Assembly: GCA_021771635.1 (NCBI GenBank)
Contig: JAETOQ010000008.1
Location: forward strand, 1-52,849
Direction of reading: 5' to 3'
Source: Oscillospiraceae bacterium
Lineage (GTDB): Bacteria; Bacillota; Clostridia; Oscillospirales; Oscillospiraceae
DNA: 52,849 nucleotides
Below, in pieces: positions 1 through 52,849 of the stretch (its first letter is position 1; every line of letters starts with the position of its first letter). The notes below the pieces were generated by a model that worked only from the letters and a program-made list of their open reading frames with translations, had not been told where the DNA came from and did no database searches. Position numbers and translations under genes: made by a program.

Positions 1-117
1 TGTGCGCGGGGAACCCAGGAAGGGTGCCCTGCGCTATTCAAATCAACAGATTTCAGAACTTTTTAAAAGTTCTGAAATCTTAAGCAGCTTGTCGAAAAGA
101 CTTTTTCGACAAGCTGG
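1..117. mobile_element. Right part of a hairpin-array element (family B, truncated by the window edge)
   Basis: Non-coding. Three hairpins follow each other: a small one around ACCCAGGAAGGGT (13-25), a long one with a stem of about 16 bp (49-82), and a terminal hairpin at 85-116 whose arms are CAGCTTGTCGAAAA and TTTTCGACAAGCTG. The same order of modules, with different but still pairing arms, occurs at 27705-27919, which also carries the ACCCAGGAAGGGT motif. The terminal hairpin abuts the terminator palindrome at 118-151, just as the other two family B copies abut a palindrome. The left end lies outside the window. Confidence 0.55.
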
Positions 118-152
118 AGAAAGCCCCCGGATGATTCCGGGGGCTTTCTCTT
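118..152 (-). terminator. Terminator-like palindrome after spoIIQ
   Basis: The arms GAGAAAGCCCCCGGA and TCCGGGGGCTTTCTC pair perfectly around a short loop, 6 bp past the spoIIQ stop. T-runs are weak on the minus side and better on the plus side, so it may act in both directions. It directly adjoins the right end of the hairpin element at 1-117. Confidence 0.6.
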
Positions 153-157
153 TGACT

Positions 158-853
158 TTATTTGCGCAGAAATTCGTCAGGGTCCACCGTGTCGCCATCC
201 CTGGTGACGGAGAAATGCAGGTGCGCACCCTGGGCGGCCTCCGCCGCGGCCGTGTCGCCCACGGCACCCACCGTCTGTCCGGCGGACACGGCGTCCCCCG
301 CTTCCACGGGAGGACTGGCCTGCAGATTGGCATAGGTGGTCTGGTATCCGTCGGCGTGGCTGATGGTGACTGTGGTGCCCATCAGCGGGTCGTCCGCCAC
401 GCTGACCACGGTGCCGGCGCAGGCCGCCAGAACAGGCGTGCCGGGATCGGCGGAGATGTCCACGCCGTCATGAGTCCGCCAGTCCGCCAGAGTCTCGTTG
501 TACATCAGCTCGTCCACGGAGAACGCCGCCAGCACCTCGCCGTCCAGCGGCTGCACCACCTGCCGGGGCGCCTCCGCCATCACAGGGGTGTCGTCGATTT
601 CCAGTTCAGGCATGGGGGGCGCGATGACCTCCACCGGGTCCGGCGAGACGGTCTCCACCACGGCGGGTTCCTCCGGCTCGTCCAGCTCCGGCGCGGGTGC
701 GGCGGCCTCCGCCTGGGGCGCCGGTTCTTCCGCCGGTTCCTCCTTGTGGTCGAACAGCAGAAAGTAGCCGCTGACGCCTACCACCAGCAGACATACCGCC
801 ATGGTGACGTAAAAGCCGGCGCCGCCGAGAATGGATCTCCACTTGTTGTCCAT
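158..853 (-). CDS. spoIIQ: SpoIIQ-like M23/LytM peptidase-domain protein
   Basis: 231 aa. Residues about 10-32 form one membrane anchor, followed by a Pro/Glu/Ala-rich linker (about 35-100) and a LytM/M23 domain (about 120-225). The zinc motifs look complete: HDGVDI supplies His and Asp, and HLHF near the end supplies the HxH pair. In Bacillus SpoIIQ the site is degenerate, whereas clostridial SpoIIQ proteins keep it, so an active endopeptidase is possible. The known role is in the forespore membrane, pairing with SpoIIIAH across the septum during engulfment. The start at MDNKW is chosen because GGGAGGGACC lies just upstream. A forespore-type promoter at 888-917 supports the SpoIIQ call over a generic LytM protein. 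It stands alone downstream of gpmI, separated from it by a strong terminator. Confidence 0.82.
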   Translation of the reverse strand: MDNKWRSILGGAGFYVTMAVCLLVVGVSGYFLLFDHKEEPAEEPAPQAEAAAPAPELDEPEEPAVVETVSPDPVEVIAPPMPELEIDDTPVMAEAPRQVVQPLDGEVLAAFSVDELMYNETLADWRTHDGVDISADPGTPVLAACAGTVVSVADDPLMGTTVTISHADGYQTTYANLQASPPVEAGDAVSAGQTVGAVGDTAAAEAAQGAHLHFSVTRDGDTVDPDEFLRK

Positions 854-887
854 GTATGGTCCCTCCCTCAAAATTTGAGTCTGAGGG

Positions 888-917
888 AAGTATGGACAGG
901 ATTTCCAGAGTTTATAC
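888..917 (-). promoter_or_regulatory. Candidate sigma-F/sigma-G promoter of spoIIQ
   Basis: Read on the minus strand: GTATA, 18 nt, CATACTT. This resembles the forespore consensus (-35 GNATA, -10 CATANTA-like). The predicted start point leaves a short leader to the spoIIQ ATG at 853. SpoIIQ is sigma-F dependent in the species studied. The -35 element directly abuts the gpmI terminator. Confidence 0.6.
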
Positions 918-946
918 AAAAAAGAGGACGGCCATTGGCCGTCCTC
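918..946 (-). terminator. Intrinsic terminator of gpmI
   Basis: On the minus strand GAGGACGGCC and GGCCGTCCTC pair around a 3-nt loop and are followed by six T, 11 nt past the gpmI stop. This is a textbook terminator that insulates spoIIQ from the glycolytic transcript. Confidence 0.9.
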
Positions 947-956
947 AAAACCGTTT

Positions 957-2474
957 TTATTTCACGATCAGCGTCCTGCCGTCCATCTCCTCGGGACAGG
1001 CCAGGCCCATCACGTCCAGCATGGTGGGAGCGATGTCCGCCAGACGGCCGCCGCTCCGCAGCTCCGTCCCGGCACCGCAGAGGATGAAGGGCACCAGATT
1101 GGTGGTGTGGGCGGTCATGGGGCTGCCGTCGGCCTCCTGCATCTGCTCGGCGTTGCCGTGGTCTGCGGTGATCATGGCGATGCCGCCCATCTTCAGGGTG
1201 GCATCCACGACACTTCCAACGCACTCGTCCACGGTCTCCACGGCCTTCACGGCGGCATCGAACACGCCGGTGTGGCCCACCATGTCGCAGTTGGCGAAGT
1301 TCAGAATGATCACGTCATAGGCGCCGGATTCAATGCGCTCCACGCACTTTTCACAGACCTCATAGGCGCTCATCTCCGGCTGGAGGTCATAGGTCGCCAC
1401 CTTGGGGGAGGCCACCAGCACCCGGTCCTCGCCGGGGAACACGGTCTCAGAGCCGCCGTTGAAGAAGAAAGTCACATGGGCATACTTCTCCGTCTCGGCG
1501 ATGCGCAGCTGAGTCATGCCCATCTGGCTGAGGTACTCGCCCAGGCCGTTGCGGACGCTGTTTCGGGGATACGCCACCTCCACATTGGGCATGGTGGCGT
1601 CATATTCCGTGTTGCACACGAAGGTGACGGGGAAGAACTGGCGGGTAAAACCGTCAAACTCCGGGTCCACCAGTGCCCGGGTGATCTCCCGGGCGCGGTC
1701 GGGACGGAAGTTGAAGAAGATCACGCTGTCGTTGTCGGAGATGGTGCCGTCCTGGTCACAGACCACGGGCTCCACGAACTCGTCGGTGACGCCGGCGGCA
1801 TAGGAGTCCTTCACAGCGGCCACGGGCACGGGATTGAACGCGGCGCCCTCGCCGTAGACCATGGCGTCATAGGCCTGCTCCACCCGGTCCCAGCGCTTGT
1901 CGCGGTCCATGGCGTAGTACCGGCCCATGACTGTGGCGATCTTGCCCACGCCGATCTCCCGGCACTTTTCCACCGTCTGGGCCACAAAACCGGCGCCGGA
2001 GGTGGGAGACACGTCCCGGCCGTCCAGAAAGGCGTGGATATAGACCTTTTCCAGGCCCTTGTCCTTCGCCATCCTCAGCAGGGCGAACAGGTGGTCGATG
2101 TGGGAGTGAACGCCGCCGTCGGACAGCAGGCCCATCAGGTGGAGAGACGTGCCTTTCTCCTTGCAGGCATCCATGGCGTGATCGTAGGCGGGATTTTGGA
2201 AAAAGTCGCCGTCAGCAATGGATTTGGTGATGCGGGGCAGGTCCTGGAACACCACCCGGCCTGCGCCGATGTTGGTGTGGCCCACCTCACTGTTGCCCAT
2301 CTGCCCGGCGGGGAGGCCCACATCCAGGCCGGAGGCGGAGAGCTCCGTGTGGGCGAATTCCTGGAGGAATTGATCCAGACGGGGCGTTTTCGCGGTGTGG
2401 ACGGCATTGCCGGCAGTACTGCCGCTCATACCAAAGCCGTCCATGATGATCAGAGTAGTCGGTGTTTTGTTCAT
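957..2474 (-). CDS. gpmI: 2,3-bisphosphoglycerate-independent phosphoglycerate mutase
   Basis: 505 aa, normal length for GpmI. It interconverts 3- and 2-phosphoglycerate in glycolysis with two Mn ions and a phosphoserine intermediate. The N-terminus IIMDGFG gives the first metal ligand, and GQMGNSEVGHTNIGAG carries the catalytic Ser. The C-terminal ADHGNAEQM and HTTNLVPF metal-site motifs are present. It lies downstream of tpiA and pgk on the same strand, the usual clostridial order. A 278-bp hairpin-bearing gap separates it from tpiA, so it may be co-transcribed from the tpiA promoter with processing between. It ends at a strong terminator (918-946). Confidence 0.97.
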   Translation of the reverse strand: MNKTPTTLIIMDGFGMSGSTAGNAVHTAKTPRLDQFLQEFAHTELSASGLDVGLPAGQMGNSEVGHTNIGAGRVVFQDLPRITKSIADGDFFQNPAYDHAMDACKEKGTSLHLMGLLSDGGVHSHIDHLFALLRMAKDKGLEKVYIHAFLDGRDVSPTSGAGFVAQTVEKCREIGVGKIATVMGRYYAMDRDKRWDRVEQAYDAMVYGEGAAFNPVPVAAVKDSYAAGVTDEFVEPVVCDQDGTISDNDSVIFFNFRPDRAREITRALVDPEFDGFTRQFFPVTFVCNTEYDATMPNVEVAYPRNSVRNGLGEYLSQMGMTQLRIAETEKYAHVTFFFNGGSETVFPGEDRVLVASPKVATYDLQPEMSAYEVCEKCVERIESGAYDVIILNFANCDMVGHTGVFDAAVKAVETVDECVGSVVDATLKMGGIAMITADHGNAEQMQEADGSPMTAHTTNLVPFILCGAGTELRSGGRLADIAPTMLDVMGLACPEEMDGRTLIVK

Positions 2475-2752
2475 AAAAACCTCGTTTCGCTCAAGCCCGC
2501 CCTCGCCGCGCAGCGGAGGGGGCCGGGGGGAACAAAGGGTTCCCCCGGTTCACTCACCAACGGCGAATGAAAAGATTCCATGATTTTCGGCAGGACATGG
2601 GCCTGCCGAAAATACCCCCGCCCGGGGCGGCGTTTACCAGCCCGCAGACCGGCGGTGGGGGAAATCGAAGGGAAAGCGGCGCGATTGGCGGCCCAGACAG
2701 GGCCGGGAATCACAGTGCCGCAGCGGTGTCAGCCTGCTCCCCTCCTACGGCA
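2475..2752. other. gpmI-tpiA spacer with hairpins, no gene seen
   Basis: No coding region stands out. Two clear inverted repeats occur: CCGGGGGGAAC/GTTCCCCCGG near 2530-2555, and a long one with arms ATTTTCGGCAGG/CCTGCCGAAAAT near 2582-2610. They could be mRNA processing or stabilising structures in a tpiA-gpmI transcript, or remnants of small hairpin elements like those elsewhere in the window. Confidence 0.5.
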
Positions 2753-3526
2753 TTACTCCTGGTTCGCGGCGTTGATAATGTCCACGAACTGCTCGGGCTT
2801 CAGAGCGGCGCCGCCGATGAGGCCGCCGTCGATATCGGGCTGGGCCAGCAGCTCCGCGGCGTTCTTGGGATTCATGGAACCGCCGTACTGGATGGTGACG
2901 GAGCGGGCAACCCGGGCGCCGTACAGGGCGCGGATGGTGGCGCGGATGTTGGAGCAGACCTCACCTGCCTGCTCGCTCGTCGCGGTCTTGCCGGTGCCGA
3001 TGGCCCAGATGGGCTCATAGGCGATGATGCAGCGGCGCAGCTTGTCGGCGGGCACGCCGCAGAGGGCGCTCTTGACCTGCAGGGCGATCCACTCGTTGGT
3101 GATGCCGGTCTCGCGCTGCTCCAGGCTCTCACCCACGCAGATGATGGGGTTCATGCCGGCGTTCAGGACGGCGTGGACTTTTTTGTTCACGGTGGTGTCG
3201 GTCTCGCAGAAGTACTGACGGCGCTCACTGTGGCCGACGATGACGTACTTCACGCCCAGATCCTTCAGCATATCGGCGGAGACCTCGCCGGTGTAGGCGC
3301 CCTTCTCCTCGAAGTACACGTTCTCGGCGCCCACAGAGATGCGCAGGTCCTTGAAGGCCTTGGCGGCGGTGGAGATGTTGCAGGCGGGGACGCAGATCAA
3401 AGTCTCGCACCACTTGGCACGGGGCATGATCTTCTTAATGTCCTCGGCAAACTTCTTGGTCTCGGTGGCGGTCATGTTCATTTTCCAGTTTCCGGCGATG
3501 ACGGTCTTGCGATATCTGCGATTCAT
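2753..3526 (-). CDS. tpiA: Triosephosphate isomerase
   Basis: 257 aa, normal length. It interconverts dihydroxyacetone phosphate and glyceraldehyde 3-phosphate. The landmarks are all present: GNWKMN near the N-terminus (catalytic Lys), VGHSERR (catalytic His), IAYEPIWAIGTG (catalytic Glu and the start of loop 6) and YGGSMN (phosphate binding). The start follows an AAAGGAG-type ribosome site. It is the first gene after the strong promoter at 3683-3711 and probably leads a tpiA-gpmI transcript. Confidence 0.97.
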   Translation of the reverse strand: MNRRYRKTVIAGNWKMNMTATETKKFAEDIKKIMPRAKWCETLICVPACNISTAAKAFKDLRISVGAENVYFEEKGAYTGEVSADMLKDLGVKYVIVGHSERRQYFCETDTTVNKKVHAVLNAGMNPIICVGESLEQRETGITNEWIALQVKSALCGVPADKLRRCIIAYEPIWAIGTGKTATSEQAGEVCSNIRATIRALYGARVARSVTIQYGGSMNPKNAAELLAQPDIDGGLIGGAALKPEQFVDIINAANQE

Positions 3527-3682
3527 GTTCTTCTAATCTCCTTTATGTCTATATCCGGGCACGTGCTTCCAACACGGCCGGTCGCGTCTTTCATCGGCTG
3601 ACACGGCGGAAGGTGTCCATCTGTAAAGATACATGCCCGCCGCATTGCGGACATGCGCTTCCACTGTGTATAAACCTACTAC

Positions 3683-3711
3683 TTTATAACGAAAACAGGT
3701 AGATTTGTCAA
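3683..3711 (-). promoter_or_regulatory. Sigma-A promoter of tpiA
   Basis: Minus strand: TTGACA, 17 nt, TATAAA, about 155 nt before the tpiA ATG. Near-consensus, which suits a highly expressed glycolytic gene. The leader between promoter and gene is unusually long but shows no riboswitch I recognise. Confidence 0.8.
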
Positions 3712-4028
3712 GTATTTTGCGCCAAAAAGCGAGGAATAAAGATGTGGGGCGCATCCGGGCCGGACAGACGGCAGGCGGCGGGAATCGTTTTGCCGCGACG
3801 GTGGGCAGGCGGCGGCCGCTGCCGCTCAAGCGTCCAGCAGGCAAGCGGCGCCGAAGAGTTCCTTGCCCGCGCCGCCGCAATCCCCCAGGGGAGCTTCTCT
3901 TGCCCCTTTGAGGCAATTCACCTTCAGCCCGCTCCGCTCCGCTTCCGCCTGTCGGCGAAAACTGCGCACGCTCTTCCTCCCTTTCGACCAGCAACGCTGC
4001 GCTGGTTTGCCGGCTGAGGCTGGGAGAC
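3712..4028. other. tpiA-pgk spacer, no gene seen
   Basis: GC-rich, with no ORF supported by a ribosome site or family resemblance and no clear terminator at the pgk end. The tpiA promoter lies at its tpiA side. Confidence 0.5.
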
Positions 4029-5222
4029 TTACTTATCCAGCAGGCAGGCGACACCAGGAAGTTCTTTGCCCTCCAGGAATTCCAGGGAAGCGCCGCCTCC
4101 GGTGGAGATGTGGGTCATCTTGTCGGCATAGCCCAGCTGCTCCACAGCTGCGGCACTGTCGCCGCCGCCGATGATGGTGATGGCAGAGGTGCGGCTCAGG
4201 GCCTCTGCCACGGCCTCGGTGCCCTTGGCGAAGGCGGGGAACTCGAACACGCCCATGGGGCCGTTCCAGATCACGGTGCCGGCATCAGCCACGGCGTCAC
4301 AATACAGCTTCACGGTTTCGGGGCCGATGTCCAGGCCCTGCCAGCCGTCGGGGATCTCACCGGCCTTGACCACCTGGCTCTTGGCGTCAGGGGCAAAGGC
4401 GTCGGCGCAGACAGTGTCCACGGGCAGCAGCAGCTTCACGCCCTTGGCCTTGGCCTTTTCGATCATTTCCCGGGAATAATCCATCCAGTCGGCCTCCAGC
4501 AGGCTGCCGCCCACCTTGCCGCCCTGGGCGGCCGCGAAGGTGTAGGCCATGCCGCCGCCGATGATGATGGTGTCGGCGATCTCCAGCAGGTTGTTGATGA
4601 CGCCGATCTTGGAAGAGACCTTGGAGCCGCCCAGGATCGCCACCAGGGGACGCTTGGGATCGGCGATGGCGCCGCCCAGGAACTCCAGCTCCTTTTGGAT
4701 CAGGAAGCCGGATACGGCGGGCAGATAGGCGGCCACGCCGGCGGTGGAGGCGTGGGCACGGTGGACGGCGCCGAAGGCGTCGGACACGTACAGCTCCGCC
4801 ATGGAGGCCATGGCCTTTGCCAGCTCGGGGTCGTTCTTGGTCTCGCCCTTTTCAAAGCGGGTGTTCTCCAGCAGCAGGATCTGACCGGGCTTCAAAGCCG
4901 CGGCCTTGGCCTGGGCGTCCTCTCCCACCACGTCGGCGGCAAAGAGGACTTCCCTGCCCAGCAGCTCACCCAGGCGCTTGGCCACGGGAGCCAGACTCAG
5001 CTTGGGATCGGGGCCGTTCTTGGGCTTGCCCAGATGGGAGCAGGCGATGACGGCGGCATTGTTGTCCAGCAGATACCGGATGGTGGGCAGCGCTGCCACG
5101 ATGCGCTTGTCGCTGGTGATCTCGCCGGTCTCCTTGTCCTGAGGGACGTTGAAGTCACAGCGGAGCAGGACCTTTTTGCCGGAGACATCCACGTCCCGGA
5201 CGGTTTTTTTGTTGTAGTTCAT
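4029..5222 (-). CDS. pgk: Phosphoglycerate kinase
   Basis: 397 aa, normal length. It transfers phosphate between 1,3-bisphosphoglycerate and ADP, the first ATP-yielding step of lower glycolysis. Visible landmarks are RCDFNVP (N-domain substrate site), [34 protein letters not shown] and the nucleotide-loop GGGDSAAAV. The frame stays open for about 109 codons upstream, but [10 protein letters not shown] is the start because GGAGGAACCAC precedes its ATG and family similarity begins there. It lies between trmL and tpiA on the same strand. Confidence 0.97.
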
Positions 5223-5287
5223 GTGGTTCCTCCATAGAAGATGAGTTTGCGGCGCGGACGCCGGATTGAACAATAGTATATACCAAA

Positions 5288-5779
5288 TCAGGCATTTGCC
5301 ATCTCGCCGGTGCCCTGCAAGCCGGGAAACCCATTTTGGCGCAGGGCCTCGTAGACGCAGACAGCCACGGTGTTGCTGAGATTCAGGCTCCTTGCCTCCG
5401 ACACCATGGGCAGACGGACGCAGCGGTCCCGGAACTTTTCCCGGAAATCCATGGGCAGGCCGGCGGTCTCCTTGCCAAAGAACAGCCAGCTGTCCGGGGT
5501 AAAGCGGGCCTCCTGATAGGAGCGGGGGGCCTTGGTGGTGGTGAGCCACGCCTCCGCCGCGGCCTCGGGATGGCGGCGGAACAGGTCCTCCAGATTTTCG
5601 TAGTCAGAGACCTCCACCAGATGCCAGTAATCCAGCCCGGCCCGCTTCACCGCCCGGTCCGAGATGTCGAACCCCAGGGGACGGACCAGATGGAGGCGGC
5701 TGCCGGTAGCGGCGCAGGTGCGGGCGATATTGCCGCAGTTCTGGGGGATCTCCGGCTCTACCAGTACAACATTGAGCAT
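5288..5779 (-). CDS. trmL: tRNA (cytidine/uridine-2'-O-)-methyltransferase, TrmL family (SPOUT)
   Basis: 163 aa, the length of TrmL. It methylates the ribose 2'-OH of the wobble base (position 34) in tRNA-Leu using S-adenosylmethionine. [18 protein letters not shown] is the family N-terminus, and FGKETAGLP and [11 protein letters not shown] form the trefoil-knot cofactor site. I place the start at MLNVV by homology; GAGG lies about 12 nt upstream. An in-frame MKRFHAF seven codons earlier is an alternative. It ends 65 bp before pgk. Confidence 0.9.
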
Positions 5780-6034
5780 AAAAGCGTGAAACCTCTTCAT
5801 TTTGGATAAGCGTACACCATTGTAATCCTTTACCTTGGCAAATTCAACCATATTGTGTAAGGAAACTCGGATTTTTATTGAAAATTACGAGGAATACAGA
5901 GGAAATTCTGCAAAATGCCGAAAAAGTGCAGAAATTTTGCGCCGCAAAAGGGCTTTTCCGTTGGCTCCGACAAAAAACTGCGGGAAAAAGGAAAAAAATT
6001 GGAGGAATTTTTTTGAACAAATTCATTGGAAACA

Positions 6035-6063
6035 CTGGATTTCCCATAAAAGTTTGATATAAT
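6035..6063 (+). promoter_or_regulatory. Promoter of the glmU-like/prs operon
   Basis: A perfect TATAAT at 6058-6063 with an upstream TG dinucleotide (extended -10). The best -35 at 17-nt spacing, CTGGAT, is weak. The surrounding 5860-6060 region is A/T-rich and shows no gene. Confidence 0.55.
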
Positions 6064-6114
6064 AAGTCTGCAAATATCCGTAACTGCATCTTGATTATGA
6101 AGGAGGAGAGTTTC

Positions 6115-7242
6115 ATGGTTCGCCCGCAGAGCGCTGTTTTCTTTTTGGAAGAGGACTCCTCCGTTCCGGCGCATTCCAAACCGCTGATGCTGGAAGCCGT
6201 GCTATTTTGCCCGATCCTGAACTGGGTGAGCAATCAGCTGTTGGCCGATGGTGTGCAGCGGTTTTTTGTCGTCTGCGGCCCCCGCTTCGCAGATGAGGCC
6301 CGGAGGTGTTTCCCGGCGGAGGCGGATGTGACCGTGTCCGAACAGCAGAGCGACCTGATGGCCTTTTTGAACAGCCCGGACCCCGTGCTGGTGCTGCCCC
6401 GGGCGGCGCTGCCTGTGGCGGAGGCCGGCCCCGGCTTTGCCTATGCCGCCCCCGGCTATGACCTGCAGGAGAGCTGGAAGGAGAGAATGACCAACGCCGT
6501 CACCGCGGCGGAGCTGGTCTCTGGCTGGCTGCCTATCTTCGGACTGGATACCATCGCGGAGTTGGAGCCCATGCTCCGGGACCGCATCGTAAAAAAGCAT
6601 ATGCGCGGCGGCGTCCGCGTCCTGGACCCCGCCGCCGTCTATATCGATCCCCGGGTGGAGATCGGCCGTGGGACTACCATCCTGCCCGGCACCATCCTCC
6701 AAGGAGAGACCACCATCGGCGAGTACTGCACCATCGGCCCCCAGGCCGTGGTGAACGGCTGCGCGGTGGGCGACGGCGTGGTGATCAACGCCTCCCAGGT
6801 CAACGACAGCACCTTGGGCGACGGCTGTGACGTGGGTCCCTATGCCCATATCCGGCCAAACTGCACCGTGGGCGCTAAGTGCCACATCGGCGCGTTCGTC
6901 CAGCTGAAAAACTGCGTGCTGGGGGAGGGAACGAAGATGTCCCACCTGACCTATGTGGGAGATGCCGACGTGGGCGCCGGCGTCAACTTCGGCTGCGGCA
7001 CCATCACCACCAACTACGACGGCTTCAAAAAATACCGCTGCACCATCGGCGACAGGGCTTTCATCGGCTGCAACACCAACCTGATCGCACCGGTCACCGT
7101 TGGAGAGGGCTCCTATATCGCGGCGGGCAGCACCATCACCGAGGAGGTCCCCTCCGACGCGCTGGCGGTGGCCCGTTCCCGGCAGAAGAATCTGGAGGGC
7201 TGGGCGGCCCGCCGGAGGAAGCTGCATGACCAAGGAAAGTAA
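6115..7242 (+). CDS. GlmU-like N-acetyltransferase with a degenerate pyrophosphorylase half
   Basis: 375 aa, against about 455 for bifunctional GlmU. Residues about 168-350 are a left-handed beta-helix of hexapeptide repeats. The acetyltransferase residues of GlmU all appear: Arg in HIRPN (247), Lys265, His277 and Tyr280 in SHLTYVGDA, and the TTNYDG Asn (300). The first 165 residues resemble a shrunken nucleotidyltransferase: no GxGTRM nucleotide loop is seen, and only a KP dipeptide near residue 22 recalls the family. It should acetylate glucosamine-1-phosphate, but UDP-GlcNAc formation is doubtful. Start at MVRPQ because AAGGAGGAG precedes it. It is followed by prs, pth and mfd, the position glmU holds in Bacillus. 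The gene symbol is withheld because one activity seems lost. Confidence 0.85.
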   Translation: MVRPQSAVFFLEEDSSVPAHSKPLMLEAVLFCPILNWVSNQLLADGVQRFFVVCGPRFADEARRCFPAEADVTVSEQQSDLMAFLNSPDPVLVLPRAALPVAEAGPGFAYAAPGYDLQESWKERMTNAVTAAELVSGWLPIFGLDTIAELEPMLRDRIVKKHMRGGVRVLDPAAVYIDPRVEIGRGTTILPGTILQGETTIGEYCTIGPQAVVNGCAVGDGVVINASQVNDSTLGDGCDVGPYAHIRPNCTVGAKCHIGAFVQLKNCVLGEGTKMSHLTYVGDADVGAGVNFGCGTITTNYDGFKKYRCTIGDRAFIGCNTNLIAPVTVGEGSYIAAGSTITEEVPSDALAVARSRQKNLEGWAARRRKLHDQGK

Positions 7243-7302
7243 ACAAATTTATTCAGATCGTTTTTAAAATTTATATAGAACATAGAAAGAGGGCGTTTGG
7301 AT

Positions 7303-8262
7303 ATGATTTCTCATGGCAAGGATATCAAGGTGTTTTCCGGCAATGCCAATCCCAAGCTGGCCGAGGAGATCTGCAAGCTGATGGGCACCAAGCTGGGCGA
7401 ATCTGAGGTGGGCACTTTCTCTGATGGAGAGATCTTCGCTTCCCTGTATGAAACGGTCCGCGGCAGCGATGTGTTCGTGGTCCAGTCTACCTGCACCCCC
7501 GTTAACAACAACCTGATGGAACTGCTGATCATGATCGACGCGCTGAAGCGCGCCTCCGCCGGCCGGATCACCGCCGTTGTCCCCTATTTCGGCTATGCCC
7601 GGCAGGACCGCAAGGCCAAGGCCCGCGATCCCATCACCGCCAAGCTGGTGGCCAACATGATTACCGCCGCCGGTGCCGACCGGGTGCTGACCATGGACCT
7701 CCATGCCTCCCAGATCCAGGGCTTCTTTGACATCCCGGTGGACAATCTGGCCGGCAATCCCATTTTTGTGGACTACTACGCTAAGAAGTTCGGCAACCAG
7801 TGCGAGGAGATGGTGGTGGTCTCCCCCGACGTGGGCTCTGTGTCCCGCGCCCGCGCCTTTGCGCAGAAGCTGCATATGAACCTGGCCATCGTGGACAAGC
7901 GCCGCCAGAAGGCCAACCAGTGCGAGGTCATGAACGTCATCGGCGATGTGACCGGCAAGGACTGCATCCTGTTTGATGATCTGGTGGATACCGCCGGCTC
8001 CCTGTGCAACGCCGCCCAGGCGCTGATCGAGGTGGGCGGAGCCAAGAGCGTCCATGCCTGCGCCTCCCACGGTGTGCTGTCCGGTCCCGCCATCGACCGG
8101 CTGAACAACAGCCCCATCCAGGAGCTGGCTCTGCTGGACACCATCCCCCCCATCGACCCTGCCCGCAGCGGCAAGATCAAGTATCTGCCCGTGGCCCCCA
8201 TGTTCTGCGAGGCCATTGAGCGCATTTACCAGGAGATCTCCATCTCCAAGCTCTTCCGCTGA
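7303..8262 (+). CDS. prs: Ribose-phosphate pyrophosphokinase
   Basis: 319 aa. It makes PRPP from ribose 5-phosphate and ATP for nucleotide, His and Trp synthesis. Family motifs are FSGNANPKLA, FSDGEIF, QSTCTPVNNN, PYFGYARQDRK (ATP loop), DLHASQIQGFFD (metal His) and the PRPP loop VDDLVDTAGSLC. The ATG at 7303 is preferred because AGAGGG lies 9 nt upstream; a TTG at 7297 would sit too close. It follows the GlmU-like gene by 60 bp, the conserved Firmicutes arrangement. Confidence 0.97.
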   Translation: MISHGKDIKVFSGNANPKLAEEICKLMGTKLGESEVGTFSDGEIFASLYETVRGSDVFVVQSTCTPVNNNLMELLIMIDALKRASAGRITAVVPYFGYARQDRKAKARDPITAKLVANMITAAGADRVLTMDLHASQIQGFFDIPVDNLAGNPIFVDYYAKKFGNQCEEMVVVSPDVGSVSRARAFAQKLHMNLAIVDKRRQKANQCEVMNVIGDVTGKDCILFDDLVDTAGSLCNAAQALIEVGGAKSVHACASHGVLSGPAIDRLNNSPIQELALLDTIPPIDPARSGKIKYLPVAPMFCEAIERIYQEISISKLFR

Positions 8263-8296
8263 TACCGCACCCTCTTTTATATTATGATGTACAGAC

Positions 8297-8324
8297 AAGG
8301 CGGGAAAGGAAACTTTCCCGCCTT
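8297..8324 (+). terminator. Hairpin after prs
   Basis: AAGGCGGGAAAG and CTTTCCCGCCTT form a perfect 12-bp stem closed by a GAAA tetraloop. No clean U-run follows, so it may be a weak terminator or an mRNA 3'-end stabiliser within the operon. Confidence 0.55.
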
Positions 8325-8482
8325 TCCGGGCTGTGCTTTTCTTCGGAGGGAAAGAATGTATGCAAGAAAACCGTCAGGGTTGTCTTGCATGTTTCATCAT
8401 CCCGCCCGCAGGCGATGGATTCCGGCAAAGCCGGGATCCAAGGCGGCGGCTAAAAGCCGCCGCTTTCCCGCCTTTCCGGGCT
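8313..8482. repeat. 20-bp direct repeats bounding a 130-bp hairpin-rich insert
   Basis: The same 20 bases occur at 8313-8332 and 8463-8482 (start CTTTCCCGCC, end TTTCCGGGCT). Between them (8333-8462) are at least three hairpins: TGCAAGA/TCTTGCA around 8359-8388, an ATTCCGGC/GCCGGGAT-type stem near 8420-8436, and GCGGCGGCT/AGCCGCCGC at 8443-8463. The layout parallels the direct-repeat-flanked elements at 13911-14174 and 27666-27958, though the sequence differs. Confidence 0.6.
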
Positions 8483-8508
8483 ATTTTTATCATCAAAGGA
8501 GTTTCCCT

Positions 8509-9096
8509 ATGCTGTTCGGAGATAAATCTTCCGCCGTGGATTGGCTGATCGTGGGACTTGGCAATCCCGGACAGAAATATGAGCATACCCGCCATAATAT
8601 GGGCTTTCTCACCGTGGACCTGCTGGCGGAGCAGAAGGGCGTAAAGCTGAATAAGGTGAAGTTCAAGTCTGCTTACAACATCATGGGCTTTGCCGGCTGC
8701 AAATGCCTGGTGATGAAGCCCCAGACCTATATGAACCTCTCCGGCGAGGCGGTGCGGGAGGCGGCGCAGTTCTATAAGATCCCCGCCGACCACGTGCTGG
8801 TGATCTATGACGATGTGTCTCTGCCTGTGGGCAAGCTGCGGGTCCGCCCCACCGGCTCCGCCGGCGGACACAACGGCATCAAAAACATCATCGCCCATCT
8901 GGGAACGCAGGACTTCCCCCGGATCAAGATCGGCACCGGCGCCCCTGGCGAGGGCGGCGACATGATCGGCTGGGTCATCGGCGTGCCCTCCCAGGCGGAG
9001 CGGAAGGTGCTGGTGGAAGCCTTTGAACGGGCTATCCAGGCCGCGGAGTGCGTCATTGAAAATGGCTGCCAGAAAGCCATGAACGACTTCAACTGA
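8509..9096 (+). CDS. pth: Peptidyl-tRNA hydrolase
   Basis: 195 aa. It releases tRNA from drop-off peptidyl-tRNA. The family signature is clear: IVGLGNPGQKYEHTRHNMGF (catalytic His), KPQTYMNLSG, the DDVSLP segment with the catalytic Asp, and GSAGGHNGIKNI. The start at MLFGD follows AAAGGAG. In Bacillus this gene is spoVC, between prs and mfd, as here. Confidence 0.97.
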   Translation: MLFGDKSSAVDWLIVGLGNPGQKYEHTRHNMGFLTVDLLAEQKGVKLNKVKFKSAYNIMGFAGCKCLVMKPQTYMNLSGEAVREAAQFYKIPADHVLVIYDDVSLPVGKLRVRPTGSAGGHNGIKNIIAHLGTQDFPRIKIGTGAPGEGGDMIGWVIGVPSQAERKVLVEAFERAIQAAECVIENGCQKAMNDFN

Positions 9097-9190
9097 CCAT
9101 TCCGCCGGGCAGGTGTCTTGCGGACTGCGGTGGATTGACAAGATTTTCGGCCCGCCGCATAAGAATAGCATGATGCGGAGCAGGCATATC

Positions 9191-9208
9191 CCGCCCCCCT
9201 GAGGGCGG
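9191..9208 (+). terminator. Small GC hairpin between pth and mfd
   Basis: CCGCCC and GGGCGG pair around 6 nt, followed by TTTGCGCC. The stem is short and the T-run poor, so read-through into mfd is likely. Confidence 0.3.
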
Positions 9209-9262
9209 TTTGCGCCTCTCCACACGCATAAATTTCCAATATTTTACAAGGACGGCCGAGAC

Positions 9263-12200
9263 ATGGAACAGTTCCTGCAACAACTGAAGACCATACCGGA
9301 GATATCTGAGCTGATCCGCCGGGTGGAGGAGGGCGGCTGCCCGGCGGCGGTCACCGGCCTCCAGCCGGTGCAGCGGGCCTGCGTGGGCGCCGCCATAGCT
9401 GCCGCGGCGGACCGTCCGGCGGTGTTCGTCTGCGGCGATGACCGGGAGGTCCGCCAGCTGGCAGGCGATCTGCGGACGCTGACCGGACAAGAGCCGGTGC
9501 TCCTGCTCTCCCGGGAGTGGCAGTTCCGGCCGGGGGCGGTGTCCTCCCGGGAGTGGGAGCGGAGCCGTCTGGCGGCCCTGTATGCCCTGTCCCAGGGAGA
9601 GGTCCGGACCGTGGTGGCCACCGCCGACGCACTGATGGCCCGCACGCTGCCCCCTCAACTGCTGAGATCTCTGACCATTCCGCTGGAAGTGGGCGGGCGG
9701 CTGGATCTGAAGCAGCTGACGGACCGGCTGCTCTCCGCCGGATATACCCGCTGCGGCCAGGTGGAGGGCGTGGGCCAGTTCGCCCTGCGGGGCGGCATTC
9801 TGGATGTGTTCTCCCCCCTGATGGATCAGCCAGTGCGGTGTGAGTTCTTCGATGACGAGATCGACTCCATGGGCACCTTTGACTCCGGCACTCAGCGGCG
9901 GACCGCCAATGTGGACTCCGCCCTGCTGCTGCCCGCCGCCGAGGTGCTGCCCCGCAGGGCGGAGGGCGGCCTGGAGGGGTTGAGCCGGAAGCTCTCCGCC
10001 CTGGCCGACAGGCTGGCGAAAAAGCAGAGGACGGAGCAGACCGTGGCCCGCCTGCGGGAGGACGCCGAGCGGCTGAAAAACGGCACGGACCCCGGCGGCA
10101 TGGACCGCTATCTGGCGGCTGTCTATCCGGAGATGACGGCGGGCGTCCACTATCTGCCCACCGACGCCGTGGTGTTCCTCAGCGAGAGCGGCCGGGTGGA
10201 CGAGCGGGTGAAGAGCACGCTGCTGCAGAACAAGCAGGATGTGGAGGCCCTGCTGGAGGCGGGGGTCATGGCGGGAGAGTACGGGAAGCTGCTGCTCTCC
10301 GCCGAGGAGCTGTACGCCGCGCTGGAGGAGTTCCCCGTCATCATGGCGGACTCCCTGCCCACCTCCCGGCACCCCATGCGGCCCCGGGGGCTTCTCGGCA
10401 TGAACGCCCGGCAGCTCAGTTCCTACGGCGGCAGCCTGGAGACGGCGGTCACGGACCTGGAGCACTACCGCGGCAGCGGCAGCGCCGTGCTGGTGCTGTG
10501 CGCCGGCGAGAGCCGGGCGAGGAATCTCCACCGTCTGCTGGAGGAGCGGGGCATCCCCGCCGCTCTGGACCTGAAGAATGCCGCCATGCCCAAGGGCGGC
10601 GAGGTGCGCATCTCCATCGGCGCCCTGTCCGCAGGCTGTGAGTGGCCTGCCTTGAAGCTGGCGGTGCTGACCGAGGGCCAGCTCACCGCCCCGGGACAGA
10701 AGCGGGCAAAGCTGAAAAAGGAGTCCAACCGCCAGAAGATCCAGTCCTACACGGACCTGACACCGGGGGACCTGGTGGTCCACGTCCACCACGGCGTGGG
10801 CCGGTTCGCGGGCATCCAGCGGATGCCGGTGGACGGCGTGGAAAAGGACTATATCAAGATCGATTACGCAGGGGGCGACTGCCTGTATGTCCCCGCCACA
10901 CAGCTGGACATGGTGTCCAAGTACATCGGCGGCGGCGAGGACCAGGAGCGCCAGAAGCTGAACAAGCTGGGCGGCACCGAGTGGGCCAAGCAGAAGACAA
11001 AGGCGAAGAAGGCCGCAAAGGACCTGGCTAAGGGCTTGACGGCGCTGTATGCCGAGCGGCAGCGCCGCCCCGGCTTCGCCTTCTCGCCGGACTCCCCCTG
11101 GCAGCAGGAGTTCGAGGAGGCCTTCCCCTACGCCGAGACTGACGACCAGCTGCGGGCCATCGCGGAGATCAAAAGCGACATGGAAAAGCCCCGGCCCATG
11201 GACCGCCTGCTCTGCGGCGACGTGGGCTACGGCAAAACGGAGGTGGCCCTCCGGGCCGTCATGAAGTGCATTCTGGACGGCAAGCAGGCGGCCATCCTGG
11301 TGCCCACCACCGTGCTGGCCCAGCAGCACTACGCCACCGCCAGCGGGCGCTTCAAGGATTTCCCGGTGAAGATCGAGGTGCTGTCCCGGTTCACCTCCGC
11401 CAAGGAGTCCAAGCGCATTCTGGAAGCCGCCCGGACCGGCGGCCTGGACCTGCTGATCGGCACCCACAAGCTGCTGCAAAAGGGAATGGAGTTCCACGAC
11501 CTGGGACTGCTGATCATCGATGAGGAGCAGCGCTTCGGCGTCACCCACAAGGAGCGGCTGAAGGAGATGAGCCGCCAGGTGGATGTGCTGACACTGTCCG
11601 CCACCCCCATTCCCCGAACGCTGAATATGGCTCTCTCCGGCCTGCGGGACATGTCCACCATCGAGGAGCCCCCCGCCGACCGCCAGCCGGTCCAGACCTA
11701 CGTGCTGGAGCACGACTGGGCCATTCTGGAGGACGCCATGCGGAAGGAGCTGGCCCGGGGTGGTCAGGTCTACTACCTCCACAACCGGGTGGAGAGCATC
11801 GACCTCACCGCCTCCCGCATCCAGAAGATGCTGGGTCCGGAGGTCCGCATCGTGACGGGCCACGGCAAGATGAGCGAGCAGGAGCTGTCCGGCGTGATGC
11901 AGGCCATGGTGGACGGAGAAGCGGACGTGCTGGTCTGCACCACCATTATCGAAACAGGCATCGACATCCCCAACGTCAACACCCTCATCATCGAGGATGC
12001 GGACCGCATGGGCCTGGCCCAGCTCCATCAGATCCGGGGCCGCATCGGCCGCAGCGCCCGGCGGGCCTACGCCTACCTGACCTACCGCCGGGGCAAGATC
12101 CTGCAGGAGACCGCCGCGAAGCGGCTCTCCGCCATCCGGGAGTATGTGGAATTCGGCTCCGGCTTCAAGATCGCCATGCGGGACCTGGAGATCCGGGGCG

Positions 12201-12778
12201 CGGGCAACCTGCTGGGCCCGGAGCAATCCGGGTATCTGATGAGCGTAGGCTACGACCTGTATTTGAAGCTGCTGGAGGAAGCAGTGCTGGAGGAGCGGGG
12301 CGAGGAGAAGCAGATCGAGACCGAATGCTCCGCCGACCTGACCGTCAACGCCAACATCCCGGAGCGGTATGTGCCTTCCCCGGAGCAGCGGATGGACCTG
12401 TACCGCCGCATCGCCGCCATCCGCACCGACGAGGATGCCTCCGACCTGCTGGACGAGATGCTGGACCGCTACGGCGAGGCGCCGAGGTCTGTCCTAACTT
12501 TGCTGGACGTGGCCCTGCTCCGGGCCGCCGCGGCGAAGGCAGGGGTGTCGGACATCTCCCAGAAGAAGGACGTGCTGAAATTCACCTTGGGCATTTTCCG
12601 CCCGGAGGCCCTGGTGTCCGTCTGCAACCTGACGAAGTACAAGTACCGCCTGACCCTGGCGGCAGGCGAGACCCCGGCCCTGTCGCTGAAGCTGAAGACC
12701 GGCGACGATGTGCTGGAGACCGCCATGACCCTGGTGGAGGACCTGCGCCTTGCCTCCGGCGGAGAAAAAACAGAATAA
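9263..12778 (+). CDS. mfd: Transcription-repair coupling factor
   Basis: 1171 aa, full length. Mfd removes RNA polymerase stalled at lesions and recruits UvrA. In order: a UvrB-like N-terminal region (1 to about 340), the RNAP-interaction domain (about 500-560, DLTPGDLVVHVHHGVGRF), the translocase with Walker A GDVGYGKTE near residue 650 and the DEEQ box (IIDEEQRFGV) near 750, LSATPIPRTL, the second RecA lobe with TTIIETGIDIPN, QIRGRIGRS, and a C-terminal TRCF domain. All motor motifs look intact. A long open frame antisense to it is a GC artefact. It is followed 67 bp later by the PrsA-like lipoprotein, probably in one transcript. Confidence 0.98.
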   Translation: MEQFLQQLKTIPEISELIRRVEEGGCPAAVTGLQPVQRACVGAAIAAAADRPAVFVCGDDREVRQLAGDLRTLTGQEPVLLLSREWQFRPGAVSSREWERSRLAALYALSQGEVRTVVATADALMARTLPPQLLRSLTIPLEVGGRLDLKQLTDRLLSAGYTRCGQVEGVGQFALRGGILDVFSPLMDQPVRCEFFDDEIDSMGTFDSGTQRRTANVDSALLLPAAEVLPRRAEGGLEGLSRKLSALADRLAKKQRTEQTVARLREDAERLKNGTDPGGMDRYLAAVYPEMTAGVHYLPTDAVVFLSESGRVDERVKSTLLQNKQDVEALLEAGVMAGEYGKLLLSAEELYAALEEFPVIMADSLPTSRHPMRPRGLLGMNARQLSSYGGSLETAVTDLEHYRGSGSAVLVLCAGESRARNLHRLLEERGIPAALDLKNAAMPKGGEVRISIGALSAGCEWPALKLAVLTEGQLTAPGQKRAKLKKESNRQKIQSYTDLTPGDLVVHVHHGVGRFAGIQRMPVDGVEKDYIKIDYAGGDCLYVPATQLDMVSKYIGGGEDQERQKLNKLGGTEWAKQKTKAKKAAKDLAKGLTALYAERQRRPGFAFSPDSPWQQEFEEAFPYAETDDQLRAIAEIKSDMEKPRPMDRLLCGDVGYGKTEVALRAVMKCILDGKQAAILVPTTVLAQQHYATASGRFKDFPVKIEVLSRFTSAKESKRILEAARTGGLDLLIGTHKLLQKGMEFHDLGLLIIDEEQRFGVTHKERLKEMSRQVDVLTLSATPIPRTLNMALSGLRDMSTIEEPPADRQPVQTYVLEHDWAILEDAMRKELARGGQVYYLHNRVESIDLTASRIQKMLGPEVRIVTGHGKMSEQELSGVMQAMVDGEADVLVCTTIIETGIDIPNVNTLIIEDADRMGLAQLHQIRGRIGRSARRAYAYLTYRRGKILQETAAKRLSAIREYVEFGSGFKIAMRDLEIRGAGNLLGPEQSGYLMSVGYDLYLKLLEEAVLEERGEEKQIETECSADLTVNANIPERYVPSPEQRMDLYRRIAAIRTDEDASDLLDEMLDRYGEAPRSVLTLLDVALLRAAAAKAGVSDISQKKDVLKFTLGIFRPEALVSVCNLTKYKYRLTLAAGETPALSLKLKTGDDVLETAMTLVEDLRLASGGEKTE

Positions 12779-12845
12779 AAGCTGTCATGACCGCCCCTCT
12801 CCCCTCATATATATAGAGGGACAACCTGGGGGGAGGAGTGGGGTT

Positions 12846-13889
12846 ATGAGGAAGCGCGTGACCATTCTGGCCCTGGTGCTGTGCCTGACCTTGACCGCCT
12901 GCGGCGGTGGGGAGGACAACCGGGGCCAGACGTCGTTTTTGGGCGCGGCGGCAGGCATTCAGGAGGACGCGGTGCTGCTGACGGTGGACGGCAGGGAGGT
13001 GCCCGCCTGGCGGTATCTGTACTGGCTGGCCTATACCTGTGACCGTGTCAGGGAGCGGTATGAGGAAAACGGCCTGAAGCTGGACTGGGATACGCCCCTG
13101 GGCGGCGGCACACTGGCGGACTATGCCCGGGACCAGGCCCTGGCGGACACGGCCCTGTACGCCACGGTGGAAAACTGGGCGGAGCGGTATGACTGCGGCC
13201 TGACCGGAGAGGATCAAATAGCCCTGGACGAGGACTGGACGGAAAAGGCGGCGGATCACGGAGGCGAGGAGGCCTATCTGGAGATCCTGGCAGACATGGG
13301 GCTGGACCAGGCCCGGGCCAAGGAGCTGTCCGGCGTGGGACAGATGTACGCCAAGCTCTATGCCCTTTCCAACACCGCGGACAGCGCCCTTGCGCCGGAC
13401 CGGGAGGCCCTGGAGGAATTTGCGGCGGAGCAGGGACTGCTGACGGTGGACCGCATCCTGGTCAGCGCCGGAGCGGACAAAGAGGCCGCCCGCCGGCGGG
13501 CGGCGGAGATCTTTTCCCAGCTCAACAGCGCGGCGGACCAGACGGCGAAGTTTACAGAGCTGGCGGCGACGGGAGACGACACGACCGGTCCCCGGACACT
13601 GAGCCCCGGAGACGGTGTGCTGGACACGGCGCTGGAAGAGGCCGCCGGAACACTGGCGGAGGGACAGTGTTCCGGCATTTTGGAGTCCGGCGAGGGCTTT
13701 TCCATCCTGCTGCGGCTGCCCACGGCCCCGGAGTCTGTATCCGCCGGCTATTTTGACCAGCGGCTCCAATCCGCCGCGGAGGGCGCGGCGGTAGAGACCG
13801 CGGAGGAATACGGAAAACTGGATATCGCCGGATTTTACAGATCTCTGCAGGCTGTCCGGGCGGCGGATCATAATACGATTTCTAGATAA
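12846..13889 (+). CDS. PrsA-like peptidyl-prolyl isomerase lipoprotein
   Basis: 347 aa as read. The signal peptide ends in a lipobox (LTLTAC, Cys at about 19), so the protein is probably lipid-anchored outside the membrane. The middle is helical chaperone-like (SurA/PrsA type). Residues about 205-305 resemble a parvulin domain, from VDRILVSAG to GILESGEGFSILLRLP. The likely role is folding of secreted proteins. The gene follows mfd, as prsA-like genes often do in Clostridia. Oddity: the last residues (NTISR) and the stop codon lie inside the terminal inverted repeat of a mobile element that begins near 13872, so the native C-terminus was probably replaced. An upstream in-frame extension is rejected because GGGGGGAGGAGTGGGG lies right before this ATG. 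Confidence 0.8.
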   Translation: MRKRVTILALVLCLTLTACGGGEDNRGQTSFLGAAAGIQEDAVLLTVDGREVPAWRYLYWLAYTCDRVRERYEENGLKLDWDTPLGGGTLADYARDQALADTALYATVENWAERYDCGLTGEDQIALDEDWTEKAADHGGEEAYLEILADMGLDQARAKELSGVGQMYAKLYALSNTADSALAPDREALEEFAAEQGLLTVDRILVSAGADKEAARRRAAEIFSQLNSAADQTAKFTELAATGDDTTGPRTLSPGDGVLDTALEEAAGTLAEGQCSGILESGEGFSILLRLPTAPESVSAGYFDQRLQSAAEGAAVETAEEYGKLDIAGFYRSLQAVRAADHNTISR

Positions 13890-13910
13890 AAAGATTTAAA
13901 AATCTTTTTA

Positions 13911-13933
13911 TGGCGGCGTGAAACGCCGCCGCA
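13911..13933. repeat. Left copy of a 23-bp palindromic direct repeat
   Basis: It is identical to 14152-14174. The core is GGCGGCGT, 3 nt, ACGCCGCC. The two copies bound the 218-bp insert exactly. Confidence 0.85.
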
Positions 13934-14151
13934 GCTTGTCGAAAAACCATTGTTTAGGAAAAAGAGACTTTCCGCGATGCAGGGGAGCACGAGGGGGCAG
14001 CGCCCGCCTCGTGTTGGATCGAATGTCCGCAGCGGACTGCGGCGCAGTCCGTTGCCCGCAAAGCGGGAGATTTTCAAAATGGTGCACATTTTGAAAATCG
14101 GGACATTAGCAGGCTGTCGAAAAAGGCCTCCCGGCCTTTTTCGACAGCCTG
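13934..14151. mobile_element. Family B hairpin-array element, copy nested in family A
   Basis: 218 bp, non-coding. It begins GCTTGTCGAAAAACC and ends TTTTTCGACAGCCTG, an inverted-end pair with consensus close to CAGSYTGTCGAAAAA. Internal hairpins in order: CGGACTGC/GCAGTCCG, CCCGC/GCGGG, GATTTTCAAAATG/CATTTTGAAAATC, and a perfect 18-bp terminal hairpin at 14111-14150. The 215-bp element at 27705-27919 has the same ends, module order and length with different stem sequences. Confidence 0.65.
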
Positions 14152-14174
14152 TGGCGGCGTGAAACGCCGCCGCA
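14152..14174. repeat. Right copy of the 23-bp palindromic direct repeat
   Basis: Exact match to 13911-13933; see there. In family A copy 2 this module occurs once only. Confidence 0.85.
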
Positions 14175-14292
14175 CCTGCGGCGCGCCAAGAAAAGTATTG
14201 ACAACATCCCTGGCGGCTGCGCCGCCGGGCCGCATTCCGCGGCCCCATAAAACGATGGCATCGTTTTATGAAGAATTCGTATAAGGAAATGT

Positions 14293-14331
14293 CCCCTGCT
14301 ATTTTCGTCACCTTGACGAAAATAGCAGGGG
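14293..14331. terminator. Perfect 18-bp hairpin downstream of the element cluster
   Basis: CCCCTGCTATTTTCGTCA pairs completely with its partner across a 3-nt loop. No T-run follows on the plus strand. It may be the displaced terminator of the mfd/PrsA-like transcript, pushed away by the element insertions, or another hairpin module. Confidence 0.45.
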
Positions 14332-14376
14332 TTATGTCAAAGATTTAACAAATTTTCAAAAACCCAATAGATTTGC

Positions 14377-14405
14377 TTGACGCGGGGGGAAAAAGCCACT
14401 ATAAT
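14377..14405 (+). promoter_or_regulatory. Sigma-A promoter of the thiolase gene
   Basis: TTGACG, 17 nt, TATAAT; near-consensus. It drives thl through a leader of about 140 nt. Confidence 0.85.
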
Positions 14406-14432
14406 CGAAATCGTGAGAGGTTTGTATCTGCC

Positions 14433-14476
14433 TGTTTGTCAAAAAATTAGCAATTATGTTAGAAAATTGACAAACA
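14433..14476 (+). promoter_or_regulatory. Inverted repeat in the thiolase leader, possible operator
   Basis: TGTTTGTCAA (14433-14442) and TTGACAAACA (14467-14476) are perfect 10-bp arms separated by 24 A/T-rich bases, starting about 20 nt downstream of the predicted transcription start. It could be a roadblock operator or an RNA hairpin. It does not match the Rex consensus, so I name no regulator. Confidence 0.5.
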
Positions 14477-14551
14477 AACTTCTCCACTTTTTTCGTATCC
14501 AGGGCGGTATGGATTGCCGCCAAAAATCTAATAAAAAAACGGAGGAACATC

Positions 14552-15808
14552 ATGAAAGACCTTTATATTGTGAATTGCTGCAGAACCGCTATCGGCTCTT
14601 TTGGCGGTTCCCTGAAGAACACCCCCGCCGCTGAGATGGGCGCCATCGTGGTCAAGGAGGCCCTGAACCGCGCCGGCGTTAGCCCTGAGCAGGTGGACGA
14701 GCTGATGTTCGGCTGCATCCTGACCGCCGGCCTGGGCCAGAACGTGGCCCGCCAGGTCTCTATCAAGGCTGGGATCCCCTACTCTGTTCCCGCCTATACC
14801 GTGGGCATGGTCTGCGGTTCCGGCATGAAGTCCGTCATCGAGGGCGCCCGCTCCATCCTGGCCGGCGATTCCGACATCGTGGTCTGCGGCGGCACCGAGA
14901 ACATGAGCGCCGCCCCCTTCGTCTCCACCGACGCCCGCTGGGGCGCCCGCATGGGTGATAAGAAGCTGGTGGACGAGATGATCAAGGACGGCCTGTGGGA
15001 CGCTTTTAACAACTACCACATGGGCACCACCGCTGAGAACATCAACGATGTGTGGGGCATCACCCGCAAGGAGCAGGACGAGTTCGCCGCCGCCTCCCAG
15101 CAGAAGGCTGAGGCTGCTCAGGCTGCCGGCCGGTTCGACGATGAGATCGTCCCCGTGCCCGTGAAGGTCAAGAAGGAGATCGTGGAGTTCAAGCGCGACG
15201 AGTTCCCCAAGGCCGGCGTCACCGCCGAGGGCATCGCCAAGCTGCGCGGCGCCTTCCCCGTGGGTCCCGAGTCCCCCAACCCTGAGGTCGTTCACACCTT
15301 CGAGGTCACCGGCGCCCGTGACGCCGAGGACAAGGGCCAGCAGCGCGTCACCGCCGCCAACGCCTCCGGCATCAATGACGGCGCCGCCGCCATCGTGCTG
15401 GCCTCCGGCGAGGCTGTTGAGAAGTACGGCCTGAAGCCCATGGTCAAGCTGATCGGCTGGGGCCAGGGCGGCGTCGATCCCAAGATCATGGGTGTCGGCC
15501 CCGTGCCCGCCTCCCGCGCGGCCATGAAGAAGGCCGGCGTGACCATCGACGACATCGACCTGGTCGAGGCCAACGAGGCCTTTGCCGCCCAGTCCATCGC
15601 CGTGGCCCGTGAGCTGGGCTTTGACATGAGCAAGGTCAACGTCAACGGCGGCGCCATCTCCCTGGGCCACCCCGTCGGCGCTTCCGGCGCCCGCATCATC
15701 GTCACCCTGGTGCACGAGATGATGAAGCGCCCCGAGGCCAAGAAGGGCCTGGCTACCCTGTGCATCGGCGGCGGCATGGGCACTGCCGTCGTGGTGGAGA
15801 AGTGCTGA
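14552..15808 (+). CDS. thlA: Acetyl-CoA C-acetyltransferase (thiolase)
   Basis: 418 aa. It condenses two acetyl-CoA to acetoacetyl-CoA, the entry step to butyrate or related pathways. The nucleophilic Cys sits in VCGSGMKS (near residue 90), NEAFAAQ and GHPVGASGAR (catalytic His) follow, and CIGGGMG near the end supplies the second catalytic Cys. About 25 residues longer than typical thiolases, with the extra length around VGPESPNPEVV to DKGQQR, just before NASGINDGAAA. Codon choice is very biased, like the rnf and dnaK genes, which suggests high expression. It has its own promoter, AAACGGAGGAACATC before the ATG, and a terminator: a single-gene unit with no other butyrate genes in the window. 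Confidence 0.93.
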   Translation: MKDLYIVNCCRTAIGSFGGSLKNTPAAEMGAIVVKEALNRAGVSPEQVDELMFGCILTAGLGQNVARQVSIKAGIPYSVPAYTVGMVCGSGMKSVIEGARSILAGDSDIVVCGGTENMSAAPFVSTDARWGARMGDKKLVDEMIKDGLWDAFNNYHMGTTAENINDVWGITRKEQDEFAAASQQKAEAAQAAGRFDDEIVPVPVKVKKEIVEFKRDEFPKAGVTAEGIAKLRGAFPVGPESPNPEVVHTFEVTGARDAEDKGQQRVTAANASGINDGAAAIVLASGEAVEKYGLKPMVKLIGWGQGGVDPKIMGVGPVPASRAAMKKAGVTIDDIDLVEANEAFAAQSIAVARELGFDMSKVNVNGGAISLGHPVGASGARIIVTLVHEMMKRPEAKKGLATLCIGGGMGTAVVVEKC

Positions 15809-15842
15809 GCTTCTGACACAGGACCATTGATCCAATGAACAG

Positions 15843-15875
15843 AGCGCCCCGGCATTTGCCGGGGCGCTTTTTCTC
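15843..15875 (+). terminator. Terminator of the thiolase gene
   Basis: AGCGCCCCGGCA and TGCCGGGGCGCT pair around 2 nt, followed by TTTTCTC. Confidence 0.9.
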
Positions 15876-15972
15876 ATATGAGAGAGGATGCACCAAGCGA
15901 AGCGGCTTTTGGAAAAGCCTTATCTGCCTGTGCCTCCGCCAAGGCCCCCTGTAAAGGCCAAGACCCGGCGGC

Positions 15973-16179
15973 TTATGCCGTCGGGCCTTTTCCGTCCTGA
16001 TGGATGGAGATGGCATTCACCGGGCAGCCGTTGGCGGCGTCCCGGACACGGGACTCCCGGCCCTTTTCCGGCAGGGCGGTGACGGTGGAGTATTTCCCCA
16101 CGATGCGGAATACCTCCGGCGCCGCGTAAGCGCACATGCCGCAGCCGATGCAGCGGGTGGTGTCGATAGTAATGGTCAT
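15973..16179 (-). CDS. Ferredoxin, single [4Fe-4S] cluster
   Basis: 68 aa. CIGCGMC supplies three ligands and a distant GCPVNAI the fourth. The position that in two-cluster or disulfide-bearing relatives holds a Cys is Ala here (CAYAAPEVF), so one cluster is expected, as in Thermotoga-type ferredoxins. Soluble low-potential electron carrier. The start at MTITID follows GGAGG with 8-nt spacing; longer in-frame extensions run into the hairpin element upstream. It is monocistronic. Possible partners encoded in the window are the Rnf complex and the unusual thioredoxin reductase at 23087. Confidence 0.9.
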   Translation of the reverse strand: MTITIDTTRCIGCGMCAYAAPEVFRIVGKYSTVTALPEKGRESRVRDAANGCPVNAISIHQDGKGPTA

Positions 16180-16200
16180 GCTGGATGCCTCCTTTTTCTC

Positions 16201-16473
16201 TATTGTAATGCGTACTGAACAAAGCCGAGAGCCTTGAAAGCCAAGGCCTTCAAGGCCATTTGGCTTTGTTCGAGTGCAAGGTTTTTGAGCTGAATTGTCT
16301 AAAAACCTTGCACCTTCCACCGGTAGCGCCGTAGCGCTACCGGTGGAAATACGCATTGTAACAATGGCTGGATCCCATAAAAGCGGCCTCTTTGAGCCGT
16401 ATTTATGGGATTGCGCGGCTACCGCCGCGCGAATAAACCGCAAAGCGGTTTATTCAGTAGACATTATTGTAAT
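16201..16473. mobile_element. Family C hairpin-array element flanked by 9-bp direct repeats
   Basis: TATTGTAAT occurs at both 16201-16209 and 16465-16473. Just inside, the ends form an imperfect inverted pair: TACTGAACAAA on the left and, reverse-complemented, TACTGAATAAA on the right. Between are six successive hairpins: ACAAAGCC-type (16218-16270), GTGCAAGGTTTTT/AAAAACCTTGCAC, TTCCACCGGTAGCG/CGCTACCGGTGGAA, ATCCCATAAA-type, GCGCGG/CCGCGC, and AATAAACCGC/GCGGTTTATT. No ORF. It lies in the 5' region of the ferredoxin gene. Confidence 0.6.
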
Positions 16474-16506
16474 ACATTTTCGGGCGTTCTCCAAATATTT
16501 TTTGAG

Positions 16507-16543
16507 GCAGGGAACTTTTGAGACGGCGCGACCGTCTCTTTCC
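16507..16543. repeat. Hairpin in the leader region of the SLH-protein gene
   Basis: GAGACGG and CCGTCTC pair around 5 nt, and the outer CAGGGAA/TTTCCCTG arms extend the stem imperfectly. It lies upstream of the predicted promoter. Function unknown. Confidence 0.4.
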
Positions 16544-16598
16544 CTGGAGAAAGGGGTATTTTTGGCAAAACCGCAAAATTTTTGTTTCCAAATCGACA

Positions 16599-16627
16599 TT
16601 TACTTTCCCGCGCGGTTGTGGTATTCT
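16599..16627 (+). promoter_or_regulatory. Candidate promoter of the NAGPA/SLH gene
   Basis: TTTACT, 17 nt, TATTCT, about 50 nt before the ATG at 16677. Confidence 0.5.
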
Positions 16628-16676
16628 AGTGAGACATTATGTAGACCACACGTTCCGGACGTTTTGGAGGAAATCT

Positions 16677-19600
16677 ATGAAGCATCTGTTTCGCAAGACT
16701 CTATCCCTGTTTCTGACATTGACACTGGCCGCGTCCCTGAGCCTGCCCGCCGCGGCGTCGGAGGCTTTGGGCGACGATCTGACGGCGAAGGACACGCTGC
16801 TGAACGAGGAGACGCAGCTCTCCACCAATGTGTTCTGGAGCACGTCGTATTCGGACCGCCGCACGGAAAACCTGATCACCTACACCCCAAATGAACGGGT
16901 GACGCCCATCGTCACCTACGGCGACGTGCTCACCGACCGCAGTACCATCTCCTCCGCGGCGAAAAAGCTGGAGGGGGCGGGCTACCGGGTGGTGGCGGGC
17001 ATCAACGGCGACTTCTATAATGTGAACACCGGCCTGCCCATCGGCATCGTCATCACAGAGGGCGTGATCCGCAGCAGTGATGCCGGGTATTACGCCATCG
17101 GTTTCCGGGAGGACGGCACCGCCGTTCTGGGAAAGCCGGGCCTGAAGTTCACCGTGGACATGGGCTACCAGGCGGATAACGGCTCCGGGATGCCTGGGGA
17201 GGTCACCCGCCAGATCACGGCGGTCAACAAGGCCCGGGTGTCCACCGGCGGCATCTATCTCTATACATACGACTTCAATGCCAAGCACACCACCGGCACC
17301 ACGGAGGCCGGCGTGGATGTGCTCTGCACCATTGAGGATGGTCAGCTCTCCATCGGAGAGGCCATGACTTTGACGGTGGAGCGGGTCATGGAGACGGCCT
17401 CCGCCACCGCCATCGGCCCGGACCAGGTGGTGCTGTCCGCGAATCTCCAGTCTGACGAGTACCTGGTAAACACCCTGCGGAACCTTTCCGAGGGCACGGA
17501 GCTGACACTGTCGGTCTCTGCGGCCAGCGATGCGTGGAATGATGTGGAGTATGCCGTCGGCGCTCTGTATTCCCTGGTGGAAAACGGCAGCGTGGCCTCC
17601 GGCCTGCAGGCCGGAGCGGCGCCCCGCACCGCCGTGGGCCAGCGGCCCGACGGGACCCTGCTGTTTTACACCATCGACGGCCGGAAGTCCGGTCACTCCA
17701 TCGGCGCCACCATGTCCCAGGTGGCCCAGCGGCTGATCGAGCTGGGCTGCACCACGGCCCTGTGCCTGGACGGCGGCGGCTCCACCACCCTGACGGTCAC
17801 AGCCCCTGACGAGCTCGCCGCCGGGCGGGTGAACACCCCCTCCGACGGCGGGGAGCGGGCGGTCACCAACCAGATCTTCCTGGTGGCGGGCAGTGAGCCC
17901 TCCGGCAAGCTGAGCCACTTCTATGTCAGCGCGGACCACGATTACGTGTTGGCGGGCAGTAAGGTGAACATCTCCGCCTCCGCGGTGGACACCAATTACA
18001 TCCCCATGGACAGGGACTATGACCTGGATGCCTCCGCCGGCAAGCTGGACGGCAATGTGCTGACCACGCCCAGCAGAGGCGGCGAGATCACCATTACTGC
18101 CGAGAGCGGCAAAAAGAAGGGCACCACCACGGTCTACGCCATCGCGGAGCCCACGGATGTGGCCATCCGCAACAGCAGCGGCACCATCATCACGACCTTG
18201 AGCGCGGCGCCCGGGACTACCACGGCCCTGACCGGCTCCGCCGCCTATCACCACATCTCCCTGAAGGCCGACCCGGAGGCCTTTGACTGGGAGGTGACAG
18301 GCGGGATCGGCACCATCGACCAGTCCGGTAATTTCACCGCCACCACCCCCGGCTCCGGCACCATCACCGCCACCGCCGGCGGAAAGACCGCCACGGTGCA
18401 GGTGACCGTTTCCCAGATGGCCCTTCGGACGGTGGAGGACTTTGAGAACGGTCCAGGGACGATTTACAGTCCCACGCCCACCGGCGGTATGAGCGCGGAG
18501 CAAAACACCGTTATGGAGTACGTGGCTTTCGGCAGGGGCTCCCTGAAGCTGCATTACAGCATGGCCGGCAGCAGCTCCAGCAGCATGATGGACTACACCC
18601 TTCCCGCCGGATATAACACCCTGAACCTCTGGGTGTACGGCGACCAGTCCGGAAATTCCCTGTACGTCCGCACGGGCGGCGGCGAGGAGCTTCTGGTATG
18701 CACCCTGGATTTCATCGGATGGAAACAGTGCAGTGTCAGTATGCCCTCCGGAGAGACACAGCTCATCGCCATCGGTGTGAGCGGCCAGACGGAGGAGACA
18801 TGGGCCGAGGAAACCGGAGAAGTCACGGTGACACATCTGACTCCCGCCGAGGGGACCATTTATCTGGACCAACTGGTGGCCTCCTATGGTGGTGTGATAG
18901 ACCAGGAAGCCCCCGCTGTGAGTCTTAAGGCGGAGGGCGCGACGCTCATCGCCGCCATCAGCGACGCGGTGGACGGCGTACTGCCCCAGTCCGCCGTGAG
19001 CGTCACCTGGGACGGTGTGGAGCAGACCTTTACCTATAACACCTCCACCGGCGCCCTGTCCACCTCCACCATCAGCGACGGTGCCCCCCACCGCATCACC
19101 GTCACCGCCAGGGATGGCTCCGGAAACATCGGCCGGGCCTCCTATGACGTACCGGTGAGCGAGGACTACACGCCCCGCTTTACCGACACGGTGAACTACT
19201 GGGCGGCCAATTTTGTGGACTATCTCTACAACGCCGGCATCACCACCGGCTATGCCGACGGCACCTTTCGCCCCAACCAGAACATCACCCGGGCGCAGTT
19301 CGCCGTGATGCTGTACCGCTACCTGGGGCTGGACGAGAGCAAGTATGCCAATGTGAGTCTGCCCTTTGCCGACACGGGCAAGATCGCGGATTACGCCATT
19401 CCCGCCATCAAGGCGTTGTACAGTGAGGGTATCATCAACGGCTCCACCGGCAAGGACGGCAGGATGTATTTCAACCCCAACGCCAGCCTGACCCGTGCCC
19501 AGGCCGCCACCATGATCGGCCGGACACAGGAGAAGGGGTACGCCTCCGTCAGCCTGACTTTTAAGGACGCCGGGAAGATCCCCGCCTATGCCGCCTCCTA

Positions 19601-19715
19601 TATCCAGACCATGGCGGCCCAGGGAGTCATCAGCGGCTATGAGGACGGCAGCTTCAAGCCCAACAACAACATCACCCGGGGCCAGATGGCAAAGATCCTG
19701 TATAATTTAATGTAA
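16677..19715 (+). CDS. Secreted NAGPA (phosphodiester glycosidase-like) protein with Ig-like/jelly-roll regions and three SLH repeats
   Basis: 1012 aa. A signal peptide (about 1-30, cut near AAASEA) is followed by a NAGPA/DUF2233 domain (about 60-410) with INGDFY and LDGGGSTT, the active-site landmarks of this family. Next come Big-like beta domains (about 415-580), a region resembling a carbohydrate-binding jelly roll (about 585-740), a further Ig-like stretch, and three SLH motifs (about 835-1012; for example GYADGTFRPNQNITRAQ and GYEDGSFKPNNNITRGQ). SLH repeats usually bind pyruvylated secondary wall polymer, so the protein is probably held at the cell surface. The enzyme fold removes GlcNAc in phosphodiester linkage in characterised members; the substrate here is unknown. 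GGAGG precedes MKHLF. Monocistronic, with a strong terminator. Confidence 0.87.
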   Translation: MKHLFRKTLSLFLTLTLAASLSLPAAASEALGDDLTAKDTLLNEETQLSTNVFWSTSYSDRRTENLITYTPNERVTPIVTYGDVLTDRSTISSAAKKLEGAGYRVVAGINGDFYNVNTGLPIGIVITEGVIRSSDAGYYAIGFREDGTAVLGKPGLKFTVDMGYQADNGSGMPGEVTRQITAVNKARVSTGGIYLYTYDFNAKHTTGTTEAGVDVLCTIEDGQLSIGEAMTLTVERVMETASATAIGPDQVVLSANLQSDEYLVNTLRNLSEGTELTLSVSAASDAWNDVEYAVGALYSLVENGSVASGLQAGAAPRTAVGQRPDGTLLFYTIDGRKSGHSIGATMSQVAQRLIELGCTTALCLDGGGSTTLTVTAPDELAAGRVNTPSDGGERAVTNQIFLVAGSEPSGKLSHFYVSADHDYVLAGSKVNISASAVDTNYIPMDRDYDLDASAGKLDGNVLTTPSRGGEITITAESGKKKGTTTVYAIAEPTDVAIRNSSGTIITTLSAAPGTTTALTGSAAYHHISLKADPEAFDWEVTGGIGTIDQSGNFTATTPGSGTITATAGGKTATVQVTVSQMALRTVEDFENGPGTIYSPTPTGGMSAEQNTVMEYVAFGRGSLKLHYSMAGSSSSSMMDYTLPAGYNTLNLWVYGDQSGNSLYVRTGGGEELLVCTLDFIGWKQCSVSMPSGETQLIAIGVSGQTEETWAEETGEVTVTHLTPAEGTIYLDQLVASYGGVIDQEAPAVSLKAEGATLIAAISDAVDGVLPQSAVSVTWDGVEQTFTYNTSTGALSTSTISDGAPHRITVTARDGSGNIGRASYDVPVSEDYTPRFTDTVNYWAANFVDYLYNAGITTGYADGTFRPNQNITRAQFAVMLYRYLGLDESKYANVSLPFADTGKIADYAIPAIKALYSEGIINGSTGKDGRMYFNPNASLTRAQAATMIGRTQEKGYASVSLTFKDAGKIPAYAASYIQTMAAQGVISGYEDGSFKPNNNITRGQMAKILYNLM

Positions 19716-19725
19716 AAGCGGCAGA

Positions 19726-19753
19726 AGCCCGGCGCGTCAGCGCCGGGCTTTTT
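19726..19753 (+). terminator. Terminator of the NAGPA/SLH gene
   Basis: AGCCCGGCGC and GCGCCGGGCT pair around a 4-nt loop, then TTTT. Confidence 0.9.
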
Positions 19754-19808
19754 CGCAGATCTGAGGGGCGGGACCGCTTGGAGAAAAGGCGGCCGGATAT
19801 CCAGTCCT

Positions 19809-20861
19809 TTATGCCTCCCGGCTCAAAATCTGCAGGGCCTCCAGATACCGGGGGTCCTCACGGGCGGAATCAAAGGCGGTGTCCGACAGCAGGGTGCCCC
19901 GCAGCATCTGGCCCAGGGAGCGGCGGTATTCGCCGTACTGCTCCTCCGGGACCGGGGACTGGCACAGCAGCAGATGGGGCACCTCGCGCTCCATCAGCGC
20001 ATGGGCAGCCGTCAGCAGGTGGTCCAGAGCCTGGTCCGCCCGGCCCCACTGCAGGTCGTAAGCTGCCAGCAGAATGTCCGTCTGGGCACCGGGATAGCCC
20101 AGGGCATCGGCGATGGTACGGTATGCCTGAAAGGCCCGGTGGGCTTCCGCCTCCGTCCTTGCCAGGCTGGGAGAGGTCAGGGCCAGCAGACTGTTCAGCA
20201 CGGAGGTGCTGCCTCCCGCCAATTGCGTCTGGGCGGAGAGGCGGGCCTTCTCCCAGTCGCCCCGCTTTTGATACAGCGCGGTGTACAGTCCCTGGGGAGA
20301 GAGGAAGAGGTTGGGCAGCGCGTCCAGAAGCGCCTCCGCCCGGTCCAGCTCTCCGCTGTTCAGCGTCAATCCCGCCAGCAGATAGGTGGCGGTGGGGCGC
20401 AGCTTTTCATCTCCGTGCCGCTGGGCAAAGGTCAGCCCCTGCTCCGCGAGGTTTCGGGCCTCCTCTGCCTCCGGCTCGCCCCAGCCGGATATCGCGGGGA
20501 GGCTCATGGCAAGGCTGGCGAGCTGAAACTGCAAAAGGGCGTCGTTGGGGTAGCGGCGCACCGCCGTCCGCATCCGCTCCAGCGCCGCCCCGGCGTCCTG
20601 ACGGGCCAGCTGCGGGATCTCCTTCATCAGGGCCAGAAGTCCCTCCTGGGAGAGGGTGGGCGTAAAGGACAGCAGGGTGTTCACATCCGTGTCCAGCGCC
20701 CGGGCGATGGGGGCCAGCAGGGTCAGGTCCGGGCAGCTGGAGCCCGTCTCCCACTTGCTGACGGCGGGAGTGGAGACGCCCACGGCATCCGCCAGCTGTT
20801 CCTGGGTCATGCCCTGCTTCTTCCGCAGGTCACAGATCACATTTCCGATGTTCGATTCCAT
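19809..20861 (-). CDS. XRE-family regulator with a long TPR-like C-terminus
   Basis: 350 aa. Residues about 5-60 are a Cro/C1-type helix-turn-helix (KKQGMTQEQLADAVGVSTPAVSKWETG). The remaining 290 residues are all helical with repeated A-x-L/L-x-x-A spacing that suggests TPR-like repeats, as in regulators that sense peptides or act in transition-state control. The start at MESNIG follows AGGAGG; an 18-codon in-frame extension is not needed. It is convergent with the SLH gene and stands apart from recR. Target genes cannot be told from sequence. Confidence 0.75.
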   Translation of the reverse strand: MESNIGNVICDLRKKQGMTQEQLADAVGVSTPAVSKWETGSSCPDLTLLAPIARALDTDVNTLLSFTPTLSQEGLLALMKEIPQLARQDAGAALERMRTAVRRYPNDALLQFQLASLAMSLPAISGWGEPEAEEARNLAEQGLTFAQRHGDEKLRPTATYLLAGLTLNSGELDRAEALLDALPNLFLSPQGLYTALYQKRGDWEKARLSAQTQLAGGSTSVLNSLLALTSPSLARTEAEAHRAFQAYRTIADALGYPGAQTDILLAAYDLQWGRADQALDHLLTAAHALMEREVPHLLLCQSPVPEEQYGEYRRSLGQMLRGTLLSDTAFDSAREDPRYLEALQILSREA

Positions 20862-20982
20862 CAAAAACCTCCTGAAGAGAAGTCCAAGGCGCCTTGTCTG
20901 CCACCAGAATATCATGTACCGGAAAATTCCACAATGGAGGCAAAGTTAACGAATGGGAAGAAATTTTTAACCAATGGGAAAG

Positions 20983-21011
20983 AAAAACGCCGCCCGGCAA
21001 GGCGGCGTTTT
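20983..21011 (-). terminator. Terminator of recR
   Basis: On the minus strand AAAACGCCGCC pairs with GGCGGCGTTTT and a run of T follows, 20 nt past the recR stop. Confidence 0.85.
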
Positions 21012-21030
21012 GTATTGTCTGGAAATTGAC

Positions 21031-21630
21031 TCAGATATCCTGACGGCCCGCCAGGGCCCGGGTCAGCGTGGCGTTGTCCGCGAATTCCAGATGGCCGCCC
21101 ACGGGGATGCCGTAGGCCAGCCGGGTGACGCGCACGTCAAAGGGCTTCAGCAGGCGGGCGATGTACATGGCGGTGGTCTCGCCTTCGGTATCCGGGTTGG
21201 TGGCCATGATGACCTCCTGGATGCCCCCCTTAGCCACCCGTTCCACCAGGGACTTGATGGACAGGTCGTCCGGCCCCACATGGTTCATGGGGGAGATGAC
21301 GCCGTGGAGCACATGGTAATGCCCGTTGTACTCCCGGCTCCGCTCAATGGCGGCCACGTCCCGGGGGTCCGTCACCACGCAGATGGTGGTGCTGTCCCGC
21401 TTGGGAGAGGCGCAGATGGGGCACAGCCCTCCGGCGGTGAAATTCTGGCATACCGGACAGCAGGTGACGGAGCGCTTGGCGTCCAGAATGGCGTCCGCGA
21501 ACTCACGGGCGGATTCCTCCGGCAGGCCCAGGACATAGAAAGCCAGACGCTGGGCGGATTTGCCGCCGATGCCGGGGAGCCGGGCGAACTGTTCCACCAG
21601 CTTTTCCAGGGGTGCGGGGAAGTATTCCAT
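21031..21630 (-). CDS. recR: Recombination mediator RecR
   Basis: 199 aa, standard length. RecR works with RecO and RecF to load RecA at gaps. An N-terminal helix-hairpin-helix (LPGIGGKSAQRLAF), a four-Cys zinc finger (CCPVCQNF...CPIC), a Toprim domain with TNPDTEGE, and a C-terminal YGIPVGGHLEFAD are all present. An AAAGGAG ribosome site precedes the start. The common partner dnaX is not next to it here; rpe lies 178 bp upstream on the same strand. Confidence 0.97.
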   Translation of the reverse strand: MEYFPAPLEKLVEQFARLPGIGGKSAQRLAFYVLGLPEESAREFADAILDAKRSVTCCPVCQNFTAGGLCPICASPKRDSTTICVVTDPRDVAAIERSREYNGHYHVLHGVISPMNHVGPDDLSIKSLVERVAKGGIQEVIMATNPDTEGETTAMYIARLLKPFDVRVTRLAYGIPVGGHLEFADNATLTRALAGRQDI

Positions 21631-21808
21631 GTTTCGTTGCTCCTTTGATAGGCCCGCCGCGGGCGGGCCGGTGAATTGAGATCATGTTCGGCGGGAGGCG
21701 CCTGCGGACGGTGGAGTTTGAAAGGGGCTGGTCCGGGATCTATGGCAAACAGCGCCGCCGGCGCGCAGTAACGCCCTGTTTTTTCAGAGGGGGGTGTCCC
21801 TCATAGGT

Positions 21809-22453
21809 TCAGCCCCGCAGCTCCGCGATGCGGGCGGGGATGTCCGGGGCCTTATACACAGCGCTGCCCGCCACCAGCACGTTGGCACCGGCTTCTATGC
21901 AGGTCCTGCAGGTATCGGGGGCCACGCCGCCGTCCACCTCCAGCTCGCAGGCGGGATTCTTTTCATCAATGAGCTTGCGCAGCGCGGCGACCTTGGGCAT
22001 CATGTCCGCCATGAACTTCTGACCGCCGAAGCCCGGCTCCACAGTCATGACCAGGATCAGGTCCACATGCTCCAGGAAGGGCAGGGCCGCCTCGGCGGGT
22101 GTCTTGGGCTTCAGGACGATACCGGCCTTTTTGCCCTTGGCGTGGATCTTGTTAATGGCCTCCATGATCTTGTGCGCAGAGTCCGCCTCCACATGGACCG
22201 TCACCAGGTCGGCGCCGGCGTCGCAGAACTGCTCCACATACCGCACCGGCTCCACGATCATCAGATGGACGTCCAGAAACATGTCCGTCACCTTGCGGAT
22301 GGACTGCACCACCGGGATGCCGATGGAGATGTTGGGCACGAATACGCCGTCCATCACGTCCACATGGACGTAGTCGGCGGCGGAGATGCGGTGGATATCC
22401 CGCTCCAGATTCGCAAAGTCAGCGGAGAGGATGGACGGTGCGATTTTGATCAT
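21809..22453 (-). CDS. rpe: Ribulose-phosphate 3-epimerase
   Basis: 214 aa. It interconverts ribulose 5-phosphate and xylulose 5-phosphate. KIAPSILSADFANL at the N-terminus, HVDVMDGVFVPNISIG, HLMIVEP, MTVEPGFGGQKF (catalytic Asp/Glu region) and EVDGGVAPDT match the family. An in-frame extension upstream of MIKIAP exists, but GAGGG lies before this ATG. No rsgA or PP2C neighbours. The 178 bp between rpe and recR hold a GGCCCGCC/GGCGGGCC hairpin at about 21651-21669. Confidence 0.95.
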   Translation of the reverse strand: MIKIAPSILSADFANLERDIHRISAADYVHVDVMDGVFVPNISIGIPVVQSIRKVTDMFLDVHLMIVEPVRYVEQFCDAGADLVTVHVEADSAHKIMEAINKIHAKGKKAGIVLKPKTPAEAALPFLEHVDLILVMTVEPGFGGQKFMADMMPKVAALRKLIDEKNPACELEVDGGVAPDTCRTCIEAGANVLVAGSAVYKAPDIPARIAELRG

Positions 22454-22627
22454 GACAAAGCCCTCTTTTCTGTCAGTTTCACGGCGGCGGAGCCGGGACA
22501 GGCCAAATGGACGAGGTTGCAGGGGGAAACGGGGCCGCATAAGATGGTGCAAGCGGCCGGGACGCCCCCAGTCAACAACTCCGCGCAGCGTCCGCCCCCC
22601 TGGGTTTGGCGCCGCCGCTTTTTTGAA

Positions 22628-22668
22628 TAGGGAGCCGGCGGGACCAGCCGCCGGCTCCCCTTTTGCGT
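22628..22668. terminator. GC-rich terminator-like hairpin upstream of rpe
   Basis: GGGAGCCGGCGG and CCGCCGGCTCCC pair around 6 nt, followed by CTTTT on the plus strand. No plus-strand gene ends nearby, so its job is unclear; it may shield the arsR promoter. The 22454-22627 stretch holds no gene I can support. Confidence 0.5.
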
Positions 22669-22728
22669 TGGAACCAGTTTATCAAATTCCCGCCGCAAAA
22701 GCAACCGAAGGGGCAAATTTTTACATTG

Positions 22729-22771
22729 TTGCAAAAACGACTGAAAGTTTTAGAATATTAAGATATTCTAA
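22729..22771 (+). promoter_or_regulatory. Promoter with overlapping ArsR-type operator
   Basis: TTGCAA (22729-22734), 16 nt, TAGAAT (22751-22756). A perfect palindrome TTAGAATAT-4 nt-ATATTCTAA (22750-22771) covers the -10 and start site. The A/T-rich dyad is of the kind ArsR/SmtB proteins bind, so autorepression by the next gene is likely. Confidence 0.7.
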
Positions 22772-22797
22772 TATAAAAAAGGAAAGGCGGTTGACCG

Positions 22798-23097
22798 ATG
22801 GAAAATCGCATAGACTATGAGGAGCGGGCGGCGCTGCTGAAGGCGCTTTCCAACCCGGTCCGGCTGCGGATCGTCCACGGCCTGCTGACCACCGGCTGCC
22901 ACAACGTCAGCTGCATGGAGGTCAAAACGGGGATGTCCCAGTCCTGCATCTCCCAGCATCTGCAGAAGCTGCGGGCGGCAGGCGTGGTGACGGCGGAGCG
23001 GTCCGGAAACGAGGTCTATTACCGCGCCGCGTCGCAGAAGGTGGCCGCCCTGGTGGCGGCCCTGATGGGAGAGGAGGCGGACGCCTATGTCCTATGA
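22798..23097 (+). CDS. ArsR/SmtB-family winged-helix repressor, Cys-bearing
   Basis: 99 aa. LKALSNPVRLRIVHGL and the recognition helix SQSCISQHLQKLRAAGVV are typical. Three Cys (GCHNVSC at about 33 and 38, and one in the recognition helix) are candidates for metal, thiol or persulfide sensing. It overlaps the thioredoxin reductase gene by 11 bp and shares its promoter, which favours a redox or reactive-sulfur signal over arsenic. That is inference from context. Confidence 0.85.
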   Translation: MENRIDYEERAALLKALSNPVRLRIVHGLLTTGCHNVSCMEVKTGMSQSCISQHLQKLRAAGVVTAERSGNEVYYRAASQKVAALVAALMGEEADAYVL

Positions 23098-23911
23098 TGT
23101 GCTGGTCATCGGCGGCGGTCCGGCGGGCCTGTCCGCGGCGCTGAATGTCCGGGCCAGAGGGCGCAGCGTGCTGGTGGTGTCCAATCCGATGGAGGAAAAT
23201 CCCCTGTGGCGGGCGGAAAAGGTGGACAACTACCTGGGCCTGCCCGGCATGTCCGGCCCCCAGCTGCTGACCGCCCTGCGCCGCCACGCGGAGGAAGCCG
23301 GGGTGGAGTTCCGCACTGGAAAGGTGCTGAACGCGGTCCGGATGGGAGACACCTGGTATGTGAGCATCGAGAGCGACATGGAAAATGCGAAAGCCATTGT
23401 TCTGGCGGCAGGCGTGGCCCGGGGAAAGAAGTTCCCCGGCGAGGCGGAATTCCTGGGGCGGGGCGTCAGCTACTGCGCCACCTGCGACGGAATGCTGTAC
23501 CGGGGCAGGCCGGTGGCGGTGCTGGGGTACAGTGATACCGCCCGCAAGGAAGCGGAGTTTTTGCAGGGCATCGGCTGTTCCGTCACTTATTTCGACCGGC
23601 CCAGGCGCTGCACCATCACCGGAGGGGATCAGGTGGAAGCCGTCACCTGTGACGGGGAGACAGTTCCCGTGGCCGGGGTGTTCCTCCTGCGGCCCACCAT
23701 GGCGCCGACGGACCTCTTTCCGGGGCTGGCCGTGGAGAACGGCTATGTGACGGTGGACCGGAAGATGGCTACCAGTCTGCCGGGGGTGTTTGCGGCGGGA
23801 GACTGCACCGGAGGTCCCCTTCAGGTGTCCAAGGCCGCCGGCGAGGGCCTGGTGGCGGGACAGAGTGCCGCCGGATACGCGGCGGAAATATGGAGAAAGA
23901 CAAATCCATGA
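23087..23911 (+). CDS. Thioredoxin reductase-like flavoprotein lacking the usual NADPH motif
   Basis: 274 aa, short against about 310 for TrxB. FAD motif VIGGGPAGLSAAL at residues 7-19, redox pair CATC at 130-133, and FAD motif GVFAAGDCTGGPLQVSKAAGEG near the end are intact. The segment that should bind NADPH reads LGYSDTA (146-152) instead of a GxGxxA/G loop, and no HRRxxxRA motif is visible in the following strand (YFDRPRRC). This is the pattern of ferredoxin- or otherwise non-NADPH-dependent reductases (FFTR/DTR types) known from Clostridia and cyanobacteria. It lies immediately before thioredoxin, its probable substrate. GGAGAGGAGG within arsR serves as ribosome site. Confidence 0.85.
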   Translation: MSYDVLVIGGGPAGLSAALNVRARGRSVLVVSNPMEENPLWRAEKVDNYLGLPGMSGPQLLTALRRHAEEAGVEFRTGKVLNAVRMGDTWYVSIESDMENAKAIVLAAGVARGKKFPGEAEFLGRGVSYCATCDGMLYRGRPVAVLGYSDTARKEAEFLQGIGCSVTYFDRPRRCTITGGDQVEAVTCDGETVPVAGVFLLRPTMAPTDLFPGLAVENGYVTVDRKMATSLPGVFAAGDCTGGPLQVSKAAGEGLVAGQSAAGYAAEIWRKTNP

Positions 23912-23936
23912 TAAAATCAGTAAAGGAGAAATCATT

Positions 23937-24254
23937 ATGGCGATCAATCATCTGAAAACTGCGGAATTCGACGCTGCCGTGGACGCGGCTCCCCTGGCGA
24001 TGGTGGACTTCTGGGCCTCCTGGTGCGGCCCCTGCAAGATGCTCTCCCCCGTGGTGGAGGCCATTGCGGACCAGTATGCGGGCCGTGCCCTGGTGGGCAA
24101 GGTCAATGTGGACGAGGAACCGGACTTGGCCGCGCGCTTCGGCGTCATGAGCATCCCCACAGTGGTGTTCCTGAAAAACGGCCGGGAGTTTGACCGGAAG
24201 GTGGGCGTCATGCCCGCTGAGGCGTTTACCTCCATTTTGGATGAAAACCTGTGA
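23937..24254 (+). CDS. trxA: Thioredoxin
   Basis: 105 aa. It contains FWASWCGPCKMLSP, the canonical WCGPC active site, plus a conserved cis-Pro (SIPTVVF) and the C-terminal helix. Start at MAINHL after AAAGGAG. It follows the reductase by 25 bp in the ArsR-controlled unit. It reduces protein disulfides in the cytoplasm. Confidence 0.97.
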   Translation: MAINHLKTAEFDAAVDAAPLAMVDFWASWCGPCKMLSPVVEAIADQYAGRALVGKVNVDEEPDLAARFGVMSIPTVVFLKNGREFDRKVGVMPAEAFTSILDENL

Positions 24255-24262
24255 CAGGCTGA

Positions 24263-24300
24263 AAAGAGCGGGGCACCCGAAAAGGGCGGTCCCGCTCTTT
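24263..24300 (+). terminator. Terminator after trxA
   Basis: AAAGAGCGGG and CCCGCTCTTT enclose an 18-nt loop containing a small ACCC/GGGC stem. The T-run is part of the stem. Confidence 0.7.
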
Positions 24301-24362
24301 ACTGTCCGCGTTTTTTGTGCTATCTTATATCTTAAATAGAAAAGGAAAGGAAGGAAGTTTTC

Positions 24363-24551
24363 ATGGCCTGTGACAACACCCGTCCCTGCCCCTGTACGTA
24401 TGACTGCCCCCGGCATGGCAAATGCTGCGAGTGTGTGGCCCACCACCGGGACCACAACGAGGGCGTGCCCGGCTGCTTCTTCTCTCCGGAGGCCGAGGCC
24501 GCCTATGACCGCAGCGTGGAGGCCCTGGCCCGGGACCGGGGGCTGCTCTGA
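24363..24551 (+). CDS. Small Cys/His-rich protein (DUF6485-like)
   Basis: 62 aa. Seven Cys and several His lie in the first 45 residues: CPCTYDCPRHGKCCECVAHHRDH, then PGCFF. The pattern C-x-C-x(3)-C-x(2)-HG-x-C-x(2)-C-x(2)-HR-x-H-x(5)-P-x-C suggests a bound metal, probably zinc. A second protein in the window (41835-42134) has the same pattern. It resembles small proteins annotated DUF6485; function unknown. AAAGGAAGGAAG precedes the ATG. Confidence 0.75.
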   Translation: MACDNTRPCPCTYDCPRHGKCCECVAHHRDHNEGVPGCFFSPEAEAAYDRSVEALARDRGLL

Positions 24552-24617
24552 GGATGGAAAGACGCCTCCGCGCTTTGGGCACATACCATAAAGAAGTCAA
24601 CACCCGCCGGGAAGAAG

Positions 24618-24646
24618 TTGCTTTTCGACGGGTGCTGCTTTATAAT
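24618..24646 (+). promoter_or_regulatory. Promoter of the thymidylate-synthase-like gene
   Basis: TTGCTT, 17 nt, TATAAT. It lies 92 nt before the ATG at 24739. Confidence 0.75.
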
Positions 24647-24738
24647 GAATTTTCCAACAAAGAAGAAACTGTCAAAAATCAGGCGAAACAACCGGCATTG
24701 CGGATCATGCCATTCATCGTGGGAAGGGAGATATTTCA

Positions 24739-25392
24739 ATGCGGGATCTGGGCGTTTTTCAAAGTCTTGGCGCAGTATGGGTCAGAGTTCTTGCAGAGAT
24801 TGAAAACAACGGAGCTGCAGCCATTTACACGGATAATGCCGGAGAACAGGCGGATGTAAAAGAGCTGTTTGACGTGACTGCGGAAGTGCAGAACGCTGAC
24901 CTGCCGGATGCGATCATCGAAAGGCATAAGGTCCGGGAGGAATATGACTGGATGGTCCGCAACTTTACCGTGCAGGGCGAAGTACCGGAATTACATCACG
25001 AAAACTCATATGCCTCCCGCCTGTATTCCTATATGGGTAAGAAGAATCAAGTGGATTGGCTGGTTGACCGGCTGCGGAGCAATCCAACCACTCGATCTGC
25101 TGCCATTACGATGTTTGAACCCTTGACGGATGAGGGATATATCCCCTGCGTCAGCCTTCTGGATTTTCAAGAGAATGCCGGGCAATTAAATATGACCGCA
25201 TACTGCCGCGCACTGGATTTTGGGTGCAAGGCGTATGTCAACCTTGTGATGTTACGCCTGATCCAGAACGACATTGCCGAAAAGGTCGGTATGAAATGCG
25301 GCAAATTAACACTCCTCGTTAAATCAGCGCATTTTTATTTGCGGGACAGGGATAAGGTCCTGAAGATCCTGCGGGAAGAACACGCTGTTTGA
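24739..25392 (+). CDS. Short thymidylate-synthase-superfamily protein
   Basis: 217 aa, against about 264 for ThyA. I align it by eye with the C-terminal two thirds of thymidylate synthase: YIPCVSLLDFQ (nucleophile Cys137, where ThyA has PCH), CRALD (Arg157 and Asp160, where ThyA has RSCD), Asn168, and SAHFY (His198, Tyr200, where ThyA has DTHLY). The N-terminal folate-binding part and the WDEW region of ThyA are absent or replaced. CMP- and dCMP-hydroxymethylases and related nucleotide-modifying enzymes share this fold, so the product may be a modified pyrimidine nucleotide. The gene is clearly less GC-rich than its neighbours, with mixed codon use, and has its own promoter and terminator: a likely acquired single-gene cassette. 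GGAAGGGAG precedes the ATG. Confidence 0.65.
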   Translation: MRDLGVFQSLGAVWVRVLAEIENNGAAAIYTDNAGEQADVKELFDVTAEVQNADLPDAIIERHKVREEYDWMVRNFTVQGEVPELHHENSYASRLYSYMGKKNQVDWLVDRLRSNPTTRSAAITMFEPLTDEGYIPCVSLLDFQENAGQLNMTAYCRALDFGCKAYVNLVMLRLIQNDIAEKVGMKCGKLTLLVKSAHFYLRDRDKVLKILREEHAV

Positions 25393-25454
25393 AGAGTAAG
25401 GCGGCCTTTAGTTTAAAGTGTATGGTAAATTTCTGCTTGCCGCCCTCTCTAACG

Positions 25455-25474
25455 GACACTTTCCTTGAAAGTGT
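25455..25474. repeat. Small hairpin downstream of the ThyA-like gene
   Basis: ACACTTTC, CTT, GAAAGTGT: a perfect 8-bp stem just before the large terminator. Confidence 0.5.
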
Positions 25475-25494
25475 TCTAGTGAGTCACATGGTAT

Positions 25495-25537
25495 AAAAGC
25501 GGCAAGGCGGACCGCACCGGTCCGCCTTGCCGCTTTT
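25495..25537. terminator. Bidirectional terminator between convergent genes
   Basis: A perfect 20-bp stem with a 3-nt loop (arms start AAAAGCGGCAAGG and end CCTTGCCGCTTTT). A/T ends on both sides serve the ThyA-like gene (plus) and the MocR-type gene (minus). Confidence 0.92.
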
Positions 25538-25585
25538 CTTCTTTATCTTTTCCTGACAGGGCGATGCAGGCGTCTTTTCATCAGC

Positions 25586-26971
25586 CTACTCAAAGACCGC
25601 CGCCAGGAGAGCCATGGCCTCCGGCAGGTGGCCGGGTTCCAGGCCGGCGTAGTTCACCACCAGCGTATGGGCGTATCCGGCGCGGGGCACCATCGCATAT
25701 TCGGACAGAAAACCCAGCCGGATCCCCAGGCCCTCCGCCCGGCGGCGGAGGACCTCATCGTCCTGGTCCGTGTCCAGGCGCAGGAGAAAATGGAGCCCGG
25801 CCCCCTGTTCGGAGATGGTGATACGGCTGGAAAAGGGACTGGTGCGAAAGGCCTCCAGCACAGCGGCCCGGCGGACACGGTATTCCTTCCGCATCCGGGA
25901 CAGGTGCTGCTCGTAGTGGCCCCGGCTGAGAAACCGGGCCAGAACACTCTGCTCCAGCGCCGGGACGGTGCAGGCATAAAAGCCAAGCTCCCGGCGGTAG
26001 CGCTCCAGCAGGCGGGGCGGCAGGACCATGAAGCCCACACGCATGGAGGGCGAGATGGTCTGGGAGAAGGTGTTCATGTAGATGACGCGCCCGCCGCTGT
26101 CGATGCTCTGCAAGGTGGGGATGGGCCGTCCGGCAAACCGGAACTCGCTGTCGTAGTCATCCTCAATGATGATGCCCCCGGTCTCCTCCGCCCACCGCAG
26201 CAGGGCCTGCCGCCTTCCGATGGGGGTGACGATGCCGGTGGGATAGTGGTGGGAGGGGGAGATGTGGGCCACATTGGCCCCGGACGCTTTCAGCGCGGCA
26301 AGGTCCATCCCCCACTGGTCCAGCGGCACCGGGACGCAGGCCGTGCCGCATTTGCCGTAGACCTGCCGGATCTTGGGATAGCCGGGGTCCTCCAGGGCGA
26401 AGACCGTGTCCCGGCCCAGAAGCTGGGCCAGCAGCAAATACAGGTACTCCGCGCCCGCGCCCACCACGATCTGCTCCGGAGACACCGCCATACCCTTGAG
26501 ATCCCGCAGGTCATCGGCGATGGCCTGCCGCAGGGCGTAAAGCCCCTGGTGCGGCACCGGGACCAGGAGGGCCGCGCCGCCCTCGGACAGGACCTGGCGA
26601 GTCAGCCGCGACCAGGTGGACACGGGAAAGCGGGAGCCGTCTACCCGGTTGCTCCGCAGGTCCAGCTTCCAGGCGGCAGGCGGCGCTTCCGGCGGAATGG
26701 CCGCCGGTGCCGCCGCCTCCGGCGCCCGGTCCACGGCGGAGACAAAAAAACCCCGCTTGGGCTGGGTATAGACGTAGCCCTCCGCCTCCAGCTGCTGGTA
26801 GGCACCCTCCACGGTGATGACGGAGATATGGAGGTGCTCCGCCAGGGCGCGCTTGGAGGGCAGGCGCTCCCCCGCCGCCAGGGTGCCGCTCAGGATATCC
26901 GCCCGGATGCGGCGGTACAGATATTCATATAAGGAGAGCCCGCCCCGCTCCTCCAATGGATAGGTCAGCAT
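25586..26971 (-). CDS. MocR/PdxR-type GntR regulator with aminotransferase domain, PLP lysine replaced
   Basis: 461 aa. Residues about 10-78 are a GntR winged helix (LPSKRALAEHLHISVITVEGAYQQLEAEGYV). From about 110 on is a fold-type I aminotransferase domain with IIIEDDYDSEFRF (the Asp contacting the pyridine nitrogen) and MRVGFMVLPP. The PLP-binding motif, normally TFSK, reads TFSQ, with Gln at residue 304 (codon CAG). A covalent internal aldimine therefore seems impossible, though PLP could still bind. Family members regulate vitamin B6 or GABA genes. It is divergent from an ECF S-component gene, a likely target. GGAG lies before the start. Confidence 0.85.
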   Translation of the reverse strand: MLTYPLEERGGLSLYEYLYRRIRADILSGTLAAGERLPSKRALAEHLHISVITVEGAYQQLEAEGYVYTQPKRGFFVSAVDRAPEAAAPAAIPPEAPPAAWKLDLRSNRVDGSRFPVSTWSRLTRQVLSEGGAALLVPVPHQGLYALRQAIADDLRDLKGMAVSPEQIVVGAGAEYLYLLLAQLLGRDTVFALEDPGYPKIRQVYGKCGTACVPVPLDQWGMDLAALKASGANVAHISPSHHYPTGIVTPIGRRQALLRWAEETGGIIIEDDYDSEFRFAGRPIPTLQSIDSGGRVIYMNTFSQTISPSMRVGFMVLPPRLLERYRRELGFYACTVPALEQSVLARFLSRGHYEQHLSRMRKEYRVRRAAVLEAFRTSPFSSRITISEQGAGLHFLLRLDTDQDDEVLRRRAEGLGIRLGFLSEYAMVPRAGYAHTLVVNYAGLEPGHLPEAMALLAAVFE

Positions 26972-27017
26972 ATGCCAGCTCCTTTCTGACCTTATAAAAA
27001 ATAATAAAATTGGATAT

Positions 27018-27045
27018 TTGAATCATATCACAAATGCCGTATGCT
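27018..27045 (+). promoter_or_regulatory. Candidate promoter of the ECF S-component gene
   Basis: TTGAAT, 16 nt, TATGCT, in the 118-bp A/T-rich divergent region. The MocR-type regulator would be expected to bind here, but I could not define a clear repeat. Confidence 0.4.
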
Positions 27046-27089
27046 GGCAATAGCAAATGGAGCGGCAGGCTCCGGAAGGAGAAGGGTAT

Positions 27090-27641
27090 ATGGAAAAGAC
27101 ATTGGGGCAGAGAGAACTCCCGCTGTTTCACAGGGTCCTGCTGCTGGTGCTGACGGCACTGTTCGCGGCCTTTGCCTGTGTGGCGACCATGGTACTGGTG
27201 GTCCCCTCCCCCACCGGCGGCTATATGAATCTGGGCGACGCAGTGGTATTGACCGGCGCGTTTTTGCTGGGACCGGTATACGGCGCCATCGCCGGCGGCG
27301 TAGGCTCCGCCCTGGCGGACCTGCTGGCGGGCTATGCCTCCTATGTCCCCGCCACCCTGGTGATCAAGGCCGTCATGGGTCTGCTGGCAGGCGTGCTGTA
27401 CAGGGGCATCGGAAGGAAGTGGAACGGTCTGGGCCTGCTGGTCTGCGCGGCAGCGGGGGAGATCCCCATGATAATAGGATACTGGCTGTATGACGGCTTT
27501 TGGATGAAGAGCCTGACCGGCGCCGCCGCGGGCATTCCCAGCAACCTGGTGCAGGCGGCCTTTGGCATCGTGGTGTCCGTGGCGCTGGCGGCGGCCCTGC
27601 GGAGGAACCACGATGTCCGCAGGCTGTTTCCCAATCTGTGA
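27090..27641 (+). CDS. ECF transporter S component, probably for a B6-type or pyrimidine vitamin
   Basis: 183 aa with five or six hydrophobic helices. The stretch YMNLGDAVVLTGAFLLGPVYGAIAGGVGSALADLL is typical of the PF07155-like group of S components (HmpT/PdxU2 relatives). It captures a vitamin and docks on a shared EcfAAT module, which is not in this window. A divergent MocR/PdxR-type regulator points to pyridoxine or pyridoxal; this is context, not proof. GGAAGGAGAAGGG precedes MEKTLG. Confidence 0.8.
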   Translation: MEKTLGQRELPLFHRVLLLVLTALFAAFACVATMVLVVPSPTGGYMNLGDAVVLTGAFLLGPVYGAIAGGVGSALADLLAGYASYVPATLVIKAVMGLLAGVLYRGIGRKWNGLGLLVCAAAGEIPMIIGYWLYDGFWMKSLTGAAAGIPSNLVQAAFGIVVSVALAAALRRNHDVRRLFPNL

Positions 27642-27665
27642 TTTCTGAACAGTCTGAACAGGGAA

Positions 27666-27704
27666 AAGCGCCCCCGCGGGTTCTAAAACCCGCGGGGGCG
27701 CTGT
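27666..27704. repeat. 39-bp palindromic direct repeat, left copy; terminator of the ECF gene
   Basis: The arms AGCGCCCCCGCGGGTT/AACCCGCGGGGGCGCT (16 bp) form a strong hairpin 25 bp past the ECF stop. It is identical over 39 bp to 27920-27958. Confidence 0.9.
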
Positions 27705-27919
27705 GGGCTGTCGATAAACCGGGAAATATTGCGCGGCGGGAAGGAAGATAGTTACAAAAGACTGCGCAGCTCTTGGCGGCTTTGCCGCTTTAGAGCTGCG
27801 GCGTACCCCTTGCGGGTAAACCCAGGAAGGGTGTCTTTCGTTTTTAATCATAAGTTTTTCTGACCTGTTCAAGGCCAGAAAAACTTGCTTCAGCTTGGCG
27901 AAAAATTTTCGCCAAGCTG
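27705..27919. mobile_element. Family B hairpin-array element between palindromic direct repeats
   Basis: 215 bp, non-coding. It begins GGGCTGTCGATAAACC and ends TTTTCGCCAAGCTG. Internal hairpins: GCGCAGCTCT-type (about 27755-27805), TACCC/GGGTA, ACCC/GGGT (the ACCCAGGAAGGGT motif also seen at 13-25), AAGTTTTTCTG/CAGAAAAACTT, and the terminal TCAGCTTGGCGAAAA/TTTTCGCCAAGCTGA. Same ends, size and order as 13934-14151. The terminal stem carries paired changes (TGTCGA/TCGACA there, TGGCGA/TCGCCA here). Confidence 0.65.
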
Positions 27920-27958
27920 AAGCGCCCCCGCGGGTTCTAAAACCCGCGGGGGCGCTGT
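27920..27958. repeat. 39-bp palindromic direct repeat, right copy; terminator of the DUF975-like gene
   Basis: Exact copy of 27666-27704, lying 13 bp past the stop of the minus-strand gene at 27972, so it could terminate that gene as well. Confidence 0.9.
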
Positions 27959-27971
27959 ACGTTATAGTGAT

Positions 27972-28829
27972 TTACAGGCCGCCCAAGCCGTCAGGCCCCA
28001 TGCCGCTGCTCCAGGGGTCCTGCTGGGACGCGGCGTCCTCACCCACGCCGGAGGTGCGCTTGGCGGTCTCGAAATAACCAAGCTCCACGCATTGATAGTT
28101 GGGGACATAGAACAGGGACACCGCCAGGGACCACAGGCCGCTGATCACCAGCCGGCCCCAGGGAGGAAGCAGCAGAGCGCTTTCAACCTCCTGAAGGAGC
28201 ATGGCGGGGTCCGTGAAACCGCTGTACAAAGACTGAAATACCACCTGATACAGAAGGCCGATCTGAAGGATGGCGGGAACAGAGGCCAGCAGGCTCCAGC
28301 CCAGATAGCTCAGGTCCAGGGTAAAGAGCTGGCCCTTGTAGCCCACGGTCTGCCGCTTGCTCATGGCCAGGGCCTCCATCACGCCGATGCCGGGATTTTC
28401 ATACAGGTTGTACAGGGCGAAGCGGTAGCGGTAGCTGGCGATGATGCCGGGGATCACAAAGAGCATGGACCACAGAGAGACGAAAATGGCTGTCACGATC
28501 TCCAGCCCGATGATCTTGCCCACAAAGGAGAAGCCGTCGAACAGCGTCAGGTATTCGGCCCGCTCGCCCCGGCGGACGGCCATGCAGTACAGCACGAAGC
28601 CGGCGCTCAGAATGGCGTTCAGCAGCGCGGCCAGCACGTAGACGAAAATGCCCAGCAGGTTCCGGTCCGTCACGGCCTGGCCGCCGCCAGCCCATTCGTC
28701 CACCAGGCTGATGACCAGCAAAAGCGCCAGATACAGCGCCGTCATAGCCTTGGGAGATACCTGTGCGTCCGCCAGCAGAGTCTTCACATCAGCTTTCAGC
28801 TGCTTTCGGTCGATCCATTCAACCATCAT
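27972..28829 (-). CDS. Multi-pass membrane protein, DUF975-like
   Basis: 285 aa. An N-terminal cytoplasmic stretch (IDRKQLKADVKTLL) is followed by about six hydrophobic helices. The SLWSMLFVIPGIIASYRYRFALYNLYENP region is the family hallmark, with MSKRQTVGYKGQLFTLDLSYLGW after it. The family is uncharacterised; some members look like inner-membrane homeostasis proteins. The start follows GGAGGATC. Promoter at 28888-28916; single-gene unit. Confidence 0.8.
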   Translation of the reverse strand: MMVEWIDRKQLKADVKTLLADAQVSPKAMTALYLALLLVISLVDEWAGGGQAVTDRNLLGIFVYVLAALLNAILSAGFVLYCMAVRRGERAEYLTLFDGFSFVGKIIGLEIVTAIFVSLWSMLFVIPGIIASYRYRFALYNLYENPGIGVMEALAMSKRQTVGYKGQLFTLDLSYLGWSLLASVPAILQIGLLYQVVFQSLYSGFTDPAMLLQEVESALLLPPWGRLVISGLWSLAVSLFYVPNYQCVELGYFETAKRTSGVGEDAASQQDPWSSGMGPDGLGGL

Positions 28830-28887
28830 GGCATGATCCTCCATTTGACTTGGCCTGCCGGTGATCCCGGCAAAATAAATTGGAAAT

Positions 28888-28916
28888 AGTCTATCATGTT
28901 TTGGCGGAATTGACAA
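28888..28916 (-). promoter_or_regulatory. Promoter of the DUF975-like gene
   Basis: Minus strand: TTGTCA, 17 nt, TAGACT, about 60 nt before the start. Confidence 0.65.
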
Positions 28917-29027
28917 GTAAGACTGCCCGGATCCGGTGATATTCCCGCAAAATGAAAGGAAATGCCCTAAATTACCAGGGAATTGTGAAAAAAAGAACAT
29001 TTTCCATAAAAATCGGCGTTCACAGTC

Positions 29028-29056
29028 TGGACATTTTTAAAATTAGGGTGTAGAAT
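29028..29056 (+). promoter_or_regulatory. Promoter of the rnf operon
   Basis: TGGACA, 17 nt, TAGAAT, about 110 nt before rnfC. I see no riboswitch or clear operator in the leader. Confidence 0.7.
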
Positions 29057-29165
29057 AAAGCGCAGTATGTGGTAGTATCATCAGTGCATATCTGCCTGTT
29101 CCCGGCCGATGGATCGGGCTCTGCCATGCACTGGCGCTATCAGGAGTAAAAATGAGGTGAAGACA

Positions 29166-30539
29166 ATGGCACAAGCTTTCTTTGGCGGCGTTCATCCAAA
29201 TGACATGAAAGCCGCGACCAATGAAAAGGCCATCGAACAGCTGGCACCGCCGGCAGAGGTGGTCATTCCCATGTCGATGCACTTTGGCGCACCTTGCACC
29301 CCCCTCGTAAAAGCTGGGGACCATGTAAAAGTGGGCCAGAAGATCGGCGAATTCCGCGGCTTGGGCGCGCCCATCCACGCCAGCGTTTCCGGTAAGGTCA
29401 AGGCTGTGGAGCCCCGTCCCTATTCCATGGGCGGCGACATGATGTCCGTGATCATTGAGAACGACTTCCAGGACGAACTGTCCGAGGAGATCCAGGCTCC
29501 CGCCGATCCCGACGCCCTGACGGTGGACGAGATGGTGGAGGCTGTCAAGAACGCCGGCATCGTCGGCATGGGCGGCGCGACATTCCCCACCCACGTCAAG
29601 ATCTCCGGCGGCATCGGTAAGGTGGATACCGTCATCATCAACGGCGCGGAGTGCGAGCCCTACATCACCGGCGACCACCGCACCATGCTGGAGCGCCCCG
29701 AGGAGATCATCGGCGGCTGCAAGTATCTGGCCAAGATGTTCGGCGTGGACAAGGTCGTCATCGGCGTGGAGGACAATAAGCAGAACGGCATCGACGCCAT
29801 GAACAAGGTCATCGCCGAGCAGAAGGCCCCCGTTGTGGTGGAGCCCCTGCACTGCCGGTACCCCCAGGGCGGTGAGAAGCAGCTCTGCCAGGCCATCACC
29901 GGCAAGCAGGTGCCTCCCGGAGGACTGCCCAGCAACATCGGCTGCGCCGTGTTCAACATCAACACCACCTGCGCCATCTACCGCGCCATCACCCAGGGCA
30001 TGCCCGTGGTGAACAAGATCGTCACGGTCTCCGGCTCCGGCGTCATCGAGCCCAAGAACATCGAGTGCCCCATCGGCACCCCTGTCTCCTGCCTGTTCGA
30101 CGCCTGCGGCGGCCTGAAGGACGGTACATACAAGATCATCGCCGGCGGCCCCATGATGGGCATGGCACAGTACACCGCGGATGTTCCCGTGGGCAAGGGC
30201 ACCGGCGCCATGCTGGCCTTCTGCGAGAATGAGGAGCAGACCGTGGAGAACCCCCAGTGCATCCGCTGCGGCAAGTGCGTCTCCGCCTGCCCCGTGCACC
30301 TGGAGCCTCTGTTTATGTACCAGTATGCCTCCAAGGGCATGGTGGATGAGCTGAATGACGCCCACATCATGGACTGCATGGAGTGCGGCGCCTGCGCTTA
30401 CGCCTGCCCCGCCCGGATGCATCTGACCCATATGTTCAAGTACGGCAAGCAGCTGGTGAAGAACAAGGCAGCTGCCGATAAGGCCGCGGCTGAGGCCAAG
30501 AAGGCCGCGGAAGAGAAGAAGGAGGCTGTGAACAAATGA
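29166..30539 (+). CDS. rnfC: Rnf complex subunit RnfC
   Basis: 457 aa. Peripheral subunit that meets NAD(H) in the ferredoxin:NAD+ oxidoreductase, which pumps Na+ or H+. An N-terminal barrel-like domain precedes the GGATFPTHVK nucleotide/FMN region and NGAECEPYITGDHR. Two [4Fe-4S] motifs lie at about 375-425 (CIRCGKCVSACP and CMECGACAYACP). The tail is Ala/Lys-rich (about 25 residues). GAGGTGA precedes MAQAFF; an in-frame start 19 codons upstream is less likely. It is first in rnfCDGEAB and overlaps rnfD by 4 bp. Confidence 0.97.
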   Translation: MAQAFFGGVHPNDMKAATNEKAIEQLAPPAEVVIPMSMHFGAPCTPLVKAGDHVKVGQKIGEFRGLGAPIHASVSGKVKAVEPRPYSMGGDMMSVIIENDFQDELSEEIQAPADPDALTVDEMVEAVKNAGIVGMGGATFPTHVKISGGIGKVDTVIINGAECEPYITGDHRTMLERPEEIIGGCKYLAKMFGVDKVVIGVEDNKQNGIDAMNKVIAEQKAPVVVEPLHCRYPQGGEKQLCQAITGKQVPPGGLPSNIGCAVFNINTTCAIYRAITQGMPVVNKIVTVSGSGVIEPKNIECPIGTPVSCLFDACGGLKDGTYKIIAGGPMMGMAQYTADVPVGKGTGAMLAFCENEEQTVENPQCIRCGKCVSACPVHLEPLFMYQYASKGMVDELNDAHIMDCMECGACAYACPARMHLTHMFKYGKQLVKNKAAADKAAAEAKKAAEEKKEAVNK

Positions 30540-31573
30540 CGGATTACAAGAATTTGAAGCTCATTGCCACTTCCAATCCTCATATCCGCGGCAGCGAGAC
30601 CACCCGCTCCATCATGCTGGACGTCATCATCGCCATGGTGCCCGCCCTGGTCTGGGCTGTGTTCTGCTTTGGCGTGAAAGCCCTGACACTGACCGTGGTG
30701 TCCGTGGTGGGCTGCATGTTCTTTGAGTGGCTGTACCGCAAACTCCTGAAAAAGCCCCAGTCCGTGGGCGATCTCAGCGCTGTTGTCACCGGCATGCTGC
30801 TGGCGTTCGTCAGCCCTGTTACCACTCCCTACTGGATGATCCTCATCGGCGACTTCTTCGCCATCATCGTGGTCAAGCAGCTCTTCGGCGGCATCGGCAA
30901 GAACTTTGTCAACCCCGCCCTGGCCGGCCGTGCGTTCCTGCTGGGCAGCTATGCCGGCGTCATGACCACCTGGGTGGACCCCGCCGCGGGCAAGGCTCCC
31001 CTGCTGGGCGGCGCCGCGGACGTTGTCACCGCCGCCACCCCGCTGGCCTACATGAAGGGCTCCGGGGACGCTGTGGCCGCCAGCTTTGCTGAGCTGACCG
31101 CCAAGTATCCCGTGGCTGACATGTTCCTGGGCAAGACCGGCGGCTCCCTGGGCGAGGTCTCCGCCCTGCTGCTGATCGTGGGCGGCGTGTACCTGATCTG
31201 GCGCAAGGTCATCAACTGGCAGACTCCCGTGGCCTATATCGGCACCGTGGCTGTCCTGACCTTCCTGTTCCCCAAGGCCGGCTCCAACGTGGAGTGGATG
31301 CTGTACAGCCTGTTCGGCGGCGGCCTGATGCTGGGCGCCTTCTTTATGGCCACTGACTACGCCACCTCTCCCGTCACCAAGAAGGGCCAGCTGATCTTCG
31401 GCATCGGCTGCGGCCTGTTCACCGTGTTTATCCGTTACTTTGGCTCCTATAACGAAGGCGTCTGCTACTCCATCATGGTCATGAACCTGTGCGTGGCCCT
31501 GATCGACAAGTACACCAAGCCCACTCGTTTTGGCGTCGTAAAATCCGATAAGAAGGAGGCGGCTGCGAAATGA
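30536..31573 (+). CDS. rnfD: Rnf complex subunit RnfD
   Basis: 345 aa, about eight membrane helices. It carries covalent FMN on a Thr in most members; the TAATPLAYMKG stretch near residue 165 is the likely site. It contains the conserved GIGKNFVNPALAGRAFL. Overlaps rnfC and rnfG by 4 bp each (ATGA), so translation is coupled. Confidence 0.96.
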   Translation: MTDYKNLKLIATSNPHIRGSETTRSIMLDVIIAMVPALVWAVFCFGVKALTLTVVSVVGCMFFEWLYRKLLKKPQSVGDLSAVVTGMLLAFVSPVTTPYWMILIGDFFAIIVVKQLFGGIGKNFVNPALAGRAFLLGSYAGVMTTWVDPAAGKAPLLGGAADVVTAATPLAYMKGSGDAVAASFAELTAKYPVADMFLGKTGGSLGEVSALLLIVGGVYLIWRKVINWQTPVAYIGTVAVLTFLFPKAGSNVEWMLYSLFGGGLMLGAFFMATDYATSPVTKKGQLIFGIGCGLFTVFIRYFGSYNEGVCYSIMVMNLCVALIDKYTKPTRFGVVKSDKKEAAAK

Positions 31574-32187
31574 GTAACGAAGTGAAAACCAAGGCAAAGG
31601 TCGATATGGACCCCAAGTACATCATCAAGCTGACCGTGACGCTGTTTGTGACCTGTGTGATCGTCGCCGGCCTGCTGGGCTATGTCAACAGCATCACCGC
31701 CGGTCCCATCGCTGAGACCAACTGGAAGAACACCGTGGAAGCCATGAAGGCCGTCGTGGCGGACCCCGACAACACCGAGTTCTCCGAGGCGATGGAAAAC
31801 AGCGAGGCCATGACCGCCGCCGCTTCCGGCGCCGGCGCCACGCTGGACTCTGTTTATGAGGCCACCGTGGGCGGCGAGAGCGCGGGCTACGCCATCAAGG
31901 TGGTGGCCTCCGGCTCCCAGGGCAACATTGAGATGATGGTCGGCGTGGACGGCGAGGGCGCTGTCTCCGGCGTCTCCATCGTCAAGAACTCCGAGACCTC
32001 CGGCATCGGCTCCAAGGTCATGACCAACGTCAACGGCGTTCTGGACCAGTTCATCGGCAAGAGCGCCGCCGACGGCACCCTGATAGTCGGCACCAATGTG
32101 GACGCCATCTCCGGCGCCACCGTGTCCACCAAGGGCGTTACCACCGGCGTCAATGCCGCGCTGGCCGTGGCCGGTGCCATCGGCTGA
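31570..32187 (+). CDS. rnfG: Rnf complex subunit RnfG
   Basis: 205 aa. One N-terminal membrane helix (about 17-40), then an extracytoplasmic FMN-binding domain. The flavinylation motif SGATVST near residue 180 is intact; its Thr carries FMN by a phosphoester bond in studied Rnf and Nqr proteins. Confidence 0.96.
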   Translation: MSNEVKTKAKVDMDPKYIIKLTVTLFVTCVIVAGLLGYVNSITAGPIAETNWKNTVEAMKAVVADPDNTEFSEAMENSEAMTAAASGAGATLDSVYEATVGGESAGYAIKVVASGSQGNIEMMVGVDGEGAVSGVSIVKNSETSGIGSKVMTNVNGVLDQFIGKSAADGTLIVGTNVDAISGATVSTKGVTTGVNAALAVAGAIG

Positions 32188-32205
32188 GAAAGGGGGAGCT
32201 GAATT

Positions 32206-32814
32206 ATGAATTTCGGTAGACAACTGAAAGAAGGTCTGTTGACACAGAACCCCGTTCTGGTCCAGGTGCTGGGCATGTGCTCCACCATGGCGATCACGAC
32301 CTCCATCGCAAACGGTCTGGGCATGGGCGTCTCCGTGCTCATCATCCTGACGCTGTCCAACATCGTTATCGCGGCCATCCGCAAGCTGGTTCCCGATAAG
32401 ATCCGTATCGCCATGTTCATCGTGGTCATCGCCGGCTTCGTGACCTGCGTGGACCTGTGCCTGCAGGCGTTCGTTCCCGCCATTGCCGCGTCTCTGGGCG
32501 TGTTCATCCCCCTGATCGTGGTGAACTGCATCATTCTGGGCCGCGCCGAGGCCTTCGCCTATAAGAACGGCGTCCTGGCCTCCGCTGTGGATGGCGTCTG
32601 CCAGGGCATCGGCTACACGCTGGTCCTGCTGGTGATGTGCTTCATCCGCGAGCTGCTGGGCGCCGGCACGCTGAACGGCATCCGCCTGATCCCCGAGCAG
32701 TACCCTGTCGGCATGCTGACTCTGCCTGTGGGCGGCTTCCTGGTCCTGGGCACTCTGATCGCCACCATGCAGTGGGCGCTGTCTAGATCCAAGAACAAGG
32801 AGGAGAGCAAATAA
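32206..32814 (+). CDS. rnfE: Rnf complex subunit RnfE
   Basis: 202 aa, six predicted membrane helices. The conserved helix with AFVPAIAASLGVFIPLIVVNCIILGRAEAFA matches NqrD/RnfE, including the Cys thought to bind an Fe-S cluster in the membrane with RnfA. Starts 18 bp after rnfG with AAAGGGGGAGC upstream. Its final base overlaps the first base of rnfA. Confidence 0.96.
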   Translation: MNFGRQLKEGLLTQNPVLVQVLGMCSTMAITTSIANGLGMGVSVLIILTLSNIVIAAIRKLVPDKIRIAMFIVVIAGFVTCVDLCLQAFVPAIAASLGVFIPLIVVNCIILGRAEAFAYKNGVLASAVDGVCQGIGYTLVLLVMCFIRELLGAGTLNGIRLIPEQYPVGMLTLPVGGFLVLGTLIATMQWALSRSKNKEESK

Positions 32815-33404
32815 TGGATCAGATTTTTGAACTCCTGGCAATTACGCTGGGCGCCGTTTTGGCGAACAACTTTATCTTCTCCCAGTTCCTGGGCATCTGC
32901 CCCTTCCTGGGCGTTTCCAAGAAGATCGACACCGCTGTTGGCATGGGCGTGGCCGTGACTTTCGTCATGGGCCTGGCCTCCGCCGTGTGCTATGTGGTCA
33001 ACGAATTCGTGCTGACCCGGTTCGGCCTGGAGTACATGCAGACCGTGGCCTTTATTCTGGTCATCGCCTCTCTGGTGCAGTTCATTGAAATGTTCCTGCA
33101 GAAGTCCATGCCCTCTCTGTACACCGCACTGGGTGTGTATCTGCCTCTGATCACCACCAACTGCGCTGTGCTGGGTGTGGTGCTGCTGAACGTGCAGAAC
33201 AACTACAACTTCATTTCCTCCGTGGTCTACGGCATTACCGGCGGCCTGGGCTTCCTGCTGGCCATCGTGCTGTTCGCCAGCATCCGGGAGCGTCTGGTGT
33301 TCGCCGACTATCCCAAGAACTGGGACGGGTTTCCCATCGCATTGGTCACCGCAGGTTTGATGGCCCTGGCTTTCATGGGCTTCTCCGGCCTGAAGGTCTG
33401 GTAA
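32814..33404 (+). CDS. rnfA: Rnf complex subunit RnfA
   Basis: 196 aa, six helices, paralogous to RnfE. NNFIFSQFLGICPFLGVSKK and YLPLITTNCAVLGVVLL hold the paired-Cys positions of the RnfA/RnfE intramembrane cluster. The stop of rnfE and this ATG share a base (TAATG). Confidence 0.97.
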   Translation: MDQIFELLAITLGAVLANNFIFSQFLGICPFLGVSKKIDTAVGMGVAVTFVMGLASAVCYVVNEFVLTRFGLEYMQTVAFILVIASLVQFIEMFLQKSMPSLYTALGVYLPLITTNCAVLGVVLLNVQNNYNFISSVVYGITGGLGFLLAIVLFASIRERLVFADYPKNWDGFPIALVTAGLMALAFMGFSGLKVW

Positions 33405-33417
33405 GGAGGCGCTGAAC

Positions 33418-34332
33418 ATGAGTAATTTGATTGCTGCCATTGTGGTGCTGGGCGTTCTGGGCGCCCTGTTCGGCTTGATCCTGTCCGTCGCCTCCAAAAT
33501 TTTCGAGGTGAAAAAGGACCCCCGTGAGGAACAGATCCTGAGCCATCTGGCCGGCGCCAACTGCGGCGGCTGCGGCTTCCCCGGCTGCGGCGGCTGCGCC
33601 GCCGCCATTCTGGCTGGCACCGCGCCTGTCACCGCCTGCGCTCCCGCAGGTCCTGAAAACGCTGCTGCCATCGCCAAGATCATGGGCCAGGAAGCGCCCA
33701 CCGGCGAGCGCCAGGTGGCATTCGTCCGCTGCAACGGCGGCGTGAACGCCAAGAAGCGCTTCGACTATGTGGGCGTGAAGGACTGCATGGCCGCCACCAA
33801 GGTGGCCGCCGGTCCCCTGGACTGCTCCTTCGGCTGCCTGGGCTTCGGCTCCTGTGTCAGCGCCTGCCAGTTCGGCGCCATGTCCATCGGCCCCAACGGC
33901 TCCGCCGTGGTGGACCCCGACAAGTGCACCGCCTGCATGGCCTGCGCCAATGCCTGCCCCCGCCACCTGATCGTCTCCGTCCCCGTCTCCAAGAAGGTCC
34001 ACGTGGCCTGCGCCAACCAGGACAAGGGCAAGGCCGCCATGAGCGTCTGCTCCAGCTCCTGCATCGGCTGCGGCCTGTGCCAGAAGGAGTGCAAGAAGGA
34101 CGCCATCCACGTGGTGAACGGCGTGGCTGTCATCGACTATGACAAGTGCGTGGGCTGCAAGCTCTGCACCAAGGTCTGCCCCCGTGACGCCATCCTGCCC
34201 GCCGCTACCGCGGAGGAGAAGGAGAAGTACAAGGCCATCAAGAAGGCCCAGGCCGAAAAGGCCGCTGCCGCGAAGAAGGCTGCTGAGGAGGCCGAGAAGG
34301 CCGCCGCAGAGACTGCCGGCGCCGCGCAGTAA
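33418..34332 (+). CDS. rnfB: Rnf complex subunit RnfB
   Basis: 304 aa. An N-terminal membrane anchor (1-27) is followed by the [4Fe-4S] motif CGGCGFPGCGGC and then several ferredoxin-like clusters (for example CTACMACANACP, CIGCGLCQKEC and CVGCKLCTKVCP). It is the entry point for electrons from reduced ferredoxin. The C-terminal 45 residues are a Lys/Ala/Glu-rich helix like that of RnfC, probably a surface coiled coil or disordered tail. Last gene of the operon. Confidence 0.97.
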   Translation: MSNLIAAIVVLGVLGALFGLILSVASKIFEVKKDPREEQILSHLAGANCGGCGFPGCGGCAAAILAGTAPVTACAPAGPENAAAIAKIMGQEAPTGERQVAFVRCNGGVNAKKRFDYVGVKDCMAATKVAAGPLDCSFGCLGFGSCVSACQFGAMSIGPNGSAVVDPDKCTACMACANACPRHLIVSVPVSKKVHVACANQDKGKAAMSVCSSSCIGCGLCQKECKKDAIHVVNGVAVIDYDKCVGCKLCTKVCPRDAILPAATAEEKEKYKAIKKAQAEKAAAAKKAAEEAEKAAAETAGAAQ

Positions 34333-34348
34333 GCACGGTACTGTCCCT

Positions 34349-34387
34349 AAAAGTCCCGCTGTGGTTCTCCACAGCGGGACTTTTTTT
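34349..34387 (+). terminator. Terminator of the rnf operon
   Basis: AAAAGTCCCGCTGTGG pairs fully with its partner around a 4-nt loop; seven T end the structure. Confidence 0.95.
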
Positions 34388-34481
34388 GCCGCCGCACACC
34401 CGGAACCTCGGGGGAAATACCCGAAATTCCAGTGTTCAAAAAACGTCTTCTATTTATTTACAATTTGTTTATATCCATCCA

Positions 34482-34510
34482 TTGACATTGGCCCGCCGTG
34501 GTGGTAAACT
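34482..34510 (+). promoter_or_regulatory. Sigma-A promoter of the hrcA-dnaK operon
   Basis: TTGACA, 17 nt, TAAACT, immediately upstream of the CIRCE element. Confidence 0.88.
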
Positions 34511-34514
34511 CGCT

Positions 34515-34541
34515 TTAGCACTCAAGGAAAGAGAGTGCTAA
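34515..34541 (+). promoter_or_regulatory. CIRCE operator
   Basis: TTAGCACTC, 9 nt, GAGTGCTAA: a perfect match to the HrcA-binding consensus, placed over the predicted start point. The operon is thus heat-inducible by loss of HrcA repression. Confidence 0.97.
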
Positions 34542-34579
34542 ACTGTTTGAGGCACAAGCGGTATGACAGAGGTGCTTTC

Positions 34580-35626
34580 GTGGAACTGACGGACCGGAAA
34601 AAGCAAATATTAAAGGTGGTCGTGGAGGATTATATCCAAACCGCCGAGCCGGTGGGCTCCAAGGCCATTGCCGCCGAGATGGGCGGCAGCGTCAGCTCCG
34701 CCACCATTCGCAACGAGCTGGCGGACCTGGTGGACATGGGCTATCTGGAACAGCCCCACACCTCCGCCGGACGTGTCCCCTCCCCCAAGGGATACCGGCT
34801 GTATGTCAATGAGCTGATGGAGCGGCAGAAGCTGTCCATCGCGGAGACGGAGAAGATCAACCAGTCCCTCCAGCTGAAAATGGAGGAGCTGGACCGGGTG
34901 ATCTCCCAGGCGGGGCGGGCCGTCTCCTCCTTTATCAATTACCCCGCCTATATCACCGCCACCGGCAAACAGAAAATGACTGCCCGCAGGTTTGAGCTGC
35001 TGCCGGTGGATGAACACAGCTGCATCGTGGTCATGATGATGGGCGACAACCGGGTGAAGAGCCAGCTGCTCCGCCTGCAGCTGAAGGTGGACATCGAACA
35101 AATGCCCACTCTGGTGACGCTGCTGAACAGCCATTTCACCGGTGTCTCCACCGACGAGATGAACCAGCGGCTGATGAACGTGGCCGAACAGGTCCCGCCC
35201 CAGTTGTTTTTGCTGCTTTCCCAGACCATCGCCTACGCGGTGGATGTGCTGGAAGAGGCCAGCCAGCGGGAGATTGTCACAGCCGGCGCCAACCAGCTGT
35301 TGAAGCTGCCGGAGTTCCGGGACGCCGACAAGGCCCATGAGCTGATGAGCTTCCTCTCCGACAGCAAGGAGAGCCTCCCCATGCCGGATGATGGGCCGAT
35401 GAAGATCCTGATCGGGCCGGAAAACGTCAGCGACGCGCTGAAGGATACCAGCGTGGTGGTTGCCAGCTATGACATCGGCGACGATATGCGGGGCCTGATC
35501 GGTGTGGTCGGCCCCACCAGAATGGATTACGCGACAGTGGCCGCGCGGCTCTCCGGCTTTGCCGACGGGCTGACACGGCTGTTCGGAAAACAGGAATTAC
35601 CCCCGAAGGAGGATACCAAGGAATGA
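34580..35626 (+). CDS. hrcA: Heat-inducible transcription repressor HrcA
   Basis: 348 aa. Residues about 1-80 are a winged helix (LTDRKKQILKVVVEDYI, EPVGSKAIA, SSATIRNELADLVDMGYLEQPHTSAGR), followed by the GAF-like dimer domain. The start is the GTG at 34580, with AGAGGTG 5-6 nt upstream. An in-frame GTG at 34535 lies inside CIRCE and is rejected. It binds CIRCE and is activated by GroEL in known systems. Overlaps grpE by 4 bp. Confidence 0.95.
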   Translation: MELTDRKKQILKVVVEDYIQTAEPVGSKAIAAEMGGSVSSATIRNELADLVDMGYLEQPHTSAGRVPSPKGYRLYVNELMERQKLSIAETEKINQSLQLKMEELDRVISQAGRAVSSFINYPAYITATGKQKMTARRFELLPVDEHSCIVVMMMGDNRVKSQLLRLQLKVDIEQMPTLVTLLNSHFTGVSTDEMNQRLMNVAEQVPPQLFLLLSQTIAYAVDVLEEASQREIVTAGANQLLKLPEFRDADKAHELMSFLSDSKESLPMPDDGPMKILIGPENVSDALKDTSVVVASYDIGDDMRGLIGVVGPTRMDYATVAARLSGFADGLTRLFGKQELPPKEDTKE

Positions 35627-36219
35627 GCGAAGAGAGCAAGAAGCCGCTGGACGAGGAGACTCCGGAGACCCAGGCCGCCCCTGCACAGGAGGCTCCCCAG
35701 ACCGGAGAGACGGCCGAAAAGCCCGGCAAGGGCAAAAAGAAAAAGGAAAAGGGCTACACCTTCACCCGGGAACAGGTGGAGCAGATGGAGCTGGCAGCCA
35801 AGCAGCTGGAATCCGTCAAAGACCAGTTCACCCGGCTGACGGCGGAGTACGACAACTACCGCAAGCGGACCACCAAGGAGAAGGACAATATCTATCAGGA
35901 CGCCAAGGCCGACACCATTAGGGAATTTCTGGCGGTGTACGACAACCTGGAACGGGCCGTGGCCACGGAGGGTGATGACGACTCCCCCCACAAGAAGGGC
36001 CTGGAGATGATCTTCCACCAGTATCAGGAGATTTTGAAAAAGCTGGGCGTCACGGAGATCGAGGCCAAGGGCCAGACCTTTGACCCGGAAAAGCACAACG
36101 CCGTCATGCACATCGACGACGAGAGCTTCGGCGAAAACGAAGTGGCCCAGGTATTCCAGGCGGGCTTCACAATGGGAGACAAGGTGATCCGGCACGCCAT
36201 CGTGCAAGTCGCGAACTGA
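35623..36219 (+). CDS. grpE: Nucleotide exchange factor GrpE
   Basis: 198 aa. A charged disordered N-terminus (1-50), then a long coiled-coil helix (about 60-120, LAAKQLESVKDQFTRLTAEYDNYRKRT) and the beta domain ending in VIRHAIVQVAN. It releases ADP from DnaK. Confidence 0.96.
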   Translation: MSEESKKPLDEETPETQAAPAQEAPQTGETAEKPGKGKKKKEKGYTFTREQVEQMELAAKQLESVKDQFTRLTAEYDNYRKRTTKEKDNIYQDAKADTIREFLAVYDNLERAVATEGDDDSPHKKGLEMIFHQYQEILKKLGVTEIEAKGQTFDPEKHNAVMHIDDESFGENEVAQVFQAGFTMGDKVIRHAIVQVAN

Positions 36220-36230
36220 CAGGCAATGAA

Positions 36231-36283
36231 AACTTGATCATTGAGGATGAAGCGGCAAATTCCTTCATAATCAATTGTCAAGT
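36231..36283 (+). promoter_or_regulatory. Stem-loop between grpE and dnaK
   Basis: ACTTGA...TTGAGGATGAAG pairs imperfectly with CTTCATAATCAA...TCAAGT. No U-run follows. Likely an mRNA processing or 5'-protecting structure that lets dnaK outlive hrcA-grpE mRNA; this is inference. Confidence 0.45.
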
Positions 36284-36334
36284 ATCCATTCAAATTCAAA
36301 AAAACTTTTTCGATATATTTAGGAGGAACCAATT

Positions 36335-38179
<1,845 letters not shown>

Positions 38180-38195
38180 GCACCCTCTCATAAAA

Positions 38196-38233
38196 GTATC
38201 AGGGACAGAGCGTTTTCAGCCTGTCCCTGATAC
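38196..38233 (+). promoter_or_regulatory. Hairpin between dnaK and dnaJ
   Basis: GTATCAGGGACAG and CTGTCCCTGATAC form a perfect 13-bp stem with a 12-nt loop. No U-run, so it is more likely a stabiliser or attenuator than a full terminator. It may explain lower dnaJ than dnaK levels. Confidence 0.6.
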
Positions 38234-38262
38234 GGCGTTTCGGAATATGAGGAGTTTTCTAT

Positions 38263-39396
38263 ATGGCTGAACAAAAACGAGACTATTATGAGGTCCTGGG
38301 GATCGCCAAGGGGGCCTCGGAAGACGAGATCAAAAAGGCATACAAAAAAATGGCCCGGAAATACCACCCGGATCTGAATCCCGGCGACAAGGAGGCCGAG
38401 GAGAAGTTCAAGGAGGTCAACGAGGCATACGAGGTGCTGTCCGATCCCAACAAAAAAGCCCGGTACGACCAGTACGGCCACGCCGGTGTGGATCCCAATT
38501 TCGGAGCGGGCGGCGCTGGCTTCGACGGCGGCTTTGACTTCGGTGATCTGGGCGATATTTTCGGCAGCTTTTTCGGCGGCGGCTTTGGCGGCGGCCGGCG
38601 GAGCAATCCCAACGCACCCCAGCGGGGGGAGAGCATCCGCATGTCCCTGGCCATCAGCTTTGAGGAGGCAGCCTTTGGCTGCGAGAAGGCTGTGACCGTG
38701 GACCGCATGGAGCAGTGCGATACCTGCCATGGCAATGGCTGCGCCCCCGGCACCACGCCGGAGGTCTGCCCGGACTGCCACGGCACCGGCTCGGTCCAGG
38801 TCCGGCGGCAGACGCCCATGGGCGTGTTTGCCACCTCCTCCCCCTGCACCCGCTGTGGCGGCAAGGGCAAGATTATCCACCAGCCCTGCAAGGACTGCCA
38901 CGGCACAGGCGCGGTGCGGAAGCGCAAGACCATCCAGGCCACGATCCCCGCGGGCATCGACAACGGCCAGACCATCTCCATCCGGGGACAGGGCCACGCC
39001 GGCGTCAACGGCGGCCCCGCGGGCGACCTGCTGATCACTATTACCGTCCGTCCCCATGAGCTGTTCCGCCGGGAGGGCACCTCCGTCCTGTGTGAGGCCC
39101 CCATCACCTTTGCCCAGGCGGTCCTGGGTGCGGACCTGGAGATCCCCACCATCGACGGCAAGGTGAAATACACCCTGCCGGAGGGCACCCAGAGCGGCAC
39201 CACCTTCCGGCTGAAGGGCAAGGGCATCCCCTCCATCAACGGCCGGGGCCGGGGCGACCAGTACGTCACGGTCTATATCGAGACGCCCCGGAATCTGAAC
39301 AAGGAGCAGAAGGAAGCTCTGAAGAAGTTTGCCGAAAGCGTGGGAGACAACAACTACGAGGAGCGGAAGAAGTTCTTCAAGAAGTTTAAAAAGTGA
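38263..39396 (+). CDS. dnaJ: Chaperone DnaJ (Hsp40, type I)
   Basis: 377 aa. J domain with HPD ([17 protein letters not shown]) at about 30-45, a Gly/Phe region (about 75-110), four CxxCxGxG zinc repeats (for example [24 protein letters not shown] and CKDCHGTG) and the C-terminal substrate domains. All zinc ligands are present. It stimulates DnaK ATPase. Confidence 0.98.
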
Positions 39397-39405
39397 GGAA
39401 TGCCC

Positions 39406-40215
39406 ATGTATCTGGCTGACTACCACACCCATTCCCGTATCTCACCGGACGCCGGGACCTCCATGACGGACATGGCCCGGGCCGCGGCTACGGCAGGGCT
39501 CGATGAGATCTGCTTCACGGACCATGTGGAGCCCATCGTCTGGGGCGGCACGGAGCTGCGGGGACCTTACGACTGGAAAGCGCTGTCGGCGGAATTTGAC
39601 GCGGCAGAGCGGGCCATGGGAGAGCGGATCCGTCTGCGGCTGGGCATCGAGCTGGGGGATGCCCCCTGGGACTTTGCCCACACGGAGCGGCTGATGGCGG
39701 ATGCCCCGATGCTGGACTTTGTGATCGGCTCCGTGCATATGCTGTCGGAGCGGTTCGGCGGAACGGACCTGTATTTCTTCGCGCCCAGGGACGAGGACGA
39801 GGCCCGGGCGGGCATCGCTGACTATTTGGCGAATGTACAGCGTCTGGCGGAATGGGGAAAGTTTTCTGTTTTGGGCCACCTGACGCTGCCCCTGCGGTAT
39901 CTCAATGAGAACCGGGGGTTCCATCTGACCTTTGACGGGTTTGAAAGCCAGGTGGAGCAGGTCCTTCGGACGCTGATCCAGAACGGATGCGGCATCGAGC
40001 TGAACACCAACCGGGGCAACACGCCCCTGCCGGACGAAAAGTGGCTGCGGATGTACCGGGAGCTGGGCGGTGAGATCATCACCCTGGGGACCGACGCCCA
40101 CAGTCCCCGGTATGTGGGCTGTGCCATACGGGAGGGCCAGCGGCTGCTGAGGGACTGCGGATTCAAAAAATTCTGCACATTTGAAAAGATGGCGCCCATC
40201 TGGCATGAACTGTAA
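39406..40215 (+). CDS. PHP-domain histidinol-phosphatase-type hydrolase
   Basis: 269 aa. DYHTHSRISPDAG and CFTDHVEP at the N-terminus, SVHML and GHLTLPLRY in the middle, and LGTDAHSP near the end are the metal-binding motifs of the PHP family. Closest in style to HisK/HisJ histidinol-phosphatases, but there is no his operon here and other phosphoesterase roles are possible. The ATG at 39406 has GAGGA at good spacing; the ATG at 39400 is too close to it. It follows dnaJ by 9 bp, so it may be co-transcribed in the heat-shock unit. Confidence 0.85.
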   Translation: MYLADYHTHSRISPDAGTSMTDMARAAATAGLDEICFTDHVEPIVWGGTELRGPYDWKALSAEFDAAERAMGERIRLRLGIELGDAPWDFAHTERLMADAPMLDFVIGSVHMLSERFGGTDLYFFAPRDEDEARAGIADYLANVQRLAEWGKFSVLGHLTLPLRYLNENRGFHLTFDGFESQVEQVLRTLIQNGCGIELNTNRGNTPLPDEKWLRMYRELGGEIITLGTDAHSPRYVGCAIREGQRLLRDCGFKKFCTFEKMAPIWHEL

Positions 40216-40244
40216 TTGATTTCCGCGCGGATCGCGTGTACAAT
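40216..40244 (+). promoter_or_regulatory. Promoter of rpiB
   Basis: TTGATT, 17 nt, TACAAT. About 35 nt before the rpiB ATG. Confidence 0.7.
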
Positions 40245-40283
40245 AAGCTTGTAAATTCTATAAGAAACAGGGGGATATTCCAT

Positions 40284-40721
40284 ATGAAGATCGCATTGGG
40301 CTGTGACCACGGCGGCTACGAGCTGAAGCAGCATGTCATCAAGGTACTGGAAAAGCTGGGCCATGAGGTGGAGGACTTCGGCTGCTATTCTCTGGAGAGC
40401 TGCGACTATCCCGATTTCGGCGCCGCCGCGGCCAAAGCTGTGGCGGAGGGCAGGTGCGACCGGGGCATTGTGATCTGCACCACCGGCATCGGCATCTCCA
40501 TTGCCGCCAACAAAGTCAAGGGCATTCGCTGCGCCCACTGCGCCGACTGCCTGGAAGCGGAGATGACCCGCCGCCACAACGACGCCAACATGATGGCCAT
40601 CGGCGCGGGCTTTACCGGCAAGAACATGGCCGAGCGGATGGTGGAGGTGTTCCTGTCCACTGAGTTTGAGGGCGGCCGCCATGCCCGCCGGGTGGAGAAG
40701 ATGATGGCCCTGGAGGGCTGA
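40284..40721 (+). CDS. rpiB: Ribose-5-phosphate isomerase B
   Basis: 145 aa. It interconverts ribose 5-phosphate and ribulose 5-phosphate. KIALGCDHGGYELK, the SCDYPDFG active-site loop, GIVICTTGIGISIAANK (phosphate-binding loop) and RHNDANMMAIGA match RpiB/LacAB. Start at MKIALG by family alignment and an AGGGGG ribosome site. With rpe (21809) and prs (7303) it completes a set of pentose-phosphate functions in the window. Confidence 0.95.
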   Translation: MKIALGCDHGGYELKQHVIKVLEKLGHEVEDFGCYSLESCDYPDFGAAAAKAVAEGRCDRGIVICTTGIGISIAANKVKGIRCAHCADCLEAEMTRRHNDANMMAIGAGFTGKNMAERMVEVFLSTEFEGGRHARRVEKMMALEG

Positions 40722-40753
40722 CCTTCCAACCAGACTGAAAAGAGGTGACGAGG

Positions 40754-41791
40754 ATGGCAGGTCCAAGGGGCTACCACAATTACCGGGGACGCACGTCAAA
40801 GGGGAAGATCGTTCTGGCGGTGGTGCTGGTGCTGGTGATCCTGGCGGCCATCGCAGTCATGATCTTGCAGCGGTATATCGTCTATGATGAATCGGGCAGG
40901 CCGCATATGGAGTTGCCCTGGGAGGAAGAGGCTCCCCTGGAGGACGAGGACACCGTTGACTTTGAGCTGAAGATCCAGGCGCCAAAGAGACCGGGGGACA
41001 TCTACGCGTTTACAGTCCCCGTGGGCGTCTTGACCCGTGAGGGGTGGACGGATGCCTGGATGGACCCGAGCCTGATGTCCGCGCCGCCCTATAATGCGGC
41101 GGTGTTTACGGCCAAGGATGACAGGGGGAAAGTTTACTTTGATTCGGATACCGCTGTGCCCGGCTCCGTGTCCACGGCGGCGGACACCCATGATGCCTTG
41201 GCGCAGATGACCGGCGAGGCGTCTACCTTTTATACGGTCGCCCGGATGAGCTGTTTCCATGACCCCGAGGCCGCCAACAGCGATGTGGAGGCCATGGGGC
41301 TGAAAAACACCGGCGGCTACATCTTCTACGACGGAAACAACAGCCAGTGGCTGGACCCTGGCAAGCCCGCCGCCCGACAGTATCTGTGCGAGATCGCAAA
41401 GGAGGCGGCGGCCCTGGGCTTTGACGAGATCCTGCTGGCGGATGTCGGCTATCCCACAGAGGGACAGCTGGACAAGATCGATTACGGCGAGGGGGAGCAG
41501 GCTCAAAACCTGCTGACCTTCCTGGAAGAGATGCGGACGGCCCTGGAGCCTTACAGCGTGGCCCTGTCCGTGGAGATCCCGGAGGCGGTCGTCACAGGGG
41601 ACCAGAACATCGGCCCAACGCTGGCGGAGCTGGCGCCCCGCGTGGACCGCGTTTACACGGAGACCACGCCGGAGAAGATCAAGGGCCTTTCCGAGGCGGT
41701 CACCGCCGCCGGCGGCACCACGGATTTTGTGGCGGAGCTGGAGGCGTACTCGCCGGAGGTCTCCGGCAGCTGCCTGGTCCACTGGGATTGA
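40754..41791 (+). CDS. Membrane-anchored putative glycoside hydrolase (DUF4015-like)
   Basis: 345 aa. A short basic N-terminus, then one hydrophobic anchor (about 20-42) and a signal-anchored outside domain. From about residue 75 it resembles the DUF4015 (TIM-barrel, glycosidase-like) family: YAFTVPVG near the start, TGGYIFYDGN and GFDEILLADVGYPT, and ALSVEIPE. Substrate unknown. The ATG at 40754 is chosen because AGAGGTGACG precedes it. 32 bp downstream of rpiB, so probably one transcript. Confidence 0.7.
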   Translation: MAGPRGYHNYRGRTSKGKIVLAVVLVLVILAAIAVMILQRYIVYDESGRPHMELPWEEEAPLEDEDTVDFELKIQAPKRPGDIYAFTVPVGVLTREGWTDAWMDPSLMSAPPYNAAVFTAKDDRGKVYFDSDTAVPGSVSTAADTHDALAQMTGEASTFYTVARMSCFHDPEAANSDVEAMGLKNTGGYIFYDGNNSQWLDPGKPAARQYLCEIAKEAAALGFDEILLADVGYPTEGQLDKIDYGEGEQAQNLLTFLEEMRTALEPYSVALSVEIPEAVVTGDQNIGPTLAELAPRVDRVYTETTPEKIKGLSEAVTAAGGTTDFVAELEAYSPEVSGSCLVHWD

Positions 41792-41795
41792 ACTG

Positions 41796-41830
41796 AAAAA
41801 CCGCCCGTGCATCGGCACGGGCGGTTTTTT
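41796..41830. terminator. Bidirectional terminator between convergent genes
   Basis: AAAAACCGCCCGTGC, ATCG, GCACGGGCGGTTTTT: a perfect 15-bp stem with T-runs on both strands, 5 bp from either stop. Confidence 0.95.
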
Positions 41831-41834
41831 GCGC

Positions 41835-42134
41835 TTAGCGGTGTTCTTCCTCATATGTACGGAGCGTCCCCTCCGTCATAAGGGACAGCTTGTGAAGCCG
41901 CTCATTCACCATGTCCCACATGCACATGGGCAGGTGGTCCCGGTGGCCCCGGTGCAGCGTCACGCACTCAAAGCAGTTGCCATGGTGGGGGCAGGCCTCC
42001 TTACAGGGGCAGTGGTCCCCGGATTCCCGGACCTGCTTCAAAAATTCCATTTTAATGGCAAGGGCCTCCTCATGGCGGCCCTCCCGGTCCAGATCGTTCT
42101 GGAGAACCGCCAGTTCATTGCCGTCGATCTGCAT
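41835..42134 (-). CDS. Cys/His-rich protein sharing the DUF6485-like motif
   Basis: 99 aa. A helical N-terminus (about 1-38) precedes CPCKEACPHHGNCFECVTLHRGH and PMCMW, the same C/H spacing as in the 62-aa protein at 24363, then a helical tail. Likely binds metal; function unknown. GAAAGGAGG precedes the ATG. It starts 44 bp after the MBL-fold gene on the same strand and may be the last gene of the MerR operon. Confidence 0.75.
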   Translation of the reverse strand: MQIDGNELAVLQNDLDREGRHEEALAIKMEFLKQVRESGDHCPCKEACPHHGNCFECVTLHRGHRDHLPMCMWDMVNERLHKLSLMTEGTLRTYEEEHR

Positions 42135-42178
42135 ACGGATATCCTCCTTTCCGCGTTGATGAAAGGGCTGTGCCCGGC

Positions 42179-42901
42179 TTAGAGCGATTCAAAGTCAAAG
42201 ACCTGCCCGCATGCCGTGACGGGCACTGTCCGGGCATGGAATTCCGGGAACCGGGCAAGGAACCGCTGGGTAAACCCGAAGTCCCCCCACTGGTGCATAG
42301 GCAGGAAGCGGTCAATATCCGCCAGCTCCAAAAAGTACCGGGGGCCCCGGAAACCGTCCTCTCCCAACCGGGGATCCAGAGGCAGCATGGCCAGGTCGAT
42401 GTGCCGGCCCCGCAGGGGCTCCGTGTACCGCTTGAAGTTGGCCTCCATGTTCCGGTTCCAGGCCTTGTCCTCACCCTCCCAGTGCCACCAGTTCAGGTCC
42501 CCGGCGTGAAAGACGGTTTTGCCGTCCGCCGTTACCAAGAAGGCCGCGCCCTCATCGGTGGAGGGGAGAGTCTCCACGGTCACGCCGGGCAGAGGCTCCG
42601 CCGCCTGACCGCCGCCCAGGACCTGGCATTTTCCGGCGGTGTCGTCAGAGAGGTCCCAGCGTGCCCGGTTCCGGGACGACAGCTTGATATCTTTGCCCAG
42701 CACGAAACGAATTTCACGTGCGCCGTCATCCAGTGTGAAGATGGTGGGATCAAAATGGTCCTCGTGGCGGTGGCTGGCAAAGACCAGGAGGGGGATCCCC
42801 GGCCGCAGGGCCGGGAGCTTCCCCTTCCACCAGTCAAACAGCAGCGTCACAGACGGCAGCTCCGCCAGGAACCCGCTGTGGTCCAGAAACGTGACACGCA
42901 T
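42179..42901 (-). CDS. Metallo-beta-lactamase-fold hydrolase
   Basis: 240 aa. Contains SHRHEDHFDP, the HxHxDH zinc motif, FHAGDLNWW and a C-terminal PMHQWGD that supplies the last His. Resembles UlaG-like/YtnP-like soluble MBL proteins of unknown substrate. The frame begins by sharing the A of the YbjQ gene's TGA (TGATG), so the two are translationally coupled in the operon headed by the MerR-type gene. Confidence 0.85.
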   Translation of the reverse strand: MRVTFLDHSGFLAELPSVTLLFDWWKGKLPALRPGIPLLVFASHRHEDHFDPTIFTLDDGAREIRFVLGKDIKLSSRNRARWDLSDDTAGKCQVLGGGQAAEPLPGVTVETLPSTDEGAAFLVTADGKTVFHAGDLNWWHWEGEDKAWNRNMEANFKRYTEPLRGRHIDLAMLPLDPRLGEDGFRGPRYFLELADIDRFLPMHQWGDFGFTQRFLARFPEFHARTVPVTACGQVFDFESL

Positions 42902-43212
42902 CAGCGGTATTTCACCGCCGTGCCGTAGGAGATGACCTCGGCGGCGCCCTGCATCACGGCGGACGAGCCGTAGCGGATGTTGATGACGGCATCGGCGCCC
43001 AGAGCGGCGGCCTCATCCACCATCCGCTTGGTGGCGATCTGGCGGGCCTCGTTCAGCATCTCCGTGTAGCCGGTGATCTCACCGCCCACCAGTGTCTTCA
43101 TGCCAGCCATAAAGTCCTTGCCAAAGTTCTTGGACTGGACCACGGTCCCCTTCACGATCCCCAGGGGCTCCAGGTTCTTTCCAGGGATGTAGTCAATATT
43201 GAGCAGCAGCAT
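42901..43212 (-). CDS. YbjQ/UPF0145-family protein
   Basis: 103 aa. IDYIPGKNLEPLGIVKGTVVQSKNFGKD, a long helix with EITGYTEMLNEARQIATKRMVDEAAALGADAVINIRY, and a final strand; full family length. Known structures are pentamers, and the biological role is undefined, although linked to heavy metals by domain naming. AAGGAGGAGAAG precedes MLLLN. Overlaps the preceding two-TM gene by 20 bp. Confidence 0.9.
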   Translation of the reverse strand: MLLLNIDYIPGKNLEPLGIVKGTVVQSKNFGKDFMAGMKTLVGGEITGYTEMLNEARQIATKRMVDEAAALGADAVINIRYGSSAVMQGAAEVISYGTAVKYR

Positions 43213-43459
43213 CTTCTTCTCCTCCTTGAATTTCCTCAAAACGTTTTTTTAATACCAGCAGAGCCGGCAGGATCAACAGCAGACAGAAAACCGCCAGGGA
43301 CAAAAACAGGACGAACAGCCACCTCGGCAGATCGGGGATAAAGCAGAGCGCCCCAAAACAGGCGGCACAGGCCAGCTGAAGCAGGGTGAACAGTGCCACG
43401 CCCAGGATGGCGGAGCGCCGGCGGCGTCTGCGCCGCTCTTCAATATTGACTGGCGTCAT
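43193..43459 (-). CDS. Small two-TM protein with GEED-type tail (second copy)
   Basis: 88 aa. A very basic N-terminus (EERRRRRRR), two hydrophobic helices (about 15-40 and 45-68), then KKRFEEIQGGEEDAAAQY. The tail matches the ends of the MerR-type protein and the 86-aa protein in the same operon. By the positive-inside rule both ends are cytoplasmic. Start at MTPVN with GGAGGTG upstream; a GTG three codons earlier is an alternative. No family I can name. Confidence 0.75.
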   Translation of the reverse strand: MTPVNIEERRRRRRRSAILGVALFTLLQLACAACFGALCFIPDLPRWLFVLFLSLAVFCLLLILPALLVLKKRFEEIQGGEEDAAAQY

Positions 43460-43700
43460 CTTCCTCACCTCCGTCGATCTCCCGCAGGCGCTGGCGCAGG
43501 GCGATCAGCAGTCCTACCATCATGGCCAGGATCACCAGGGCATACAGCACCAGAATGACGACGGCGGCACTGCCTTCGCTGCCGATATCCAGCAGCGGGA
43601 AGAGCAGGACGCCCAGGATCACCCCCAAAAACACCAGGATCACAGCGGCGCAGGCCAGCGGGGCGATCCGCTTGCTCTTTTTGTCAGAATTGCTTTGCAT
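43440..43700 (-). CDS. Small two-TM protein with GEED-type tail (first copy)
   Basis: 86 aa. Two helices (about 12-36 and 42-66), then RQRLREIDGGEEDDASQY. It overlaps the end of the MerR-type gene by 17 bp and the next two-TM gene by 20 bp, so expression is tightly coupled. AAAGGAGAGG lies upstream. It looks like the C-terminal membrane half of the MerR-type protein made as a separate gene. Confidence 0.78.
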   Translation of the reverse strand: MQSNSDKKSKRIAPLACAAVILVFLGVILGVLLFPLLDIGSEGSAAVVILVLYALVILAMMVGLLIALRQRLREIDGGEEDDASQY

Positions 43701-44334
43701 CGTCTTCCTCTCCTTTCCCGATCTCCCGGATCCGCTGGACCAAGGCCAGCACGGTGCCGCCCGCCACCAGCAAAGGAATGGCCGCCAGTACCAGCATCAA
43801 AAGCAGGGGCGGCGCGTCCAACGGGTCCAGAAGGCTGGCCCAGATGATGAGAGCCGCCAGGGCTGCCATCAGGGCCACCGTCAGCAGCGTGATGACCACC
43901 GGCGCCACATAGCGGACACGGATATCCTGCCGCTGCTTGTTCTGGAAGGTGGTGCCGGACTGCTCCAGGGACTCCATCTCCGCCAGCACGGCGCCGGCGT
44001 CCAGCTCTCCCAGACGCTCCTGGCAGGCGGTCAGCCGCTGGCACAGGCGCATGGACTGCTCCAGGTTTTCCCGCTCCCGCTCCAGCGTCACCAGATGGCG
44101 GCGCATACCGTCTCCCACGGTGTGGGTGCCGCCCTGCATCCTGCGGATCTCCTCCAGGGGCACGCCCAGCTTCCGCAGCAGCTTGATCTGCCGGAGAGTC
44201 TCCACCTCTGTTTCGCCGTAGTCCCGGTAGCCGTTCTCACTGTTCCGCCGGGGCGTCAGCAGGCCTTCGGCCTCATAGAAGCGGATATTCTTTTTTGTGA
44301 TGCCCACCAGGGCCTCCACCTCATTGATCTTCAC
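43684..44334 (-). CDS. Membrane-bound MerR-family regulator with GEED-type tail
   Basis: 216 aa. Residues about 1-70 are a MerR winged helix (INEVEALVGITKKNIRFYEAEGLLTP, NGYRDYGETEVETLRQIKLLRKLGV). A coiled-coil linker follows (about 75-135), then two membrane helices (about 145-170 and 176-200) and the tail VQRIREIGKGEEDDAKQF. DNA binding from a membrane anchor is implied. The GTG at 44334 is preferred: GAGGTG lies 6 nt upstream and itself contains the alternative GTG at 44343. Its own promoter has the 19-bp spacer and dyad typical of MerR activators (44359-44389). Confidence 0.87.
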   Translation of the reverse strand: MKINEVEALVGITKKNIRFYEAEGLLTPRRNSENGYRDYGETEVETLRQIKLLRKLGVPLEEIRRMQGGTHTVGDGMRRHLVTLERERENLEQSMRLCQRLTACQERLGELDAGAVLAEMESLEQSGTTFQNKQRQDIRVRYVAPVVITLLTVALMAALAALIIWASLLDPLDAPPLLLMLVLAAIPLLVAGGTVLALVQRIREIGKGEEDDAKQF

Positions 44335-44358
44335 GGTGCTCACCTCGTTTCTGTGTCT

Positions 44359-44389
44359 ATCGTATACCTTCCAGGAGGGGGAAGGTCAA
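44359..44389 (-). promoter_or_regulatory. MerR-type promoter/operator
   Basis: Minus strand: TTGACC, 19 nt, TACGAT. The over-long spacer holds a perfect dyad, ACCTTCC-7 nt-GGAAGGT (44366-44386). MerR proteins activate such promoters by twisting the DNA, so the operon is probably self-activated by its first product. Confidence 0.75.
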
Positions 44390-44453
44390 GCGGTTTTTAA
44401 AAAAAGTTTTGTGAGGGCTGGGAACAACCCCTGCCGTGTGGTATGATAATACC

Positions 44454-45536
44454 ATGGAACGACAGAAGCTGACAACTGAAAATGAACTGTCCCGCCTGCC
44501 GGGGCCGCTTTTGGCCTGGTATCGGGAACACGCCAGGGACCTGCCCTGGCGGCGGACAGAGGACCCCTACCATATCTGGGTGTCGGAGATCATGCTCCAG
44601 CAGACCCGTGTGGCGGCGGTCCTGGGCTATTATGCCCGTTTTTTGGAGGCATTCCCCTCGGTGGAGGCTTTGGCCGCGGCGCCGGAGGAACGGCTGATGA
44701 AGCTGTGGGAGGGTCTGGGCTATTACAGCCGGGCCAGGAACCTGCAAAGGGCGGCGAAAGCCGTGACGGAGATGGGCGGCTTTCCGGACACCTACGAGGA
44801 GCTGCTGAAACTGCCGGGTGTCGGGGACTACACCGCCAGCGCCATCGCCTCGGCGGCCTTTGGTCGGAGGGAGGCGGCGGTGGATGGCAACGTTCTGCGG
44901 GTGGTGACACGCATCACGGACTGCCATGACGACATCCTGGACTCAAAGGTGAAAAAGAGCATCCGGGGCCAGATGCAGGCCGTCATGCCGGAGAGACCGG
45001 AGGAGATCCGGATTTTCAACCAGGCCACCATGGAGCTGGGGGCCACCGTCTGCGTCCCCAATGGCCCGCCCAGATGCGGGGAGTGCCCGGCGGGGGCGTT
45101 CTGCCTGGGCCGTATCCGGAATACGGCGGAGGTCCTGCCGGTCAAGAAGCCCAAACGGGCCCGGAGGGTGGAGGAGAAAACGGTGTTCCTGTTCCTGCGG
45201 GACGGAAGGGTGGCCCTGCGGAAGCGCCCGGACACGGGCTTGCTGGCGGGGCTGTGGGAGTTTCCCAACGTGGAGGGGACCTTGACGGAGGAGACCGTCC
45301 CGGCGGCGGTGTCCGCCTGGGGGCTGGAGCCAAAGGCGTGGAGGAACAAGCTGGCGGCGAAGCACACCTTCACCCATGTGGAGTGGCACATGACGGGCTA
45401 TACTCTGGAGGCGGCGGGCGACGGCCCGCCGGAATGGGAGTGGGCGGACGCGGAGGGCCTGGCGGCCCGCGCGGTGCCCTCGGCCTTTGCGCGGTATTAC
45501 GCGGAGGCAAGGGAGCAGTTAAAGGAAAGCGAATGA
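44454..45536 (+). CDS. mutY: Adenine DNA glycosylase MutY
   Basis: 360 aa. It removes A mispaired with 8-oxoG. HIWVSEIMLQQTRV (catalytic Glu), the helix-hairpin-helix LPGVGDYTASAIASAAF with the VDGNVLRVVTR Asp, the [4Fe-4S] loop CxxxxxxCxxCPAGAFC (CVPNGPPRCGECPAGAFC), and a C-terminal NUDIX-like 8-oxoG domain (about 235-345). All key residues seen. The start is uncertain: no Shine-Dalgarno precedes ATG 44454, while TATGATAAT lies 6-12 nt before it, which would fit a leaderless mRNA; a GTG at 44436 is the alternative. Confidence 0.93.
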   Translation: MERQKLTTENELSRLPGPLLAWYREHARDLPWRRTEDPYHIWVSEIMLQQTRVAAVLGYYARFLEAFPSVEALAAAPEERLMKLWEGLGYYSRARNLQRAAKAVTEMGGFPDTYEELLKLPGVGDYTASAIASAAFGRREAAVDGNVLRVVTRITDCHDDILDSKVKKSIRGQMQAVMPERPEEIRIFNQATMELGATVCVPNGPPRCGECPAGAFCLGRIRNTAEVLPVKKPKRARRVEEKTVFLFLRDGRVALRKRPDTGLLAGLWEFPNVEGTLTEETVPAAVSAWGLEPKAWRNKLAAKHTFTHVEWHMTGYTLEAAGDGPPEWEWADAEGLAARAVPSAFARYYAEAREQLKESE

Positions 45537-45721
45537 AGATCATCAATCTGCTTTTGGGATTGGTCCTGCTCCTGCTTTTGCGGAAGCTGATCTGGTGCCT
45601 GCGGTGGCTGTGGTGCTATTACCATGGCAGGGAGACACCGGAGAACATCTCCTTTCTGCCCCACCAGTCCGGTGATGTATTCAAGGGCCACATGCGGAAG
45701 CGGGATGACGAGGAGGAATGA
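45533..45721 (+). CDS. Small single-pass membrane protein
   Basis: 62 aa, overlapping the mutY stop by 4 bp (ATGA) with AAAGGAAAGCG upstream. One long hydrophobic helix (about 4-30, rich in Leu and Trp with two Cys), then a polar charged tail ending RDDEEE. No family recognised. Easy to miss because the frame is open far upstream through mutY. Confidence 0.7.
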   Translation: MKIINLLLGLVLLLLLRKLIWCLRWLWCYYHGRETPENISFLPHQSGDVFKGHMRKRDDEEE

Positions 45722-45723
45722 CC

Positions 45724-46206
45724 ATGCCGTTTTGGAAGAAAAGTGAGGACCCCTGGGACATGGAACCCAGAAGGAAAAACCGCGACGATACGAAAGAAAT
45801 TGAAAATCCGACAAAGAAATCAAAAAACCGGAACGAACAACGGAAAGATGCCGCAGAGACAGAGGAACAGCTCTCCGCCATGATTTGCCCATGGTGCGGA
45901 ATGCCCATGGAGCGGGGATATTTGGACGCGGTCAAGGGCGGTAATATCTGGTGGGTGAAGAAGCGGCCGGATCTCAAATCTTCCATGATCGGCGCGGACC
46001 CCAAGACCTCCCTTTTGGTGGATGACGAGGGGATGCTTTGGACCTATAAGACGGCGTGGTATTGCGCCGCTTGTAAAAAGATGGCGTTGGACGCGGCTGG
46101 GATGAAGGAACCCTATGCGACGAACTTTGACACGCTGGCGGAGCGGGAGGCGGCGGACCGGCAGCAGACAGCGGGCCGGCAGATCGACCAGGCTATGCAG
46201 GGCTGA
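45724..46206 (+). CDS. Zinc-ribbon protein (DUF6487-like)
   Basis: 160 aa. A charged, probably disordered N-terminus (1-50), then CPWCGMPMERGYLDAVKGGNIWW and a later CAACKK: two CxxC knuckles make a probable zinc ribbon. The pattern CPxCGxxMxxGYL-IxW resembles DUF6487 domains; function unknown. GGAGG lies 7 nt before the ATG at 45724. Codons are less biased at the 5' end. Third gene of the mutY unit. Confidence 0.75.
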   Translation: MPFWKKSEDPWDMEPRRKNRDDTKEIENPTKKSKNRNEQRKDAAETEEQLSAMICPWCGMPMERGYLDAVKGGNIWWVKKRPDLKSSMIGADPKTSLLVDDEGMLWTYKTAWYCAACKKMALDAAGMKEPYATNFDTLAEREAADRQQTAGRQIDQAMQG

Positions 46207-46235
46207 CAACAGGCGGCGGAGCGCCGCGGACAGAT

Positions 46236-46404
46236 CATACTGTTTCTTGATAGAAAGGCTTAAAAGCCTTTTTATTGCGGCGTTACACGCCGCCGCGCAT
46301 ATAGCGCCAAGAAACGTATTGACAATATTCTTGCGGCTGCGCCGCCAGGCCACATTCTGTGGCCAAAATAAAAAGGATAAACCGTTTTATTAAGAATTAG
46401 TATA
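46236..46404. mobile_element. Family A hairpin MITE, copy 2 (uninterrupted)
   Basis: 169 bp. The ends are imperfect inverted repeats: left CATACTGTTTCTTGATAGAA, and right, reverse-complemented, TATACTAATTCTTAATAAAA. Modules: AAAGGCTT/AAGCCTTT hairpin, GCGGCGT/ACGCCGC hairpin, GCGCCAAGAAACGTATTGAC, GCGGC/GCCGC hairpin, GGCCAC/GTGGCC hairpin and a terminal AATAAAA/TTTTATT-type hairpin. Compared with copy 1, several stems change on both arms together (AAAGATTT to AAAGGCTT; GGCCGC to GGCCAC). It ends 30 bp before tdk and may affect tdk expression. Confidence 0.72.
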
Positions 46405-46433
46405 AAAAAACAGCAAAAGGGAGAAAACAATCA

Positions 46434-47021
46434 ATGGCACAGTTATATTTCAAATACGGAGCCATGGGCTCCAGCAAGACGGCAAACGCCCTGATGGCGC
46501 GGTTCAATTACGAGGAACGGGGCCAGCAGACCCTGCTGGTGAAGCCCCGGCTGGACCAGCGGGACGGGGACCACATGGTGGTCTCCCGCATCGGGCTGAC
46601 CTACCCCTGCATCTACTTTGACGAGATGCAGAAGCTGGGCATCATGGAATTGCAGCAGAACGCCTGCATCATCGTGGACGAGGCCCAGTTTTTGACCAAG
46701 GAGGAGGTGCTGTACCTGGTCTACCTCGTGGATGACCTGGGCATCCCCGTCATGTGCTACGGCCTGCGGGCGGACTTCAAGGGGGATCTGTTCCCCGGCA
46801 GCGAGGAACTTCTGGTGATGGCGGACAAGATCGAGGAGGTCAAGACCATCTGCTGGTGCGGAAAAAAGGCCACTTTCAACGCCCGGTTCGACAGCCATGG
46901 CAAGGTGCTGAAGGAGGGCGCCCAGGTGGTGTTGGGGGCCAACGATCAGTACATCGGCCTGTGCCGCCGCCATTGGATGGCCGGCGACCTTGGCCCGGAC
47001 TTTGACGTGACGAAGCTATGA
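46434..47021 (+). CDS. tdk: Thymidine kinase
   Basis: 195 aa. Type II (TK1-like). P-loop YGAMGSSKTANAL at residues 8-20, VDEAQF (Walker B-like), the lasso with CWCGKKATFNARF, and a final CRRHW, together giving four zinc ligands. Salvages thymidine to dTMP. GGGAG precedes the ATG. Its promoter is not obvious; MITE copy 2 lies directly upstream. Overlaps the radical SAM gene by 4 bp. Confidence 0.96.
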   Translation: MAQLYFKYGAMGSSKTANALMARFNYEERGQQTLLVKPRLDQRDGDHMVVSRIGLTYPCIYFDEMQKLGIMELQQNACIIVDEAQFLTKEEVLYLVYLVDDLGIPVMCYGLRADFKGDLFPGSEELLVMADKIEEVKTICWCGKKATFNARFDSHGKVLKEGAQVVLGANDQYIGLCRRHWMAGDLGPDFDVTKL

Positions 47022-47890
47022 TCTGCCGCCTGTGTCCCCGGAACTGCGGGGCGGAACGGACACCGGACAGAGTCGGCGGCGTGTGCGGCCAGCCCAGCGT
47101 CCCGGTGGCGGCCAAGGCAATGCTCCACCAGTGGGAAGAGCCGTGCCTGGTGGGAGACCACGGCGCGGGGACTGTGTTTTTCACCGGGTGCAGTCTGCGG
47201 TGCCGCTTTTGCCAGAACGGCATCATCTCCCAGGAGAACTTCGGCAAGCCCATCACCGCCGCCCGCCTGCGGGAGATCTTTCAGGAGCTGGTGGCCCAGG
47301 GGGCGGCCTGCATCGATCTGGTGACGCCCACCCATTTTGCCCTGGTGATCCTGGAAGCCCTGGGGGACGAGCCGTGGCCCGTGCCGGTGGTGTGGAACTG
47401 CGGCGGATACGAAAAACCGGAGACGCTGAAACTGCTGGAGGGCAGGGTGCAGGTGTACCTGCCGGACCTGAAATACGCCCTGTCGGGGCCTGCGAAAAAG
47501 TACTCGGCGGCGGAGGACTACTTCGACTGGGCCAGGGCGGCGATTTTGGAGATGTTCCGCCAGACGGGCCCCTATCGCATGGAAAACGGCCTGTTGAAAA
47601 GCGGCGTCCTGATCCGACATCTGCTGCTGCCGGGAGAGCTGGAAAACACCCGGAGATGTCTCGACTGGGTGGCGGAGACCTTCCACCCCGGCGACGTGCT
47701 GTTCTCCCTCATGAGTCAATACACGCCCCAGCCGGGGGCCGTGGGGAATCTGGCCCGTCATGTGACGAAGGCGGAATACCGGGCGGCGGTGGCGTACATG
47801 GAAAACTGCGGCATCACCGACGGCTATACCCAGGAGCGGACCTCCGCCAGGGAGGAATATACCCCGGACTTTGATTTGACAGGAGTATAG
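47018..47890 (+). CDS. Radical SAM protein, PflX-like (PFL-activase-related)
   Basis: 290 aa. CRLCPRNCGAER and GGVCG at the N-terminus form the Cys-rich entry typical of PflX (COG1313). FFTGCSLRCRFCQN is the CxxxCxxC radical SAM motif, and VWNCGGYEK and VYLPDLKYA follow. Function of this branch is not established; no glycyl-radical enzyme lies nearby. Translationally coupled to tdk (ATGA). Confidence 0.88.
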   Translation: MICRLCPRNCGAERTPDRVGGVCGQPSVPVAAKAMLHQWEEPCLVGDHGAGTVFFTGCSLRCRFCQNGIISQENFGKPITAARLREIFQELVAQGAACIDLVTPTHFALVILEALGDEPWPVPVVWNCGGYEKPETLKLLEGRVQVYLPDLKYALSGPAKKYSAAEDYFDWARAAILEMFRQTGPYRMENGLLKSGVLIRHLLLPGELENTRRCLDWVAETFHPGDVLFSLMSQYTPQPGAVGNLARHVTKAEYRAAVAYMENCGITDGYTQERTSAREEYTPDFDLTGV

Positions 47891-47893
47891 TCC

Positions 47894-48337
47894 ATGAAAA
47901 AGAAAACAATTTGCGGTATTACAGCGGCGGTGGTGCTGTTTGCCGCCTGGATGTTGTGGCCCCGGCCTCTGGCTGCGGAATTTGACGCGGAACGGCAGTT
48001 CGTGGCGTCGGTCACAAAGTTCGGCATAAAGGATGGCAAGCTCCGGATGGACACCGACGAGCAGTATGACCTGGAGGGTTCCGCCGCCCTCCAGAAGGTG
48101 CTGGAGGGCTATTCCTACCACCTGTGCTGGGACAGCCTGACCGGAGAAAACGCCATCGATGGACGGGGCGGGACGGATGAGACACTGCACCTTTACAACA
48201 GCGGCGATGAGGAGCTGATCTCCAACGGGACCTCCCGGCTCATCCTCAACGGCCGGGTGGTGAAGGTGGGCTATTGGGGCCATGGCCAAGGGACCGCCCT
48301 GAATCAGGAGCTGCTGGCCGCCTTGCGGGCGGAATAG
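47894..48337 (+). CDS. Exported or membrane-anchored protein of unknown function
   Basis: 147 aa. A basic N-terminus and one hydrophobic segment (about 7-24) act as signal or anchor. The remainder is a small mixed domain with no motif I recognise (VTKFGIKDGKLRMD, LHLYNSGDEELISNGTSRLILN). It starts 3 bp after the radical SAM gene, so it is part of that transcript. Confidence 0.65.
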   Translation: MKKKTICGITAAVVLFAAWMLWPRPLAAEFDAERQFVASVTKFGIKDGKLRMDTDEQYDLEGSAALQKVLEGYSYHLCWDSLTGENAIDGRGGTDETLHLYNSGDEELISNGTSRLILNGRVVKVGYWGHGQGTALNQELLAALRAE

Positions 48338-48345
48338 AAAAGAAC

Positions 48346-48382
48346 AACAGGGATGCCTGTCCCATGGGCAGGCATCCCTGTT
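48346..48382. terminator. Bidirectional terminator
   Basis: AACAGGGATGCCTG and CAGGCATCCCTGTT form a 14-bp stem with an inner CCC/GGG; TTCTTTATTT follows on the plus strand. Convergent genes end on each side. Confidence 0.9.
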
Positions 48383-48385
48383 TCT

Positions 48386-49420
48386 TTATTTCCGGTCTCC
48401 CAGCTTCCGCAGGGCGTCCATGGCCTCCTCGAATTCCTTTGCAATGGCGGAGGGATTGGCCCGCAGGATGCGCAGGGAACGCTGATAGGTCCTGGCAGTG
48501 CGGGCACGGATGGCGGCCTGTCGGTCCCGGACCTTTTCGATGGCTTCGGTCAGGTCCGCCCGGCGCGCTTCCAGCGCCTCGCCGGTCAGCTCGGGGATCT
48601 CCTCCAGGTGGTCCCGGCAGGTCTCCAGTGCGTCGGCGATGGTGCGCAGCGCCTCCAGCTTGGCGCTGGTCCGGCGGCGGAGGGATTCTTCCAACGCCTC
48701 CTGACGGCGGAGCTTCCGCTCTGCCCGGGCCTCCCGCTGCTCCTGGAGCTCGGCCTCGATGCGGTTTTGCAGCAGCAGCTTTTCCACCTCGGTCCGCTCC
48801 CGGAAGCGGCGGAGGTCATCCTCCGCAAAGGCGGCGGCCACCTCCGCCCGCTTGGCCAGGCGGCGCAGGTCCTCGTTTTCCTCCGTGAGCTTGGTGAGAA
48901 CCTCCCGCAGGTCCATGGCGGCCTGGAAGGACCGGACGGCGTCCACGGTAAAGGCGACGGTGAGGACCAGAGCCAGCGGGTCCACCAGCCAGGCGGGCAC
49001 ATCCGTCAGCAGCCGCCCGATGGGCGGGTGGATGAACCGCACCAGCAGGATGGAGAAAAAGCCCCAGGCGATGGAGCTGGTGAGGCAGATGTGCCCGTTC
49101 AAATTGAACTTCTGCCTGGAATAGTCCCAGTAGCGGACCTTGAACAGCTTTTCCATGGCGGCGCCGGTGAAATACTCCAGCACCGTGGCGGCGAGCATGC
49201 CGAAGAGCCACACCAGCCGCAGGTCGTTTTCCACTGGGATGGTGACGAACAGGATGATGATGGCGCCGGAGCCGTAGATGGGCAGCAGGGGACCGTGCAG
49301 AAAGCCCCGGTTCACCCAATGGCGCTGCCTGGCGGAGACGTAGCAGGACTCCCAGATCCAGCCGCAGAAGCAGTAGAAGAAAAACAACAGGACCCACTGG
49401 CCCGTGGAATAGATGTGCAT
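48386..49420 (-). CDS. CmpB/PF06541-like membrane protein with a long coiled-coil tail
   Basis: 344 aa. Five membrane helices in the first 180 residues (FFYCFCGWIWESCY, RGFLHGPLLPIYGSGAIII, EYFTGAAMEKLFKVRYWDYS and IAWGFFSILLVRFI) match the clostridial family labelled 'putative ABC transporter permease'. From about residue 185 to the end is a charged Arg/Glu/Ala helix that predicts as coiled coil. No ATPase subunit is adjacent, so transport is doubtful; a scaffold role is equally possible. Start at MHIYST with GGGAGG upstream. Confidence 0.75.
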   Translation of the reverse strand: MHIYSTGQWVLLFFFYCFCGWIWESCYVSARQRHWVNRGFLHGPLLPIYGSGAIIILFVTIPVENDLRLVWLFGMLAATVLEYFTGAAMEKLFKVRYWDYSRQKFNLNGHICLTSSIAWGFFSILLVRFIHPPIGRLLTDVPAWLVDPLALVLTVAFTVDAVRSFQAAMDLREVLTKLTEENEDLRRLAKRAEVAAAFAEDDLRRFRERTEVEKLLLQNRIEAELQEQREARAERKLRRQEALEESLRRRTSAKLEALRTIADALETCRDHLEEIPELTGEALEARRADLTEAIEKVRDRQAAIRARTARTYQRSLRILRANPSAIAKEFEEAMDALRKLGDRK

Positions 49421-49551
49421 AAAACCTCCCGGCAATTAGAAATTAGGAATGAGAGATCGCGGGATTCTGCCTCCGGAGAAATCATTTCCATTTGTCCGGC
49501 TTTGCCGGACAGCGAGATTCCCGGCTCCGAATTCCTTGCTCACTTCAGAAT
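49421..49551. other. Spacer with a small hairpin, no gene
   Basis: GTCCGGC, TTT, GCCGGAC forms a short stem near 49495-49511, and imperfect GGGATTC-type repeats flank it. It may terminate hemW weakly. Confidence 0.35.
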
Positions 49552-50763
49552 TTACTTCAGGTTTACGCGGAAATCGCCTCTCGCGGCGGCCTCCGCCCGG
49601 AGGCGCTTGTCCTCCGCCAGGGCGTCCAGCATCCCCCCGATGATCTGGTTGGACACCAGGAAGCCCCTGGGTGTCAGGCGCCAGCGGCCGTTTTCCAGGA
49701 GGGCGTAGCCCGCCTTCTCACATTTGCCCAGGAAGGGCAGGAAGCAGGAGAACCGGCGGCGGAAGCGGCTTTCAAATTCCCGGGGGTCCAGCCCCCGAAC
49801 AGTCCGCAGGCCCAGCATGACCCACTCCGTGTCCCGGTCCAGGGGCGGGATGCGCTCGTTTTCCGACAGCATGGGAGTGCGGTCCCGCACGCTGCGGATA
49901 TAGCCCTCCAGGTCCTTTTCGTAGGCGTAGCGGACGCCGCCGAAATCCGAGTGGGCGCCGGGGCCGAACCCGGCGTATTCCCCCAGCGTCCAGTACTTCA
50001 GATTGTGGCGGGACTCCCGGCCGGTCCGGGCGAAGTTGGAGATCTCATACTGGAAATAGCCGAACCGGCGGAGATAGTCCACGGTGTACAGGTACATGTC
50101 CGCCTGGGCTTCGTCCCCCGGCAGTCCGGCGGTGTCCCGGCGGGCAAAGAGGGGCGTGCCCTCCTCCACCTTCAGTCCATAGCAGCTCAGATGCTCCGGG
50201 GCCAGACTGACCGCGGCGGCCAGATTCTCCTGCCACCGCTCCATGGTCTGGTGGGGCAGGCCGTAGATCAGGTCCAGAGAGAGGTTTTCAAACCGTGCCC
50301 TGCGGGCGGCCTCCACGGCGGTTTTCACCTGGTCCATGGTGTGGATGCGGCCGATCTCCGCCAGCTCCGCGTCGCAGGCGGACTGCATCCCCAGGGACAG
50401 GCGGTTGAACCCGGCCTTCCGGATGGCGCGGAGGACTTTCCAGTCCCCGGCGGAGTCCGGGTTGGCCTCCAAGGTGATCTCCGCGTCCTTGGCGACACGG
50501 TATTTTTTCAGAATGATCTTCAGGATCCGCACCAGCCGCTTTTCCCCCAGGCAGCTGGGGGTGCCGCCGCCGAAGTACACGGTGTCCACGGTGTGCCCGG
50601 CGGCAAAGGGGGCGGTCTCCGTCAGATGGGCGCAGAGGGCGTCGGTATAGTCGTCCATGCGGCTCTCGCTGTTGGGCAGGGAATAAAAGTCGCAGTAGGC
50701 GCACTTCTGTCTGCAAAATGGGATGTGGACATACAGCCCAAGGGGCTTTTCGGCGGTCTTCAT
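49552..50763 (-). CDS. hemW: HemW-type radical SAM heme chaperone
   Basis: 403 aa. YVHIPFCRQKCAYCDF has the CxxxCxxC motif plus the extra CxxxCxxCDF form of HemW; YFGGGTPS, RLSLGMQS, DLIYGLPHQT and YEISNFA follow, with a HemW C-terminal domain. Often labelled 'coproporphyrinogen III oxidase', but it lacks the HemN N-terminal extension. In many genomes it sits next to lepA or hrcA; here it stands alone with its own promoter. Confidence 0.93.
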   Translation of the reverse strand: MKTAEKPLGLYVHIPFCRQKCAYCDFYSLPNSESRMDDYTDALCAHLTETAPFAAGHTVDTVYFGGGTPSCLGEKRLVRILKIILKKYRVAKDAEITLEANPDSAGDWKVLRAIRKAGFNRLSLGMQSACDAELAEIGRIHTMDQVKTAVEAARRARFENLSLDLIYGLPHQTMERWQENLAAAVSLAPEHLSCYGLKVEEGTPLFARRDTAGLPGDEAQADMYLYTVDYLRRFGYFQYEISNFARTGRESRHNLKYWTLGEYAGFGPGAHSDFGGVRYAYEKDLEGYIRSVRDRTPMLSENERIPPLDRDTEWVMLGLRTVRGLDPREFESRFRRRFSCFLPFLGKCEKAGYALLENGRWRLTPRGFLVSNQIIGGMLDALAEDKRLRAEAAARGDFRVNLK

Positions 50764-50793
50764 GGCGGTCTCCTTTGTGTTTGGGTATCCAAT

Positions 50794-50822
50794 AGTGTAC
50801 CGCGTTCCGCCGCTGTTTGCAA
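50794..50822 (-). promoter_or_regulatory. Promoter of hemW
   Basis: Minus strand: TTGCAA, 17 nt, TACACT, about 30 nt before the start. Confidence 0.65.
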
Positions 50823-50826
50823 GAAC

Positions 50827-50856
50827 GCATATTCTTTGGACCGGGTGGAAATACTA
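50827..50856 (+). promoter_or_regulatory. Candidate sigma-F/sigma-G promoter of spoVAC
   Basis: GCATA, 18 nt, AATACTA, about 30 nt before the ATG. Same geometry as the element before spoIIQ. SpoVA genes are sigma-G dependent in Bacillus. Confidence 0.55.
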
Positions 50857-50886
50857 GAGAAAATTTCCGGGAAAAGAGGACTGCTC

Positions 50887-51330
50887 ATGGATATGTCGCC
50901 TAAGGAATACCAGCAGTATGTACAGCAGAAGGCCAAAAAGTCCCCCATCGTCAAGGATGTGGTCCTGGCCTTTGTCATCGGCGGACTGATCTGCGTCATC
51001 GGCCAGCTCATTCAAAACGGCTGGTCCGCCGCGGGATTGAACAAGGAGGACGCTGGAACGGCCACCTCCTGCTCCCTGGTGCTGCTGTCGGCACTGCTGA
51101 CGGGCTTTAATCTCTACAACAAGATCGCCCGGTTCGGCGGCGCGGGGACGCTGGTGCCGATCACCGGCTTTGCCAACGCCGTGGTGTCCCCGGCCATTGA
51201 TTTCAAAAGCGAGGGCTTTGTCACCGGCATGGCGGCGAAGATGTTTCTGGTGGCGGGGCCGGTCATCGTGTTCGGCACCCTGGCCAGCGTGATCTACGGC
51301 GTGATTTTGATGCTGTTCGGACCGGCATAA
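50887..51330 (+). CDS. spoVAC: Stage V sporulation protein AC
   Basis: 147 aa, family length. Several membrane helices. The VVSPAIDFKSEGFVTGMAAKMFLVAGPVIVFG stretch is the SpoVAC hallmark, and MSPKEYQQYVQ is the usual N-terminus. SpoVAC is a spore inner-membrane channel used for dipicolinic acid movement. No spoVAD or spoVAE follows; a terminator comes at once. The frame is open far upstream, but AGAGGA before this ATG and the family N-terminus fix the start. Confidence 0.93.
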   Translation: MDMSPKEYQQYVQQKAKKSPIVKDVVLAFVIGGLICVIGQLIQNGWSAAGLNKEDAGTATSCSLVLLSALLTGFNLYNKIARFGGAGTLVPITGFANAVVSPAIDFKSEGFVTGMAAKMFLVAGPVIVFGTLASVIYGVILMLFGPA

Positions 51331-51363
51331 AAGGAGGAGAGACGCACCGCGTCTCTCCTCCTT
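51331..51363. terminator. Terminator of spoVAC
   Basis: AAGGAGGAGAGACGC and GCGTCTCTCCTCCTT pair around 3 nt directly after the stop. It overlaps the stop of the convergent XRE gene and could serve both. Confidence 0.88.
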
Positions 51364-52060
51364 ATTGTGTATCCAGGGGCGTCCAGGCAGCGCTGCCTTT
51401 GTGAAAACTCAGACCTGCTGCCAGCATGACGGTCCGGCTCTCCGCTCCGCTGCTGATGACCAGGGCCACATCGAAGGCTCCGCCGCCTGTGACGGACACA
51501 GTCCCGGCACATACCCCGCCGCTGGGGGAAGCATCAAAGGTCTGGGGCGGGCCGTCAAAATTGGCGAAGGTGATCTGGTAGGTGTATTCCTCGCTGACCA
51601 CACTGGGAACGCAGCGGAAGAAAACACGGCTGTCGTCCTCTCCGATGAAGTTTACCCCGGAGACAGTCAGCGTATCCGGCAGCGTGCTCTCTGCCCGCGC
51701 TTCTTCCGCCGGGACGATATTCCGCCGGCTCCATTTCCACCAGATGCCGCCTGCTGCCAGACACACCGCCAGCAGGACGCACAGCGCCAGCCAGACCCAG
51801 CGGGCCCTTCCGGGGTGCGTGATCCGGAGGCCGGCCGCCGGTGCCGCGGCGTCTGCCGCCGGAGGTGTCCGCCCGCACAGCTCGTCCAGGGAGATGTCCA
51901 GGGCGTCCGCCAGCAGCAGGAGCTTGTTCAGGTCCGGCAGGGCGTCTCCCGTCTCCCACTTGCTGACCGCCTGGCGGGACACCTGGACTCTTGACGCCAG
52001 TTCCTCCTGGCTCATGCCCCGCGCCTTGCGGGTCCGGGCCAATATTTCGCTGAAACCCAT
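51362..52060 (-). CDS. Membrane-anchored XRE-family regulator
   Basis: 232 aa. Helix-turn-helix at about 4-62 (KARGMSQEELASRVQVSRQAVSKWETGDALPD), an Ala-rich linker, one membrane helix (about 88-108), then a C-terminal domain outside the membrane (about 120-232) with beta character. This plan suggests sensing outside and DNA binding inside. GGTCCCGCC with AAAGGAGG upstream fixes MGFSEI; an in-frame extension is rejected. Two palindromic sites at its promoter are likely its own operators. Confidence 0.82.
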   Translation of the reverse strand: MGFSEILARTRKARGMSQEELASRVQVSRQAVSKWETGDALPDLNKLLLLADALDISLDELCGRTPPAADAAAPAAGLRITHPGRARWVWLALCVLLAVCLAAGGIWWKWSRRNIVPAEEARAESTLPDTLTVSGVNFIGEDDSRVFFRCVPSVVSEEYTYQITFANFDGPPQTFDASPSGGVCAGTVSVTGGGAFDVALVISSGAESRTVMLAAGLSFHKGSAAWTPLDTQ

Positions 52061-52086
52061 AGGCGGGACCTCCTTTCGCTGCTTCC

Positions 52087-52152
52087 ATGATAGCAGGTCC
52101 GGCGGTTGCGCGCAACCAGGAGGAGCTGGAATCAGCGCAACCAGCGGTTGCG
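52087..52152 (-). promoter_or_regulatory. Promoter with two CGCAACC palindromes
   Basis: Minus strand: TTGCGC (52110-52115), 17 nt, TATCAT (52087-52092). Palindrome 1, GGTTGCGCGCAACC at 52104-52117, covers the -35. Palindrome 2, CGCAACC-AGC-GGTTGCG at 52136-52152, lies upstream. The shared CGCAACC half-site suggests cooperative autoregulation by the XRE protein. Confidence 0.7.
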
Positions 52153-52153
52153 G

Positions 52154-52188
52154 AAAAAGCCCCGGCGCGAAAACCGCGCCGGGGCTTT
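52154..52188 (-). terminator. Terminator of the desulfoferrodoxin gene
   Basis: Minus strand: AAAGCCCCGGCGCG and its 14-nt complement around a 5-nt loop, then TTTTT. Confidence 0.92.
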
Positions 52189-52200
52189 GAGCAGGATTAC

Positions 52201-52575
52201 TTACAGGTCCGCCTTCCACAGGCCGTGGAGGTTGCAGTAGGCATAGACGGCTTTGGGTGTCTGGCCCCCGGCCAGGGCGAAGACCGCCTCGGGAGTATCT
52301 TCAGGATTCAGCCACTGGATGGACGCGCCCCGCTCAGTCTCCAGGACCACCCAGGGGATATAGTGCTCGGCGGTCATGGGATGGGCCACGGAGCCCACGG
52401 AGACCTTCACCAGATCGCCGTCCACGGTGACGGCGGGAATGTGCTTCTCCACGGCCGCGTCGGTGACGCCGGCCTCCAGCAGCTGCATATTCTCGCCGCA
52501 GCACTTCAGGGGAACGCCGGCGGAGGTGAGCTTGGTGACGATATTGCCGCAATGTCTGCAAATGTAAAACTTCAT
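52201..52575 (-). CDS. dfx: Desulfoferrodoxin (superoxide reductase)
   Basis: 124 aa. The N-terminal desulforedoxin domain has CRHC and a CC pair (Cys 6, 9, 25 and 26) for an Fe(Cys)4 centre. The C-terminal neelaredoxin domain keeps the Fe(His)4Cys ligands: EKHIPAV (with the conserved Glu-Lys), VAHPMTAEHYIPW and YCNLHG. It reduces superoxide to peroxide without making O2, a typical anaerobe defence. GGAAAGGAGATC precedes the ATG. Likely electron sources are rubredoxin- or ferredoxin-type carriers. Confidence 0.96.
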   Translation of the reverse strand: MKFYICRHCGNIVTKLTSAGVPLKCCGENMQLLEAGVTDAAVEKHIPAVTVDGDLVKVSVGSVAHPMTAEHYIPWVVLETERGASIQWLNPEDTPEAVFALAGGQTPKAVYAYCNLHGLWKADL

Positions 52576-52849
52576 GAGAAATGATCTCCTTTCCAGATAA
52601 CCGGCTTTGATGTACCGGAGGTTGATGTTTTATGATTTGAGCATACCCTCGATGTACAAAGGGCAATACGGTTTTTCAGGGCATCTTCGGCGGCTGACTG
52701 TGTTATTCTCATTGCCGGGCGACAGCCCGGCTGCCTCGAAAGCCTTGCCAGCCACCAAATCTGTCCCTGAAAAACTCCGAAGGACCTGCCAGCGCGAGAA
52801 AATCGGCGCTGGCAAGGAAGAGGACGCAGGTGGGCTGGCGCCCACCAAG
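52576..52849. repeat. Hairpin-rich non-coding right edge
   Basis: No gene I can support. TTTTTCAGGG (52672-52681) is inverted at CCCTGAAAAA (52765-52774). Further hairpins: GCCGGGC/GCCCGGC near 52714-52731, GCCAGCGC/GCGCTGGC near 52788-52815 and GGTGGGC/GCCCACC near 52829-52846. It looks like another array element that continues beyond the window. Confidence 0.5.

Follow-up and report, generated by a model that had tools for sequence, protein, structure and literature searches.

The window (the whole stretch of 52,849 nucleotides that was analyzed) carries a 220-bp mobile element of gut bacteria, here called type A, at positions 13932 to 14151 on the plus strand. Upstream lies a gene with sub-threshold peptidyl-prolyl isomerase matches, preceded by an Mfd/TRCF-like helicase gene; a thiolase-like gene lies downstream. 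The ends of the element are of the CAGSYTGTCGAAAAA type and read CAGCTTGTCGAAAAA...TTTTTCGACAGCCTG. It starts with CAGCTTGTCGAAAAACC, and its 3′ end is a 42-nt terminal hairpin (14110 to 14151, plus strand) that closes with TTTTTCGACAGCCTG and whose outer arm forms the right inverted repeat. On each side the element is abutted by a 21-bp target hairpin (13911 to 13931 and 14152 to 14172), composed of GGCGGCGT-gaa-ACGCCGCC plus one base at each end and identical in both copies. A first-pass annotation had placed a 218-bp segment between exact 23-bp palindromic repeats. The repeats were confirmed, with TGGCGGCGTGAAACGCCGCCGCA at 13911 to 13933 and at 14152 to 14174, and the segment is the same element, but its full length is 220 bp. 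The duplication measures 21 bp because the last two bases of the exact repeat (CA) coincide with the first two of the element, and the 218-bp figure omits this shared CA. The boundary was set from the consensus end of the family (CAG). As RNA, the element and its flanks are predicted to fold far better than shuffled sequence (z = −12.7). At 220 bp the element is too short for an IS1182 transposase gene, and no IS1182 gene adjoins it within the window.

The element interrupts a host repeat, the MITE of the first-pass annotation (stretch examined, 13880 to 14200), whose flanks match other loci of the genome. This host repeat, around 13880 to 13931 and 14152 to 14200 and also at L011 to L018, is a separate multicopy family with hairpins of its own.

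Mobility of the 13.9-kb element had been proposed along with the prediction of many copies of about 220 bp with similar ends. The mobility was borne out: such copies were found in the genome and in the genus, and most of those classified sit inside a duplicated hairpin. The window's genome contains eight further matches to type A at 83 to 95% identity, of which two are partial, as well as shorter and more divergent ones. BLAST gave a match in 12 of 60 genomes (own included), all of the same genus, some to the terminal hairpin only. A covariance model of the structured core, R1, matched in 27 of 86 genomes of the genus, again counting its own. Across an order-wide sample of 245 genomes, R1 matched only in the window's own genome, in a strictly filtered scan that scored few candidates in each genome and may miss weak relatives. 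A search of named genomes with an exact pattern returned 56 stretches, from records titled Dysosmobacter, Oscillibacter or Oscillospiraceae. Genome G091 alone has at least 37 type-A matches, mostly of near-equal score, a lower bound from 38 scored candidates. Type A is short, multicopy and without a transposase gene, and 61 distinct copies were classified. A longer variant of 275 to 278 bp, with about 56 extra bp before the terminal hairpin and likewise located between hairpins, was seen at seven loci (L184, L187, L189, L201, L203, L212 and L221). Tandem hairpin-element-hairpin-element-hairpin arrays occur at L173 (3680 to 4200, genome G013) and L051 (500 to 1000, own genome), which looks like repeated use of one hairpin or duplication of the unit.

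The 61 copies have the core motif and both ends with at most four mismatches, and one script classified them all. The same hairpin was directly repeated on both sides in 42 copies and inversely repeated, with the same stem and a reverse-complemented loop, in 7; the others had different hairpins (6), a hairpin on one side (5) or a contig edge (1). These are the script's counts: by reading, the rows L143, L218 and probably L137, scored as different, have the same hairpin wrongly delimited, the one-sided rows L027 and L034 (second) are mis-paired ends, the inverted row L187 is ambiguous, and L215 (162 bp) is probably mis-ended. Degenerate or truncated copies, such as L008 to L010, L025 and L050 to L053, lie outside the set. 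This classification superseded a first pass over the 56 named stretches (20 duplicated, 28 unassigned); a listing of 41 duplicated rows was picked for having a duplication and is not usable as a denominator. The hairpins vary from site to site, and duplications measured without gaps span 19 to 41 bp. A hairpin scoring at least 9 touched the element in 102 of 121 flanks, compared with 4/120, 10/119 and 5/116 at control positions 70, 140 and 210 nt further out. The pattern, which the first-pass annotation had judged more credible than chance, is by this control far beyond it.

In G091, 17 of 21 copies were direct by script and 16 by reading (L270 has different hairpins); by script, two others were inverted and two different. 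A second copy at L281, outside the script's 21, also reads as direct. Inverted flanking hairpins were seen at L002, L139, L182, L191, L194 and L283; such cases could arise if the template is switched while the gap is filled, or if the loop is inverted afterward. We considered whether the copies with different hairpins represent another insertion mode. Two copies in G091, L270 and L284, have different left flanks and one common right flank, and recombination or mis-assembly between near-identical copies seems the likelier explanation.

Sites without the element were compared with filled ones. At L042 a 31-bp hairpin is present twice; the orthologous loci of three relatives (G007, G028 and G092; 86 to 88% identical) have it once and contain no element. 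The L021 locus is empty in G101 (89% identity) and the L213 locus in G100 (78%), each with a single hairpin of diverged sequence. Within the window's genome, L011 to L016, six of the eight sister-repeat loci sought, each carry a single hairpin, identical or nearly so, and continue into the sister repeat without an element. The second copy of the host repeat in the window (46236 to 46404) had been offered as the empty site; it does have a single hairpin, but one of diverged sequence, and L011 to L016 serve better. Since orthologous loci and sister repeats have one hairpin and no element, insertion evidently duplicates the whole stem-loop. As far as sequence comparison can establish it, hairpin duplication upon insertion is shown by these pairs beyond any reading of the flanks, as is insertion at the hairpin foot with duplication of the entire stem-loop, irrespective of its sequence and length. 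In G064 the terminator at the L021 locus holds, by reading, a different insertion with a type-B-like motif.

The target hairpins usually look like intrinsic terminators. Among the 49 copies with direct or inverted hairpins, 36 had at least 5 T of 8 bases at the outer foot (or A, on the other side), compared with 1 of 49 control positions; the tract was on the right in 24 and on the left in 20. The element ends contribute no T-tract beside the inner hairpin feet, so the T-tract remains with one hairpin copy. That copy would stay a complete, working terminator, and insertion would thus cost the host little. This suggests a way for a transposon to target gene terminators with little harm, leaving terminator and T-tract behind. 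In some copies, L043 and L211 among them, the two hairpins of one copy show paired changes relative to each other, which fits continued selection on pairing.

Autonomous insertion sequences (ISs) of the IS1182 family have the same features. Genome G025 contains IS1182-type genes (NF033551) as fragments at contig ends; the left IS ends read CAGGCTGTCGAAAAAGTC and the right ones CAGGCTGTCGAGAAACCC or CAGGCTGTCGAAAAACCC. Five IS1182 ends in G025 (L070, L074, L077, L078 and L082) read CAGGCTGTCGARAAA, and all five abut a hairpin, although single ends were seen in each case and never both ends of one insertion. Type-A copies of the same genome, for example L024, have ends matching these IS ends, and type A thus has its terminal inverted repeats in common with an autonomous IS1182 relative. 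Genome G106, an assembly of two contigs, contains many full ISs with related ends (CAGCCTGTAGACAAAG). Both ends were recognized at 13 of the 18 loci fetched, and a whole or nearly whole hairpin is directly repeated in 9 of the 13 (L115, L116, L118, L120, L121, L123, L127, L128 and L131); the other four (L124, L126, L129 and L130) lack a second full hairpin. The target duplication of type A resembles that of these nine. The G106 transposase (484 amino acids) is assigned to IS1182 by NCBIfam with 442.8 bits (cut-off, 270) and has DDE transposase domains in Pfam; a PDB sequence search with it returned no match at E ≤ 0.01. Eight plasmid relatives from other genera, at 51 to 60% identity, were hand-picked from 40 of 1831 records. 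Five of them (in Sutcliffiella, Acetoanaerobium, Peribacillus, Lactococcus and Cetobacterium) lie between palindromic direct repeats of 20 to 30 bp; no palindromic direct repeat was seen in the other three. The occurrence of hairpin repeats around plasmid relatives of other genera indicates that this mode belongs to an IS1182 subgroup and not to this genus alone, and with five of eight sampled relatives between palindromic repeats, the behavior is probably wider than the genus. Long direct repeats are listed for IS1182.

As a rule, the target duplication of a transposon covers a few bases, and the geometry of the transposase fixes its length. Type A instead duplicates a whole hairpin, of variable sequence and length (19 to 41 bp), which means that the machinery must read DNA structure; what is duplicated seems to depend on the shape of the target and not on its sequence. 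We favor, at a probability of roughly 0.7, a nonautonomous, MITE-like element that depends on an IS1182-family DDE transposase acting in trans, one that recognizes a hairpin target, usually a terminator, by its structure. IS1182 is the likely mobilizer because the G025 ISs have matching ends beside hairpins and the G106 ISs repeat whole hairpins. The target would be extruded as a cruciform, the two 3′ ends of the element would join at the 5′ foot of each cruciform arm, and filling of the two single-stranded hairpins would leave one full stem-loop copy on each side, as in branch b of Wan et al. (2017).

The core of type A has a structure of its own, an outer hairpin followed by a four-way junction at 13980 to 14112 (plus strand; 123.1 bits with R1). 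It was characterized by covariation in 31 of 36 nonredundant copies, drawn from 49 copies of 218 to 224 bp; five copies (L137, L180, L198, L218 and L219) were left out of the alignment as doubtful. The consensus fold of the 31 copies has 65 pairs, with 98.2% of cells paired. Changes on both sides affected 25 pairs and 105 cells, compared with 24.4 cells after shuffling (none of 500 shuffles reached the observed count); slid controls of the fold gave far lower values. Such changes were found in seven of the eight helices, although relatedness of the copies inflates counts of this kind. The core is strongly covarying, and its fold has been kept by compensatory changes. G-U cells outnumber A-C cells by 128 to 18, with three mostly G-U pairs providing 86 of the 128; among pairs whose commonest form is Watson-Crick, the counts are 42 and 16, from related copies and with no P value attached. 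The G-U excess suggests that the folding strand is the one with the terminal hairpin at its end. A known Rfam family was considered for the core and set aside: Rfam 15 gave no match at gathering score anywhere in the window, and the eight matches to the element region were all sub-threshold (best E, 0.0028).

Since the ends alone should suffice for a plain MITE, the core may belong to the mobility signal or else be an RNA carried as a passenger. The type-A core is absent from the G025 and G106 ISs that were read. It is conceivable, if rather doubtful, that type A is a mobile structured nucleic acid, in which the core fold of one strand, as RNA or single-stranded DNA, is needed for transposition and the transposase measures its target by shape, duplicating exactly one hairpin. 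On this view, recognition of the donor as well as the target would depend on fold and not on sequence.

A less probable rival to the IS1182 reading is movement by a different enzyme, for example a Cas1/casposase-like integrase or a single-strand transposase, the IS1182-like ends having arisen by convergence or capture. The distribution of transposase genes is in keeping with such an enzyme. Matches to the G025-type transposase were found in 6 of 27 carriers of the element and 13 of 59 noncarriers, with no association. No IS1182 match was present in G013 or G008, the window's genome (G000) gave only a weak fragment and no match to the G025-type transposase, and G091 had none despite its many copies; DDE_Tnp_1 likewise had no match in G000, G008, G013, G091 or G101. 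These drafts are 69 to 95% complete, and repeated ISs are easily lost from such drafts. The apparent preference for one folding strand of the core is also what a single-strand life style would allow. Cas1-Cas2 at CRISPR repeats and casposon integration both duplicate a partly palindromic unit of 20 to 40 bp, and unit-insert-unit-insert-unit arrays exist among type A too (L173 and L051). In contrast with those systems, the target sequences of type A vary freely and its ends are IS1182-like. Against a different enzyme, the autonomous IS1182 elements of G025 and G106 have the same end type and duplication mode, as do the five plasmid relatives, and no other enzyme with these ends was found in a search that left Cas1 outside its scope. 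We keep to an IS1182-family transposase acting in trans as the likely mobilizer.

The characterized members closest to this behavior are IS1272 and TnSha1. For IS1272, of the IS1182 family, Wan et al. (2017, PMC5678879) proposed stem-loop-replacing transposition by a 3′-foot pathway in which the stem-loop is lost, and TnSha1 partly deletes its target hairpin (Furi et al. 2016, PMC4923244). Type A resembles both in its IS1182-family transposase (presumed for type A) and in a hairpin or inverted-repeat target of any sequence that is often a terminator (PMC5678879, PMC4923244); target size varies as well, from 21 to 85 bp in model A of Wan et al. (PMC5678879). Unlike type A, which duplicates the whole stem-loop and has no transposase, these two elements delete all or part of it without target duplication. 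Were type A to behave like IS1272, removing the target stem-loop with apparent duplicates arising later, the copies with half a hairpin or a hairpin on one side only would be explained. Most copies contradict this: empty orthologous sites have one hairpin and filled sites two, so that the hairpin is doubled and not removed, and 16 of the 21 G091 copies, probably recent, have two matching hairpins. We regard replacement as very improbable.

Equally little probability attaches to insertion beside terminators in the manner of a retroelement or group IIC intron, with which the terminator targets and the conserved RNA-like core would agree; the inverted-repeat ends, the hairpin on both sides and the lack of an Rfam match at gathering score in the window argue against it. 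Least probable of all is the spread of hairpin-element-hairpin cassettes by homologous recombination, compatible with the copies that have different hairpins on their two sides and with the L270/L284 right flank (as recombination or mis-assembly would give) but contradicted for most copies by hairpins that are site specific and, at the five loci tested, by relatives with a single hairpin of matching type in the corresponding position.

The behavior of type A is best filed as IS1182-type structure-targeted transposition with a nonautonomous and unusually structured passenger. The autonomous IS1182 elements of G025, G106 and the plasmids of five other genera share with it the hairpin or palindromic direct repeats and, within the genus, the end type; they differ in being about 1.5 to 1.6 kb long with a transposase gene. 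MITEPye1 of Paracoccus yeei (PMC11578231) is likewise short and nonautonomous; its inverted repeats are IS1182-like, and a folded RNA is predicted for it. It differs in that its flanks are 4-bp direct repeats and not duplicated hairpins, and it is reported at 1 to 3 copies per chromosome. Whole stem-loop duplication is pathway b of Wan et al. (PMC5678879), drawn there as a hypothetical branch only; the same paper states that Siguier et al. reported palindromic targets of some IS1182 members without detailed data. In the open-access literature searched, judged mostly by titles and the beginnings of abstracts, we found no paper reporting that this duplication had been observed with an IS or MITE. 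The natural insertions described here, together with empty sites in relatives, provide a comparative test of the branch that Wan et al. depicted as a possibility (PMC5678879), and the hairpin-duplicating behavior is open to laboratory test.

The first-pass annotation had placed the 13.9-kb element in one family with an element at 27.7 kb. The latter is real and inserted in the same way: this type-B element (27704 to 27919, plus strand, 216 bp) lies between two 38-bp hairpin copies (27666 to 27703 and 27920 to 27957) that agree in 38 of 38 bases. Another type-B element is truncated by the contig end; its 3′ part occupies positions 1 to 116 (plus strand) and is followed by a terminator-like hairpin at about 117 to 150; a single contig thus contains three such elements. 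Fifteen type-B copies with direct hairpin duplication, mostly 127 to 163 bp long, were identified in the window's genome; in addition, one copy (L164) is inverted, two (L151 and L160) have a hairpin on a single side, and four (L157, L162, L166 and L167) reach a contig end. Types A and B have the end type, the terminal hairpin and the target mode in common, and each lies between palindromic flanks, as the first-pass annotation held, but they have different cores. In four type-B loci and in L075, nothing matched the type-A covariance model at E ≤ 10. Within the window, besides 123.1 bits on the type-A element, it gave 30.2 bits (E = 9e-07, rough calibration) on the minus strand at 27841 to 27958, a hairpin-rich stretch that includes the end of the type-B element and its flanking hairpin; we considered this match as a sign of a common core and took it for a chance likeness of hairpins. 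Judged from their sequences, the two types do not look like one family, and a shared core is not supported. For type B, a fold was computed with RNAalifold.

At L075 (contig C48 of G029, about 1240 to 1641), the left part of a type-B element is flanked by a terminator hairpin on one side and, on the other, by the left end of an IS1182 transposase gene, inside which the contig ends. A B-like leader may therefore travel with an autonomous IS.
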